Positions 1 through 39,684 of a stretch of 39,684 nt of DNA are shown one piece after another. The stretch spans positions 1 through 39,684 of the IMG/VR virus record IMGVR_UViG_3300005613_000171, one strand, 5' to 3'. Position 1 is the first letter of the stretch. Every line of letters begins with the position of its first letter. Both the position numbers and the translations under genes were made by a program. This stretch comes from a virus. The notes under the pieces were generated by a model, which made no database searches, was not told where the DNA came from, and was given only the letters and a program-made list of their open reading frames with translations.

Positions 1-340
1 TTATAACCTTGATAAAATAGAGATAGAAGCAATATTAAGAAAAAAAGGCGAAAAAATCGCACCTATTAAAAAACTTAAAAATGGAAAAGATGTTTTTTTA
101 CCAAAAAAAGACAAAAAATTAAAAGCAAATTCCCATCGAAATAATAGGTGCGATTTTCCAGAAATATCAAGAAAAACAATGATAGAATACTTCAAAAAAA
201 CTAATCAACATTGTGTTTTGGAAAATCAAATCATTAATCATTTTGGCAAAGAAAATGAAGAGCATATTAAAGAATTGTTAAAAGCTTTATTAGTTGATGC
301 TACTTTAATGAAATATCAAGGGGGTTATATATTATTATAA
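1..340 (+). CDS. Primase-helicase, C-terminal part (continues from the right end of the window)
   Basis: The frame is open from base 2 to a TAA at 338-340 and has no convincing start of its own. The frame that runs off the right end (begins 37289) has two leftover bases, and joining them to base 1 continues this frame exactly. The joined protein would be 911 residues. This tail is lysine-rich and then shows a short helical/winged-helix-like segment (around YFKKTNQHCVLENQIINHF), a common DNA-binding end on viral primase-helicases. The stop lies 3 bases before the methyltransferase start, so the two genes are probably co-transcribed. That this is one gene is inferred from frame continuity. The winged-helix reading is tentative. 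Confidence 0.8.
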   Translation, partial: YNLDKIEIEAILRKKGEKIAPIKKLKNGKDVFLPKKDKKLKANSHRNNRCDFPEISRKTMIEYFKKTNQHCVLENQIINHFGKENEEHIKELLKALLVDATLMKYQGGYILL

Positions 341-343
341 AAA

Positions 344-1207
344 ATGGATAAAATAGGAGAGTTTAAATTAAATAAAGTGTATCAAGGGGATTGTTTAGAG
401 TTAATGAAGCAGTTACCGGATAATAGTATGGATTTAATAATAACAGACCCGCCATATGGGATAAATATGGATAAAGGTGTTGGTGTTAGTTCTAGTTTTG
501 GTTCTTCACCTAAAACAGTTAAAAAATATGAGGGGGAAGATTGGGATAATAAAGAGAATTTTTTGAAAAATATAGATTTATGGCTCCAAGAATGTTTAAG
601 AGTTTCCAAATCAACAGTTGTATGGTTTTGTGCGGGTAAGATGATGCCTTATATATTGAAAAATAGAGAAGATATTTTTCATAGATTGTTGATTTGGAAT
701 AAACCTGCTGGAAGTCAATATGCAGGAGCACAAAATAATAATATATGGTATTCAATGGAGCCTATTTTAGTTTTTTCAAAAAATATAGAGATAACTAAAT
801 CAAAAGGAAAGAAATCCAAATATGGATACGCTGTTTTGCAACAAAGAACTATACCTAAAAAGAAATTTAATCATCCTACAACTAAAGCAGAGCCTTTAAT
901 GAGGGAATTGATTATGCATTACTCTGACGAGGGAGATTTTATTTTAGACCCTTTTAGTGGTTCAGGCTCTACTTTAGTTAGTGCAAAACAGCTTAACAGG
1001 GATTTTTTAGGGTTTGAATTAGATGAAAACTATTGTAATACAATCAATAATAGAATAAGTCAAGAAACATTATGGACGGTGTTTGACAATACTCAAGCTC
1101 CAACTTCGTTGGAGTCGTTTAATAGGAATTTAAAGGATTTATCTACGGATAAATCCCAAATTTCTGCTAACGCAGAAACTTCTTTAAATTCCGATATTAA
1201 GTATTAA
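344..1207 (+). CDS. DNA methyltransferase, N6-adenine/N4-cytosine type (beta-class order)
   Basis: Transfers methyl from S-adenosylmethionine to an amino group in DNA. The catalytic motif DPPYG is at residues 35-39, and the SAM-binding motif DPFSGSGST is near residues 202-210. Catalytic motif first and SAM motif last is the beta-class order of the N6_N4_Mtase family. DPPY favours adenine methylation but does not prove it. No restriction endonuclease is adjacent, so a solitary, self-protecting viral methylase is likely. Conserved motifs end near residue 235. The remaining roughly 50 residues are a tail encoded by a strongly palindromic DNA segment (1098-1192). A SAM synthetase gene lies two genes downstream. 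Target sequence unknown. Confidence 0.93.
   Translation: MDKIGEFKLNKVYQGDCLELMKQLPDNSMDLIITDPPYGINMDKGVGVSSSFGSSPKTVKKYEGEDWDNKENFLKNIDLWLQECLRVSKSTVVWFCAGKMMPYILKNREDIFHRLLIWNKPAGSQYAGAQNNNIWYSMEPILVFSKNIEITKSKGKKSKYGYAVLQQRTIPKKKFNHPTTKAEPLMRELIMHYSDEGDFILDPFSGSGSTLVSAKQLNRDFLGFELDENYCNTINNRISQETLWTVFDNTQAPTSLESFNRNLKDLSTDKSQISANAETSLNSDIKY
1098..1192 (+). other. Nested palindromic element inside the 3' end of the methyltransferase gene
   Basis: Four inverted repeats lie in 95 bases. CTCCAAC (1098-1104) pairs with GTTGGAG (1108-1114). GGAATTTAAAG (1125-1135) pairs with CTTTAAATTCC (1182-1192) and encloses two further hairpins: GATTTATC (1136-1143) with GATAAATC (1148-1155), and TTTCTGC (1161-1167) with GCAGAAA (1172-1178). 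The outer stem and two inner hairpins form a perfect three-way junction. All of it is translated as the tail of the methyltransferase. The symmetry is read directly. The function is unknown: mobile palindromic insert, RNA 3'-end structure or DNA recognition site are all possible. Confidence 0.85.
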
Positions 1208-1262
1208 TTAATATTATAAATAATAAATATAATAATTATTAATAATAGTCATATATTAAGAC
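1203..1262 (+). promoter_or_regulatory. AT-rich putative promoter region
   Basis: Sixty bases made almost only of A and T separate the methyltransferase from the next gene, with several TATA-like blocks (ATATTATAAATAATAAATAT). It lacks the exact TATATAAAAAT core seen at the other early promoters, so assignment as a promoter is by composition and position only. Confidence 0.45.
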
Positions 1263-1263
1263 A

Positions 1264-1300
1264 TTGACTTACACGGGTACCGTGATGGTCAGGAGGTCAA
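1264..1300 (+). promoter_or_regulatory. Leader hairpin that could mask the ribosome binding site
   Basis: TTGACTT (1264-1270) can pair with AGGTCAA (1294-1300; one G-U pair), closing over an inner stem CACGG (1272-1276) / CCGTG (1280-1284). The right arm covers half of the Shine-Dalgarno sequence AGGAGGT (1291-1297), 7 bases before the ATG at 1308. Pairing is visible in the sequence. Translational control is inference. Confidence 0.5.
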
Positions 1301-1307
1301 AAATAAA

Positions 1308-1640
1308 ATGACAGATGAAAAAGTAACATGGGACGACGCCCTAACAAGCAGTGGGTTTGTCAAGTTAGAAACAGATGAACAAAAAATATTAGTGTTAACA
1401 CATTATACCCTAGTAGAAGTAGATAAGTTCGGAGATAAACAAATAGAGTTTCAAGCAGATTGTGTTGAAGAAGATGGGGAAGCAGTAGAAAAACAGTTTA
1501 CAACAATAAGTAATAGATTAAAAAAGAAACTTAGACCCATATTTGAGAATAAGACCAGTGAAGACAAAGTAAAATTATCAATACTAAAAATTGGTGATAA
1601 ATATAACACAAATTATTCAATTAAAGAATTGAAGGATTAA
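1308..1640 (+). CDS. Conserved-looking hypothetical protein, possibly OB-fold (110 aa)
   Basis: I do not recognise this family with confidence. It is a small, soluble, acidic/basic mixed protein with alternating beta-strand-like stretches (VLTHYTLVEV, IEFQADCVEE) and a C-terminal segment VKLSILKIGDKYNTNYSIKE that reads like a beta barrel closing strand. No signal peptide or membrane segment. It has its own AT-rich promoter region, an excellent Shine-Dalgarno sequence, and a strong hairpin after its stop, so it may be an independent and highly expressed transcript. A single-stranded-DNA-binding role would fit the neighbouring replication genes and the size, but nothing in the sequence proves it. 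Confidence 0.8.
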   Translation: MTDEKVTWDDALTSSGFVKLETDEQKILVLTHYTLVEVDKFGDKQIEFQADCVEEDGEAVEKQFTTISNRLKKKLRPIFENKTSEDKVKLSILKIGDKYNTNYSIKELKD

Positions 1641-1652
1641 TTTATTTTTTGG

Positions 1653-1680
1653 GGTTCACATAATAATTGTTATGTGAACC
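1653..1680 (+). terminator. Perfect 11-bp hairpin after the 1308-1640 gene
   Basis: GGTTCACATAA (1653-1663) pairs with TTATGTGAACC (1670-1680) around a 6-base loop. It lies 12 bases after the stop and is flanked by T/A-rich runs. It could end transcription or protect an RNA 3' end. As a perfect inverted repeat it could also be an operator. Confidence 0.6.
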
Positions 1681-1757
1681 AATTTAATATTTATTATTAA
1701 GAGATGATACTTTACAAAAAATTTTAGAACAAAGAAAAAACTGAGGTATAAAATAAA

Positions 1758-2654
1758 ATGGAAGAAATAATAGAACGAAAAGGAATAGGACATCCTGACA
1801 CAATATGTGACAATTTAGCTGAAGAATTAGGAAAAGAATTAATAAAAGAATATAAAAAACAATATGGAAAAGTTCAACATTATAATGTTGATAAAGTATT
1901 AGCTAGTTGTGGACAAGTAAATTATGAAAAAAGAAAAATGCTTAAACCAGTAAAAATAGTTTTTAGTGGTAACGCTACAAAACTAAAAAAAGTAAATAAA
2001 ATACTTCAAAGAGTCACTGAAAGAGTATTAAAAAAAGAGATAAGTAGAGGATTAAAATATAAAATATATAATCACATAAGTTATGGAAGCCCGGATTTAA
2101 AAAATAATTTTGATAAAAGAAAATGCAATGATACAAGTTTTAGTGTTGGAAGTTTATTAACAAAAAAAGAAAGAATGGTTCTTAATATAGGTGAAGAACT
2201 TGAAATTTTAAGTGATAATAATCATATAGGTACTGATTATAAAATAATGTTGATAAATGATAAAATAGTGATAGCATTAGCATTAATATTAAATAATAGG
2301 AAAGAATATAATAAAGAGAAATTATTATTAAAAAAGTATTTAGAAAACAAGTTTAACATAGACATAAATATTAATATGGCTGATAATAAATTTACTTGTT
2401 TTAATACTATAACAGGCACAAGTTTAGAGCAAGGAGACGCTGGAATGACAGGTAGAGGAAACAGGTATAACGGGTTAATAACTCCAATGAAACCGATGAC
2501 AATGGAAGCATATTATGGAAAAAACAATATTACACATATAGGAAGAATATATCAAGAAAGGGCTTTTAATATTGCTCAAAAAGAAAAATGTAATGTTTTG
2601 ATGATTAATAATATAGGGGGTAACATAAATAAACCAACAATAATAAAATGGTAA
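1758..2654 (+). CDS. S-adenosylmethionine synthetase, archaeal type, shortened
   Basis: Makes S-adenosylmethionine from methionine and ATP. The archaeal MAT signature is clear: GHPDTICD at residues 11-18, a YNVDKVLASCGQ segment equivalent to the archaeal NVDKG region, SGNATK, and the long C-terminal signature from residue 226 (GDAGMTGRGNRYNGLITP, then MTMEAYYGKN and HIGRIYQ). Cellular archaeal enzymes are about 400 residues, so at 298 this one has lost internal segments while keeping the conserved ends. The start has a GAGGT ribosome site 13 bases upstream. It sits with a DNA methyltransferase and DNA polymerase, so it probably feeds viral DNA methylation. Activity of the short form is unproven. 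Confidence 0.92.
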   Translation: MEEIIERKGIGHPDTICDNLAEELGKELIKEYKKQYGKVQHYNVDKVLASCGQVNYEKRKMLKPVKIVFSGNATKLKKVNKILQRVTERVLKKEISRGLKYKIYNHISYGSPDLKNNFDKRKCNDTSFSVGSLLTKKERMVLNIGEELEILSDNNHIGTDYKIMLINDKIVIALALILNNRKEYNKEKLLLKKYLENKFNIDININMADNKFTCFNTITGTSLEQGDAGMTGRGNRYNGLITPMKPMTMEAYYGKNNITHIGRIYQERAFNIAQKEKCNVLMINNIGGNINKPTIIKW

Positions 2655-2676
2655 CAATAAATTATAAAGAATTAAA

Positions 2677-4419
2677 ATGATTGTTTTTGATATCGAAACA
2701 AGTACGAAAGGTGAACCTAACCCACAAGTTGATAAACTTGAATATATTGGTTTTTATGATTTAAAAAATAAGGAGTGCATCATATATGATAAGAATCAAA
2801 AAGAAGAAATAAAAAAGGTGTTCAAGAAGCATCGAATAATAATAAGTTATAATGGTAACAATTATGATATACCCATTCTTAAAAGAGAAGGATTATATAA
2901 TAATAATCATATAAGCATAGACCTTTATCAAGTACTAAAAAAGAGAGGAGAATATATAGGATTAAGAAATGAGTCATTAAGTTTGAAAAATGTAGCTAAA
3001 AAACTAAATCTTGCAGAACAAAAGCAGGACGATTTCGATTACCAATTATTAAATAAGAAAGATAAGACAAGAGAAGAAATAGGATATATCAAGAAATATT
3101 TAGAACAAGACCTTAAAACAACAACAAAACTATTTGAGCACATACATAACTTTTTTGAACCATTCAAAGAATACGTGAACGATTATAACAAGAAAACAAT
3201 GAAATGGTTAACTTGCAGCATAGCAAGCTTCGCCTACAAAGCAATATGCAATATGTGTAATATTAAAGAAGAATATGACGATAATACGCATTCGAAAACA
3301 TATGAAGGAGGGTATGTTACAGAACCAATAAAAGCTTACGCGAGTAACGTTATACTTTTTGATTTTAGTAGTTTATACCCTTTCTGCTTCGCACAATGCA
3401 ACCTATTCAGTCCACAAAACGACGGGTGGACAAACAAAAAAATAGGAATGAAAGGGTACTATAATCCAGATAATCAAGGAAGAATAGAACAAGCATTAAT
3501 GAAATTATACAAGCAAAGATATGAGTACAAGAAAAAAGGTGATAAAAGAGAGTACACAATCAAAATAATCATAAACTCATTATATGGGGCAGCAGCTAAC
3601 CCAGTATTCAAAAACTTATATAATAGGACAGCAGCGAGGGATTGTACAGCAATAGCGAGATATTGCATAAAAATGGCTAGAAAAATATTCACAAAAGCAG
3701 GGTATACCTGTCTTTATTCAGATACTGACTCGATTTATGTAGAACTAAATAAAAAACAAATAAGAGAAACAGCCGAGCAAGTAGCTGATTACATAATTAA
3801 CACAATACAAAAAGAGTTTTTATTCAAAGAAGAAATGTTTAAGTTCAAAATAGATGATGAAATCAAGCATATATGGTTCTTTAAAAAGAATGATAAGTTC
3901 TTGAAAAAAATGTATATATATGTAACAAAACAAGATAAACTAGTTATTAAAGGGTTACCATTAATAAAAAATGATGGTAGCAAAATAGGTTACCACATTT
4001 TTAATAAGTATATGAAGCAATCATTAATAAAAGGGAATAATGATTTTAAGTATAATGATATTAAGAAATGGGTTTATGATGAATTAAACAATGATATAAG
4101 TCTTGTTAGTAGAGAGTTCAAGGTTAAAAGTTTTGATTGGTACAAGCTTTCTTCTCAATTGCAAGCTCAGATAAGTAAGAAGTACGGGTTTGGAAGGCAT
4201 TTATTAATTTGTAATGACTCGTACGGGGTGGGTATTGGTAAAAAGTATTGTACTATTAAAGAGTTTAAGGAGCAAGGATTGGGTATTCATAATATTGATT
4301 TGTCTAAGTTTTGGAGTGAGATGAAATTGTTTATTGATGATTACCCTGCTAGTGTGAAAGTTAAAAGAAATAAGAGGAGGGTTAATAATCAAAAATTACT
4401 AGAAAAATGGATAAATTAA
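2677..4419 (+). CDS. Family B DNA polymerase with 3'-5' exonuclease, compact
   Basis: Replicative polymerase, 580 residues. Exonuclease motifs: Exo I FDIET (4-8), Exo II SYNGNNYDIP (57-66), Exo III YLEQD (141-145). A YEGG linker motif is at 209-212. Polymerase motifs: A DFSSLYP (229-235), B K-x3-NSLYG (296-303), C YSDTDS (347-352), then a KKMYIY/KGLP thumb motif. Only about 60 residues separate motifs A and B, so there is no room for the TPR2 insertion of protein-primed polymerases. With primase genes in the same genome, RNA/DNA priming is more likely. It overlaps the next gene by 13 bases. At 580 residues it is short; cellular family B enzymes are commonly about 770 or more. Confidence 0.96.
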   Translation: MIVFDIETSTKGEPNPQVDKLEYIGFYDLKNKECIIYDKNQKEEIKKVFKKHRIIISYNGNNYDIPILKREGLYNNNHISIDLYQVLKKRGEYIGLRNESLSLKNVAKKLNLAEQKQDDFDYQLLNKKDKTREEIGYIKKYLEQDLKTTTKLFEHIHNFFEPFKEYVNDYNKKTMKWLTCSIASFAYKAICNMCNIKEEYDDNTHSKTYEGGYVTEPIKAYASNVILFDFSSLYPFCFAQCNLFSPQNDGWTNKKIGMKGYYNPDNQGRIEQALMKLYKQRYEYKKKGDKREYTIKIIINSLYGAAANPVFKNLYNRTAARDCTAIARYCIKMARKIFTKAGYTCLYSDTDSIYVELNKKQIRETAEQVADYIINTIQKEFLFKEEMFKFKIDDEIKHIWFFKKNDKFLKKMYIYVTKQDKLVIKGLPLIKNDGSKIGYHIFNKYMKQSLIKGNNDFKYNDIKKWVYDELNNDISLVSREFKVKSFDWYKLSSQLQAQISKKYGFGRHLLICNDSYGVGIGKKYCTIKEFKEQGLGIHNIDLSKFWSEMKLFIDDYPASVKVKRNKRRVNNQKLLEKWIN

Positions 4420-4844
4420 GTTATGAAATAATTGTTGATACGAGGGAGCAGAAACCTTTATTCACAAAAAACATAATAAGAGAAGGATTAAAAACAGGAG
4501 ATTACTCTATTAAAGGATACGAAACAAAAATAGCAATAGAAAGAAAAAGTTTAGGAGACTTATTCGGAACACTAGGTGGAGGGAATAAAAGATTCAAAAA
4601 AGAATTAGAGCGAAGTAAAAACCTAGAATACTTCGCAATAATAATCGACGGGTCATTCAGAGACATAAGAGATAAAAACTTTGATAACAGTTGGCGAACA
4701 AAAATGAAAGGATACGTAATAAACAAAATATTATTCACTCTACACGTAAAATACGGAATCAACATATTTATGTGCAACGACAGAAGAGAATCAAAAAGTG
4801 TAATAAAACAAATATTTGACGCGTATATAAGAATGAAACAATAA
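4407..4844 (+). CDS. ERCC4/XPF-family structure-specific nuclease
   Basis: The 145-residue protein carries the nuclease signature VDTREQKPL (residues 10-18), GDYSI (31-35) and IERKS (44-48), matching the ERCC4 domain of XPF, Mus81 and Hef. The acidic residues D11, E14, D32 and E45 with R46-K47 are expected to bind metal and cut branched DNA. The helicase and helix-hairpin-helix domains of the cellular proteins are missing, so it is a stand-alone nuclease, as known in other archaeal viruses. Overlap with the polymerase gene suggests translational coupling and a role in replication fork or recombination processing. This is the last gene before the next promoter. Confidence 0.9.
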   Translation: MDKLSYEIIVDTREQKPLFTKNIIREGLKTGDYSIKGYETKIAIERKSLGDLFGTLGGGNKRFKKELERSKNLEYFAIIIDGSFRDIRDKNFDNSWRTKMKGYVINKILFTLHVKYGINIFMCNDRRESKSVIKQIFDAYIRMKQ

Positions 4845-4850
4845 TATAAT

Positions 4851-4897
4851 ATATACAATAAAATATATATTATAGTATATAAAAATTTATAAATAAG
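4851..4897 (+). promoter_or_regulatory. Archaeal-type promoter upstream of the terminase block
   Basis: The core AGTATATAAAAATTTATAAA (4874-4893) matches the box shared with 30899, 33206 and 37041. It lies about 25-40 bases before the start at 4917, which also has a GAGGT ribosome site. Confidence 0.65.
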
Positions 4898-4916
4898 AAG
4901 AGGTATAAATAATAAC

Positions 4917-5348
4917 ATGACAAAAGAACACCTAATACCAATGAACAAAAGAACAATGAAAGAAAGACAAGCCATAGGAAGAAAAGGTGGGTCTAAGAAA
5001 TCCGCAAAGAAAACACTAGCAAACACATACAAAGGATTACTAGCAAACAAGAAATTAACAGACAGACAACGACACTTATTAATATTAATGAAAGACAAAA
5101 AGTTTATTGAAGTAATAACAGAATTAATAAACGAAACAGTCGAAGAACACGATGACCCCGCGAGGAGGGATAAAGCCGTTGAACAATTACAACGAATGCT
5201 GCCACAAAAAATATTACAAATCAATGCTAATGTTGATAACGTACCTGACGAAGTGTTTGATTGTGAAGCTCACTTAAAAAAAATAATGAGTAAAGAGGAT
5301 AAGAAAAAATGTTTAAAAACAAATGGAAAGAAAAATACAAAGAGTTAA
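4917..5348 (+). CDS. Putative terminase small subunit
   Basis: The 143-residue protein has a basic N-terminus with RQAIGRKGGSKKSAKKTLAN, then helical segments (LTDRQRHLLILMKDKKFIEV, ITELINETVEEH) and a lysine-rich end. A basic DNA-binding N-terminus followed by helices, size, and position just ahead of the large terminase suggest the small subunit that recognises packaging DNA. It is the first gene after a promoter. I do not see a decisive helix-turn-helix, so this is by context and general features. The C-terminus overlaps the next gene by 40 bases in another frame. A different DNA-binding protein is the alternative. Confidence 0.55.
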   Translation: MTKEHLIPMNKRTMKERQAIGRKGGSKKSAKKTLANTYKGLLANKKLTDRQRHLLILMKDKKFIEVITELINETVEEHDDPARRDKAVEQLQRMLPQKILQINANVDNVPDEVFDCEAHLKKIMSKEDKKKCLKTNGKKNTKS

Positions 5349-5638
5349 TAAGAGAAGTAAAAGAGAGAGATGAAGAATTCACAATACCTTACAATAAGGA
5401 TGAATTAAGTAGTATTGTTTGTGACTTAATAGGTATTGATACTTTTTTTGAGTACGCTAACACTAATAAAAATTTTTTAGCTTTCACTAATCCTAGAGGT
5501 ACTTTTATTATTGGTGACGATTTTTGGGTACAACTAGATGACCCTAGTGATGAATGGCAATTTTTAGACCCTGTTATATTAAAATTCACAAGAGAGCAAG
5601 TGGAATTATTAGATGAATTAATAGGAAGAAAACTTTAA
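5309..5638 (+). CDS. Hypothetical protein (109 aa)
   Basis: Not recognised. A basic N-terminal helix (KWKEKYKELIREVKERDEEF) is followed by a mixed alpha/beta region rich in aromatic residues (FFEYANTNKNFLAFTNPRG, DDFWVQLDDPSDEWQFLDP) and an amphipathic C-terminal helix. No membrane segment. The long 40-base overlap with the upstream gene argues for translational coupling. The frame is otherwise clean and its codon use matches its neighbours, so it is probably real. Confidence 0.75.
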   Translation: MFKNKWKEKYKELIREVKERDEEFTIPYNKDELSSIVCDLIGIDTFFEYANTNKNFLAFTNPRGTFIIGDDFWVQLDDPSDEWQFLDPVILKFTREQVELLDELIGRKL

Positions 5639-5645
5639 AAAAAAA

Positions 5646-5789
5646 ATGAAAATAGAAAAAGAATTAGAAAAAATAAATGAAACATTACAAGAATCATTAA
5701 CTCCGAGAGGTTCATGGATAGCATTAATAATATGGTTGCTATTATGTTGGCCTATAGCAGTGATTTATTTTTTTATGAGAAGATGGTAA
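5646..5789 (+). CDS. Small single-span membrane protein (47 aa)
   Basis: ATG at 5646 follows the previous stop by 7 bases. About 22 charged, helical residues (KIEKELEKINETLQESL) lead to one hydrophobic span (WIALIIWLLLCWPIAVIYFF) ending in MRRW. The positive-inside rule puts the short C-terminal RR side in the cytoplasm. A role in lysis or membrane anchoring is possible, but nothing specific supports it. The next gene starts 2 bases after the stop. Confidence 0.7.
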   Translation: MKIEKELEKINETLQESLTPRGSWIALIIWLLLCWPIAVIYFFMRRW

Positions 5790-5790
5790 A

Positions 5791-5940
5791 ATGATTATTG
5801 ACGTTGAAAAGTTCACTAAACCTGAATTGCAAAGAGAAGTAGATAGATTGTTGGATAGACTTAAATACGTGGAGTCTGAGAATAAACAATTGAGAACAGA
5901 AATTAAAATGGTGAAATATGCTAGTAAAACTAAAAGCTAA
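5791..5940 (+). CDS. Small coiled-coil protein (49 aa)
   Basis: Nearly the whole protein is a heptad-like helix (LQREVDRLLDRLKYVESENK). No cysteines or membrane segment. Function unknown. It starts 2 bases after the upstream stop and overlaps the next gene by 23 bases, so it belongs to the same tightly packed operon. Confidence 0.65.
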   Translation: MIIDVEKFTKPELQREVDRLLDRLKYVESENKQLRTEIKMVKYASKTKS

Positions 5941-6187
5941 TAATAAAACAATAATACTTGGCACTCACACTAATATTGTGTGGATTAGAATGCAGAACTG
6001 TATTGATAATAATCAAGGTAATGTTGGAAAGTATGGTTTAGAAGAAATTCTTGATTTTATTGTTAAAGAATTACTTTTTTTGGGTTGGAAGATTGTTTAT
6101 GATTATGATAAAGCACGAGATAGTAATTGTAAGGTTCATGTTGATTTAGAATTAATTATTGATAATAACAAGTTAACGTTTCAGTAA
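5918..6187 (+). CDS. Hypothetical protein (89 aa)
   Basis: Not recognised. Alternating short strands and helices (TIILGTHTNIVWIRMQNCID, then YGLEEILDFIVKELLFLGWK) suggest a small alpha/beta fold. The final strand contains VHVDLELIID. It overlaps the upstream coiled-coil gene and is the last gene before the promoter-like region in front of the large terminase. Confidence 0.7.
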   Translation: MLVKLKANNKTIILGTHTNIVWIRMQNCIDNNQGNVGKYGLEEILDFIVKELLFLGWKIVYDYDKARDSNCKVHVDLELIIDNNKLTFQ

Positions 6188-6190
6188 GGT

Positions 6191-6250
6191 TATAAGATAT
6201 AGTATATTATATATATTATAAATAAGTTATAGTTAATAGTATAGAAAGTT
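6191..6250 (+). promoter_or_regulatory. Putative promoter of the large terminase gene
   Basis: This AT-only region contains AGTATATTATATATATTATA (6201-6220) followed by AATAAGTTATAG. It resembles the other TATA-type elements but is not identical to either class. The terminase ATG at 6256 has no good ribosome site, so a short or leaderless transcript starting here is plausible. Confidence 0.5.
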
Positions 6251-6255
6251 TATAA

Positions 6256-7797
6256 ATGAGAATAACTTATGACCAACTAAAAACTGTATTGGAAACAACT
6301 CCAAAAAAGCATTTAAAAGCAACACTGAAATATATATTCTCATTCAAAGAAAACATAGACACGTTCGGATACTACTTCTTTCCAGACGCGTGCACGAGCA
6401 AAAGCGCAAAGTTTCACAAAGAAATACACAAACTAATATTAAACAAAGAACACGTAGCAATAGCAGCGCCAAGAGGACACGCCAAGAGCACAGTAGTGGG
6501 ACTAATAGACTTATCATTTATAATAGTAAACAAACTAAAAAAGTATATAGTATACATGAGTCAGAATCACGAAAAAACAATACAATTCGTAGAACCAATC
6601 AGTACAACGTTCAAAACAAATGAGAGAATCAAATTCGTGTACGGAGACCTAAGCCCTAAATCATTAAAAGATGAAATAACAAAAAAGGATAGACAAGACT
6701 TAATAGATATAGGTGGAGTAAGAATACAAGCAGTATCGTTTAACAGAAATATTAGAGGATTCAAATATATTAATCAGAGACCAGACTTAATCATTGGTGA
6801 CGACATAGATGATGATGAGAGAGTAATAAACCCTGACCTTAGAGCAAGGGACAGAGATAAATTAATGAAACAAGTATTACCATCGTTATCTGAAGGCGGG
6901 CAGTTTAAGATGATAGGTACAAACTTACACTTTGACTGTTTATTAATGAACAGAATAAAGCATTATAATGGAAGAATCTATAAGGCTTGTGAACTAAATG
7001 ATGATGGAAGCATAGACGAATCAACAATTCTTTGGCCCGAGTTCTGGAGTGTTGAAAGATTAGAAAAAGAAAAAAAGAATATTGGGTCAGTTGCGTTTTC
7101 ATCAGAATACCTTAATAATCCTATTGAGAACACTGCTAGTATTATTAAAAGGGTTTGGATTAAGAAGTGTTTGGATGAATCATTATCTTATAAGGAAGCT
7201 AAAGCTATTAAGTATGAGGAGAAGAAGCAGGGTTGTGATTTCGCTTTTGGTGACAGAGTTATTAATGATAGGAGTGCTTATATATGTGTTGGTTCAAATC
7301 CTGGTGATAAATACACAATATTTGATATTACTCCTTTTAAAGGATTGTCTATAACAGACCAGTTTAACAGGATAAGTAAAAGACATAACGTGTTCGAACT
7401 AGATGAGACTGTTATGGAAGAGAATAGCATTAAAAGTATGACAAAAGAGTTATATAAGTGGAATTTCGATTACTACCTTATATGGACTGGTGCAAGTGAT
7501 ACGGCTGCGAAACTAAAACCCACAGCTGAGTTCCAAGATAAAAGACACACTGTGAGTAAAAAGAATATGATTCTTAGATTAAGCGCTTTATTTGAGAATG
7601 GAGAGTTCAGAATTCCTTATAAGACCGAATCTGATAAACGTATTACTGATGAATTAATCGGTGAATTGTTAACTTTTGCTTTGGATAACGGTAAATTAGT
7701 TGAGATTGGTGTTCATGCTGATTTGCCTATTGCGTTAGCGATGTGTATGGAGCGTATGAGTAATGATGATTCAGGAGGCGAAATGGTATGGATATAA
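6256..7797 (+). CDS. terL: Terminase large subunit (packaging ATPase-nuclease)
   Basis: Motor that pumps DNA into the prohead and cuts it. The ATPase domain has Walker A APRGHAKST at residues 71-79 and Walker B LIIGDDIDDDE near 178-188, the DD-x-DDD being typical of phage terminases. The C-terminal half has an RNase H-like nuclease pattern beginning at GCDFAFGDR (around residue 327). At 513 residues the length is normal for the family. The putative small subunit lies upstream and the portal downstream, but unusually a 6-kb adhesin block separates it from the portal. Little Shine-Dalgarno signal is visible ahead of the start. Confidence 0.96.
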   Translation: MRITYDQLKTVLETTPKKHLKATLKYIFSFKENIDTFGYYFFPDACTSKSAKFHKEIHKLILNKEHVAIAAPRGHAKSTVVGLIDLSFIIVNKLKKYIVYMSQNHEKTIQFVEPISTTFKTNERIKFVYGDLSPKSLKDEITKKDRQDLIDIGGVRIQAVSFNRNIRGFKYINQRPDLIIGDDIDDDERVINPDLRARDRDKLMKQVLPSLSEGGQFKMIGTNLHFDCLLMNRIKHYNGRIYKACELNDDGSIDESTILWPEFWSVERLEKEKKNIGSVAFSSEYLNNPIENTASIIKRVWIKKCLDESLSYKEAKAIKYEEKKQGCDFAFGDRVINDRSAYICVGSNPGDKYTIFDITPFKGLSITDQFNRISKRHNVFELDETVMEENSIKSMTKELYKWNFDYYLIWTGASDTAAKLKPTAEFQDKRHTVSKKNMILRLSALFENGEFRIPYKTESDKRITDELIGELLTFALDNGKLVEIGVHADLPIALAMCMERMSNDDSGGEMVWI

Positions 7798-7821
7798 AAA
7801 CGAGGTGGTTACTAAATTAAA

Positions 7822-8001
7822 ATGGTTGGAATAGGAGATTATTACGAATTATTAAGTTGCCCAAAATGTGGTGGTAGCAAGAGTCACAAAAGCCACACAT
7901 ACGGTTCTTATAAAGTGTATTTTAACGGTGACATTATGAAATTGAAGTGTAAAGCGTGTTGTTACGTTCAAAGATTTCGTATAATACGGGGAGGAATATA
8001 A
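7822..8001 (+). CDS. Zinc-ribbon microprotein (59 aa)
   Basis: The protein contains two cysteine pairs, CPKC near the N-terminus and CKAC near the C-terminus, separated by a beta-rich stretch (YGSYKVYFNGDIMKLK). This is the classic zinc-ribbon layout. ATG at 7822 is preceded by GAGGTGG. It ends 2 bases before the next zinc-ribbon gene. Small zinc ribbons bind nucleic acid or protein; which applies here is unknown. Confidence 0.75.
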   Translation: MVGIGDYYELLSCPKCGGSKSHKSHTYGSYKVYFNGDIMKLKCKACCYVQRFRIIRGGI

Positions 8002-8003
8002 AA

Positions 8004-8201
8004 ATGGAAGAAGAAAAAGCAAAATGTGAAAAATGCGGTGACACAAATGTTCATTATAGAAAAGGTTGTTTGACTTGTGGTTATAATGGAGAAGCGCAAG
8101 AAGAAACATTAATTAACATTCATAATGAAATGAAAGCTATAAATATAAAATTTGACAAGATGATAACTTTATTAAAACGTCTTGTTGATAAAATGGAGTA
8201 G
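8004..8201 (+). CDS. Zinc-ribbon plus helix microprotein (65 aa)
   Basis: CEKCGDTN and CLTCGYNG form a short zinc ribbon, followed by one long amphipathic helix (MKAINIKFDKMITLLKRLVD). I chose ATG 8004 because GGGGAGGA lies just upstream. An upstream in-frame start would run back through the previous gene. The helix may mediate oligomerisation. Function unknown. Confidence 0.75.
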   Translation: MEEEKAKCEKCGDTNVHYRKGCLTCGYNGEAQEETLINIHNEMKAINIKFDKMITLLKRLVDKME

Positions 8202-8212
8202 GAGGAAATAAA

Positions 8213-8332
8213 ATGGCAGAAGTATTAAGAATGAAAGACATAAACCAATTATTAGAAAATGATAGGTTAAAAGCAGAAATAGCAATCCTTATAGAAAGAG
8301 GAAAACTAAAAACATACGAGGTAAAAATATGA
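8213..8332 (+). CDS. Microprotein (39 aa)
   Basis: It has a very strong ribosome site (GGAGGA) 7 bases ahead of the ATG, and its stop overlaps the next start by 4 bases (ATGA). The sequence looks like a small helix-turn-helix-sized unit (LRMKDINQLLENDRLKAEIA), but too little is present to assign function. Confidence 0.65.
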   Translation: MAEVLRMKDINQLLENDRLKAEIAILIERGKLKTYEVKI

Positions 8333-8697
8333 AGGATGAAATAAGAACTTTAACAAAAAAAGGTGACGAGTACGAATTAGTAATTGATAATAAAGAAGCT
8401 AAATGGTACCAGAAGAAAGTATACAGCAAAGACGAGATGAAAGATAATTACAGAGCTATAAAAGCACAACTTAACCAGTTGAAAGCTCAAAAAGCTCAGA
8501 TTAGTAAAATGTTGAAGAATAAAAAAGATTACACCGAAGAAGAATTAAAAATTAAGGCAGTGTTCGATAAGTTTATAAAAAATCAACAGTTGGATAAGTC
8601 TCGTCAAGATTTCGAACGTATTAATAAAGATATTGAGTTGTTCGAAAAACAAAGTAAAGAGATTGAAGGCGTGTTGCCTGAGGTTAAAAGACTTTAA
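8329..8697 (+). CDS. Coiled-coil protein (122 aa)
   Basis: A short beta-like start (YELVIDNKEAKWYQKKVY) leads to two long lysine/glutamate-rich helices (NYRAIKAQLNQLKAQKAQIS; later ERINKDIELFEKQSKEIEG) that form an antiparallel coiled coil. Translationally coupled to the upstream microprotein. It is the last gene of the terminase operon, with a T-tract after it. A structural or assembly role is possible. Not recognised. Confidence 0.75.
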   Translation: MKDEIRTLTKKGDEYELVIDNKEAKWYQKKVYSKDEMKDNYRAIKAQLNQLKAQKAQISKMLKNKKDYTEEELKIKAVFDKFIKNQQLDKSRQDFERINKDIELFEKQSKEIEGVLPEVKRL

Positions 8698-8712
8698 TCT
8701 TTTCTTTTTTTT
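8698..8712 (+). terminator. T-tract terminator
   Basis: A run of TCTTTTCTTTTTTTT-type sequence directly follows the stop at 8697. Uridine-rich tracts terminate archaeal RNA polymerase without a hairpin. The next promoter begins immediately after. Confidence 0.65.
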
Positions 8713-8769
8713 TATTATATACTCTAATATATATATTAAAATAAATAGTTTTAAAAAGATTAAAATAAA
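8713..8769 (+). promoter_or_regulatory. Virion-gene promoter, copy 1 of a near-identical pair
   Basis: About 52 bases match the sequence at 17373-17425 with roughly three differences. Shared blocks include TATTATATAC, TAATATATATATTA and TTTTAAAAAGATTAAAA. Both copies stand in front of virion genes. The remaining leader (8770-8844) contains GACCC/GGGTC repeats and the ribosome site AAGGAGATGAT. Confidence 0.75.
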
Positions 8770-8844
8770 TAATACTGTATAATATGACGACCCATCACTC
8801 TTTACGGGGTCTGATTAGTAAAACATACAAGGAGATGATATAAT

Positions 8845-9639
8845 ATGGCTCTACCAAAAGATAGAAATGATAGAGAGTACCAAAAGTTTATTGAGCGTGA
8901 TGATGGTCAAACAGCAGTCGCGGTTGATGTTGAAGTTTCTGATAAAGCAGCAGGAGGAAGTTTATCAGCAGAATACAAATCCCCAGAAGATTTCTCAGCT
9001 ACTTATACTAGTTCAAGTACTATAACACTTAGCGGATTACCTTTCACAATACATGATAGTTCACAAATATCTTACGTTAAAGTAATAACATCAAGTAATA
9101 CTAGCACATTATATACTGCAGGAGCAGCAAATATTAGTTTTAGTGTGTCAAGTAATGTTCTAACAATATACGAGTCAGGAACATCTATAACATCTCTTGA
9201 TAGTGGTGACGTTTACGGAATAGGTATTAATTCTCAAACAAAAAGCTATGACCCGAGCACTAATAGTACAATGACTAGTGAGTTAAATCCTGAATATGCA
9301 CATTATACTAGCACAGAACATATTATTGATGAAGCAGATATTGCAGCAGGTACTTACAGAGTAGTTGTTGATATTGAAAGTTATAAAAACTTTGGACTAC
9401 ACTTAAAAGGTAGTGGTGGAGTTACTTTTACAGTATGGGCTTCTTTAGATGATACAGCAGATGATACTGCAGATACTGGATGGGTTGATATAAGTTCAAC
9501 TATTCTTGGGGCTGCAAGTCTTGTTGATAGTGAAGGTATTTATTTTATTGATTCACAATTCGTTTGTGATAGGCTAATGATAAAATATGTTACTAGTGAT
9601 GCAACTAATGCTGTTGACGCTTGGATTAAAAAAGCTTAG
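8845..9639 (+). CDS. Putative virion structural protein (264 aa)
   Basis: Rich in Ser, Thr and Ala, strongly beta-predicted, no membrane span, typical of tailed-virus structural proteins. It opens with a charged segment (ALPKDRNDREYQKFIERDDG), has a middle beta domain (SSTITLSGLPFTIHDSS) and ends with a jelly-roll-like unit (YRVVVDIESYKNFGLHLKG; CDRLMIKYV). It is the first gene after a virion-class promoter with an excellent Shine-Dalgarno sequence, so it is probably abundant. Collar, whisker or decoration roles are possible. I do not recognise a named family. Confidence 0.7.
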   Translation: MALPKDRNDREYQKFIERDDGQTAVAVDVEVSDKAAGGSLSAEYKSPEDFSATYTSSSTITLSGLPFTIHDSSQISYVKVITSSNTSTLYTAGAANISFSVSSNVLTIYESGTSITSLDSGDVYGIGINSQTKSYDPSTNSTMTSELNPEYAHYTSTEHIIDEADIAAGTYRVVVDIESYKNFGLHLKGSGGVTFTVWASLDDTADDTADTGWVDISSTILGAASLVDSEGIYFIDSQFVCDRLMIKYVTSDATNAVDAWIKKA

Positions 9640-9651
9640 GAGGATAATAGA

Positions 9652-10080
9652 ATGACTTTTACAAATTATGATAATAATGAAGAAGCAGTTGAGCCAAGAG
9701 TTTTAACTGTGGAAGAAAAAATGGGTTTAACTGATGATTTTATTGCTGGTAAAACTATTACTGGTATTAAGCATGAAAAGTTTATCCCTACTAGTTTAAT
9801 TAAACAAAGTTTTAATAAGAAAAAAGCTATTGAAAAACATGTTGTTAAACTTATGAGACAACAAGTCTTGATTAGTCCAGCAGTGTATGGTGAAGATGGA
9901 GAATTAGTTAGCGAAGCAGTTTATAATAATAAACCTTCAACTCTTACTGGTTTGAAATCTGTAGCTTATGAAGCTTTTTCTAGTTGTGACCAAGAAGCTT
10001 TTGATTATAATGTTGATAAAATTGTTGAATCAGCAACTACTAGTGGAACATGGACATCGTTTAAAGAAGTTTTTAATTAA
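9652..10080 (+). CDS. Hypothetical protein in the adhesin block (142 aa)
   Basis: The start at 9652 follows AGGAGGA closely. Contains VLTVEEKMGLTDDFIAGKTI and a helix-rich C-terminal half (YEAFSSCDQEAFDYNVDKIV). No signal or membrane segment. Its place between a beta-rich virion protein and LamG fibres suggests a virion accessory or fibre-assembly role, but no family is recognised. Confidence 0.65.
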   Translation: MTFTNYDNNEEAVEPRVLTVEEKMGLTDDFIAGKTITGIKHEKFIPTSLIKQSFNKKKAIEKHVVKLMRQQVLISPAVYGEDGELVSEAVYNNKPSTLTGLKSVAYEAFSSCDQEAFDYNVDKIVESATTSGTWTSFKEVFN

Positions 10081-10088
10081 TTTTTTTT
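10079..10088 (+). terminator. T-tract after the 9652-10080 gene
   Basis: Eight T residues overlap the stop codon region before the LamG fibre gene. It may cause partial termination within the adhesin block. Confidence 0.4.
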
Positions 10089-10105
10089 AGTATAGGTATT
10101 TTAAG

Positions 10106-12034
10106 ATGAGAGAAGCAACTAACAGTCCTTATAAAAAACTTGTATTTAGAGAGACTTTTAGAGACGAGCAAACTGTTCGTAAGAATGGCGGTGTTCCAAC
10201 TGATGTATCTTTTAATGAGGGTGTTGGAGAGTTTAATGGAAGTAGCTCAGATATAAAATATCCAACAATAAATCTTAAAAATAATATTTCTATAAGATAT
10301 AAAGGCTCAGTAATAGATGGTTCTAATGGTCATATATATTATTGTGGTCAGGCTGGCGAAGGTTGGTATTTTTCAATAATAAATGGTTATTTTAGAATTA
10401 CATTATTAGGAGTAAAAGATATAAGTTTTGATGGATATCCTGTAAGTTTACCATTAGCAGAAGATACTGACATTATAATAACAAAAAATGGAACTTCATA
10501 TAAATTATATATAAATGGTGAATTAAAAGACTCTCAAACTGAAGATGGTACTTATATAAAAACCAATATGCCTCTTTATATGTTTTATAACGGGTCATCA
10601 TATGCTTTTAGTGGTAATATTAATTTAACAGAGATTTATAAAGGAACTCTTACTGCTTCTGAAGTTGCTAATCTTTATAATAATACTTGGAACTCTGAAC
10701 AAAGTTTTCCAGGAACACCAAAAGGGAATAATGTTATAGTTAATGGAACTTTTGATACAGATACAGGTTGGGCAAAAGGAACTGGTTGGACTATAAGTGA
10801 TGGAACTGCTAATTGTGATGGAACAAATGGTTCTGATTTATATCAAAATCAATCAGGTTTAATTGGTAAAAAAATAAAAGTTACTTATGATGTTAAGAAT
10901 TATGTAAGTGGTAGTGTTCGTTCTTATCTTTATGGAACTCCTGTTATTGGAGAAAGCAGAAGTGCTAATGGTACTTATACTGAGATATTACAATCAATTC
11001 CTGGTAATAATGGTAATTTTGGTTTTGATAGTGTGAATTTTGTGGGAAGTGTCGATAATGTTATGGTTCAAGAAATCAATCCTAGAACTCTTATTGATTT
11101 TGATTCTACTAATGGGAGTATTAAAGATAATCAAGTTGGAAGTATTGTTGGAGAACAACTTTGTAAAGACGCAGAATTTGATTCAGATGACTGGGCTGCT
11201 AGTACTGGTTGGGCAATAGTTGATGGTGTTGCTGAAGCTACTGCTACTACTGATACACTTATTTCTTCTAGTTTAATAACTGCTGGAAAAACTTATCATT
11301 ATAGATTCAATGCTACTGTTAGCAGTGGTGATTTTAGGTTATGGGATGGTGGAACATTTTTAACTGACTTAATTAGTTCTTCAGGAACCTATGAAGGAAC
11401 TTTTACAGCAGGAAGTGCTAATTTTTATTTTGATGGTTCTAGTGCTTTTACTGGTTCTATTAATAATGTTACTTTATTTGAAGTTCGTGATGACCTTGAT
11501 ATTACTGATGTTGAAGTTAAAAAAATAGGGTCTAATTATGCTGCTGATTTTAATGGAACATCTTCAAAAATAGACCTTAATACTAATATGATAAATACAA
11601 AAGCTGTCACTGTACTTAGTTGGGTTAATATAAAAAGTAATGGTGAAAACGGTAATGGTCGAATTATAAATGAAGGTCAAACAATATTTTATGTCAATAA
11701 CAATAGTATTAAGTTTTCCTCAGATAGTTCTTCTTTTACTAATAGTGATAATATTGATTTTAATATAGTAAAGTTTGTTGCATTAACAAGAGAAAGTGAC
11801 GGAACAGTTAATTTTTATATTGGAGATTTAGAAACAGCTCCTGCTCTTAGCGGTGTGGCTGACCAAGATAGTGGAACTCCTACTGCTGGAACTACTAATG
11901 TGGTTATAGGTAATAATGATGGAGCAAACAGAACTTTTGATGGCCTTATTCCAAAATTAAAAGTTGTTGAAGGAATACTTGATATTGATGAAATAACTCG
12001 TTATTGGAGTGAAACTCGTAAAGAGGTAAAGTAA
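10106..12034 (+). CDS. Multidomain fibre/adhesin with LamG-like domains (642 aa)
   Basis: Predicted host-recognition protein. The N-terminal part (about 40-190) is a concanavalin/LamG-like fold (EFNGSSSDIKYP, YKLYINGELKDSQ, VANLYNNTW). The middle holds two carbohydrate-binding-like repeats with the form N-G-x-F-D-x-D-x-GW (NGTFDTDTGWAKGTGWTISD; DSDDWAASTGWAIVDG). The C-terminal part is a second LamG-like domain (YAADFNGTSSKIDL, AVTVLSWVNI, NRTFDGLIPKLKV). It shares the phrase KLxxRETFxD with the next gene, marking a common module boundary. No signal peptide, as expected for a virion protein assembled in the cytoplasm. Confidence 0.8.
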   Translation: MREATNSPYKKLVFRETFRDEQTVRKNGGVPTDVSFNEGVGEFNGSSSDIKYPTINLKNNISIRYKGSVIDGSNGHIYYCGQAGEGWYFSIINGYFRITLLGVKDISFDGYPVSLPLAEDTDIIITKNGTSYKLYINGELKDSQTEDGTYIKTNMPLYMFYNGSSYAFSGNINLTEIYKGTLTASEVANLYNNTWNSEQSFPGTPKGNNVIVNGTFDTDTGWAKGTGWTISDGTANCDGTNGSDLYQNQSGLIGKKIKVTYDVKNYVSGSVRSYLYGTPVIGESRSANGTYTEILQSIPGNNGNFGFDSVNFVGSVDNVMVQEINPRTLIDFDSTNGSIKDNQVGSIVGEQLCKDAEFDSDDWAASTGWAIVDGVAEATATTDTLISSSLITAGKTYHYRFNATVSSGDFRLWDGGTFLTDLISSSGTYEGTFTAGSANFYFDGSSAFTGSINNVTLFEVRDDLDITDVEVKKIGSNYAADFNGTSSKIDLNTNMINTKAVTVLSWVNIKSNGENGNGRIINEGQTIFYVNNNSIKFSSDSSSFTNSDNIDFNIVKFVALTRESDGTVNFYIGDLETAPALSGVADQDSGTPTAGTTNVVIGNNDGANRTFDGLIPKLKVVEGILDIDEITRYWSETRKEVK

Positions 12035-12036
12035 GA

Positions 12037-13749
12037 ATGGCAAAAATATTTGAAACAGATTTTAGAAAAGGACAATGGAAAGAATACATTAATGGAATCA
12101 CTCCTAGTAATGCTGGAACAGAATTAAAAGTTGCAGAGAAAGGAATGTGTTTAAGATGTGCTGAAGAAGCTGATAATCTTATTTATACTAAAACTTTAAC
12201 TGGTGAAAGATATTATGAAGCATTTGTTGATATTCAAGGTCCTAATAGTGCTTTTGTTGGTTTTGCTGCTAATGGGTGGGCTTATCTTGGTGGTAATAGT
12301 TTAACAACTTTTAGTTTAAGAAAAGCTGTTGCTAATTATTCTACTTGGTCTTCAATTCCTAGTCTTAAAGGTATTCATCATATTGTTGTTTATGACCCTG
12401 GTGATGGACAAACTGATACTGCTGATGCTCTTCTTTGGATTGATGGTGTAGCTTATGGTAAGGGAGGTGCTACAACTACAGCTGCTGCTGAAAATTTTAT
12501 AAAAGTTGGTTTTAATAATAGTTCTTATGATGATTGTAATTCTAAAATTTATTATTTTGGTATTCATAGTGGTAAGCCTACTACTAATTGGGTTGCTAGT
12601 AGAAACGAGATGTTTTTAAATAGTTCTTATTTTGTTGAACAAAAGAGAAATTTTACTTATCCTAAACCTACAGACCTTAGTTATGAAGTTGATAGTAAAA
12701 TAGGAGATGTTGACACAACTAGACCTATGGATTTTGATGATGATAATTGGTTAGGAACTGCAACTACTGTAGATAATGATTCTTTTAGCACAACAGGTGC
12801 TAATGAATATTTATATAAAAGCATTTTTTCATCTGATGATAATGGTAAAAAGTTTAAATTAGTAGTTGAATGTTCTAGCAGTGCAGGTGGAACTTTTACA
12901 GTGAGAGGGTTAGTAGATAAAATATTATATAATGGTTCAAATAGTGTAACATTGAATGAAGGAGTTCACGTTATTGATGTTGAAGTTTTAGATTCTAGTT
13001 ACACTGTTTTTGAAGGAGATACTGCTAGTAGCACATACACATTTTCAGTGAAAGAAATTAGACCTGTTTCTGGTCTTGTTGCTGCGTATAATATGATTCC
13101 AAGTCCTAATGGAATATTAACAGATATTAGTGGTAATGGGCATAATGGAACAATTAATGGATTAATTTCAACTAAAGATGGAATGAAGTTTAATGGAGCA
13201 GGTAGTAATTTTACATTATCAACAATTACTTTAGCAGACGACACTGAATGGAGTGTTTGTATGAGAGGTAAATTTAATCCAAACACAACAGCATTTAGAG
13301 GATTATTAACAGATAATACTTATGGTATTGGTGTTTCAACACAGGGGTTAAGATTTAGGCGAAGTAATGATGGAACATATTATATGTTCTCACAGACTAT
13401 AGACCCAAATAAAGAGTATGATGTAGTTTATTCTGTTAGTGGTGATGACATGTCTTGTTATATAAACGGAGTGTTGATTAGCACACAAACAATTACAGAT
13501 ACGTCTCTTAATTTTAGTTTATTTGCTTATTGGGCAGGAACATATACTGAATGTGAAATACAAGATTTAAAAATTTATAATTATGCTTGTACTGCTCAAC
13601 AAGCTCAAGCTTATCATAACAGTTTTAATAAACTAACTCTTAGAGAAACTTTCTCAGATGCTGGAGCAGATGAAATTGTTAAAACCCCTAGAGAATGGAT
13701 TAAAGGAACTGGGGATTATAAAATAACCGAGGAAGATTATGATGTTTAA
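12037..13749 (+). CDS. LamG-like fibre/adhesin, possibly the first part of a split gene (570 aa)
   Basis: Starts 2 bases after the previous stop with GAGGT just upstream. Contains an N-terminal LamG-like unit (IYYFGIHSGKPTTNWV), a carbohydrate-binding-like unit (FDDDNWLGTATTVDNDSF), and a well-formed LamG domain (NGHNGTINGL, WSVCMRGKF, YDVVYSVSGDDMSCYINGVL). It ends with RETFSDAGADEIVKTPREWI and KGTGDYKITEE, a linker that in related multidomain proteins I recall continues directly into another LamG-like domain. Here the frame stops, and the expected domain appears in the next frame (13739-14638). A programmed shift, a recent break or two subunits are all possible. Confidence 0.78.
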   Translation: MAKIFETDFRKGQWKEYINGITPSNAGTELKVAEKGMCLRCAEEADNLIYTKTLTGERYYEAFVDIQGPNSAFVGFAANGWAYLGGNSLTTFSLRKAVANYSTWSSIPSLKGIHHIVVYDPGDGQTDTADALLWIDGVAYGKGGATTTAAAENFIKVGFNNSSYDDCNSKIYYFGIHSGKPTTNWVASRNEMFLNSSYFVEQKRNFTYPKPTDLSYEVDSKIGDVDTTRPMDFDDDNWLGTATTVDNDSFSTTGANEYLYKSIFSSDDNGKKFKLVVECSSSAGGTFTVRGLVDKILYNGSNSVTLNEGVHVIDVEVLDSSYTVFEGDTASSTYTFSVKEIRPVSGLVAAYNMIPSPNGILTDISGNGHNGTINGLISTKDGMKFNGAGSNFTLSTITLADDTEWSVCMRGKFNPNTTAFRGLLTDNTYGIGVSTQGLRFRRSNDGTYYMFSQTIDPNKEYDVVYSVSGDDMSCYINGVLISTQTITDTSLNFSLFAYWAGTYTECEIQDLKIYNYACTAQQAQAYHNSFNKLTLRETFSDAGADEIVKTPREWIKGTGDYKITEEDYDV

Positions 13750-14638
13750 AAAAGTTTTAACTTGTGAAACTTCAGGTACTATATCAACACAGTCAAAATT
13801 CGCATATGGGTGCTGGGAGTTTGATGTAAATAAAGGAGCTGATATTAATAATTTAATAGCTTCATTCGCAATAGATTCTACTTCAAGAAGTAATGATAAT
13901 GGATATGATTTTGTAATTTTAGCAGATGAATCTTTAACTTTAAGGTCACGAACAAATGGTTCTAGTGGTGCATTATTTGTTACAGATACTTCATATATCG
14001 ACAATAATACTTGGTATCGTTTAAAGGTTGCTCGTCTTGCTAGTGAAGGAGTGTTTAAAGATATTCCAACATTACACACAGAAACATTTAAAAACGATGA
14101 TACTGGTGCAAACCCTTACACTACATTTACTGCTATTGGAACAAATGGTTTTAGTGCATCAGGACCAAGAAACGCTTGTTGTGGAACTGATAGAATATCT
14201 ATTACAGTAGGAGAAAAATATTTAGTAGAGTTCGATGCTAAAATTAATAGTGGTGTTTTTGATTTAATGTTCAGGTCAAGTATAGGTTTTACGCCTGGTC
14301 GTTCTAACGAAGAATTTGGTTATGAAGGACATAACAAGATAGTTTTAACAGTAATTAGTAATGATGCTGATGCTGCAATAGTATTTCATGCAGATAATGG
14401 TTCAGCAGATTTTGAAATAACAAATTTTAAACTTAGCAAAGTTTATGATAAAGACACTTTCGCTTGTTTCATTAAAGGCGGTGATTTTGGAAGGGATAAT
14501 TGGACTCTTATAGAAGCAGATAGTGGAGACAATCCAGTCGTTGATTCAACATACGATACAAGTAAATATATAACACTAGATTTAGATGCAGGAGATAAAA
14601 TAACAAATATTAAACACAAAAAACAGGTTGAACAATAA
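13739..14638 (+). CDS. LamG-like domain with an inserted domain; likely continuation of the upstream fibre (299 aa)
   Basis: Starts inside the upstream gene (11-base overlap, ATGATG across its stop). Residues about 5-110 read as the first half of a LamG-like domain (TSGTISTQSKFAYGCWEFDV, NTWYRLKVARL). The final 60 residues give the second half (CFIKGGDFGRDNWTLIEADS, YITLDLDAGDKITNI). Between them sits about 115 residues resembling a carbohydrate-binding module (GEKYLVEFDAKINSGVFDLM). So one domain appears inserted in another. It is in the +1 frame relative to the upstream gene. It could be made separately by reinitiation or as a fused product by frameshifting. Confidence 0.75.
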   Translation: MMFKKVLTCETSGTISTQSKFAYGCWEFDVNKGADINNLIASFAIDSTSRSNDNGYDFVILADESLTLRSRTNGSSGALFVTDTSYIDNNTWYRLKVARLASEGVFKDIPTLHTETFKNDDTGANPYTTFTAIGTNGFSASGPRNACCGTDRISITVGEKYLVEFDAKINSGVFDLMFRSSIGFTPGRSNEEFGYEGHNKIVLTVISNDADAAIVFHADNGSADFEITNFKLSKVYDKDTFACFIKGGDFGRDNWTLIEADSGDNPVVDSTYDTSKYITLDLDAGDKITNIKHKKQVEQ

Positions 14639-14937
14639 TGGTAAAACTAACTAACGGTGAGAGGATGGCGATTTTAGAGACAAAAGTAGATAATATAGAT
14701 AAAACTATAAACAAAGTAGATAAAAAACTAGATAACTTATGTGATGAACTACCAAAAGTTTACGCTACAAAAAAAGAACTAAATGATGTTAAAAACACAC
14801 TGTTAGAAGCTGATAAAAGACAAGATACTAAGAACGATTCTAAATGGGACTGGATTAGTAAGAACTGGTTTCAAATTTTACAAATGATTGCAATATTAAT
14901 AATTGGTTTAATTGCTTCTAGAGGAGGATTAGTATAA
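14638..14937 (+). CDS. Coiled-coil protein with C-terminal membrane span (99 aa)
   Basis: Residues 10-65 form a coiled coil (AILETKVDNIDKTINKVDKK), then WDWISKNWFQ leads into one membrane span at about 78-94 (QILQMIAILIIGLIASRGG). This architecture matches the XhlA-like holin accessory proteins of phages. Start and stop both overlap neighbouring genes by one base, so it is tightly coupled. Placement directly before the portal is unusual for lysis genes, so a virion or membrane-anchor role is also possible. The lysis assignment is inference. Confidence 0.7.
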   Translation: MVKLTNGERMAILETKVDNIDKTINKVDKKLDNLCDELPKVYATKKELNDVKNTLLEADKRQDTKNDSKWDWISKNWFQILQMIAILIIGLIASRGGLV

Positions 14938-16520
14938 TGGGATTTTTAGATATGTTTAAAACAAAAAACACTGAAACAAATAATGAAACAAACAGTGAAA
15001 TGATAATCAATGAGGGTTCTGGTATTCATAAAGCGTATATACCCGAGTTCTTATATAAACCACCCTTCGGTTACCCCCGTAAAGATAACGTGGTATTAAT
15101 GCGTGAATTAGCTAAGAACCCTTATATTTATAGTGTTGTTAAAACCTTATGTGATGAAGCAGCATCAACTCCTTATGACATTGTTCCAAAAAAAGATGTT
15201 GATATGACACCCGAATTAGAAGCTAAAAGAACGGAGATTCTAAACTTTTTTGATAATCCTAATAGTAACAAGGAAAGCTTTAAACAAATCATTAGAATGG
15301 TTGTTAAAGACGTTTGCGAGGTAGACGCAGGATTAATAGTTAAAGCATATAACGAGTTTGGTGAGTTCAAAGAAATATATGCGCGTGACGGTGGAAGCTT
15401 CTTACTAAACCCAGATATTTATGGTTATTTAGGTAACAGAACAGATTATGTTGAACCAATACCTATTAATTATTACAGTGCTACTCCTAGTAGTGGCCCT
15501 GACTGGCAAGCTACTATGAACGCGTATAGTTTAGCCTATAAAGAAACAGCAGCTTATTTTCAATATGGTGTAACTGGTATGGCTTTACCTGTTCCTTTCG
15601 GTAAAAAAGAAGTAATATATATTAAGCAAAACCCTCAAAGCAATAACATTTACGGCGTTAGTCCTATTCAAATACTTGCCGATATTATTACGACTTTAGT
15701 ATATGGTAGTGCTTACAATTTAGATTTTTATATGAACAATAACATGCCTGAAGGAATAATACAATTAATCGGTATGAAAAAAGAGAATCTTAAAGGTTTC
15801 CAGCAACGTATGCAAAAACAAATAAGAGTTAAAGACCCAAAAACAGGTTTTTGGAGAAAGATAGGATTTAAAGTCCCAGCTGTTAACGTTGAAGCTAAAT
15901 TCACTCCTTTCCAGTTAGACCCTAAAGTAATGCAGATTATTGAGCAACAAGACTGGTTTAGTAGACTTGTATGGGCTTGCTTTGGTATTACTGCTGATGA
16001 AATGGGTTTCACAGATAAAAGTAATAAAGCTGTTAGTGCAGCACAAGGAGCTGTGTATAAGCGTAAAGCTGTTAGACCAATTCTTGGATTATTAAAGGTG
16101 CACTTTGATAAAGAAATTATTACAGAATTCGGCGAAGACTTACATAAATCGTTAGAGTTTAAATGGGATGACTATGACTTAGAAGAAGACGCAAAAAAAC
16201 ATTCTTTGCTAGAGCAAGAAATTCGTATGGGTATTAAAACTCCTGAAATGGTTGCTGATGAGTTAGGAATCGACACAACTGTTCTTGAAGCTTCAATGAC
16301 TAAAAAAGAAGAGAAAGAAATGGAGAAATTTGAACAACAAAATCAATTATCAGGATTTGATAAAGAAGAACAATTTCCAAATAAAAACCCAGATGTTAAA
16401 GCAATTAAGTATGAAAATGATTTAGAAAAAGAATTAGTAACTAATTTAAAACAAAAAAGTAAAGAAATAATTAATTCAATAAAAAAATTAGATAAATCAG
16501 AATTGGATAAGATACAATGA
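14937..16520 (+). CDS. Portal protein
   Basis: Forms the dodecameric ring at the capsid vertex through which DNA passes. The 527-residue protein has the portal-like N-terminus (VVLMRELAKNPYIYSVVKTL, DEAASTPYDIVPKK), a central domain with VIYIKQNPQSNNIYGVSPIQ, the helical stem region (NLDFYMNNNMPEGIIQL), then WFSRLVWACFGITADEMGFT, and a charged C-terminal tail rich in Lys/Glu. These are typical of HK97/SPP1-like portals. The next gene is MuF-like and overlaps by 4 bases, the usual portal-MuF-protease-capsid order. Confidence 0.92.
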   Translation: MGFLDMFKTKNTETNNETNSEMIINEGSGIHKAYIPEFLYKPPFGYPRKDNVVLMRELAKNPYIYSVVKTLCDEAASTPYDIVPKKDVDMTPELEAKRTEILNFFDNPNSNKESFKQIIRMVVKDVCEVDAGLIVKAYNEFGEFKEIYARDGGSFLLNPDIYGYLGNRTDYVEPIPINYYSATPSSGPDWQATMNAYSLAYKETAAYFQYGVTGMALPVPFGKKEVIYIKQNPQSNNIYGVSPIQILADIITTLVYGSAYNLDFYMNNNMPEGIIQLIGMKKENLKGFQQRMQKQIRVKDPKTGFWRKIGFKVPAVNVEAKFTPFQLDPKVMQIIEQQDWFSRLVWACFGITADEMGFTDKSNKAVSAAQGAVYKRKAVRPILGLLKVHFDKEIITEFGEDLHKSLEFKWDDYDLEEDAKKHSLLEQEIRMGIKTPEMVADELGIDTTVLEASMTKKEEKEMEKFEQQNQLSGFDKEEQFPNKNPDVKAIKYENDLEKELVTNLKQKSKEIINSIKKLDKSELDKIQ

Positions 16521-17107
16521 TTGATTCAGAGTTAAAAAATATTTTAAAAGATTTAGTTAATAAGTTTATCAAAGTATTAAACGTTGGATTATTAACAGAT
16601 GAAGTATTTGTAGAAATAAAAAGAGGTTACGATAAAGGATTATTAGATGCAGAAAAACAATTCAATATAAACTTTGTGCGTAACGAGCAACGATTACAAA
16701 CACTTCAAAAATATGTTTTCGATAATATTAAAGATATGAACGAGGATATTGCCGGTAAGCTTAGACAAGTTATTAGTCGTGGTATTATTAATCTCGATGA
16801 TTCAAAAAAAATTGCTAACGATGTTCAAAAAGTAATGGATACTAGTATTGAAAGAGCTAGAATGATTGCTAGAACGGAGATGGTAAGAGCTCAGAATATG
16901 GGTCATATTGATGCTGCTAGACAAACAGGATTAAAGTTGATGAAGAAGTGGGATGCTCACTTAGATAAAAGAACTAGTCCTATATGTAGAGCGCTTGATG
17001 GTAAAGAAGTTCCAATGGACTCAAAGTTTGTTTATCAAGGACAAGAGTTTGATGCTCCCCCTGCTCACCCAAATTGTAGGAGCACATTACTATTTATACA
17101 AAAGTGA
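16517..17107 (+). CDS. MuF-like minor head protein
   Basis: The 196-residue protein has the Mu gpF/SPP1 gp7 signature: RARMIARTEMVRAQNMGHID, then KKWDAHLDKRTSPICRALDG and the ending PPAHPNCRSTLLF. The HPNCRS motif is highly diagnostic. In phages these proteins bind the portal and enter or organise the prohead. Only the compact domain is present, with a short helical N-terminus and no C-terminal toxin extension. ATG overlaps the portal stop (ATGA). Confidence 0.9.
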   Translation: MIDSELKNILKDLVNKFIKVLNVGLLTDEVFVEIKRGYDKGLLDAEKQFNINFVRNEQRLQTLQKYVFDNIKDMNEDIAGKLRQVISRGIINLDDSKKIANDVQKVMDTSIERARMIARTEMVRAQNMGHIDAARQTGLKLMKKWDAHLDKRTSPICRALDGKEVPMDSKFVYQGQEFDAPPAHPNCRSTLLFIQK

Positions 17108-17117
17108 AGGTGAAAAA

Positions 17118-17372
17118 ATGATTATGACAATTAGTTGGATTCAGTTTCAACAACATTATATGAAAACAGACCAGCTAATATTTGTGGTTGAAGAATCAAA
17201 TAATTGGTGTTTATATGCTAGTCAAGGAATGATTATTGTTAAATGTGTGGTTAATAAGAGTGAAAGTGCAGAAGAAAACTACGCTTTTGTTGATAGACAT
17301 TTAAATAATATGAATGTTGTTAAAGCAGAATATGTTATTGAACAAAAACCTATTAAATTAAAGGTTGAATAG
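17118..17372 (+). CDS. Hypothetical protein (84 aa)
   Basis: I chose ATG 17118 because AAGGTGA lies 5 bases upstream. The open frame extends back into the MuF gene but that part is out-of-frame shadow. The protein is a small alpha/beta unit (SWIQFQQHYMKTDQLIFVVE; MIIVKCVVNKSESAEENYAF). Not recognised. Its stop abuts the second copy of the virion-gene promoter. Confidence 0.7.
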   Translation: MIMTISWIQFQQHYMKTDQLIFVVEESNNWCLYASQGMIIVKCVVNKSESAEENYAFVDRHLNNMNVVKAEYVIEQKPIKLKVE

Positions 17373-17425
17373 TATTATATACTTTAATATATATATTAGA
17401 ATAAATACTTTTAAAAAGATTAAAA
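17373..17425 (+). promoter_or_regulatory. Virion-gene promoter, copy 2, ahead of protease-scaffold-capsid
   Basis: Nearly identical to 8713-8765: TATTATATAC, TAATATATATATTA and TTTTAAAAAGATTAAAA are all conserved. The gene start at 17442 follows with AAAGGTGATAT as ribosome site. It would allow high capsid output independent of the portal operon. Confidence 0.75.
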
Positions 17426-17441
17426 ATAAAGGTGATATATA

Positions 17442-18374
17442 ATGAAAACGTTTAAATTTTTAACAAATAGCATAGAATTCGAATCAAAAGGATTAAAAGG
17501 TGAAAGAGAATACTATGTTAAAGGCTATATTTCTACAGATGAAATAGATAGAGCGAATGAAGTAGTTACTAGAGAAGCAATGAAGTCAATGGTTGAACAA
17601 ATAAAGGCGGGTAGTGTTAAACTAGATATTGAACATTCAACCTTTACAGGCGAAAATGATATACCAGTAGGTAAAATATTAGATGCTGGAATAGATGAAA
17701 ACGGTGTATGGGTTAAATGTACACTTAATAAAGCTCATTCAAGATTTAACGAGTATTGGAAAAGTATAAAAGATGGTTTCTTAGATGCTTTTAGTATTGC
17801 TTATAAACCTTTAGAAATAGCTAAAGATGTTATTAACGGTACAGAAATTACTTTACTCAAAGCAGTCGAATTGTTAAACGTTGCTATAACGGGTAATCCT
17901 GTTTGTAGAACAGCAAAAATGACTGAGAGTTTCTATAAATCATTAAAATATATTAATGAATATAAATCGGAGGAGGATGCAAAAATGACCGAAGAAGTAA
18001 AACCAACTGATGCACCAGTTGCTGATGTTAAAGAAGTAAAAGAAGAGGTTAAAGAAGAAATTAAAGAAGAACCTAAAGAAGAGGTTAAGGAAGAGATTAC
18101 AGAGAAACCTAAAGAAGAAGTAAAAGAAGAACCAGTGAAAGAAGAAGTAAAAGAAGAACCTAAAGAAGAGGTTAAGGAAGTAAATCCTTTGGATACAATA
18201 AAAAGTCTACAAGGTGATATAGCTGAATTAAAAAGTAGTAACGACAAATTAGAAGCTGAATTAAAAGATTTAAATTCTAGAATACAAAAACCAGTTCTTA
18301 AAGCAAGAGCTAACACAGAAATAAAATCTGAAGATATTCCAGCTAAAAAACATAATCCTTTGGATATGATTTAA
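17442..18374 (+). CDS. Prohead maturation protease with C-terminal scaffold region
   Basis: Residues 1-165 are an HK97/U35-type prohead serine protease: YYVKGYISTDEIDRANEVV, the catalytic His in LDIEHSTF (H65), and the catalytic Ser in DAFSIAYKP (S118). Residues about 182-310 form a separate part: a Glu/Lys/Val repeat (EVKEE-PK units, about 185-245), a coiled coil (LQGDIAELKSSNDKLEAELK) and a basic end. That part looks like a scaffold, which normally fills the prohead and is then digested. An internal ribosome site and ATG at 17985 suggest it is also made alone. The promoter copy at 17373 drives it and the capsid gene follows. Confidence 0.88.
   Translation: MKTFKFLTNSIEFESKGLKGEREYYVKGYISTDEIDRANEVVTREAMKSMVEQIKAGSVKLDIEHSTFTGENDIPVGKILDAGIDENGVWVKCTLNKAHSRFNEYWKSIKDGFLDAFSIAYKPLEIAKDVINGTEITLLKAVELLNVAITGNPVCRTAKMTESFYKSLKYINEYKSEEDAKMTEEVKPTDAPVADVKEVKEEVKEEIKEEPKEEVKEEITEKPKEEVKEEPVKEEVKEEPKEEVKEVNPLDTIKSLQGDIAELKSSNDKLEAELKDLNSRIQKPVLKARANTEIKSEDIPAKKHNPLDMI
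17985..18374 (+). CDS. Internal in-frame start: free scaffold protein (129 aa)
   Basis: GGAGGAGG at 17969-17976 is one of the strongest Shine-Dalgarno sequences in the window and sits 8 bases before an in-frame ATG at 17985. That spacing is ideal, and it lies exactly where the protease domain ends and the scaffold region begins. The nested product would contain the EVKEE-type repeats, the coiled coil and the C-terminus only. Nested protease/scaffold genes are known in lambda (C/Nu3) and herpesviruses. Expression is inferred. Confidence 0.7.
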   Translation: MTEEVKPTDAPVADVKEVKEEVKEEIKEEPKEEVKEEITEKPKEEVKEEPVKEEVKEEPKEEVKEVNPLDTIKSLQGDIAELKSSNDKLEAELKDLNSRIQKPVLKARANTEIKSEDIPAKKHNPLDMI

Positions 18375-18407
18375 AACAAACAAAATAAATTAACAAGGTG
18401 AAAACAA

Positions 18408-19520
18408 ATGGCAGAAACAAAGAGTTTTGGTGCAGGCGACATCGCAGGTGCTTATGAACAAAGTTTTGGTAATTTACCAAACAAAACAGTATATCAAGAT
18501 AGTTTCGGATTAAAATCAGGAGCAAAAATTGATATGAGAGAAAAAGTAAAAGGAGCTTTTGATGTTGGATTAAAAGCACATTCAACTACTAGTGGTGGAG
18601 CAGGAACTGCTGGTTACGCAATGATTCCGGTTTATGTAGACCCAAGAGTTATTGACACTACAAGAAAATACACTCCTTTAGTAGAATTAATTCCAAGAGT
18701 AACTAATCAAGGAATGTATGCAGATTACAACAAGATTACAGCAAAAGGTGGAGCTTTTACAGCTGCAGAAGATGCAAGTCTTAGTGAAACAAATACTACT
18801 TATGACAGAGCTAGTACAGCAATTAAGTTTATTTACGCAGTTGGAAGAGTAACAGGTCCTTCAATAGCAGCTCAACCAAGTTATGTTTTAGCTGGTATGA
18901 TGCCTGGTAGTGGAGCTACTGGCGCTTTTAGCGACCAATCAGCAAGTAATGCTTTACAACAAGAAGTATTAGTAAAAACTAGAGAAATAAGAGAAAAAGA
19001 AGAATCATTAATTGTTAATGGTGATGCTTCAACTACTTCAACAGATTTTAGTGGTGTTGTTACATTAATGAGTACTACTAATACTGTAGCAAAAGGAACT
19101 ACTGCTCTAGAATTAGGAGATATTAATACAGCAATACAATACGCTTTTGATGATGGTGGAAGACCTAACTTAGCAGTTTGTTCAAGTGGAGTATATACTG
19201 ATTTATTAGGTTTATTAACTCAAAAAATCGGTTACTTAAAAGCAGAAGCTGAAGTATTTTGGGGATTTACTACAATTGTATTACACACAATGGTTGGTTC
19301 AATACCAGTTGTTCCAAGTATGTATTTAAGTAATGCTAGTGGAAGTAAAGCTATATATTTCTTAGATATGAGTGTTGTAGAAATGAGAGTACTTCAAGAT
19401 ATGACTTACGAAGAATTAGCAAAAACTAATGATTCAAAGAAATTCATGCTTAAAGTATACGAAGCATTAATTATTAAAAACACATCTTTCTGTTCATCAA
19501 TTACAGGAATAAGTGCTTAA
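18408..19520 (+). CDS. Major capsid protein, HK97 fold
   Basis: The 370-residue protein has the usual HK97-type layout: a flexible N-terminal arm, the E-loop/P-domain region (TPLVELIPRVTNQGMYADYN; YDRASTAIKFIYAVGRVTGP), a helix (LQQEVLVKTREIREKEESLI), then the A-domain (PNLAVCSSGVYTDLLGLLTQ) and a final strand (KKFMLKVYEALIIKN). Position after protease/scaffold is standard. It starts after AAGGTGA and is followed by a long T-tract terminator. The N-terminal 30 or so residues may be removed on maturation, but no cleavage site can be defined. Confidence 0.9.
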   Translation: MAETKSFGAGDIAGAYEQSFGNLPNKTVYQDSFGLKSGAKIDMREKVKGAFDVGLKAHSTTSGGAGTAGYAMIPVYVDPRVIDTTRKYTPLVELIPRVTNQGMYADYNKITAKGGAFTAAEDASLSETNTTYDRASTAIKFIYAVGRVTGPSIAAQPSYVLAGMMPGSGATGAFSDQSASNALQQEVLVKTREIREKEESLIVNGDASTTSTDFSGVVTLMSTTNTVAKGTTALELGDINTAIQYAFDDGGRPNLAVCSSGVYTDLLGLLTQKIGYLKAEAEVFWGFTTIVLHTMVGSIPVVPSMYLSNASGSKAIYFLDMSVVEMRVLQDMTYEELAKTNDSKKFMLKVYEALIIKNTSFCSSITGISA

Positions 19521-19529
19521 ACATAATTA

Positions 19530-19550
19530 ATTTTTTATTTTTTTTTTATT
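19530..19550 (+). terminator. T-tract terminator after the capsid gene
   Basis: TTTTTTATTTTTTTTTTATT begins about 10 bases after the capsid stop, with no hairpin. This fits archaeal intrinsic termination and would separate the capsid message from downstream genes, at least partly. Confidence 0.7.
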
Positions 19551-19573
19551 ATTAAATATAAAGGTGATTTAAG

Positions 19574-19840
19574 ATGACAAACACAAACGTTGCAGTTACT
19601 GAACTTTTTCCTAATGGTGGCATCACTAATGGTGGTTACAAGTTAGGATATATTGATTCAGGAGCTAAAGCAGCACAAAACGACACTTGGACAGTTAAGA
19701 ATGCGTCAACAGTTTTACTTGCTTGGCCAACTCTCGATGCTACAGGTGCAGCAGAAACACACACAATATCAACTAATGTTATTACATTAACAGGTGCAAC
19801 AGGAACAGCTTGTAGTGCGTTGATATTATATAAAGAATAA
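19574..19840 (+). CDS. Candidate capsid decoration protein (88 aa)
   Basis: Small, Thr/Ala-rich, beta-predicted (NDTWTVKNASTVLLAWPTLD; THTISTNVITLTGATGTACS), immediately after the major capsid gene with a good AAGGTGAT ribosome site. Size, composition and position are those of decoration or stabilisation proteins, but no family is recognised. It resembles the following gene in style but not clearly in sequence. Confidence 0.6.
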   Translation: MTNTNVAVTELFPNGGITNGGYKLGYIDSGAKAAQNDTWTVKNASTVLLAWPTLDATGAAETHTISTNVITLTGATGTACSALILYKE

Positions 19841-19857
19841 ACGAGGTATAAATTAAA

Positions 19858-20133
19858 ATGGCAGCAATAGATATTGGAGATTGTACGGTTACACAAGAAT
19901 CTTTACCAGGATTTAATATTTGGAAAATAGTTACACCAGCAACAGCTGATGATGCAGATACAGTAGATGTTAGTTCTATTATTGAAGCAACAGAAATTGT
20001 TAGTGCAAGATGCACTGCAGCAACAGATGGTAATTTACCAGTAGCAGCAGTAACAGAAGCAGGAGTGGCAACTATTCCAGGTTCTACTGATAACGAAGCA
20101 AGAACTATTTGGATTTTAGGTAAAAACGTATAA
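19858..20133 (+). CDS. Candidate second decoration/minor capsid protein (91 aa)
   Basis: Beta-predicted, Ala/Thr-rich (NIWKIVTPATADDADTVDVS; NEARTIWILGKNV), no charge clusters or membrane segment. GAGGT ribosome site. It is enclosed between the capsid T-tract and a second long T-tract, so the two small proteins probably form their own abundant transcript segment. Function by position only. Confidence 0.6.
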   Translation: MAAIDIGDCTVTQESLPGFNIWKIVTPATADDADTVDVSSIIEATEIVSARCTAATDGNLPVAAVTEAGVATIPGSTDNEARTIWILGKNV

Positions 20134-20142
20134 ACATAACTG

Positions 20143-20168
20143 ATTTTTTTATTTTTTTTTATTTTTTT
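20143..20168 (+). terminator. Triple T-tract terminator
   Basis: Three T runs (7, 9 and 7) separated by single A residues follow the stop at 20133, with no hairpin. This is the longest T-tract in the window and probably closes the capsid transcription unit. Confidence 0.7.
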
Positions 20169-20188
20169 GAACAATTTAGGTGATTATA

Positions 20189-20338
20189 ATGGAAGAAGAA
20201 TTTGAATTAAAGGCTGATGAATACGGAAGACTTGCTCTTGTTAAAAAAGAAAAAAAGAAAAAGGTTGTAACCAAAAACATTAAGTCTTTAAAAAACGTTA
20301 AAAACAAAGTTAAAAAGGTTAAAAAGAAAAAGAAGTGA
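20189..20338 (+). CDS. Lysine-rich microprotein (49 aa)
   Basis: Short acidic N-terminus (MEEEFELKADEYGRLALV) followed by a tail in which well over half the residues are Lys (KKEKKKKVVTKNIKSLKNVK). Preceded by AGGTGATT. The tail could bind DNA or the capsid interior. The frame is small and low-complexity, so the call rests on the ribosome site and tight fit to the next gene (7-base gap). Confidence 0.6.
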   Translation: MEEEFELKADEYGRLALVKKEKKKKVVTKNIKSLKNVKNKVKKVKKKKK

Positions 20339-20345
20339 TTAGAAA

Positions 20346-21176
20346 ATGTATTGTTCATCAACTTATGTATACGGAATGGCAGGAATAACTTCAACAGAAG
20401 TTGCAGAAACACATGTTAATAATGCAATATTAGCAGCTGAGTCAGTTGTTGATAGATTAACAAATACCACTTATTGGCATATAGAAAATAGTGGAACTGC
20501 TACTAGTGCGACAACTAATACTTTAACAGAGATAAGTATTGGTTGGACAGCTGATGAATACATTAATGAGTACGTGTGGATTTACAGTGGTACAGGTAAT
20601 GGTCAAGTAAGATTAATAACTGATAACGACACTGATACTTTAACAGTTGAAGAAAACTGGGACACTACTCCTGATAATACTTCTAAATACAGAATAATTC
20701 ATACTGGAACAAATGCACACGTAGAAGAAGAATTAAGAGATGGCGATGACACAGATGAACTATTTTTAGATAATTATCCTTTAAGATTATTAGAGGAAGT
20801 AACAATAGATAGTACAAGTGTAACTCCTAGTTACATTTATCAATATAAAGAACAAGGACGATTAGTTCTTAGTAGTGATGCTGAAGCAAGTAATTGGGTT
20901 AGTAAAAAAGCTCAATTAAATGTTTTAAAATACTGGTTTGGTGTTTATCCAATGATTGAATTAGTTAAAAGATTAACAGGTATTTATGCATCTCTTTTCA
21001 TATTACAAACACAGATGGGAACAACTCACAATATTCCATCAACTTATAGTTTACCAGAAGGAAGTGTAACTATAGGACAAGCTTATATTAATATTAAAGG
21101 AACTTGGGATACTCTTATGAGAAATAAGGTGTATATGGAACAAGTAATTCCTAAATACGCAAGCTTTTTTGCGTAA
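20346..21176 (+). CDS. Head-tail adaptor (connector), with inserted beta domain
   Basis: Begins with the helical pattern of gp6/gp15-like adaptors (TSTEVAETHVNNAILAAESV, VDRLTNTTYW), then has a roughly 70-residue beta insertion (WIYSGTGNGQVRLITDNDTD), and returns to EVTIDSTSVTPSYIYQY and a long C-terminal helical region. Order after capsid and before stopper, completion and tail terminator proteins fits the neck adaptor. At 276 residues it is longer than typical (about 100-200) because of the insertion. The homology is by pattern and position. Confidence 0.65.
   Translation: MYCSSTYVYGMAGITSTEVAETHVNNAILAAESVVDRLTNTTYWHIENSGTATSATTNTLTEISIGWTADEYINEYVWIYSGTGNGQVRLITDNDTDTLTVEENWDTTPDNTSKYRIIHTGTNAHVEEELRDGDDTDELFLDNYPLRLLEEVTIDSTSVTPSYIYQYKEQGRLVLSSDAEASNWVSKKAQLNVLKYWFGVYPMIELVKRLTGIYASLFILQTQMGTTHNIPSTYSLPEGSVTIGQAYINIKGTWDTLMRNKVYMEQVIPKYASFFA
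21156..21175 (+). terminator. Hairpin at the end of the adaptor gene
   Basis: TACGCAA (21156-21162) pairs with TTGCGTA (21169-21175), overlapping the last codons and stop. With its T-rich loop it may attenuate transcription or protect the message end. Confidence 0.4.
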
Positions 21177-21218
21177 ACTCACAGACGAGTATAAACAGAA
21201 AACCTGGAGGTTAAAAGA

Positions 21219-21575
21219 ATGAGTATAAATTTTGCGTCCGTAACTTACGAGACGATGATAGATAATTTTTCTAAGACTATTTCTAGAACTCCAGTAACAA
21301 AAACTATTAGTAATGTTAGTGGTCAAGAAACTTTAACTGAAGGCTCAGCTAGTAATATATCTGGCGCTTTTTTTAGAAAAGAAGATGCTTGGAGTCAAGA
21401 TAAAGAAGGATTATTTCAAGGAGCAGATGCTATATTATTAGTTAAATCAGGTGTGACTATTAATAAAAATGATAAATTAACTTACGATTCAGAAGATTAC
21501 AGAGTTGTGAAAGTTATTGAAAGACGATTAGGCACAACACATTTTTATAATATGGCGAGGTGTTTTTTGATATAA
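21219..21575 (+). CDS. Putative head-closure (stopper) protein (118 aa)
   Basis: Small beta-barrel-like protein: ISNVSGQETLTEGSASNISG, FRKEDAWSQDKEGLFQGADA, then KLTYDSEDYRVVKVIERRLG, the last resembling the end of head-tail joining proteins that read D-x-Y-x-V. A good TGGAGGT ribosome site precedes ATG 21219. The neck gene order supports stopper function, which seals the packaged head. No exact family is claimed. Confidence 0.6.
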   Translation: MSINFASVTYETMIDNFSKTISRTPVTKTISNVSGQETLTEGSASNISGAFFRKEDAWSQDKEGLFQGADAILLVKSGVTINKNDKLTYDSEDYRVVKVIERRLGTTHFYNMARCFLI

Positions 21576-21961
21576 TGGTTAGCATTGAAGAATGTATTAA
21601 AAATTTTAAAAACGGGTTAGCTAATGATTTAAGAAATGAATTAGTACAAGCTGCTCCTGTTGATACAGGTTTATTAAAAAATACTATCAAAGTAGATATT
21701 AAAGATGATGAAATTATTATTACAATGCCAGAATACTCTATTTATTTGGAATATGGAACTGGTATATTTGGCCCAAAAAGGCGGCCTATTACACCAAAAG
21801 AGGCCAAAGCATTAAAGTTTAGTATTGGTGGTAAAACAGTATTTGCTAAAAGTGTTAAAGGAATGACACCACAACCTTTTATTAGACCGACATTTCATCA
21901 ACACTTTATTAATATTGTTAAAAAAAATGCTAAGAAGCATTTTGCAGAGGTAAATAAATGA
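21575..21961 (+). CDS. Tail completion protein, HK97 gp10-like (128 aa)
   Basis: Recognisable by QAAPVDTGLLKNTIKV near the N-terminus, YSIYLEYGTGIFGP in the middle, and MTPQPFIRPTFHQHF near the end, the three hallmark segments of the HK97 gp10 family. I chose ATG 21575, which shares its A with the upstream stop. A GTG 15 bases earlier is possible. Ends overlapping the tail terminator start (ATGA). Works at the head-tail junction. Confidence 0.85.
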   Translation: MVSIEECIKNFKNGLANDLRNELVQAAPVDTGLLKNTIKVDIKDDEIIITMPEYSIYLEYGTGIFGPKRRPITPKEAKALKFSIGGKTVFAKSVKGMTPQPFIRPTFHQHFINIVKKNAKKHFAEVNK

Positions 21962-22620
21962 GCGTCACAGGATTATTAGATGAACAAAAAATAAAAGAAG
22001 AGTTAGCAATACTTTTAAGAAATAGTGATATATTTACTACAACACAAAGAGGTGTTACTACAAATTCTGATACAGGAAGTTTTAGTTCAGCATCTTCTCA
22101 CACTCTTAGTACATCTCCTACTTTAGTAAAAAACGTTAGAAATGTTGTTGTTGATGGTTCAACGTTAGTATTTGGAACAGATTATCTTGTAAATTATTCA
22201 ACAGGAGTTATATCTTTTACTGTATCTCAAACAGGTGCTTACACTATTAGTTATGATACTGGTTCAACTGATAAAATATTTACAGATTTTCCTAAAGTAG
22301 AATTAAAAATTAGTAATTATCCTAGAATAGCAATAGGTGTTACGAGTACTGTTAGTCAAGAAAATGAACTAGGAGCACATAGTAATATAACAAATCACAT
22401 TATTAGTATATATGTTTATGCTATTGGAACAGAAAACACAAACAATTATATTAAAAGTATTAGAGAAGTAATTCTCGAAAACAAAAACGATTTATACTAT
22501 TTAAGGTTTATTACCCCTACAAATGTTAGTCCAATGATTAATGAACCAGCTAGAGGAGATAAAGTTTATACACAAGTATTAGATTGTAATGCACCATTAA
22601 ATATAGAGGTAATTAATTAA
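21958..22620 (+). CDS. Putative tail terminator protein (220 aa)
   Basis: The N-terminal helix LLDEQKIKEELAILLRNSD and the C-terminal half (FPKVELKISNYPRIAIGVTS; ITNHIISIYVYAIGTENTNN) fit minor tail proteins that cap the tube. A beta insertion (VVVDGSTLVFGTDYLVNYST) lies between them, like a hub-protein beta unit also seen in 25252-26796. Position between gp10-like and tube genes is the usual place. Moderate confidence. Confidence 0.65.
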   Translation: MSVTGLLDEQKIKEELAILLRNSDIFTTTQRGVTTNSDTGSFSSASSHTLSTSPTLVKNVRNVVVDGSTLVFGTDYLVNYSTGVISFTVSQTGAYTISYDTGSTDKIFTDFPKVELKISNYPRIAIGVTSTVSQENELGAHSNITNHIISIYVYAIGTENTNNYIKSIREVILENKNDLYYLRFITPTNVSPMINEPARGDKVYTQVLDCNAPLNIEVIN

Positions 22621-22622
22621 AA

Positions 22623-23621
22623 ATGAGTCAAGCAATGATTTATGATAAAATACAGTACGGAAGTGAAAGTTCTGCATACGGCACTGAAGCTAGTAGTTAT
22701 ACAGAATTAGGAAGAGTTCAATCATCAGATATTACACCAACAAATGGATTAATATATGATAGAGGATTAGGAGAAGGAATAAATGCAAGTAATACATATT
22801 ACGGTCCATTTACAGCAACAGGAAGTGTTAGTTTTGACGTTGTAAGCTTTGATTTTTTAAAACACTGGATTGGAGCTAAAAGCGGAGCTGGAACTAGTGG
22901 AGACCATTATATATTAACAGAAGCAACTTATGTTGATGTCAGTGGTGCAACAAGTCTTGTACCTTTTAGTTTTGAAAGAATGAATCCTGAAGAATCAACA
23001 GATAGTGTTGAGTTCGCAACAGGTTGTGTTGGAACAGAATTTACATTAAGTGGTAGTATAGGTTCAAAACTTACTTGTGATGCTAGTTTTGTAGCACAAA
23101 AAACAGGATTTAGAACAAGTGGTGAAACATACACTCCTATTACTGACCCTGCATTTATTATGCTTAATGGTACATGGAAGTGGGGAGCAACTCCTTCAGC
23201 TTTAAGTGGAGTTAGAAGTTTCAATATAAGTTATAATAACGGATTAATAATTGACACTAGAAGTATTGATTCAAGATTTATAAGTAAACCAAAATTAGGA
23301 CAAAGAGTATATACATTTGAAACATCTATTATTATGAGTAGTGATTTATCATCAACTATTATTAATGATTTTTATGGTTACGAATCAGGTGGTGTTTATA
23401 GTCCTGAAGATGGAAGCACTAGTATTAGTCCAACAAGTAGCTTAGAGTTTAAAGTTGAATTAGTGAATGGTTCTAATTATGCTTATTTACAACTAGATGA
23501 GTGTGCAATAGATGAAATTAGTAAACCTTCAAATCTTGGTGGAGGACTTGTATTATTAACATTTAAAGGTACAGCAAGAGAAGGTAAAGGAAATGTTCCA
23601 ATAGAGTGGTGGTCAACATAA
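22623..23621 (+). CDS. Tail tube protein
   Basis: The 332-residue, beta-rich protein has a typical start for tube proteins that name the test state (DKIQYGSESSAYGTEASSYT), then GRVQSSDITPTNGLI, YGPFTATGSVSFDVVSFDFL, an internal FEIS-like array (FATGCVGTEFTLSGSIGSKL) and the second tube half (FNISYNNGLIIDTRS; RVYTFETSIIMSSDLS). It reads like two stacked tube folds. Preceded by GAGGTAA. The next gene overlaps by 16 bases and the tape measure follows, as in siphoviruses. Confidence 0.85.
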   Translation: MSQAMIYDKIQYGSESSAYGTEASSYTELGRVQSSDITPTNGLIYDRGLGEGINASNTYYGPFTATGSVSFDVVSFDFLKHWIGAKSGAGTSGDHYILTEATYVDVSGATSLVPFSFERMNPEESTDSVEFATGCVGTEFTLSGSIGSKLTCDASFVAQKTGFRTSGETYTPITDPAFIMLNGTWKWGATPSALSGVRSFNISYNNGLIIDTRSIDSRFISKPKLGQRVYTFETSIIMSSDLSSTIINDFYGYESGGVYSPEDGSTSISPTSSLEFKVELVNGSNYAYLQLDECAIDEISKPSNLGGGLVLLTFKGTAREGKGNVPIEWWST

Positions 23622-23992
23622 TATTTAAAAAACTGTTTAATAAAAATCTTAGTGATGAATATTTAAATTTAAGTATTGGTAGAGTTTATTTTAAAAAAAT
23701 TACTAATAAAATGGTTACTCAAATAGAGATTTTGAGTAAAGGAAATTCTAATGTGTATATTTCTTTATTTGAAAGAGCTATAACTAATTTAAGTAATAAT
23801 AAAATAGATAATTTATTTTTAGAAGATGCTAATAAACTTAGAAAAAAAGTAAAAGAAATACTTATTGAAAATAATTTATTAAAAATTAAAGATGATGAAC
23901 CAACAGAAAAAGAAGCTGACATTTTTAGTAAGAAGGATATTGAATGGTTTAATAAATCACACCAAACTGTTAGTAATAAATTAGGTATATAA
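23606..23992 (+). CDS. Putative tail assembly chaperone (128 aa), non-ATG start
   Basis: Helical, charged protein between tail tube and tape measure, the standard position for the gpG-like chaperone. The first ATG is only at 23711, so the full frame needs GTG 23606 or GTG 23609, inside the end of the tube gene. No canonical slippery heptamer is visible in the overlap. The core reads MVTQIEILSKGNSNVYISLF with a C-terminal KDIEWFNKSHQTVSNKL. No second, frameshifted partner like gpGT is evident, as the next frame starts with its own ATG. Confidence 0.65.
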   Translation: MVVNIIFKKLFNKNLSDEYLNLSIGRVYFKKITNKMVTQIEILSKGNSNVYISLFERAITNLSNNKIDNLFLEDANKLRKKVKEILIENNLLKIKDDEPTEKEADIFSKKDIEWFNKSHQTVSNKLGI

Positions 23993-23993
23993 A

Positions 23994-24839
23994 ATGGTAG
24001 ATGAAATAGCTACAGCTAAAGTAGAAATAAATGTTAATAGAGATGGTGGGCCAAGTGTTGCAGGTTCTAGTAGTAAAAAAGACAGCAAGAACATTGAAAA
24101 AACTGCTAAAAGCATGGAAGGATTATTTAAGCTTGTTAAGAAAGGTGGTGGAACTTTTGCTGCTATTCTCGGTGCTGCAAGTTTAGCAAGTGGTGCTGTC
24201 ACTGCTGGAACAATAGGTGGTGCTGATGTTCTTTTTAATTTATTAAAAGATACTGAAACAGGAGATATGCTTGGAAGACTTCCTGGTGATATAGAACATA
24301 TTATGCAACCAGGTGGTTATGCTAAGGTTTGGGAAGACGGCGTTGAAAAGGTTGCTAAAATTAACGAGATAACAGGACAAATAGATGAAGTTATAAGTAT
24401 GCGAGAAGCTTCTGAACGTGGAATTCTTAACGAACTTAACGATATTAAATCAGAATATCAAACACATAATAATTTATACGGTGTTATTCTTAAAGTTTTT
24501 GAAACATATAAAGGAGACCTTATATTAACTTCAGAAAACGAAAAAAAAGTTTTATCTCAAACCGCACAAGAAGTTCGAGTTAGAGAAGAAATACAAAGAG
24601 AATTAGAAAAGAAGAGAGATAGATTAGCAGCTGCTAATAATAGTGGAGCTGGTTCAAAGTATACTCATTATACACCACAAGGACAACCATACTCTGCTGA
24701 TGAACCAGGAACGTTTTGGGATGTTGTTTATGGTCAACAAAGTAATGAAAACACAAACAAGTGGGCTGATATTTATAATGCTACAAAAAACGGGCAACAA
24801 GTTAGTTTCATAGAAAATATTTTTCCTTGGGAGCAATAA
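23994..24839 (+). CDS. Short tape measure protein (281 aa)
   Basis: Length-determining tail protein, by position and layout: N-terminal basic/Ser region, a glycine/alanine-rich hydrophobic segment at about 52-80 (GGGTFAAILGAASLASGAVT), then long helices (EVRVREEIQRELEKKRDRLA). Known tape measures give roughly 1.5 angstrom of tail per residue, which here would mean a tail of only about 40 nm. No other gene in the window is a better candidate. The final 60 residues (GQPYSADEPGTFWDVVYGQQ) are non-helical and may contact the tail tip. Confidence 0.65.
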   Translation: MVDEIATAKVEINVNRDGGPSVAGSSSKKDSKNIEKTAKSMEGLFKLVKKGGGTFAAILGAASLASGAVTAGTIGGADVLFNLLKDTETGDMLGRLPGDIEHIMQPGGYAKVWEDGVEKVAKINEITGQIDEVISMREASERGILNELNDIKSEYQTHNNLYGVILKVFETYKGDLILTSENEKKVLSQTAQEVRVREEIQRELEKKRDRLAAANNSGAGSKYTHYTPQGQPYSADEPGTFWDVVYGQQSNENTNKWADIYNATKNGQQVSFIENIFPWEQ

Positions 24840-24841
24840 AA

Positions 24842-25249
24842 ATGGTTAAACCAACAATAAGTGAATTTACAGGAACTGAAAGTTTAGGTACAATCTTTAG
24901 AGAACAAAATAAAATACAAGTAAAGTTACTTGGTGGAAAACTTCCAGCGAGTAGTAGTAGTGGTAATGTTGAATTAAATCTCGGTGGAAAGATTAGAACA
25001 ATAATAGTACAAGGAGCTAGTGATGGTGTAGGCTTTACTGGTGCAACACCCGAACAACAATTAGCGCAATTTGTTTATAGAATGGAAGAGTGGGTTAATA
25101 ATGGAATACAAACTCTTCGTGTTTATACAGATAGTTTAAACGAAGAATACAATGTGCATTGTGTTGATTGGACTTGGATTAGAAGTTTTAGTGACCCTAA
25201 TAGGATATTATACACATTAACACTGAGAGAAGCATACTCGTCAAGCTAA
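24842..25249 (+). CDS. Putative distal tail protein (135 aa)
   Basis: ATG 24842 is 2 bases after the previous stop. An upstream TTG in frame lies inside the previous gene and is not needed. The protein is beta-rich with GKIRTIIVQGASDGVGFTGA and ends HCVDWTWIRSFSDPNRILYT plus TLTLREA, a pattern shared by small distal-tail or hub-adaptor proteins in contractile and siphovirus tails. It lies between tape measure and hub. Assignment by position. Confidence 0.6.
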   Translation: MVKPTISEFTGTESLGTIFREQNKIQVKLLGGKLPASSSSGNVELNLGGKIRTIIVQGASDGVGFTGATPEQQLAQFVYRMEEWVNNGIQTLRVYTDSLNEEYNVHCVDWTWIRSFSDPNRILYTLTLREAYSSS

Positions 25250-25251
25250 AA

Positions 25252-26796
25252 ATGGTACAACAATTATTATATAAATTCGATGTAGATGGTACAGACATAT
25301 TAAATTATGTTATGGAAGGCACAAAAATTTATTGTAGTAGAAATAACGATAGTGGTAATACAGCTAGAATCGTCGTTGATTCTAATGTTGATACTATAAA
25401 ATCTTTAAGTGTTGGTCAAGAAATAGTTATTAGTAGAGGAGTTTCTAGCAGTACAGAAGATTATCGATTTAGAGGAAATATTAAAAAGATAGAATTAAAT
25501 GAATCAGATAATTATGTTTTAATATGTGCTGACTTATTAAATCAACTAAAATACGACTTATTTACTTACTCTTACGATATTAATAACGACCCGCAAGCTG
25601 GAGAATTATCTGCTATATTTAGTGATATAGTAACAGATGGTGGATTTACTCCTAGTGTTATAAGCAGTGGTACTAGTTCTAGTGATGTAACTGTCAGAAA
25701 ATTTATCAGTAAAAAAAATGATAGACTTAATAGGTTAAGCTTGATTGCTAGAATACTTAATTGGGTTTTTTATTATGATTATAATGATGAGGTTGTAAGG
25801 TTAGAACCGAAAGGGTATGAGTTTTATTCTAATGATTTAATTGTTGGAACAAACATTTTTAATGTTCTTAAATGGGAAGAAGATTTAGAAAGTGTTAGAA
25901 ATAAAATAACAGTAGAAGGAGCTTATATTTTAGATACTAGAAAAGAAACAGAGAACGGAGATGATAGCACAACAGTATTTAATTTTACTTATACTCCTGA
26001 AACAACTGATTTAACTGTTGATGGAACATTACAAGTTAGGGGTGCTCCTGAATCAGGTGGAGACTATGATTATACTGTAGATGCAGAAAATAAAACTTAT
26101 ACTTTTGAATCTGCACCAACATCTGGGCAATCAATTGTTATGAATTATACTACACAAATTCCTATACCAGTAACTGGTACTTCACCTAGTAGTATTGCAA
26201 AATATGGTTTAACACAAGAAGATGTTTATGATTTTAAAGATGTTGTTAATATTACAGATGCAGAAACTAGATTAGAACAATTATTAAATATATTAGAAGA
26301 TGCTCCTGTAAGTGTAGAAATACAAACAGATGAATATACAATTAGACCTGGAATGAAAGTTAATGTTGTTGATTCACAACACCCTAGTAGAGATGGTGAA
26401 TATATTGTTTATGAAACTATTATTAATTATCCAGAACCTTTAGATACTATCACTGTTGGTAGTTTAAAATTTAATATTCAAAATTTATTTAAAACAATTA
26501 ATGAAAGATTAAAAAGTTTAGAAAGTGCTGACACAAACCTTAGTGAGATTTTAAGAACACTTATTAATTTGTTACATCAAGAAGATTATTCCAGATATAG
26601 TATTGTTGCAGAAAAAAAGACTGTGTCCGGAGGTATTTATGGACATCCATCTCTTGGTGTATATGGAGTTAGTATATATGGTGATTCAACAAGTTTTATA
26701 TTAGGAGATGTAAATTATGGAATATTAGGAACCAGTTCTTTAGGTGATAGTGGAGGAGCTTGGTCTGAACAATACGAAGAAATATATTGGAGTTAA
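25252..26796 (+). CDS. Baseplate hub / tail-tip protein (514 aa)
   Basis: The N-terminal part has hub-like beta domains (GTDILNYVMEGTKIYCSRN, GQEIVISRG, FRGNIKKIELNESDNYVLIC), then RLNRLSLIARILNWVFYYDY as in gp27/gp44-type hubs, and EGEYIVYE-like segments (PSRDGEYIVYETIINYPEPL). A beta insertion (FNFTYTPETTDLTVDGTLQV) resembles one in the tail terminator. The C-terminus is a Gly-Tyr-rich repeat (GIYGHPSLGVYGVSIYGDST) that may form a tip. No peptidase motif is seen. Confidence 0.75.
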   Translation: MVQQLLYKFDVDGTDILNYVMEGTKIYCSRNNDSGNTARIVVDSNVDTIKSLSVGQEIVISRGVSSSTEDYRFRGNIKKIELNESDNYVLICADLLNQLKYDLFTYSYDINNDPQAGELSAIFSDIVTDGGFTPSVISSGTSSSDVTVRKFISKKNDRLNRLSLIARILNWVFYYDYNDEVVRLEPKGYEFYSNDLIVGTNIFNVLKWEEDLESVRNKITVEGAYILDTRKETENGDDSTTVFNFTYTPETTDLTVDGTLQVRGAPESGGDYDYTVDAENKTYTFESAPTSGQSIVMNYTTQIPIPVTGTSPSSIAKYGLTQEDVYDFKDVVNITDAETRLEQLLNILEDAPVSVEIQTDEYTIRPGMKVNVVDSQHPSRDGEYIVYETIINYPEPLDTITVGSLKFNIQNLFKTINERLKSLESADTNLSEILRTLINLLHQEDYSRYSIVAEKKTVSGGIYGHPSLGVYGVSIYGDSTSFILGDVNYGILGTSSLGDSGGAWSEQYEEIYWS

Positions 26797-26803
26797 AAAT
26801 AAA

Positions 26804-27727
26804 ATGGCAACAGGTGGAAAGATTACGAATAATGGAAGAATAAATGCTATAGATAGAGCTTATCTATCAACACCAACTTATACTGTACCTTACCAGTTTC
26901 AAGTAGGAATAGGAACAACAACACCACTTGTAACAGATACTAGTTTAGAATTACCTATACCTATAAGTGCTGGTACAGTTAACGATGATGGTGATAACCA
27001 ATTAACAGGAAGTAATGGTGGAGATAATACTACTGATAATACTACAACATATAAAGAAGGTGCTAATGTTTCTGATAATACAGCTCAAAACCTTATAGCT
27101 AATGATACGAGTGCTACAAAGACTTGGGTTATAAGTGATTTATCAACTAATGGAACAATTATAACAGACACTTATTATTTAGCTGCGTGGTTATATATTA
27201 AAGATGCTACTGCTCTTGCTAAATTTAAAACTAGTGGTACATGTTTTGAATTAAAAGTTGGCAGTGATTCAAGTAATTATTATTCAATAACAAAAGAAGC
27301 AAGTGATTTAAGTGTTGGTTGGAATTGGATTTATTCGTGGCCTGACACCGTTGCTGACTTAACAGAAACAGGAACAGTAAGTGGTAATATAAATTATTTC
27401 GAAATAGAAATAACAACAAATAATACAACAGATGAATTCGTAGCAGGAGATGTTGTTTACGATTTATTAAGAACTTATCAAGATAGTGATTTATTTAAAA
27501 CATTTGTTAGCGGGTATCCAAGTATTGATGAAGTAAATGTTAGAAGTACAATACGAGGATATTTAACAACAATAGAGGCAACAGGATTTAATATTTCAGA
27601 ATTTGGAGTTTTTAATAATGATGCAACACCAGTATTATTAACACATGATGTTATTGACATACAAAGTAAATCCAGTACAGATGAAATAGCTATTGTTAGT
27701 AGAGACCAAATGCGTGAGAGAACATGA
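26804..27727 (+). CDS. Putative baseplate/tail-tip protein (307 aa)
   Basis: ATG 26804 chosen because GGAG lies upstream. An earlier in-frame start lies within the hub gene. N-terminus MATGGKITNNGRINAIDRAY and AFLS-like tip motifs are followed by a central jelly-roll-like domain (YYLAAWLYIKDATALAKFKT; WNWIYSWPD; INYFEIEITTNN) resembling carbohydrate-binding modules. The C-terminal region (GYPSIDEVNVRSTIRGYLTT, FNISEFGVFNNDA) looks like a baseplate-attachment part. Probably carries the fibres to the tip. Confidence 0.65.
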   Translation: MATGGKITNNGRINAIDRAYLSTPTYTVPYQFQVGIGTTTPLVTDTSLELPIPISAGTVNDDGDNQLTGSNGGDNTTDNTTTYKEGANVSDNTAQNLIANDTSATKTWVISDLSTNGTIITDTYYLAAWLYIKDATALAKFKTSGTCFELKVGSDSSNYYSITKEASDLSVGWNWIYSWPDTVADLTETGTVSGNINYFEIEITTNNTTDEFVAGDVVYDLLRTYQDSDLFKTFVSGYPSIDEVNVRSTIRGYLTTIEATGFNISEFGVFNNDATPVLLTHDVIDIQSKSSTDEIAIVSRDQMRERT

Positions 27728-28026
27728 GTAAAAAAATAATACAAGAATATTTAGAAAAAACCTTTACTGAAGAAGGACATTTAAAACTTTTTAGATATTT
27801 ACAAGAATTAATAAAATTAAAGTTTGAGATTAAAAATTATCCTTACACTAGAAAAGGTAAAGTTCTTGGTATGCCTGATAGTGAATGGTTTAAGTATTTT
27901 GATAGCGAAGATGAATTAAGAGGACAAATTAAGATGTTAATGAATATTTTAGGATTTCAAGCTGTAGAAGTTACTCTTTCTAACGGAAAGAAAAAACTTT
28001 ATAGTTTTAAACAAGGAGGAAAATAA
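27724..28026 (+). CDS. Hypothetical protein in the tail-fibre region (100 aa)
   Basis: Not recognised. Helical first half (IIQEYLEKTFTEEGHLKLFR), then a motif with Trp-Phe (MPDSEWFKYFDSEDELRGQI) and a short beta end (VEVTLSNGKKKLYSF). It overlaps the upstream gene by 4 bases and is 2 bases from the next. Could be a fibre chaperone or a small baseplate part; nothing decides between these. Confidence 0.65.
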   Translation: MSKKIIQEYLEKTFTEEGHLKLFRYLQELIKLKFEIKNYPYTRKGKVLGMPDSEWFKYFDSEDELRGQIKMLMNILGFQAVEVTLSNGKKKLYSFKQGGK

Positions 28027-28028
28027 TA

Positions 28029-29135
28029 ATGGCAATTAAAAATACAAAACTTGGTGGAACTGATAATATTGATGGAGAAATTATATATGCTGCTGATGTT
28101 AATGATACAAATAATGCTATTATTTCAGAAACAGTTAGGGCATTTGAAGAAACTTGTCAAAATCGTTATGCAATAATTTATGATAGTGATGTTACAGAAT
28201 TTAATACTTTGCAAGCAGATGGTTGGGTTGCAGGATTTGAAACACTAAGTGCTAGTGGAGATTATGATAGTGGTAATAGTACTTGTAATTATGATAGCCA
28301 AGTTGGTTGTATAATATGTGATGAGTATGATGATTTTGGAGATGCTAGTATTGATGCAACAAAATGGAATACTAGTCAAGTATCTGGAACAGCAACATGG
28401 ACTGAAACTAGTGGACAATTAAGATGTGTTCTAGCAGCACCAGCACAGGGTCGTGCTAGAGCTGAAGGAAGTGGTGGAAGTCTTGATTTAAAAACTGCTG
28501 ATTGCACAATACTTATTAGAACTGGTAGTAATGCAGAAATTAGCTCTAACGATTTTAGACTTAACATTGTTGATAGTGGAGCATCTAATAGAGATGAAAT
28601 ATTTAACGTTACTTCACCTTATTATCAAAACGCTATTATCGAATTATATGTTGATGTATCAAACACGAGAGTAAAATATAGACGTAGTGACAACAAGAGA
28701 GATGGTTGGAGTGGTTGGAGTTCATGGGTTACTTTAACTAATACTGGTGCTAGCTCTAATTGGTATTTTGAATTAGATTATGCATCAACTAGTAGTAATG
28801 ATACTATGACTTTTGATTATATAAAATATGTTCAAGGTGCAGTAACACAAACATTTCAAAGTAATGGCTATAACCATCTTTCTGCTAATGCAAATTATGT
28901 TGGGACTCCTTTAGCTTGTAATAGCGGATTATTTAGTGTTAATACAGAATTAAATGGCGCAACTCCAACTTGGAGTATTAGTGCAGATGATGGTTCAAAC
29001 TTTTCAACAATAACAGATAGAATCGGAGTAATAGCTAATACTGGTAATCAAATAGTATTAAAAGGAAGTATTACTACAAGTACTGATAGACCAAGTTATA
29101 TTTATGAATTTGGAGTTAAAGGATTAGAGAGGTAA
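28029..29135 (+). CDS. Tail fibre protein A (368 aa)
   Basis: The N-terminus KLGGTDNIDGEIIYAADVND is shared with the next gene and probably attaches both to the same tail site. The middle is a concanavalin-like unit (FGDASIDATKWNTSQVSGTA, QLRCVLAAP, NAIIELYVDVSNTRVKYRRS). The C-terminal part is a beta unit (PTWSISADDGSNFSTITDRI, VLKGSITTSTDRPSYIYEFG). No signal peptide. A receptor-binding role is inferred from domain type and position at the end of the tail genes. Confidence 0.75.
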   Translation: MAIKNTKLGGTDNIDGEIIYAADVNDTNNAIISETVRAFEETCQNRYAIIYDSDVTEFNTLQADGWVAGFETLSASGDYDSGNSTCNYDSQVGCIICDEYDDFGDASIDATKWNTSQVSGTATWTETSGQLRCVLAAPAQGRARAEGSGGSLDLKTADCTILIRTGSNAEISSNDFRLNIVDSGASNRDEIFNVTSPYYQNAIIELYVDVSNTRVKYRRSDNKRDGWSGWSSWVTLTNTGASSNWYFELDYASTSSNDTMTFDYIKYVQGAVTQTFQSNGYNHLSANANYVGTPLACNSGLFSVNTELNGATPTWSISADDGSNFSTITDRIGVIANTGNQIVLKGSITTSTDRPSYIYEFGVKGLER

Positions 29136-29140
29136 ATAAA

Positions 29141-29800
29141 ATGACATGGGGAATTTTAACAACAAAACTTGGTGGAACTGATATCACTGATGGTAATGTT
29201 TTGTATGGTGCAGATTTAGTTGACACATTTGATGCAGCAATACTAAGACAAAGTGTTTCATCAGAAGACACAACAGAATACTCTATAGCATTTGCTGGTT
29301 GGGTAGACACTGGTTATAGTCTAACATTCACTTGTCCAAAAACCAACCATAAACTTATAGGATTTAAAGTGGTTTATGATACAAAACAAAGTGTAACAAC
29401 AACTTATGATTACGGGTTAAGATTAAAAGTTACTAATGGCAATTCTGATGTTGCTTATTTAGGTAATAATTCTATGAAAATATGGGATGATACCAATAAT
29501 AGATATAGTGAAGTTGAAAGTATTATGGGAGATATATATACTGGTACAGGTTATGCAACTAAAACAGAATACGTGTTTTTTAAAGGCACTGTAAACACAC
29601 ACCTTCCTATTGATACAGATTTTACATTTTTAAATGATTACGAAGGATTTGGTATTAACGGAAACGATTACACTGTTGTTATTCAAGGAAGGGGCAGACA
29701 AAAGTTTTATACAGAATCAGCAGACTTATATGTTAAAAATGTTACTATAACTGCAATATGGCAATCATTAGGAACAGCAACAGTTGAAGGATGGGCTTAA
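29141..29800 (+). CDS. Tail fibre protein B (219 aa), paralogous N-terminus
   Basis: N-terminus TKLGGTDITDGNVLYGADLV parallels the previous gene, then a different beta-sandwich domain follows (YSLTFTCPKTNHKLIGFKVV, DYGLRLKVTNGNSDVAYLGN, LYVKNVTITAIWQSLG). Same attachment module with different tip suggests two alternative or stacked receptor binders. Stop is 2 bases before the next start. Confidence 0.75.
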   Translation: MTWGILTTKLGGTDITDGNVLYGADLVDTFDAAILRQSVSSEDTTEYSIAFAGWVDTGYSLTFTCPKTNHKLIGFKVVYDTKQSVTTTYDYGLRLKVTNGNSDVAYLGNNSMKIWDDTNNRYSEVESIMGDIYTGTGYATKTEYVFFKGTVNTHLPIDTDFTFLNDYEGFGINGNDYTVVIQGRGRQKFYTESADLYVKNVTITAIWQSLGTATVEGWA

Positions 29801-29802
29801 AA

Positions 29803-30627
29803 ATGAAATGGTTAACTGATTTATGGAAAAGAATTGTTGAAAGTGATAATCAATCTTTAATAGATAAAAATAATTTGTTGATTAATGAAGTTAAACAATG
29901 TAATGCAGAAATAAACAAGTTAATAAAAGAAATAAGCGAACAAGAAAAACTTGTAGAAGAACTAACAAAAGAAAACCAGATATTAAAAGAACAATTACCA
30001 ACAACATTTAACATAGACGACGCAAACTTACTAGACTATTTTAAAAGAACATCAGTAAAATACTCGTTTAAAGGAAAAAGAGAATACTTACATAAAAGTT
30101 TAAACAATTTCAGCGAAGACACAGAATACATAGAAAAATATGTTGCATTATTAATTGATTTAGGATTAAAAGATTCTTATAAAGACGAAGACGCAGTAGT
30201 CTACGCAACAAAAAGATTAATAGATGACTATGTTGATGATGGTGATAATTATGATACAGACCTTGAAAGCTTTGGTAAAAGAGAATGGTGGCTTACACCT
30301 CAAGAATCATTTGATTATTACATAAAAGATGAAGGTGATTGTGATGATAAAAGTGCATTATTATATGGTGCAATAATATCAGCACTTAAATATTTTGGTT
30401 ACGACCATTATACTTGGAGACTTTTAAGGTTTGATATGACACAACCAGTAGGTCATGCTATTTGTATATGGCTTAGAAGAAATGGTTTATGGAAAAGAAT
30501 AGAAAGCACTTACTACTCTGACAGTATTAGTAGAACTTTTTATAATGATAAAACAGATATTTTTTTAGGAGAATATGTGAAGGTTTATCATATTTTTAAT
30601 GAAGAACATGAATATAAATTAAAATGA
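29803..30627 (+). CDS. Transglutaminase-like (papain-fold) enzyme with coiled-coil N-terminus (274 aa)
   Basis: The start is ATG 29803, two bases after the fibre stop. Residues 20-65 form a coiled coil (LINEVKQCNAEINKLIKEIS). The C-terminal domain has a Cys in DEGDCDDKSALL (C180), a His in PVGHAICIW (H218), and an acidic residue in RIESTYYSD (E234 or D240), matching the Cys-His-Asp/Glu order of transglutaminase-like peptidases. GDCDDKS is the characteristic active-site phrase. It may open the host envelope, process virion proteins or crosslink. Pseudomurein-degrading enzymes of methanogen viruses also use this fold, but the substrate here is unknown. Confidence 0.75.
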   Translation: MKWLTDLWKRIVESDNQSLIDKNNLLINEVKQCNAEINKLIKEISEQEKLVEELTKENQILKEQLPTTFNIDDANLLDYFKRTSVKYSFKGKREYLHKSLNNFSEDTEYIEKYVALLIDLGLKDSYKDEDAVVYATKRLIDDYVDDGDNYDTDLESFGKREWWLTPQESFDYYIKDEGDCDDKSALLYGAIISALKYFGYDHYTWRLLRFDMTQPVGHAICIWLRRNGLWKRIESTYYSDSISRTFYNDKTDIFLGEYVKVYHIFNEEHEYKLK

Positions 30628-30709
30628 AAAAAAATTGTAAAAAGAAAAGTTTTTATGTTTTTTGCATTACCAAAAACAAATTAACAAAAATCTTATGGAG
30701 GTTATTTAA

Positions 30710-30880
30710 ATGAAAACAATAATAGCAAAAATATTACTTAACGTTGCAACTTGGTTATTTGACAAAGTTTACGACTTAGTAGATAGAGACAATGATGGTA
30801 ATATTAGTAAAGAAGAGTTATTAGAAACAGCTAAGTATTTAGATAAGTGGAGTAAAGAATTATTTAAAAAACTTAAATAG
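30710..30880 (+). CDS. EF-hand microprotein (56 aa)
   Basis: An amphipathic/hydrophobic helix (KTIIAKILLNVATWLFDKVY) leads into a complete EF-hand calcium loop DRDNDGNISKEE (residues 25-36; D1, D3, D5, G6, I8, E12 all present), then a second helix (LLETAKYLDKWSKELFKKL). Good TGGAGGT ribosome site. Single EF-hands usually pair with a partner. The preceding 82-base gap shows nothing else. A calcium-dependent tail or membrane role, or a partner for the neighbouring enzyme, is possible but unproven. Confidence 0.75.
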   Translation: MKTIIAKILLNVATWLFDKVYDLVDRDNDGNISKEELLETAKYLDKWSKELFKKLK

Positions 30881-30884
30881 TTTA

Positions 30885-30923
30885 ATATATATTTTTTTGT
30901 ATATAAAAATATTTAAAGTAGTA
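30885..30923 (+). promoter_or_regulatory. Archaeal-type promoter ahead of the phosphoesterase
   Basis: GTATATAAAAATATTTAAAG followed by TAGTA (30899-30923) matches 37042-37066 almost perfectly and resembles 4874 and 33206. A T-run precedes it. The start codon at 30952 has AAGGTGGT as ribosome site. Confidence 0.75.
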
Positions 30924-30951
30924 AAGTAAGAATAACTATGAAGGTGGTATT

Positions 30952-31866
30952 ATGTCAAAAGAAGATGATTTAGAAAACAAATTAAAAAACTTAGAGGTTG
31001 AAATGGAAGAATATAAATCTACAGAAGAATACACAGCTATTAAAAAACTAGAGAAGATGGGTATCCAGCCTTCAGAAGTTATTAATCTTGCTAAAACACT
31101 AGAGAAAAGCAAACCAATAGAAAACGTACATTATAAAATAGGTAAAAGTAAAGTTAAATATGTTGCTTTTGGAGATACACATATTGGTAATAAAAATTAT
31201 AAACCACATATTATGACACATATTGGTAAGCTTGCTAAAAAAGATGATATAGATTTCGTTGCTTGCACAGGAGACATTCTTGATGGTTGGTACCAAAACA
31301 GGCCACAATCATTATTTGAACAAAACGCTATAGGATTAGACCAACAACTTAATATGGCAACTAAAGAATTAAGCAAACTACCTAAAGATAAACCAGTATT
31401 TTTTATTACAGGAAACCATACTTATAATACTTATATGAGAGGAGCAGGAATAGAAGTAGGACCTAAAATAGTTGATATGATGAAAAACAAAGGCTTTGAC
31501 AACTTTCATTATCTCGGGAATGGAGAAGGTGATATTATTTTAAACAACGGAAGCACTATTAAAATGCTTCACCCTGATGGTGGAACAGCTTACGCTATTA
31601 GTTATCGTAGTCAAAAAATAGCTGAAAGCCTTACTGGTGGAGAAAAACCGGAAGTATTATTAATAGGCCACTTTCACAAGGCAGAATACATTTTTTATAG
31701 AAACATTCATATTTTCCAAACAGGAACACTCGAAGGTCAAACAAAGTTTATGAGAGGAAAACACATTCCTGCTCATACAGGTTTTTGGGTTATAGAAATG
31801 CTTGGAAAACATAAGAACAGACAAATAGATGCAGTGAAACCAATGTTTATACCTAAATACGATTAA
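30952..31866 (+). CDS. Calcineurin-like metallophosphoesterase (304 aa)
   Basis: All hallmark motifs are present: GDTHIG (74-79), GDILDG (107-112), GNHTYN (154-159), LHPDG (206-210) and GHFHKA (239-244). A roughly 65-residue helical N-terminus precedes the fold. The family includes Mre11/SbcD nucleases and phage phosphatases. No SMC-like partner is encoded, so it may be a stand-alone DNA nuclease or a phosphodiesterase that removes a signal nucleotide. It has its own shared-class promoter. The next gene starts after 2 bases. Confidence 0.9.
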   Translation: MSKEDDLENKLKNLEVEMEEYKSTEEYTAIKKLEKMGIQPSEVINLAKTLEKSKPIENVHYKIGKSKVKYVAFGDTHIGNKNYKPHIMTHIGKLAKKDDIDFVACTGDILDGWYQNRPQSLFEQNAIGLDQQLNMATKELSKLPKDKPVFFITGNHTYNTYMRGAGIEVGPKIVDMMKNKGFDNFHYLGNGEGDIILNNGSTIKMLHPDGGTAYAISYRSQKIAESLTGGEKPEVLLIGHFHKAEYIFYRNIHIFQTGTLEGQTKFMRGKHIPAHTGFWVIEMLGKHKNRQIDAVKPMFIPKYD

Positions 31867-31868
31867 AA

Positions 31869-32150
31869 ATGCAGGATAAATCAATTGATGATAAAATAGT
31901 TAAAGTTGATAGGAAAAATGCTATTGATTCTATGTATAGAGCATTAAAGGTTTATCATAAACAAGAAAAACAAATTCTTAATGCTAAAGCACAAATAGTT
32001 AATTTCTTGAATGATGCTCAAATGTATGAATCACTTGGTTTCAGGGTAGATTATTTCTTCAATAAAGATACAGGTAGTTATACTTTTACATACCAAGAAA
32101 AGGATAAAATAGGTTTTAAACCACGAAAATACTTCATAACAGAAGCTTGA
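31869..32150 (+). CDS. Hypothetical protein (93 aa)
   Basis: Not recognised. Begins with helices (VDRKNAIDSMYRALKVYHKQ, EKQILNAKAQIVNFLND), then a beta hairpin (FRVDYFFNKDTGSYTFTYQE) and the end GFKPRKYFITEA. No membrane segment. It is closely coupled to the metallophosphoesterase, so the two may work together. Confidence 0.7.
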   Translation: MQDKSIDDKIVKVDRKNAIDSMYRALKVYHKQEKQILNAKAQIVNFLNDAQMYESLGFRVDYFFNKDTGSYTFTYQEKDKIGFKPRKYFITEA

Positions 32151-32182
32151 GAGAGTAAAGAAGGATTTGAAGAGCATAAAAA

Positions 32183-32662
32183 ATGAAAAAAGCATTAATA
32201 GGAATAATAGCAGCAACATTATTAACTAATTGTTCTAATAATAATTATTTAGGAACACATACAAATGTTGATTTTAGACAAAAAGATAAAAGATTACACG
32301 CAGGAGTTAGCGCAGTATTAATGCCGACATTTGATGCAGCATATTTATTAACAATGCCGGAAATGAATAAAGATAAAAGATTATTATTATCTTATGCTTC
32401 AACATTAGGAGTAGGAGCTAGTAAAGAATTATATGATAAATACTTTGGCAATACTGGTTATAGTTATTTAGATATGGAAGCTAACGTGTATGGTGCTACA
32501 ACTGGTTTAATTGTTACTCCTTTTCTTGATAGATTCTTTAAGTATGTTTTTAGTAAAACAGTTGATGGTGGTATTAGAAAAGAAATTAATAAAGAGAAAA
32601 AGAAGCTTGATAATATTGAAGATAAACTTGAAGAAATGAAGAAGATGCTTGAAGATGACTAA
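32183..32662 (+). CDS. Putative lipoprotein, YfiM/DUF2279-like (159 aa)
   Basis: MKKALIGIIAATLLTNC reads as a signal peptide with a lipid-attachment Cys at residue 17, although Asn at -1 is unusual. After it, DKRLHAGVSAVLMP, ASTLGVGASKELYDKYFG and YLDMEANVYGATTGLIVTP follow the pattern of YfiM-type proteins, in which a predicted helical membrane-associated domain precedes a Lys/Glu-rich coiled coil (here residues 130-159). Surface or membrane location is implied. Function unknown in viruses; superinfection exclusion or lysis are guesses. Confidence 0.65.
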   Translation: MKKALIGIIAATLLTNCSNNNYLGTHTNVDFRQKDKRLHAGVSAVLMPTFDAAYLLTMPEMNKDKRLLLSYASTLGVGASKELYDKYFGNTGYSYLDMEANVYGATTGLIVTPFLDRFFKYVFSKTVDGGIRKEINKEKKKLDNIEDKLEEMKKMLEDD

Positions 32663-33134
32663 TAGAATAAGAAGCAATCTTGAACGACAAGCTAAAAGAA
32701 ACCTTGAAAAAGATGAAACAATTATGAAAATGAGCAAACACCACAACCTATGTGACCTTGTGAAAAAAAGGTTTGAAGAAAAAGGAAGAGGAAAATGTTA
32801 TAAAATTGTTCGTGAAGAACAAGAGTATGGTATGCAAAGAGTTAAGCATAATGGTATGCCTATAATAGGTGAGTGTGATGATTTCGCTTTACATGTTGGT
32901 AGTAATGGTAAGCGGTATTTGTATGTTGTAGAGGTTAAGAGTTCTAATACTAGAAAAGGAAGACGTAAAGCTTATTTGCAATTAGCTAAAGATAGTGTTC
33001 ATTATAAGCAATTATTTAAAGCTGATAAAGTGTTTGCTTTTTATGCTCATGGTTATCGTGATGATAAGAAGGGAACCAGGATTAATTATCGTTATGTTCC
33101 GCAATCTAGGCTTGAACAAATCATAATAAAATAA
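32655..33134 (+). CDS. PD-(D/E)xK-like nuclease (159 aa)
   Basis: The ATG at 32655 overlaps the previous stop by 8 bases; an upstream TTG is less likely. The core reads GECDDFALHVG (72-82) and LYVVEVKSSNTR (89-100), giving the acidic-then-ExK pattern of the PD-(D/E)xK fold, followed by a Gln-containing helix (AYLQLAKD). Such proteins act as recombination, repair or restriction nucleases. Basic N-terminus (RSNLERQAKRNLEKD) may bind DNA. The end of this gene is followed by T-tracts and a new promoter. Confidence 0.75.
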   Translation: MTNRIRSNLERQAKRNLEKDETIMKMSKHHNLCDLVKKRFEEKGRGKCYKIVREEQEYGMQRVKHNGMPIIGECDDFALHVGSNGKRYLYVVEVKSSNTRKGRRKAYLQLAKDSVHYKQLFKADKVFAFYAHGYRDDKKGTRINYRYVPQSRLEQIIIK

Positions 33135-33138
33135 GTAA

Positions 33139-33175
33139 TTTTTCTTTCAGTTTATTTATAAAGGACTTCTTTTTT
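33139..33175 (+). terminator. T-rich terminator region
   Basis: Two T-rich runs (33139-33148 and 33167-33175) follow the nuclease stop and precede the next promoter. No hairpin. Confidence 0.5.
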
Positions 33176-33184
33176 GATAATTCA

Positions 33185-33230
33185 TTTATATATTATATAT
33201 ACAAAAGTATATAAACATTTATATAGTAGT
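33185..33230 (+). promoter_or_regulatory. Archaeal-type promoter of the microprotein/macro-domain operon
   Basis: AGTATATAAACATTTATATA then GTAGTT (33206-33230) belongs to the shared TATATAAA class. Sequence upstream (TATATATTATATATACAAA type) parallels the 4851 promoter. Confidence 0.72.
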
Positions 33231-33246
33231 TATGGTATTATTAGTA

Positions 33247-33278
33247 TTGTGATAAACACAAATCACAAAGGAGGTCAA
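33247..33278 (+). promoter_or_regulatory. Leader hairpin next to a strong ribosome site
   Basis: TTGTGAT (33247-33253) pairs with ATCACAA (33262-33268), directly followed by AAGGAGGTCAA. The same arrangement, hairpin then GGAGGTCAA, occurs ahead of the gene at 1308. It may set RNA stability or control translation. Confidence 0.5.
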
Positions 33279-33283
33279 ACAAA

Positions 33284-33418
33284 ATGAAAATAGATAATAA
33301 AGAAGATTTAAAAGAATTAAGTAATGACGAATTATACAAAGAATTTAGACAAGTAAAATGGAATAGTGTTGAATACAAAATGATTATACATGAAATTGTA
33401 AGGCGAAAAGGTGATTAA
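33284..33418 (+). CDS. Microprotein (44 aa)
   Basis: Excellent ribosome site (AAGGAGGTCAA). Charged and helical (KEDLKELSNDELYKEFRQVK), ends VRRKGD. First gene of its operon, so probably highly expressed. Not recognised; small early viral proteins of this kind often bind and inhibit host factors, but there is no direct evidence here. Confidence 0.65.
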   Translation: MKIDNKEDLKELSNDELYKEFRQVKWNSVEYKMIIHEIVRRKGD

Positions 33419-33421
33419 AAA

Positions 33422-33544
33422 ATGAAAGAGAATAAAATAATACCTATTAGAATAGTTAAAAGTTATACAGGCGAACAAATTGATGAGGATTTAATTTTTC
33501 AAATGTATAAAGAATTGCAAGAATATTATAACAAGGTGGAATAA
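33422..33544 (+). CDS. Microprotein (40 aa)
   Basis: Starts 3 bases after the previous stop, with AAAGGTGAT upstream. Sequence KENKIIPIRIVKSYTGEQID then helical DLIFQMYKELQEYYNKVE. Beta hairpin plus helix is the likely shape. Not recognised. Confidence 0.6.
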   Translation: MKENKIIPIRIVKSYTGEQIDEDLIFQMYKELQEYYNKVE

Positions 33545-33546
33545 AA

Positions 33547-33663
33547 ATGAATGTAACAAATAAACAAATTACTCTTAATGAGTTACTTAGTATAAGTAAA
33601 GAAGTGACAAGGGTATTAATATCTAATAGTGATGTTAATACTTTTAGGATAGATTTTAATTAA
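33547..33663 (+). CDS. Microprotein (38 aa)
   Basis: Starts 2 bases after the preceding stop, with AAGGTGG ahead. Reads NKQITLNELLSISKEVTRVL then ISNSDVNTFRIDFN. No family recognised. Its place in a run of short, well-spaced genes with good ribosome sites supports it. Confidence 0.55.
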   Translation: MNVTNKQITLNELLSISKEVTRVLISNSDVNTFRIDFN

Positions 33664-33680
33664 AATAAAGGTGGTTTAAT

Positions 33681-33881
33681 ATGGATTATGAAAAAGAACT
33701 AAATATGGAACTTAAAAAGAAAAAATTATTTTTTTGTTTTGAGAAAGTAAAGAATACTAAGTTTTTTTGTTTATATAAGATTTGTGAAAATAATAATAAG
33801 AGTTTAGTTTATGGTTGTGAGAATATTGATAGTTTGTATAAATTCTTATTTATATTATTGCAACATTATAATTTAAAATAA
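33681..33881 (+). CDS. Hypothetical small protein (66 aa)
   Basis: AAAGGTGG precedes the ATG. Contains a Lys-rich start, aromatic strands (KKLFFCFEKVKNTKFFCLYK) and a helical hydrophobic end (IDSLYKFLFILLQHYNLK). Three cysteines but no zinc-site spacing. Possibly membrane-associated through its end. Not recognised. Confidence 0.6.
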   Translation: MDYEKELNMELKKKKLFFCFEKVKNTKFFCLYKICENNNKSLVYGCENIDSLYKFLFILLQHYNLK

Positions 33882-33893
33882 GGAGTTAATAAA

Positions 33894-35039
33894 ATGAGCA
33901 AAACAATAATAATATGCGACAAAAACAAAGAACTAATAAAAAAAGTAAAAAAACTAATAAAAGAAAACAAAAAAAACAAAGCAGAAATAACACTAAAAGC
34001 ACACAATATGGACATACTAAAATGTAAAAAGAAATACCCAAACGCTAAAATAGTAACAGCAAGTAATCCTAGTTTTAATGCAAGAGGAGGACTAGACCTA
34101 ATACTAAAAAATATGTATCCAACCGAGTGGGAACAAGCAAAAGAATTTAATTTCACAGATAACTTATTTTTTACAATAAGTGTTAACAAATATATTAAAT
34201 CAACAAAGAAGATAATACAACGAGCATTAATAGGAATATACGCATACAGACACATACACGATTTTATATTAACAGGAATAGGAACAGCAATAGGCGGATT
34301 AAAAGAAAACGATTTTATTAATGAATTACAAAAAATATTAAACAATAACCTAAAAAGGAGTGACCTAAAAGGGTGTAACCTAAAAGGGAGTGACCTAAAA
34401 GGGAGTGACCTAAGCGAGAGTGACCTAAGCGAGAGTAACCTAAGATGGAGTAACCTAAGCGAGAGTGACCTAAGATGGAGTAACCTAAGCAAGAGTGACC
34501 TAAGATGGAGTAACCTAAGCAAGAGTAACCTAAGCAAGAGTGACCTAAGATGGAGTAACCTAAGCAAGAGTAACCTAAGCGAGAGTAACCTAAGCAAGAG
34601 TGACCTAAGATGGAGTAACCTAAGCAAGAGTAACCTAAGCGAGAGTAACCTAAGCGAGAGTGACCTAAGCGAGAGTAACCTAAGCGAGAGTAAAAACTTC
34701 CCAAACAACAATCACAAATTCTTAAAAGACTTCAAAAAAACAAACAAAGGATACATAGTATACAAAGCCTTCGGAAACACGTTTTACACAGCACCAAAAG
34801 AATGGAAATTAAAAAAAGATAGTATAATAACAGAAATATGCAACCCAAACAAACAAAACGAGTGCGGTTGCGGAGTAAACTTTGGAACACTAAACTGGAT
34901 AAAAGAAAACCTAGAAAAAGAAAACATCGAAGTATGGGAATGCTTATTATTATTTGAAGATATGATAAACCTATGTGTGCCATACAATTATGACGGGAAA
35001 GCAAGATGTGAGAAACTAAAATTAATCAAAAAGGTGTAA
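33894..35039 (+). CDS. Macro-domain-like protein fused to pentapeptide repeats and a C-terminal domain (381 aa)
   Basis: Three parts. Residues 1-150 look like a macro (ADP-ribose-binding) domain: KIVTASNPSFNARGGLD parallels the N-x-G-GG-D loop, and FILTGIGTAIGGLKENDF parallels the second phosphate loop. Residues 156-265 are 22 perfect pentapeptide repeats of the S-(D/N)-L-x-x type, which fold as a right-handed beta helix. Residues 270-381 (GYIVYKAFGNTFYTAPKEW; NECGCGVNFGTLNWI; VPYNYDGKARCEKLKL) resemble a domain, perhaps DUF5758, found after pentapeptide repeats in viral proteins. Possible role: removing or binding ADP-ribose made by host defence. The macro call is moderate. Confidence 0.75.
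   Translation: MSKTIIICDKNKELIKKVKKLIKENKKNKAEITLKAHNMDILKCKKKYPNAKIVTASNPSFNARGGLDLILKNMYPTEWEQAKEFNFTDNLFFTISVNKYIKSTKKIIQRALIGIYAYRHIHDFILTGIGTAIGGLKENDFINELQKILNNNLKRSDLKGCNLKGSDLKGSDLSESDLSESNLRWSNLSESDLRWSNLSKSDLRWSNLSKSNLSKSDLRWSNLSKSNLSESNLSKSDLRWSNLSKSNLSESNLSESDLSESNLSESKNFPNNNHKFLKDFKKTNKGYIVYKAFGNTFYTAPKEWKLKKDSIITEICNPNKQNECGCGVNFGTLNWIKENLEKENIEVWECLLLFEDMINLCVPYNYDGKARCEKLKLIKKV
34359..34688 (+). repeat. 22 tandem 15-bp units encoding pentapeptide repeats
   Basis: The unit AGTGACCTAAGCGAG and close variants (AGTAACCTAAGCAAG, AGTGACCTAAGATGG) recur without interruption. Codons are nearly identical between units, so the array expanded recently. A larger period of about 60 bases is also visible in the second half. 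Both antisense frames stay open through it, which creates false Leu/Arg-rich reading frames. Confidence 0.95.
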
Positions 35040-35044
35040 TGAAA

Positions 35045-35131
35045 ATGAATAAACAAGAAATAATAAATGAACTAAAAAAAATGTGTTGGGAATGTCAAAA
35101 AATAGATAGGAAACAAGAAAATGAATATTAA
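35045..35131 (+). CDS. Microprotein (28 aa)
   Basis: Starts 5 bases after the macro-domain gene, with AAGGTG upstream in its last codons. Helical, with a CWEC pair (NELKKMCWECQKIDRKQENE). Overlaps the primase start by 11 bases, so it may serve mainly for translational coupling. Confidence 0.45.
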   Translation: MNKQEIINELKKMCWECQKIDRKQENEY

Positions 35132-36005
35132 ATTATTAGAAAAATTTTGGAATTGGTTACGAACTGATTATCCTAGAGATTCTTATACAGAGATAAAACT
35201 GATGAATATTGAAGATGATAGGTTGTATAAACAGGTTCAATGCTTTCAAGAAGAACATGATATAGTTATTAGAAAAAATTGTCAGTTTTTTATTAAAGAA
35301 TTTAAAGATTTATGGCAAATATTAAATTATAAAGCAGGAATTTTTGATAAATATTCTAAAATATGTTATTCAATTTCGCCTAAGTTTTTTGATGAAAAAG
35401 GAGATATATCAGGCAAATATGACCATATGAAAATAGCTGATATGATTTTTTTAGACATAGAAAAAATAGAACATTCGTCATTAACTGAAGAAGATGAACC
35501 TTTCATAAAACAATTCATTAATAATGTAATGGATAGATTAAGACAATATGGTTTAACAAAACCTGTAGTAGTTCATAGTGGTGGAGGGTATCATTTGTTG
35601 TATAAAGTTAAACGAATGAAATTTGATAAAGGTAGAAAATTAGGATATAAACAATTTATATCTGAATTAGAATTTTTAAACTCAAAATTGTATAAAATTG
35701 ACCACTGTGTGGATTTGAGTCGTTGCATTGGATTACCAGAGACCTTTAATAATAAACGTGGTAAAAAAGTAACTATAATAGGACCTATTCCAAAAGAACC
35801 AATTGATGATTATTATATTAAGAGTAAAAGAATGGATTTAATAAAAAAATTAGAAAAACAATTAAAAGGAAGAAAAATCGACACAGGAAGTAATGAGTAT
35901 TTTGCTGGCTATGTTGATGGTTGGAATGATAGAGAAGCAAAAGTAAAACATAGTGAAAGTGATTGGGAAGAATTAATGTCTGAAGAAGATAGAAAATTGA
36001 GGTAA
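35121..36005 (+). CDS. Archaeo-eukaryotic-type primase (AEP), stand-alone (294 aa)
   Basis: Motif I is MIFLDIEKI (D112, E114), motif II is VVHSGGGYHLLYK (H158), and motif III is HCVDLSRCIGLPETFNNKRG (D198), the order of the AEP catalytic core. The GGGYH and LPxTxNxK phrases are typical of prim-pol enzymes from viruses and plasmids. No helicase or zinc domain is fused. N-terminal 100 residues and a short charged C-terminus are unassigned. A second primase is fused to a helicase at 37289. This one may prime a different strand or act as a polymerase. Confidence 0.85.
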   Translation: MNIKLLEKFWNWLRTDYPRDSYTEIKLMNIEDDRLYKQVQCFQEEHDIVIRKNCQFFIKEFKDLWQILNYKAGIFDKYSKICYSISPKFFDEKGDISGKYDHMKIADMIFLDIEKIEHSSLTEEDEPFIKQFINNVMDRLRQYGLTKPVVVHSGGGYHLLYKVKRMKFDKGRKLGYKQFISELEFLNSKLYKIDHCVDLSRCIGLPETFNNKRGKKVTIIGPIPKEPIDDYYIKSKRMDLIKKLEKQLKGRKIDTGSNEYFAGYVDGWNDREAKVKHSESDWEELMSEEDRKLR

Positions 36006-36010
36006 TAAGA

Positions 36011-36178
36011 ATGAGTGAACAAATACACATAATAAAAAAAGAAAAACAAAACAGTTACGAGCACGGAAAAGCTGGTAATCGTGTGAAAATATATTATGAC
36101 GACGTTAAAAAACTAGAACAACAACTAAAAGAGATTAAAGAAATGGAAAAACGAATGGAGGAACATCAAAATGCATAA
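36011..36178 (+). CDS. Small coiled-coil protein (55 aa)
   Basis: Begins with a short beta/charged part (HIIKKEKQNSYEHGKAGNRV) followed by a single long helix (DDVKKLEQQLKEIKEMEKRM). GAGGTAA upstream. Overlaps the next start by 8 bases. Function unknown. Confidence 0.6.
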   Translation: MSEQIHIIKKEKQNSYEHGKAGNRVKIYYDDVKKLEQQLKEIKEMEKRMEEHQNA

Positions 36179-36380
36179 AAAAATTAACAGTATAACAATA
36201 AATAACATAATAGAAAGACATCAAAAACCCGAAAATAATACGTATAGCGCGAAGTTTCAATCTTACGGATATGATAAATATTACGCGGCGTTTATAGAAA
36301 CAAAAAACAAAACATACCTATTTGTAAGAGATATTTTTGATGATGATAAATATAGATGTTTAAAGGTGTATGAAAAATGA
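36171..36380 (+). CDS. Hypothetical small protein (69 aa)
   Basis: A GGAGG site lies 10 bases upstream inside the previous gene. Alternating strands (TYSAKFQSYGYDKYYAAFIE; KTYLFVRDIFDDDKYRCLKV) suggest a small beta sheet. Overlaps the next start by 4 bases. Not recognised. Confidence 0.6.
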   Translation: MHKKINSITINNIIERHQKPENNTYSAKFQSYGYDKYYAAFIETKNKTYLFVRDIFDDDKYRCLKVYEK

Positions 36381-36673
36381 ATAAATGTAAAAAATGTGGA
36401 AAGAATTATCCTGCTCTAATGTTTTTTAGATTTGATAAAGGTATTTATTTACCAAAACATTTTCAAATACAAAAAGCGGATGAAGAGGATATAAAAAAAG
36501 AAGTAATGAGAACATCAGAGATAATAAATGAATGGGATAACAAAATTATTTGTCAATCATGTCTTAACCATTTAAAAGAAATGATAGCGATAGATGATTA
36601 CAAAATTAGAAACTGTGAGCACTTAAACATAAAAGGAGCACATGTTCCACATGTAACAATATTAAACGGGTGA
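36377..36673 (+). CDS. Zinc-ribbon protein (98 aa)
   Basis: CKKCGKNYPALMF at the N-terminus and CQSCLNHL in the second half give two CxxC knuckles about 55 residues apart. The section between is helical (ADEEDIKKEVMRTSEIINEW). A late His/Cys cluster (CEHLNIKGAHVPH) may add a second site. DNA or RNA binding is likely by type, target unknown. Confidence 0.65.
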   Translation: MNKCKKCGKNYPALMFFRFDKGIYLPKHFQIQKADEEDIKKEVMRTSEIINEWDNKIICQSCLNHLKEMIAIDDYKIRNCEHLNIKGAHVPHVTILNG

Positions 36674-36678
36674 AAACA

Positions 36679-36774
36679 ATGGTTAATTATAAAAAAAGAT
36701 GCAAAAAATGCAACAAATGGTTTATACCCACAAATGCTTTAATGAAGTATTGTAATCAATGTATTAAGAGGTAA
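36679..36774 (+). CDS. Zinc-finger microprotein (31 aa)
   Basis: Only 31 residues, with CKKC and CNQC spaced about 15 apart (RCKKCNKWFIPTNALMKYCN). A minimal treble-clef or zinc-ribbon unit. The GGTGA site before the ATG overlaps the previous stop. It could be a complete metal-binding peptide or a fragment of a larger ancestor. Confidence 0.6.
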   Translation: MVNYKKRCKKCNKWFIPTNALMKYCNQCIKR

Positions 36775-36776
36775 AA

Positions 36777-36941
36777 ATGGTAGAAGTGAACGAATTTCAA
36801 AAAGGAGAAAAACACATGTTAAGAAAAATAATAATGCTGTGCAATCATCATAAAAAAATTAACAAATTACAACAAGCATTAAGTAACATGTTAATACAAT
36901 ATGATGAAATTTTTAACGATGAATATTTACAAAAATATTAA
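36777..36941 (+). CDS. Hypothetical small protein (54 aa)
   Basis: Starts 2 bases after the preceding stop with AGAGGT upstream. Another start (ATG 36816) after AAAGGAG would give a 41-residue form (LRKIIMLCNHHKKINKLQQA), and its ribosome site is better. Helical, no family recognised. Last gene before the structured intergenic region. Confidence 0.5.
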   Translation: MVEVNEFQKGEKHMLRKIIMLCNHHKKINKLQQALSNMLIQYDEIFNDEYLQKY

Positions 36942-36942
36942 T

Positions 36943-37027
36943 TCAAGAAACCAGTAAAGGAAACTCTCCAAATATTATACACAGGATTGACCTCCGTGCT
37001 AATTATTTCTTTCCTTTATTGGCTTGA
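36943..37027 (+). ncRNA. Large imperfect hairpin, candidate non-coding RNA
   Basis: CCAGTAAAGGAAA (36951-36963) pairs with TTTCCTTTATTGG (37010-37022), 13 bp with one G-U. TCAAG (36943-36947) pairs with CTTGA (37023-37027) beyond a 3-base bulge. Inside are AAAT/ATTT and ATTA/TAAT pairs and a tip with CAC-AGG / CCT-GTG. The tip exposes TTGACCTCC (36987-36995), exactly complementary to GGAGGTCAA ahead of the genes at 1308 and 33284. A terminator or replication-origin hairpin is also possible. Structure is visible; role is inference. Confidence 0.5.
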
Positions 37028-37030
37028 TAA

Positions 37031-37066
37031 TATATATTTTAGTATATAAAAATATTTAAACTAGTA
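37031..37066 (+). promoter_or_regulatory. Archaeal-type promoter of the primase-helicase operon
   Basis: AGTATATAAAAATATTTAAA then CTAGTA (37041-37066), the same element as at 30899. Starts immediately after the large hairpin. Confidence 0.75.
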
Positions 37067-37081
37067 ATTTTTAAATAATAA

Positions 37082-37102
37082 TATAATTCGAATGGAATTA
37101 TA
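37082..37102. promoter_or_regulatory. Perfect 8-bp inverted repeat, candidate operator
   Basis: TATAATTC (37082-37089) and GAATTATA (37095-37102) flank GAATG, just after the expected transcription start of the primase-helicase promoter. Location suits a repressor site or replication initiator site. No regulator gene was identified. Confidence 0.45.
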
Positions 37103-37119
37103 AATTTGAGGTAATAAGA

Positions 37120-37296
37120 TTGGATGATTTATTAATATATAAAGATGAGGATGATTCTAAAAAAACAATATATTGTAAAATAACAAATATTGGTTTATCA
37201 TCAATACAATTTATGACCTCACATTCTAACATTATAACTATACCTATGAACAGAGTTATTAAAATAAAACAGAAAGAGGGGTCTGCGAATGAATAA
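37120..37296 (+). CDS. Small beta-rich protein with TTG start (58 aa)
   Basis: There is no in-frame ATG near the beginning. TTG 37120 has GAGGT 7 bases upstream and gives DDLLIYKDEDDSKKTIYCKI then TNIGLSSIQFMTSHSNIITI and PMNRVIKIKQKEG. Strand pattern resembles a small SH3/Sm-like barrel (k-I-x-n-I ... I-x-I-P ... V-x-x-I). Overlaps the primase-helicase start by 8 bases, implying coupled translation and a replication role. The rare start may keep its level low. Confidence 0.65.
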   Translation: MDDLLIYKDEDDSKKTIYCKITNIGLSSIQFMTSHSNIITIPMNRVIKIKQKEGSANE

Positions 37297-39684
37297 ACAA
37301 AAGGATTATATTAAACGATTAAAAGAGATTAGTATAAGTCCTTTGTTTGGAGCAATAAATTATTTTAATAACAAACAAAAGAAGTGGGTACCTGGAAAAA
37401 GAGAAGATTTAAACAAGCGAGAATATTGGGACCATATAACAGTAGCAAGTAACGCTGTTCATTACGAGTTAGACGCTAGAAGTTACGCTGCTAATTATAA
37501 GATAGCTAAAAAAATTATTAGTGTTCTTGACAGTAGAGGTTGGGATTATAATATATTTATTAGTAGTAGAAAAGGCATTCATATTGAAACATATTTTAAT
37601 AAGCCTGAATTTAAGAATCAAGAACAAAGAGACTTATTCACTAATGCTATGAGTTATGGTTTGTCTTTTAAACATATTCGTTTCTGGTTATGGAATCTTA
37701 TTCTTGATGAAGCCGCAATATCTAAAGAATTGCGTGGTAATGGTAAAATAATTGATTCTAATTGTATAAACTTTGATGATTTACAAGATAAAGACAGATT
37801 ATTAAGGGTTTGTGGTGGTTGCAAGAAGTATTATAATAAGGTTACAGATGAAGAAGAAATATATTATAAAACTTACGTAAACAATGCAGATTTCAAAGAT
37901 AAATCAATAAAGGTAAAAGTATTAGATGATGTAAAATATCCTGTTAAAACAAGTTTATTTACGTTTAACATATACGAGTTCTGTGAATTCTTAGAAAACT
38001 ATGTAGAAAACGCTAAAAATAGCGATATAGAACAACTAAAAAAGATAGATTTAACACAAGAAGGTGGATATATAAATCTAGAAACAGTAAAACTAATAAG
38101 AGAAGGATTAGGAAGAGGACAAAGAAGTATAGGAGCACAAATCTTAGCAATAGCAATGAGTAATGATGAACTAGATTTAAAAACTCAAAAAACAATAATG
38201 AAAGATTATGTTTCTAAATGCTCACAAGTAGGAGAACCATTCACAACAGAAGAAGCAAATCAATGGATATACTGGGTTCAAAGTCAAGAACACGTGTTCT
38301 GGAACTGTGGATTAGCAGAGCAAGCAGGGTTACACGATGCGAGCTTATGTGATTATTGCAAGAAAAAACATAAAGAAGCTTACGATTTCTTATATAATAA
38401 AAAGATATTACAAGAAATAAAAGATGTGTTAGATAAAGAAATAATGGGTGAAGACGAAACAAAAATGTTAATGTTCCTATTAGTATTAAGTAAAGATTTT
38501 CCCTCACGAACAGGGTTACCAGGATGGAATATAAACAGTGACTCAATGAGCCAAAACATAATACTAAGCAGTGATAGCAGCAGCGGTAAAACATATATGA
38601 CAAAAAAAATACTACAATTATTCGGAGAAAAAAACAAGGATTATTACGTAATGAGTAGAATAACAAAAAATGTTCTAAATTATATGGTAGATATAAATAT
38701 GGACAAAAAAATCATATTCATAGAAGAAATACAAGGATTAGACGAAGCAACCAATCAATTAAGATTATGGATGAGTGAAGGAGAATTAACACTTAAAACA
38801 GTGGAAAAAATCAAGAACGAAGAAGGAATAGAAGTAAATATGAGCACAGACAAGTCAACAGTGGGACAACCAGTATTCATAACAAACCAAGCAGAAGGAG
38901 TAATAGAAGAACAACTAAATAATAGGTCTTGGGTACTAGGAATGGATACCACGACCAATCAAACAAGTAAGATATTAACATATCAAGACACTTTAAACAT
39001 AGGATATGATAAAATAAATGAGATAGAAATAAGAAAAATCAGGGACGCAATGAAACAATTAAAACAATACCATTTCATAATACCATACGCTGACTGGAAA
39101 GCAATGAATATACCAATAAATGATGTTAGAAGCAGGAGAGATTACCAAAAATTTTTAACATTAATAAAATGCAGTGCTTATTTACACCAAAAACAGAGAT
39201 ACATAGTGAAAGATGAGAAAGACAGAGAATACATAATATGTAGCTTTGAAGATTATAATATAGCAAAAGAGTATAGTCATAACATATTAGGAGCAACATT
39301 CAGTGGGTTAAGCATAAACCAAATAGATTTATTAAATCATATTAGGAAAAGTAATTGGTCAGAAGAATTTATGATAAGTGATTTAATGAGAAACTTAGGA
39401 AAAAGTCAAAGTCATTGGTACGGACAATTATCACAATTAGTGGATTTAGGATTCCTTACTTGTGATAAAAATATGGGAAAAAGCAACATTTATTCATTAA
39501 ATAAGAACCGAGTTGAAACAGTTGTTAACCTACCAAGTGACCTATTACTAAAAAGGGCTACCTATTATCAAGTTTTGCGATTTTTCGAAAAAAACAAGTT
39601 TACAATAATTCAAGATTGCGAAGATTCCGAAAACTCAGTAATAGCAAATGATTTTCGTAATAGGTGCGAAAACCTTTATAACCT
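37289..39684 (+). CDS. Primase-helicase, N-terminal and central parts (continues at base 1)
   Basis: 798 complete codons plus 2 bases before the window ends. The N-terminus is AEP-like: acidic ELDA (60-63), FISSRKGIHIETYF (90-103, sxH motif), and DRLLRVCGGCKKYYNK (169-184). A PriCT-like segment GLGRGQRSIGAQILAIAM (273-290) follows, then a metal-binding-looking cluster C340, H349, C354, C357. An AAA+/SF3-like helicase has Walker A SSDSSSGKTYMTKK (427-440) and Walker B KKIIFIEEIQ (473-482). A winged-helix segment lies near FMISDLMRNLGKSQSHWYGQ. Continuation at 2-340 completes a 911-residue protein. Priming and unwinding are predicted. Confidence 0.88.
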   Translation, partial: MNKQKDYIKRLKEISISPLFGAINYFNNKQKKWVPGKREDLNKREYWDHITVASNAVHYELDARSYAANYKIAKKIISVLDSRGWDYNIFISSRKGIHIETYFNKPEFKNQEQRDLFTNAMSYGLSFKHIRFWLWNLILDEAAISKELRGNGKIIDSNCINFDDLQDKDRLLRVCGGCKKYYNKVTDEEEIYYKTYVNNADFKDKSIKVKVLDDVKYPVKTSLFTFNIYEFCEFLENYVENAKNSDIEQLKKIDLTQEGGYINLETVKLIREGLGRGQRSIGAQILAIAMSNDELDLKTQKTIMKDYVSKCSQVGEPFTTEEANQWIYWVQSQEHVFWNCGLAEQAGLHDASLCDYCKKKHKEAYDFLYNKKILQEIKDVLDKEIMGEDETKMLMFLLVLSKDFPSRTGLPGWNINSDSMSQNIILSSDSSSGKTYMTKKILQLFGEKNKDYYVMSRITKNVLNYMVDINMDKKIIFIEEIQGLDEATNQLRLWMSEGELTLKTVEKIKNEEGIEVNMSTDKSTVGQPVFITNQAEGVIEEQLNNRSWVLGMDTTTNQTSKILTYQDTLNIGYDKINEIEIRKIRDAMKQLKQYHFIIPYADWKAMNIPINDVRSRRDYQKFLTLIKCSAYLHQKQRYIVKDEKDREYIICSFEDYNIAKEYSHNILGATFSGLSINQIDLLNHIRKSNWSEEFMISDLMRNLGKSQSHWYGQLSQLVDLGFLTCDKNMGKSNIYSLNKNRVETVVNLPSDLLLKRATYYQVLRFFEKNKFTIIQDCEDSENSVIANDFRNRCENLYN
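39676..39684. repeat. 9-base terminal repeat (TTATAACCT) shared with bases 1-9
   Basis: The last nine bases equal the first nine. Joined end to end they form two tandem copies preceded by CCT, a partial third. The repeat is a multiple of 3, so the reading frame holds whether one or two copies are real. It may be a leftover assembly overlap or a true tandem repeat. Confidence 0.7.

Follow-up and report, generated by a model that had tools for sequence, protein, structure and literature searches.

At least nine viral proteins share a macro-domain head joined to a repeat rod and an end domain, with the rod and the end domain swapped between members. The member described here is encoded in a 39,684-nucleotide IMG/VR virus record (IMGVR_UViG_3300005613_000171; the window, that is, the whole stretch of DNA that was analysed), which comes from a tailed virus (genes for terminase, portal, head and tail are present) and is well described by the standard genetic code. 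Its N-domain (residues 1-151) is followed by pentapeptide repeats (152-266) and a C-domain (267-381), and the parts are individually already known. Taken as a whole, the protein is in our view best explained as a macro-headed NAD/ADP-ribose counter-defence protein with a rod as spacer and an accessory end domain, a reading to which we would give an even chance. Its main features, all on the plus strand, are as follows.

33880..33885 (+): Shine-Dalgarno-like AAGGAG, 8 nt 5' of the ATG of the fusion ORF, read from the sequence
33894..35039 (+): fusion protein CDS, an intact ORF of 381 aa (macro domain, pentapeptide array, C-terminal domain)
33894..34346 (+): N-terminal macro domain, residues 1-151, as predicted by an AlphaFold2 model, Foldseek, VIA-align and a family profile
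34011..34013 (+): Asp40, aligned with the conserved Asp of the macro GDI motif (alignments A2/A5; HMMER against MacroD/YmdB)
34059..34097 (+): Loop 1, ASNPSFNARGGLD, residues 56-68, aligned to YmdB NAANPSLMGGGGVD by HMMER
34275..34298 (+): Loop 2, GIGTAIGG, residues 128-135, the predicted diphosphate-binding loop
34347..34691 (+): pentapeptide array of 23 units (S[DN]Lxx), residues 152-266, in near-identical 15-bp DNA units
34692..35036 (+): C-terminal domain, residues 267-381, a distant relative of the DUF7666-like C-domain of relative L009

The initial annotation, made from the sequence alone, had placed a macro-like domain fused to a 22-unit pentapeptide helix at 33894-35039. The coordinates agree exactly with the ORF listing of the window (plus strand, 381 aa), and both named parts hold: the array by Pfam, the macro fold by a structural model together with the family profile. 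The unit count depends on the reading, as an in-register reading gives 23 and only a stricter pattern gives 22, and the 115-residue C-domain (residues 267-381) had gone without mention. A minus-strand ORF (33866-34711) covers the repeat and looks like a by-product of it.

A structure prediction of the N-domain, to be compared with macro domains, had been proposed as a check, and the resulting AlphaFold2 model of residues 1-151 (pLDDT 80.2, pTM 0.78) has a macro fold, with a top Z of 10.8. Foldseek finds yeast Poa1p (1njr) as its best match (E=1e-4), and VIA-align places the same structure at Z 10.8 (rmsd 3.1, 145 residues aligned), with TARG1 at Z 10.2, DarG at Z 10.1 and macro domains filling nearly all of the best 50 rows. 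The N-domain alone has no trustworthy sequence match in Pfam, PHROG or PDB, and the protein has no match to Pfam Macro (PF01661) at the curated cut-off, which is a score threshold rather than a structural feature, so that it is filed at the level of the macro superfamily only; the N-domain of relative L025 reaches 22.5 bits against the cut-off of 22 once the separate pieces in its frame are added up. A profile built from nine family members (A5) does find MacroD (5fud, E=3.4e-5), YmdB (8e-4) and further macro domains among PDB sequences, and this sequence-profile link to MacroD-type enzymes supports the assignment independently of structure. Model and profile together confirm residues 1-151 as a divergent macro domain at the level of predicted fold.

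The family motif (G)DI...IVTASNPxFxxGGGLD is placed by HMMER alignments on GDI...IVNAANPSLMGGGGVD of MacroD and YmdB. Asp40 is aligned in those members whose sequence covers its position, and its equivalent in the GDI motif of macro domains is one that we take to contact adenine. Within Loop 1, Asn58 and Asp68 align with the Asn/Asp pair of MacroD and YmdB, the catalytic pair of MacroD enzymes; residues A56, S57, N58, P59, F61, G65, G66 and D68 are invariant in 9/9 members, as are G130, T131, I133 and G134 of Loop 2. That the catalytic pair is invariant throughout suggests selection for chemistry in the family. The copy studied here carries Arg64 at the first Gly of GGG (RGG, against GGG in 8/8 relatives), a replacement by which the activity of this copy may be altered, and which could weaken or change its catalysis. 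No Lys of the TARG1/DarG type is conserved at the position judged equivalent by eye, though the folds are close. As the closest folds are those of Poa1p, TARG1 and DarG but the motif is MacroD-like, the substrate cannot be read off; the pocket residues for ADP-ribose are retained, and a ligand of this kind would presumably be handled there.

Set beside the MacroD enzymes (E. coli YmdB; Oceanobacillus iheyensis MacroD, PDB 5fud/5l9k), the viral family has in common the GDI motif, the NPS..GGGxD loop and the catalytic Asn and Asp, whereas it differs in its fused repeat rod and end domain, in an N-terminal strand and helix of its own with D-x-N, in a loop 2 of the form GxGTxIGG and, in the present protein, in the Arg within the GGG loop. 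The closest folds, Poa1p (1njr), TARG1 (4j5r) and the DarG macro domain (5m3e), reach Z 10.1-10.8 with only 11-17% identity, and the catalytic residues of TARG1 and DarG are not evident by eye in the N-domain. In contrast to DarTG, a DarT partner gene was not found in the window or in the records of the eight relatives; more broadly, the nine virus records, possibly partial, showed no DarT, NADAR or KptA gene.

The array is recognised by Pfam PF00805 (Pentapeptide; E=1.7e-33, 114 bits against a cut-off of 20.2), and its DNA is highly repetitive, with 7 distinct 15-mers among the 22 units of the stricter pattern and a mean DNA identity of 0.84. Codon usage outside the repeat deviates strongly for single codons (Leu CTA 11/23 versus 53/671; Asn AAC 21/30 versus 154/613), whereas the sequence outside the repeat, taken as a whole, has a codon score that is no outlier; a description of the usage as clearly foreign was toned down for this reason. 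The C-domain has no Pfam match, DUF7666 (PF24703) included, and its fold model is unusable (pLDDT 40); its one link is to the C-domain of L009 (BLASTP, 28% over 68 aa, E=2e-5 within a four-sequence set), which itself matches DUF7666 with E=0.0024, under the cut-off, and L011 exceeds that cut-off with 66 bits. A comparison of the N- and C-domains of the protein found no direct homology between them. A circular permutation relating DUF5758 to DUF7666 was considered but not confirmed, as just one 39-column block aligns. The literature searched yielded no paper on either of these domains of unknown function.

The N-domain occurs in eight further IMG/VR virus contigs (L006, L007, L008, L009, L011, L022, L023 and L025), with 30-55% identity to the fusion protein. 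The nine-member profile finds one copy per record with E of about 4e-54 or better, values that come from the same sequences that built the profile. Behind the macro head lie pentapeptides and DUF5758 in L006, L022 and L023; pentapeptides and a DUF7666-like domain in L009 and, by the distant match, in the present protein; a hexapeptide repeat (PF00132, 4e-19) and another C-domain in L025; and a DUF7666-like domain and then other tandem repeats in L007, L008 and L011. Whether the fusion recurs in other viruses had been raised at the outset, and macro plus pentapeptides does so in four relatives (L006, L009, L022 and L023; 37-55% N-domain identity). A tree of the nine N-domains has support too weak to order the repeat swaps. 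In addition, L011 encodes at 2100-3206 a separate DUF6745 protein with a long short-period tandem repeat (SVRASVGD-type), and repeat cassettes are thus used by more than one gene of that virus.

These relatives were found only by a pattern search steered to two conserved glycine-rich loops. Among the guide alignments, A1 and A3 had invented rows and A4 had trimmed, altered copies of the relatives; their use was confined to picking patterns and confirming candidates, and none of their rows enters the evidence alignments A2, A5 and A6, which consist of real sequences only. A further alignment that guided the search contained real sequences. Plain searches with the N- and C-domains gave nothing in GenBank phages and no true relative in IMG/VR, where the single match was dismissed as an unrelated peptidase-like ORF. 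Two genome scans with the loop patterns gave no relative and tblastn with the relatives gave none in phages or plasmids, so that GenBank phages, plasmids and prokaryote genomes yielded no relative within the sensitivity of those searches.

The rear part is found without the macro head in cultured phages, as repeat-DUF5758 and DUF7666-repeat proteins. Gp55 of Mycobacterium phage Inca, whose gene lies a few genes from an immunity repressor, has pentapeptides and then DUF5758, as in L006, L022 and L023, but lacks a macro domain, and the C-domain of the present protein differs from its own. Protein WMU95219 of Clostridioides phage AR1086-1 has a DUF7666-type domain followed by tandem NTG repeats, like L011, again without a macro domain; in that genome (L052) kptA, an NAD-dependent RNA-repair gene, lies at 1-171, about 2.3 kb upstream of the DUF7666-repeat protein (2474-3421). 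As cultured phages carry the repeat plus DUF5758/DUF7666 module, a macro head was apparently added to a known module, or else lost from it elsewhere. A literature search, which covers few subscription journals, found no description of the combination or of the modular swapping.

Gene neighbourhood offers further hints, chiefly in the relatives. In L025 the stop of the macro gene overlaps the beginning of a NUDIX-domain gene (E=8e-15); the product of that gene (7059-8210) has a P-loop N-terminal part, HprK-like by eye, ahead of its C-terminal NUDIX. A gap of 3 bp separates the macro gene from a preceding gene for a NadR-like P-loop kinase in L006, which together with L025 makes 2/8 relatives with an NAD/ADP-ribose-linked gene directly adjoining, and a gene with an ArdC N-domain (anti-restriction) lies just downstream of the macro gene in L008. 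Early genes adjoin as well (ERF, YqaJ and SSB-like in L006; YqaJ in L009; Gp157 in L023), and in these relatives the macro gene sits in an early recombination or DNA-metabolism region. The L023 record has TGA within 5824-6900 exactly where its relatives have glycine (GDIF, YKVGK), and reading TGA as a sense codon makes its ORFs much longer, so this virus seems to use TGA for Gly. We take this to be the code of Gracilibacteria/Absconditabacteria, which is also our guess at its host.

No NAD-linked neighbour of the fusion ORF was seen in the window. Counter-defence-type microproteins had been claimed upstream, and three small ORFs (44, 40 and 66 aa) do lie there, but nothing marks them as counter-defence: the 44- and 66-aa ORFs have no Pfam match, and the latter also has no convincing PHROG and no PADLOC match. 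The gene after the fusion ORF (35121-36005) has a VVHSGGGYHLLYKV motif and no Pfam match; the motif resembles, we presume, that of archaeo-eukaryotic primases. Upstream, the small protein encoded at 32183-32662 begins like a lipoprotein and shows weak similarity to the predicted periplasmic lipoproteins of DUF2279 (E=6e-6, narrowly short of the cut-off). Elsewhere, the 298-aa product of 1758-2654 is an S-adenosylmethionine synthetase from the archaeal-type family PF01941; its gene adjoins that of a family B DNA polymerase (2677-4419) and lies downstream of a DNA methyltransferase gene (344-1207). The ends of the window are identical over 9 bases (TTATAACCT; 1-9 = 39676-39684), a stretch too short to demonstrate a complete circular genome.

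Under the counter-defence reading, the fusion would be a viral protein of the early type. Its head, a divergent macro domain whose ADP-ribose pocket resembles that of MacroD, would bind, and probably cleave, an ADP-ribose derivative made during an NAD+-based host defence; candidate ligands are a soluble ADP-ribose signal and ADP-ribose linked to a protein or a nucleic acid. The array would form a rigid right-handed β-helix keeping the head apart from the C-domain and may pair two molecules, and the DUF7666-like C-domain would play an accessory part, probably in targeting or regulation; these functions of rod and C-domain we infer. The Nudix, NadR-like and ArdC neighbours in the relatives fit such a role. 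Macro is the commonest ADP-ribose-processing domain in viruses, Macro and Nudix co-occur in phages, and phage domains targeting ADPr have been argued to counter mostly soluble ADP-ribose derivatives (Iyer et al., PMC9503650), a survey that nowhere mentions pentapeptides. Relatives' neighbours and these published arguments on phage macro domains make an action against host NAD/ADP-ribose-based defences plausible.

A housekeeping enzyme that recycles what RNA repair or sirtuin action leaves behind, either as an ADP-ribose-1''-phosphate phosphatase or as an O-acetyl-ADP-ribose deacetylase, and that carries the rod only as a structural appendage, would account for two of the matches, since the best single structural match, Poa1p (Z 10.8 over 145 residues), is an ADP-ribose-1''-monophosphatase and the top sequence matches of the profile are O-acetyl-ADP-ribose deacetylases. 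We nevertheless think it an unlikely alternative: a KptA/Tpt1 gene is absent from the nine virus records, possibly fragments, and such an enzyme has no obvious need of an exchangeable rod and end domain. The invariance of the Asn/Asp pair in 9/9 members speaks against a head that only reads or soaks up ADP-ribose, with the β-helix assembling several heads into a multivalent trap without catalysis; this we consider rather improbable, although Arg64 disturbs the catalytic loop of this copy. Pentapeptide helices often dimerise, which would suit such an assembly. The macro domains of Thoeris ThsA bind ADPR and IAD (PMC11204291), so that a viral binder could compete with them.

In another reading the activity resides in the array, which would mimic DNA in the manner of Qnr and MfpA and act on gyrase or some other target that binds DNA, under regulation by the macro head; DNA mimicry by the helix had indeed been suggested initially. 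With Qnr and MfpA the array has the pentapeptide β-helix in common and scores weakly with their models, as any pentapeptide array does, but far below the curated cut-offs (MfpA 25 bits against 360, Qnr 27 against 240); it is not strongly acidic, with a net charge of about -1 to -3 here and -10 to +2 in the relatives, and it has other domains attached. Since the arrays are near charge-neutral and unrelated repeats, hexapeptide and others, take their place elsewhere in the family, mimicry is unsupported and we hold it to be very improbable; the use of quite different repeats by other members argues for an exchangeable spacer or scaffold rather than a specific DNA mimic. Hardly credible, finally, is a chance juxtaposition in a recently acquired or recombined gene whose parts have no joint function: the unusual codons and the almost identical DNA repeat units suggest that the gene was acquired, or its repeat expanded, recently, but the overall codon score outside the repeat is no outlier, and the recurrence of macro plus pentapeptides in four other virus contigs largely refutes it.

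A small family from uncultured viruses with a macro head on interchangeable repeat rods would offer a new architecture for trials against NAD-based defences, Thoeris or DarTG among them. A bolder and doubtful extension is that viruses of diverse hosts build modular ADP-ribose traps from a macro head, an exchangeable solenoid and a swappable DUF5758 or DUF7666 domain, with array length and type tuned by repeat expansion; if true, this tuning would let the viruses capture or destroy immune signals derived from NAD in a multivalent manner. The fusion family would also supply the first functional clue to DUF5758 and DUF7666.
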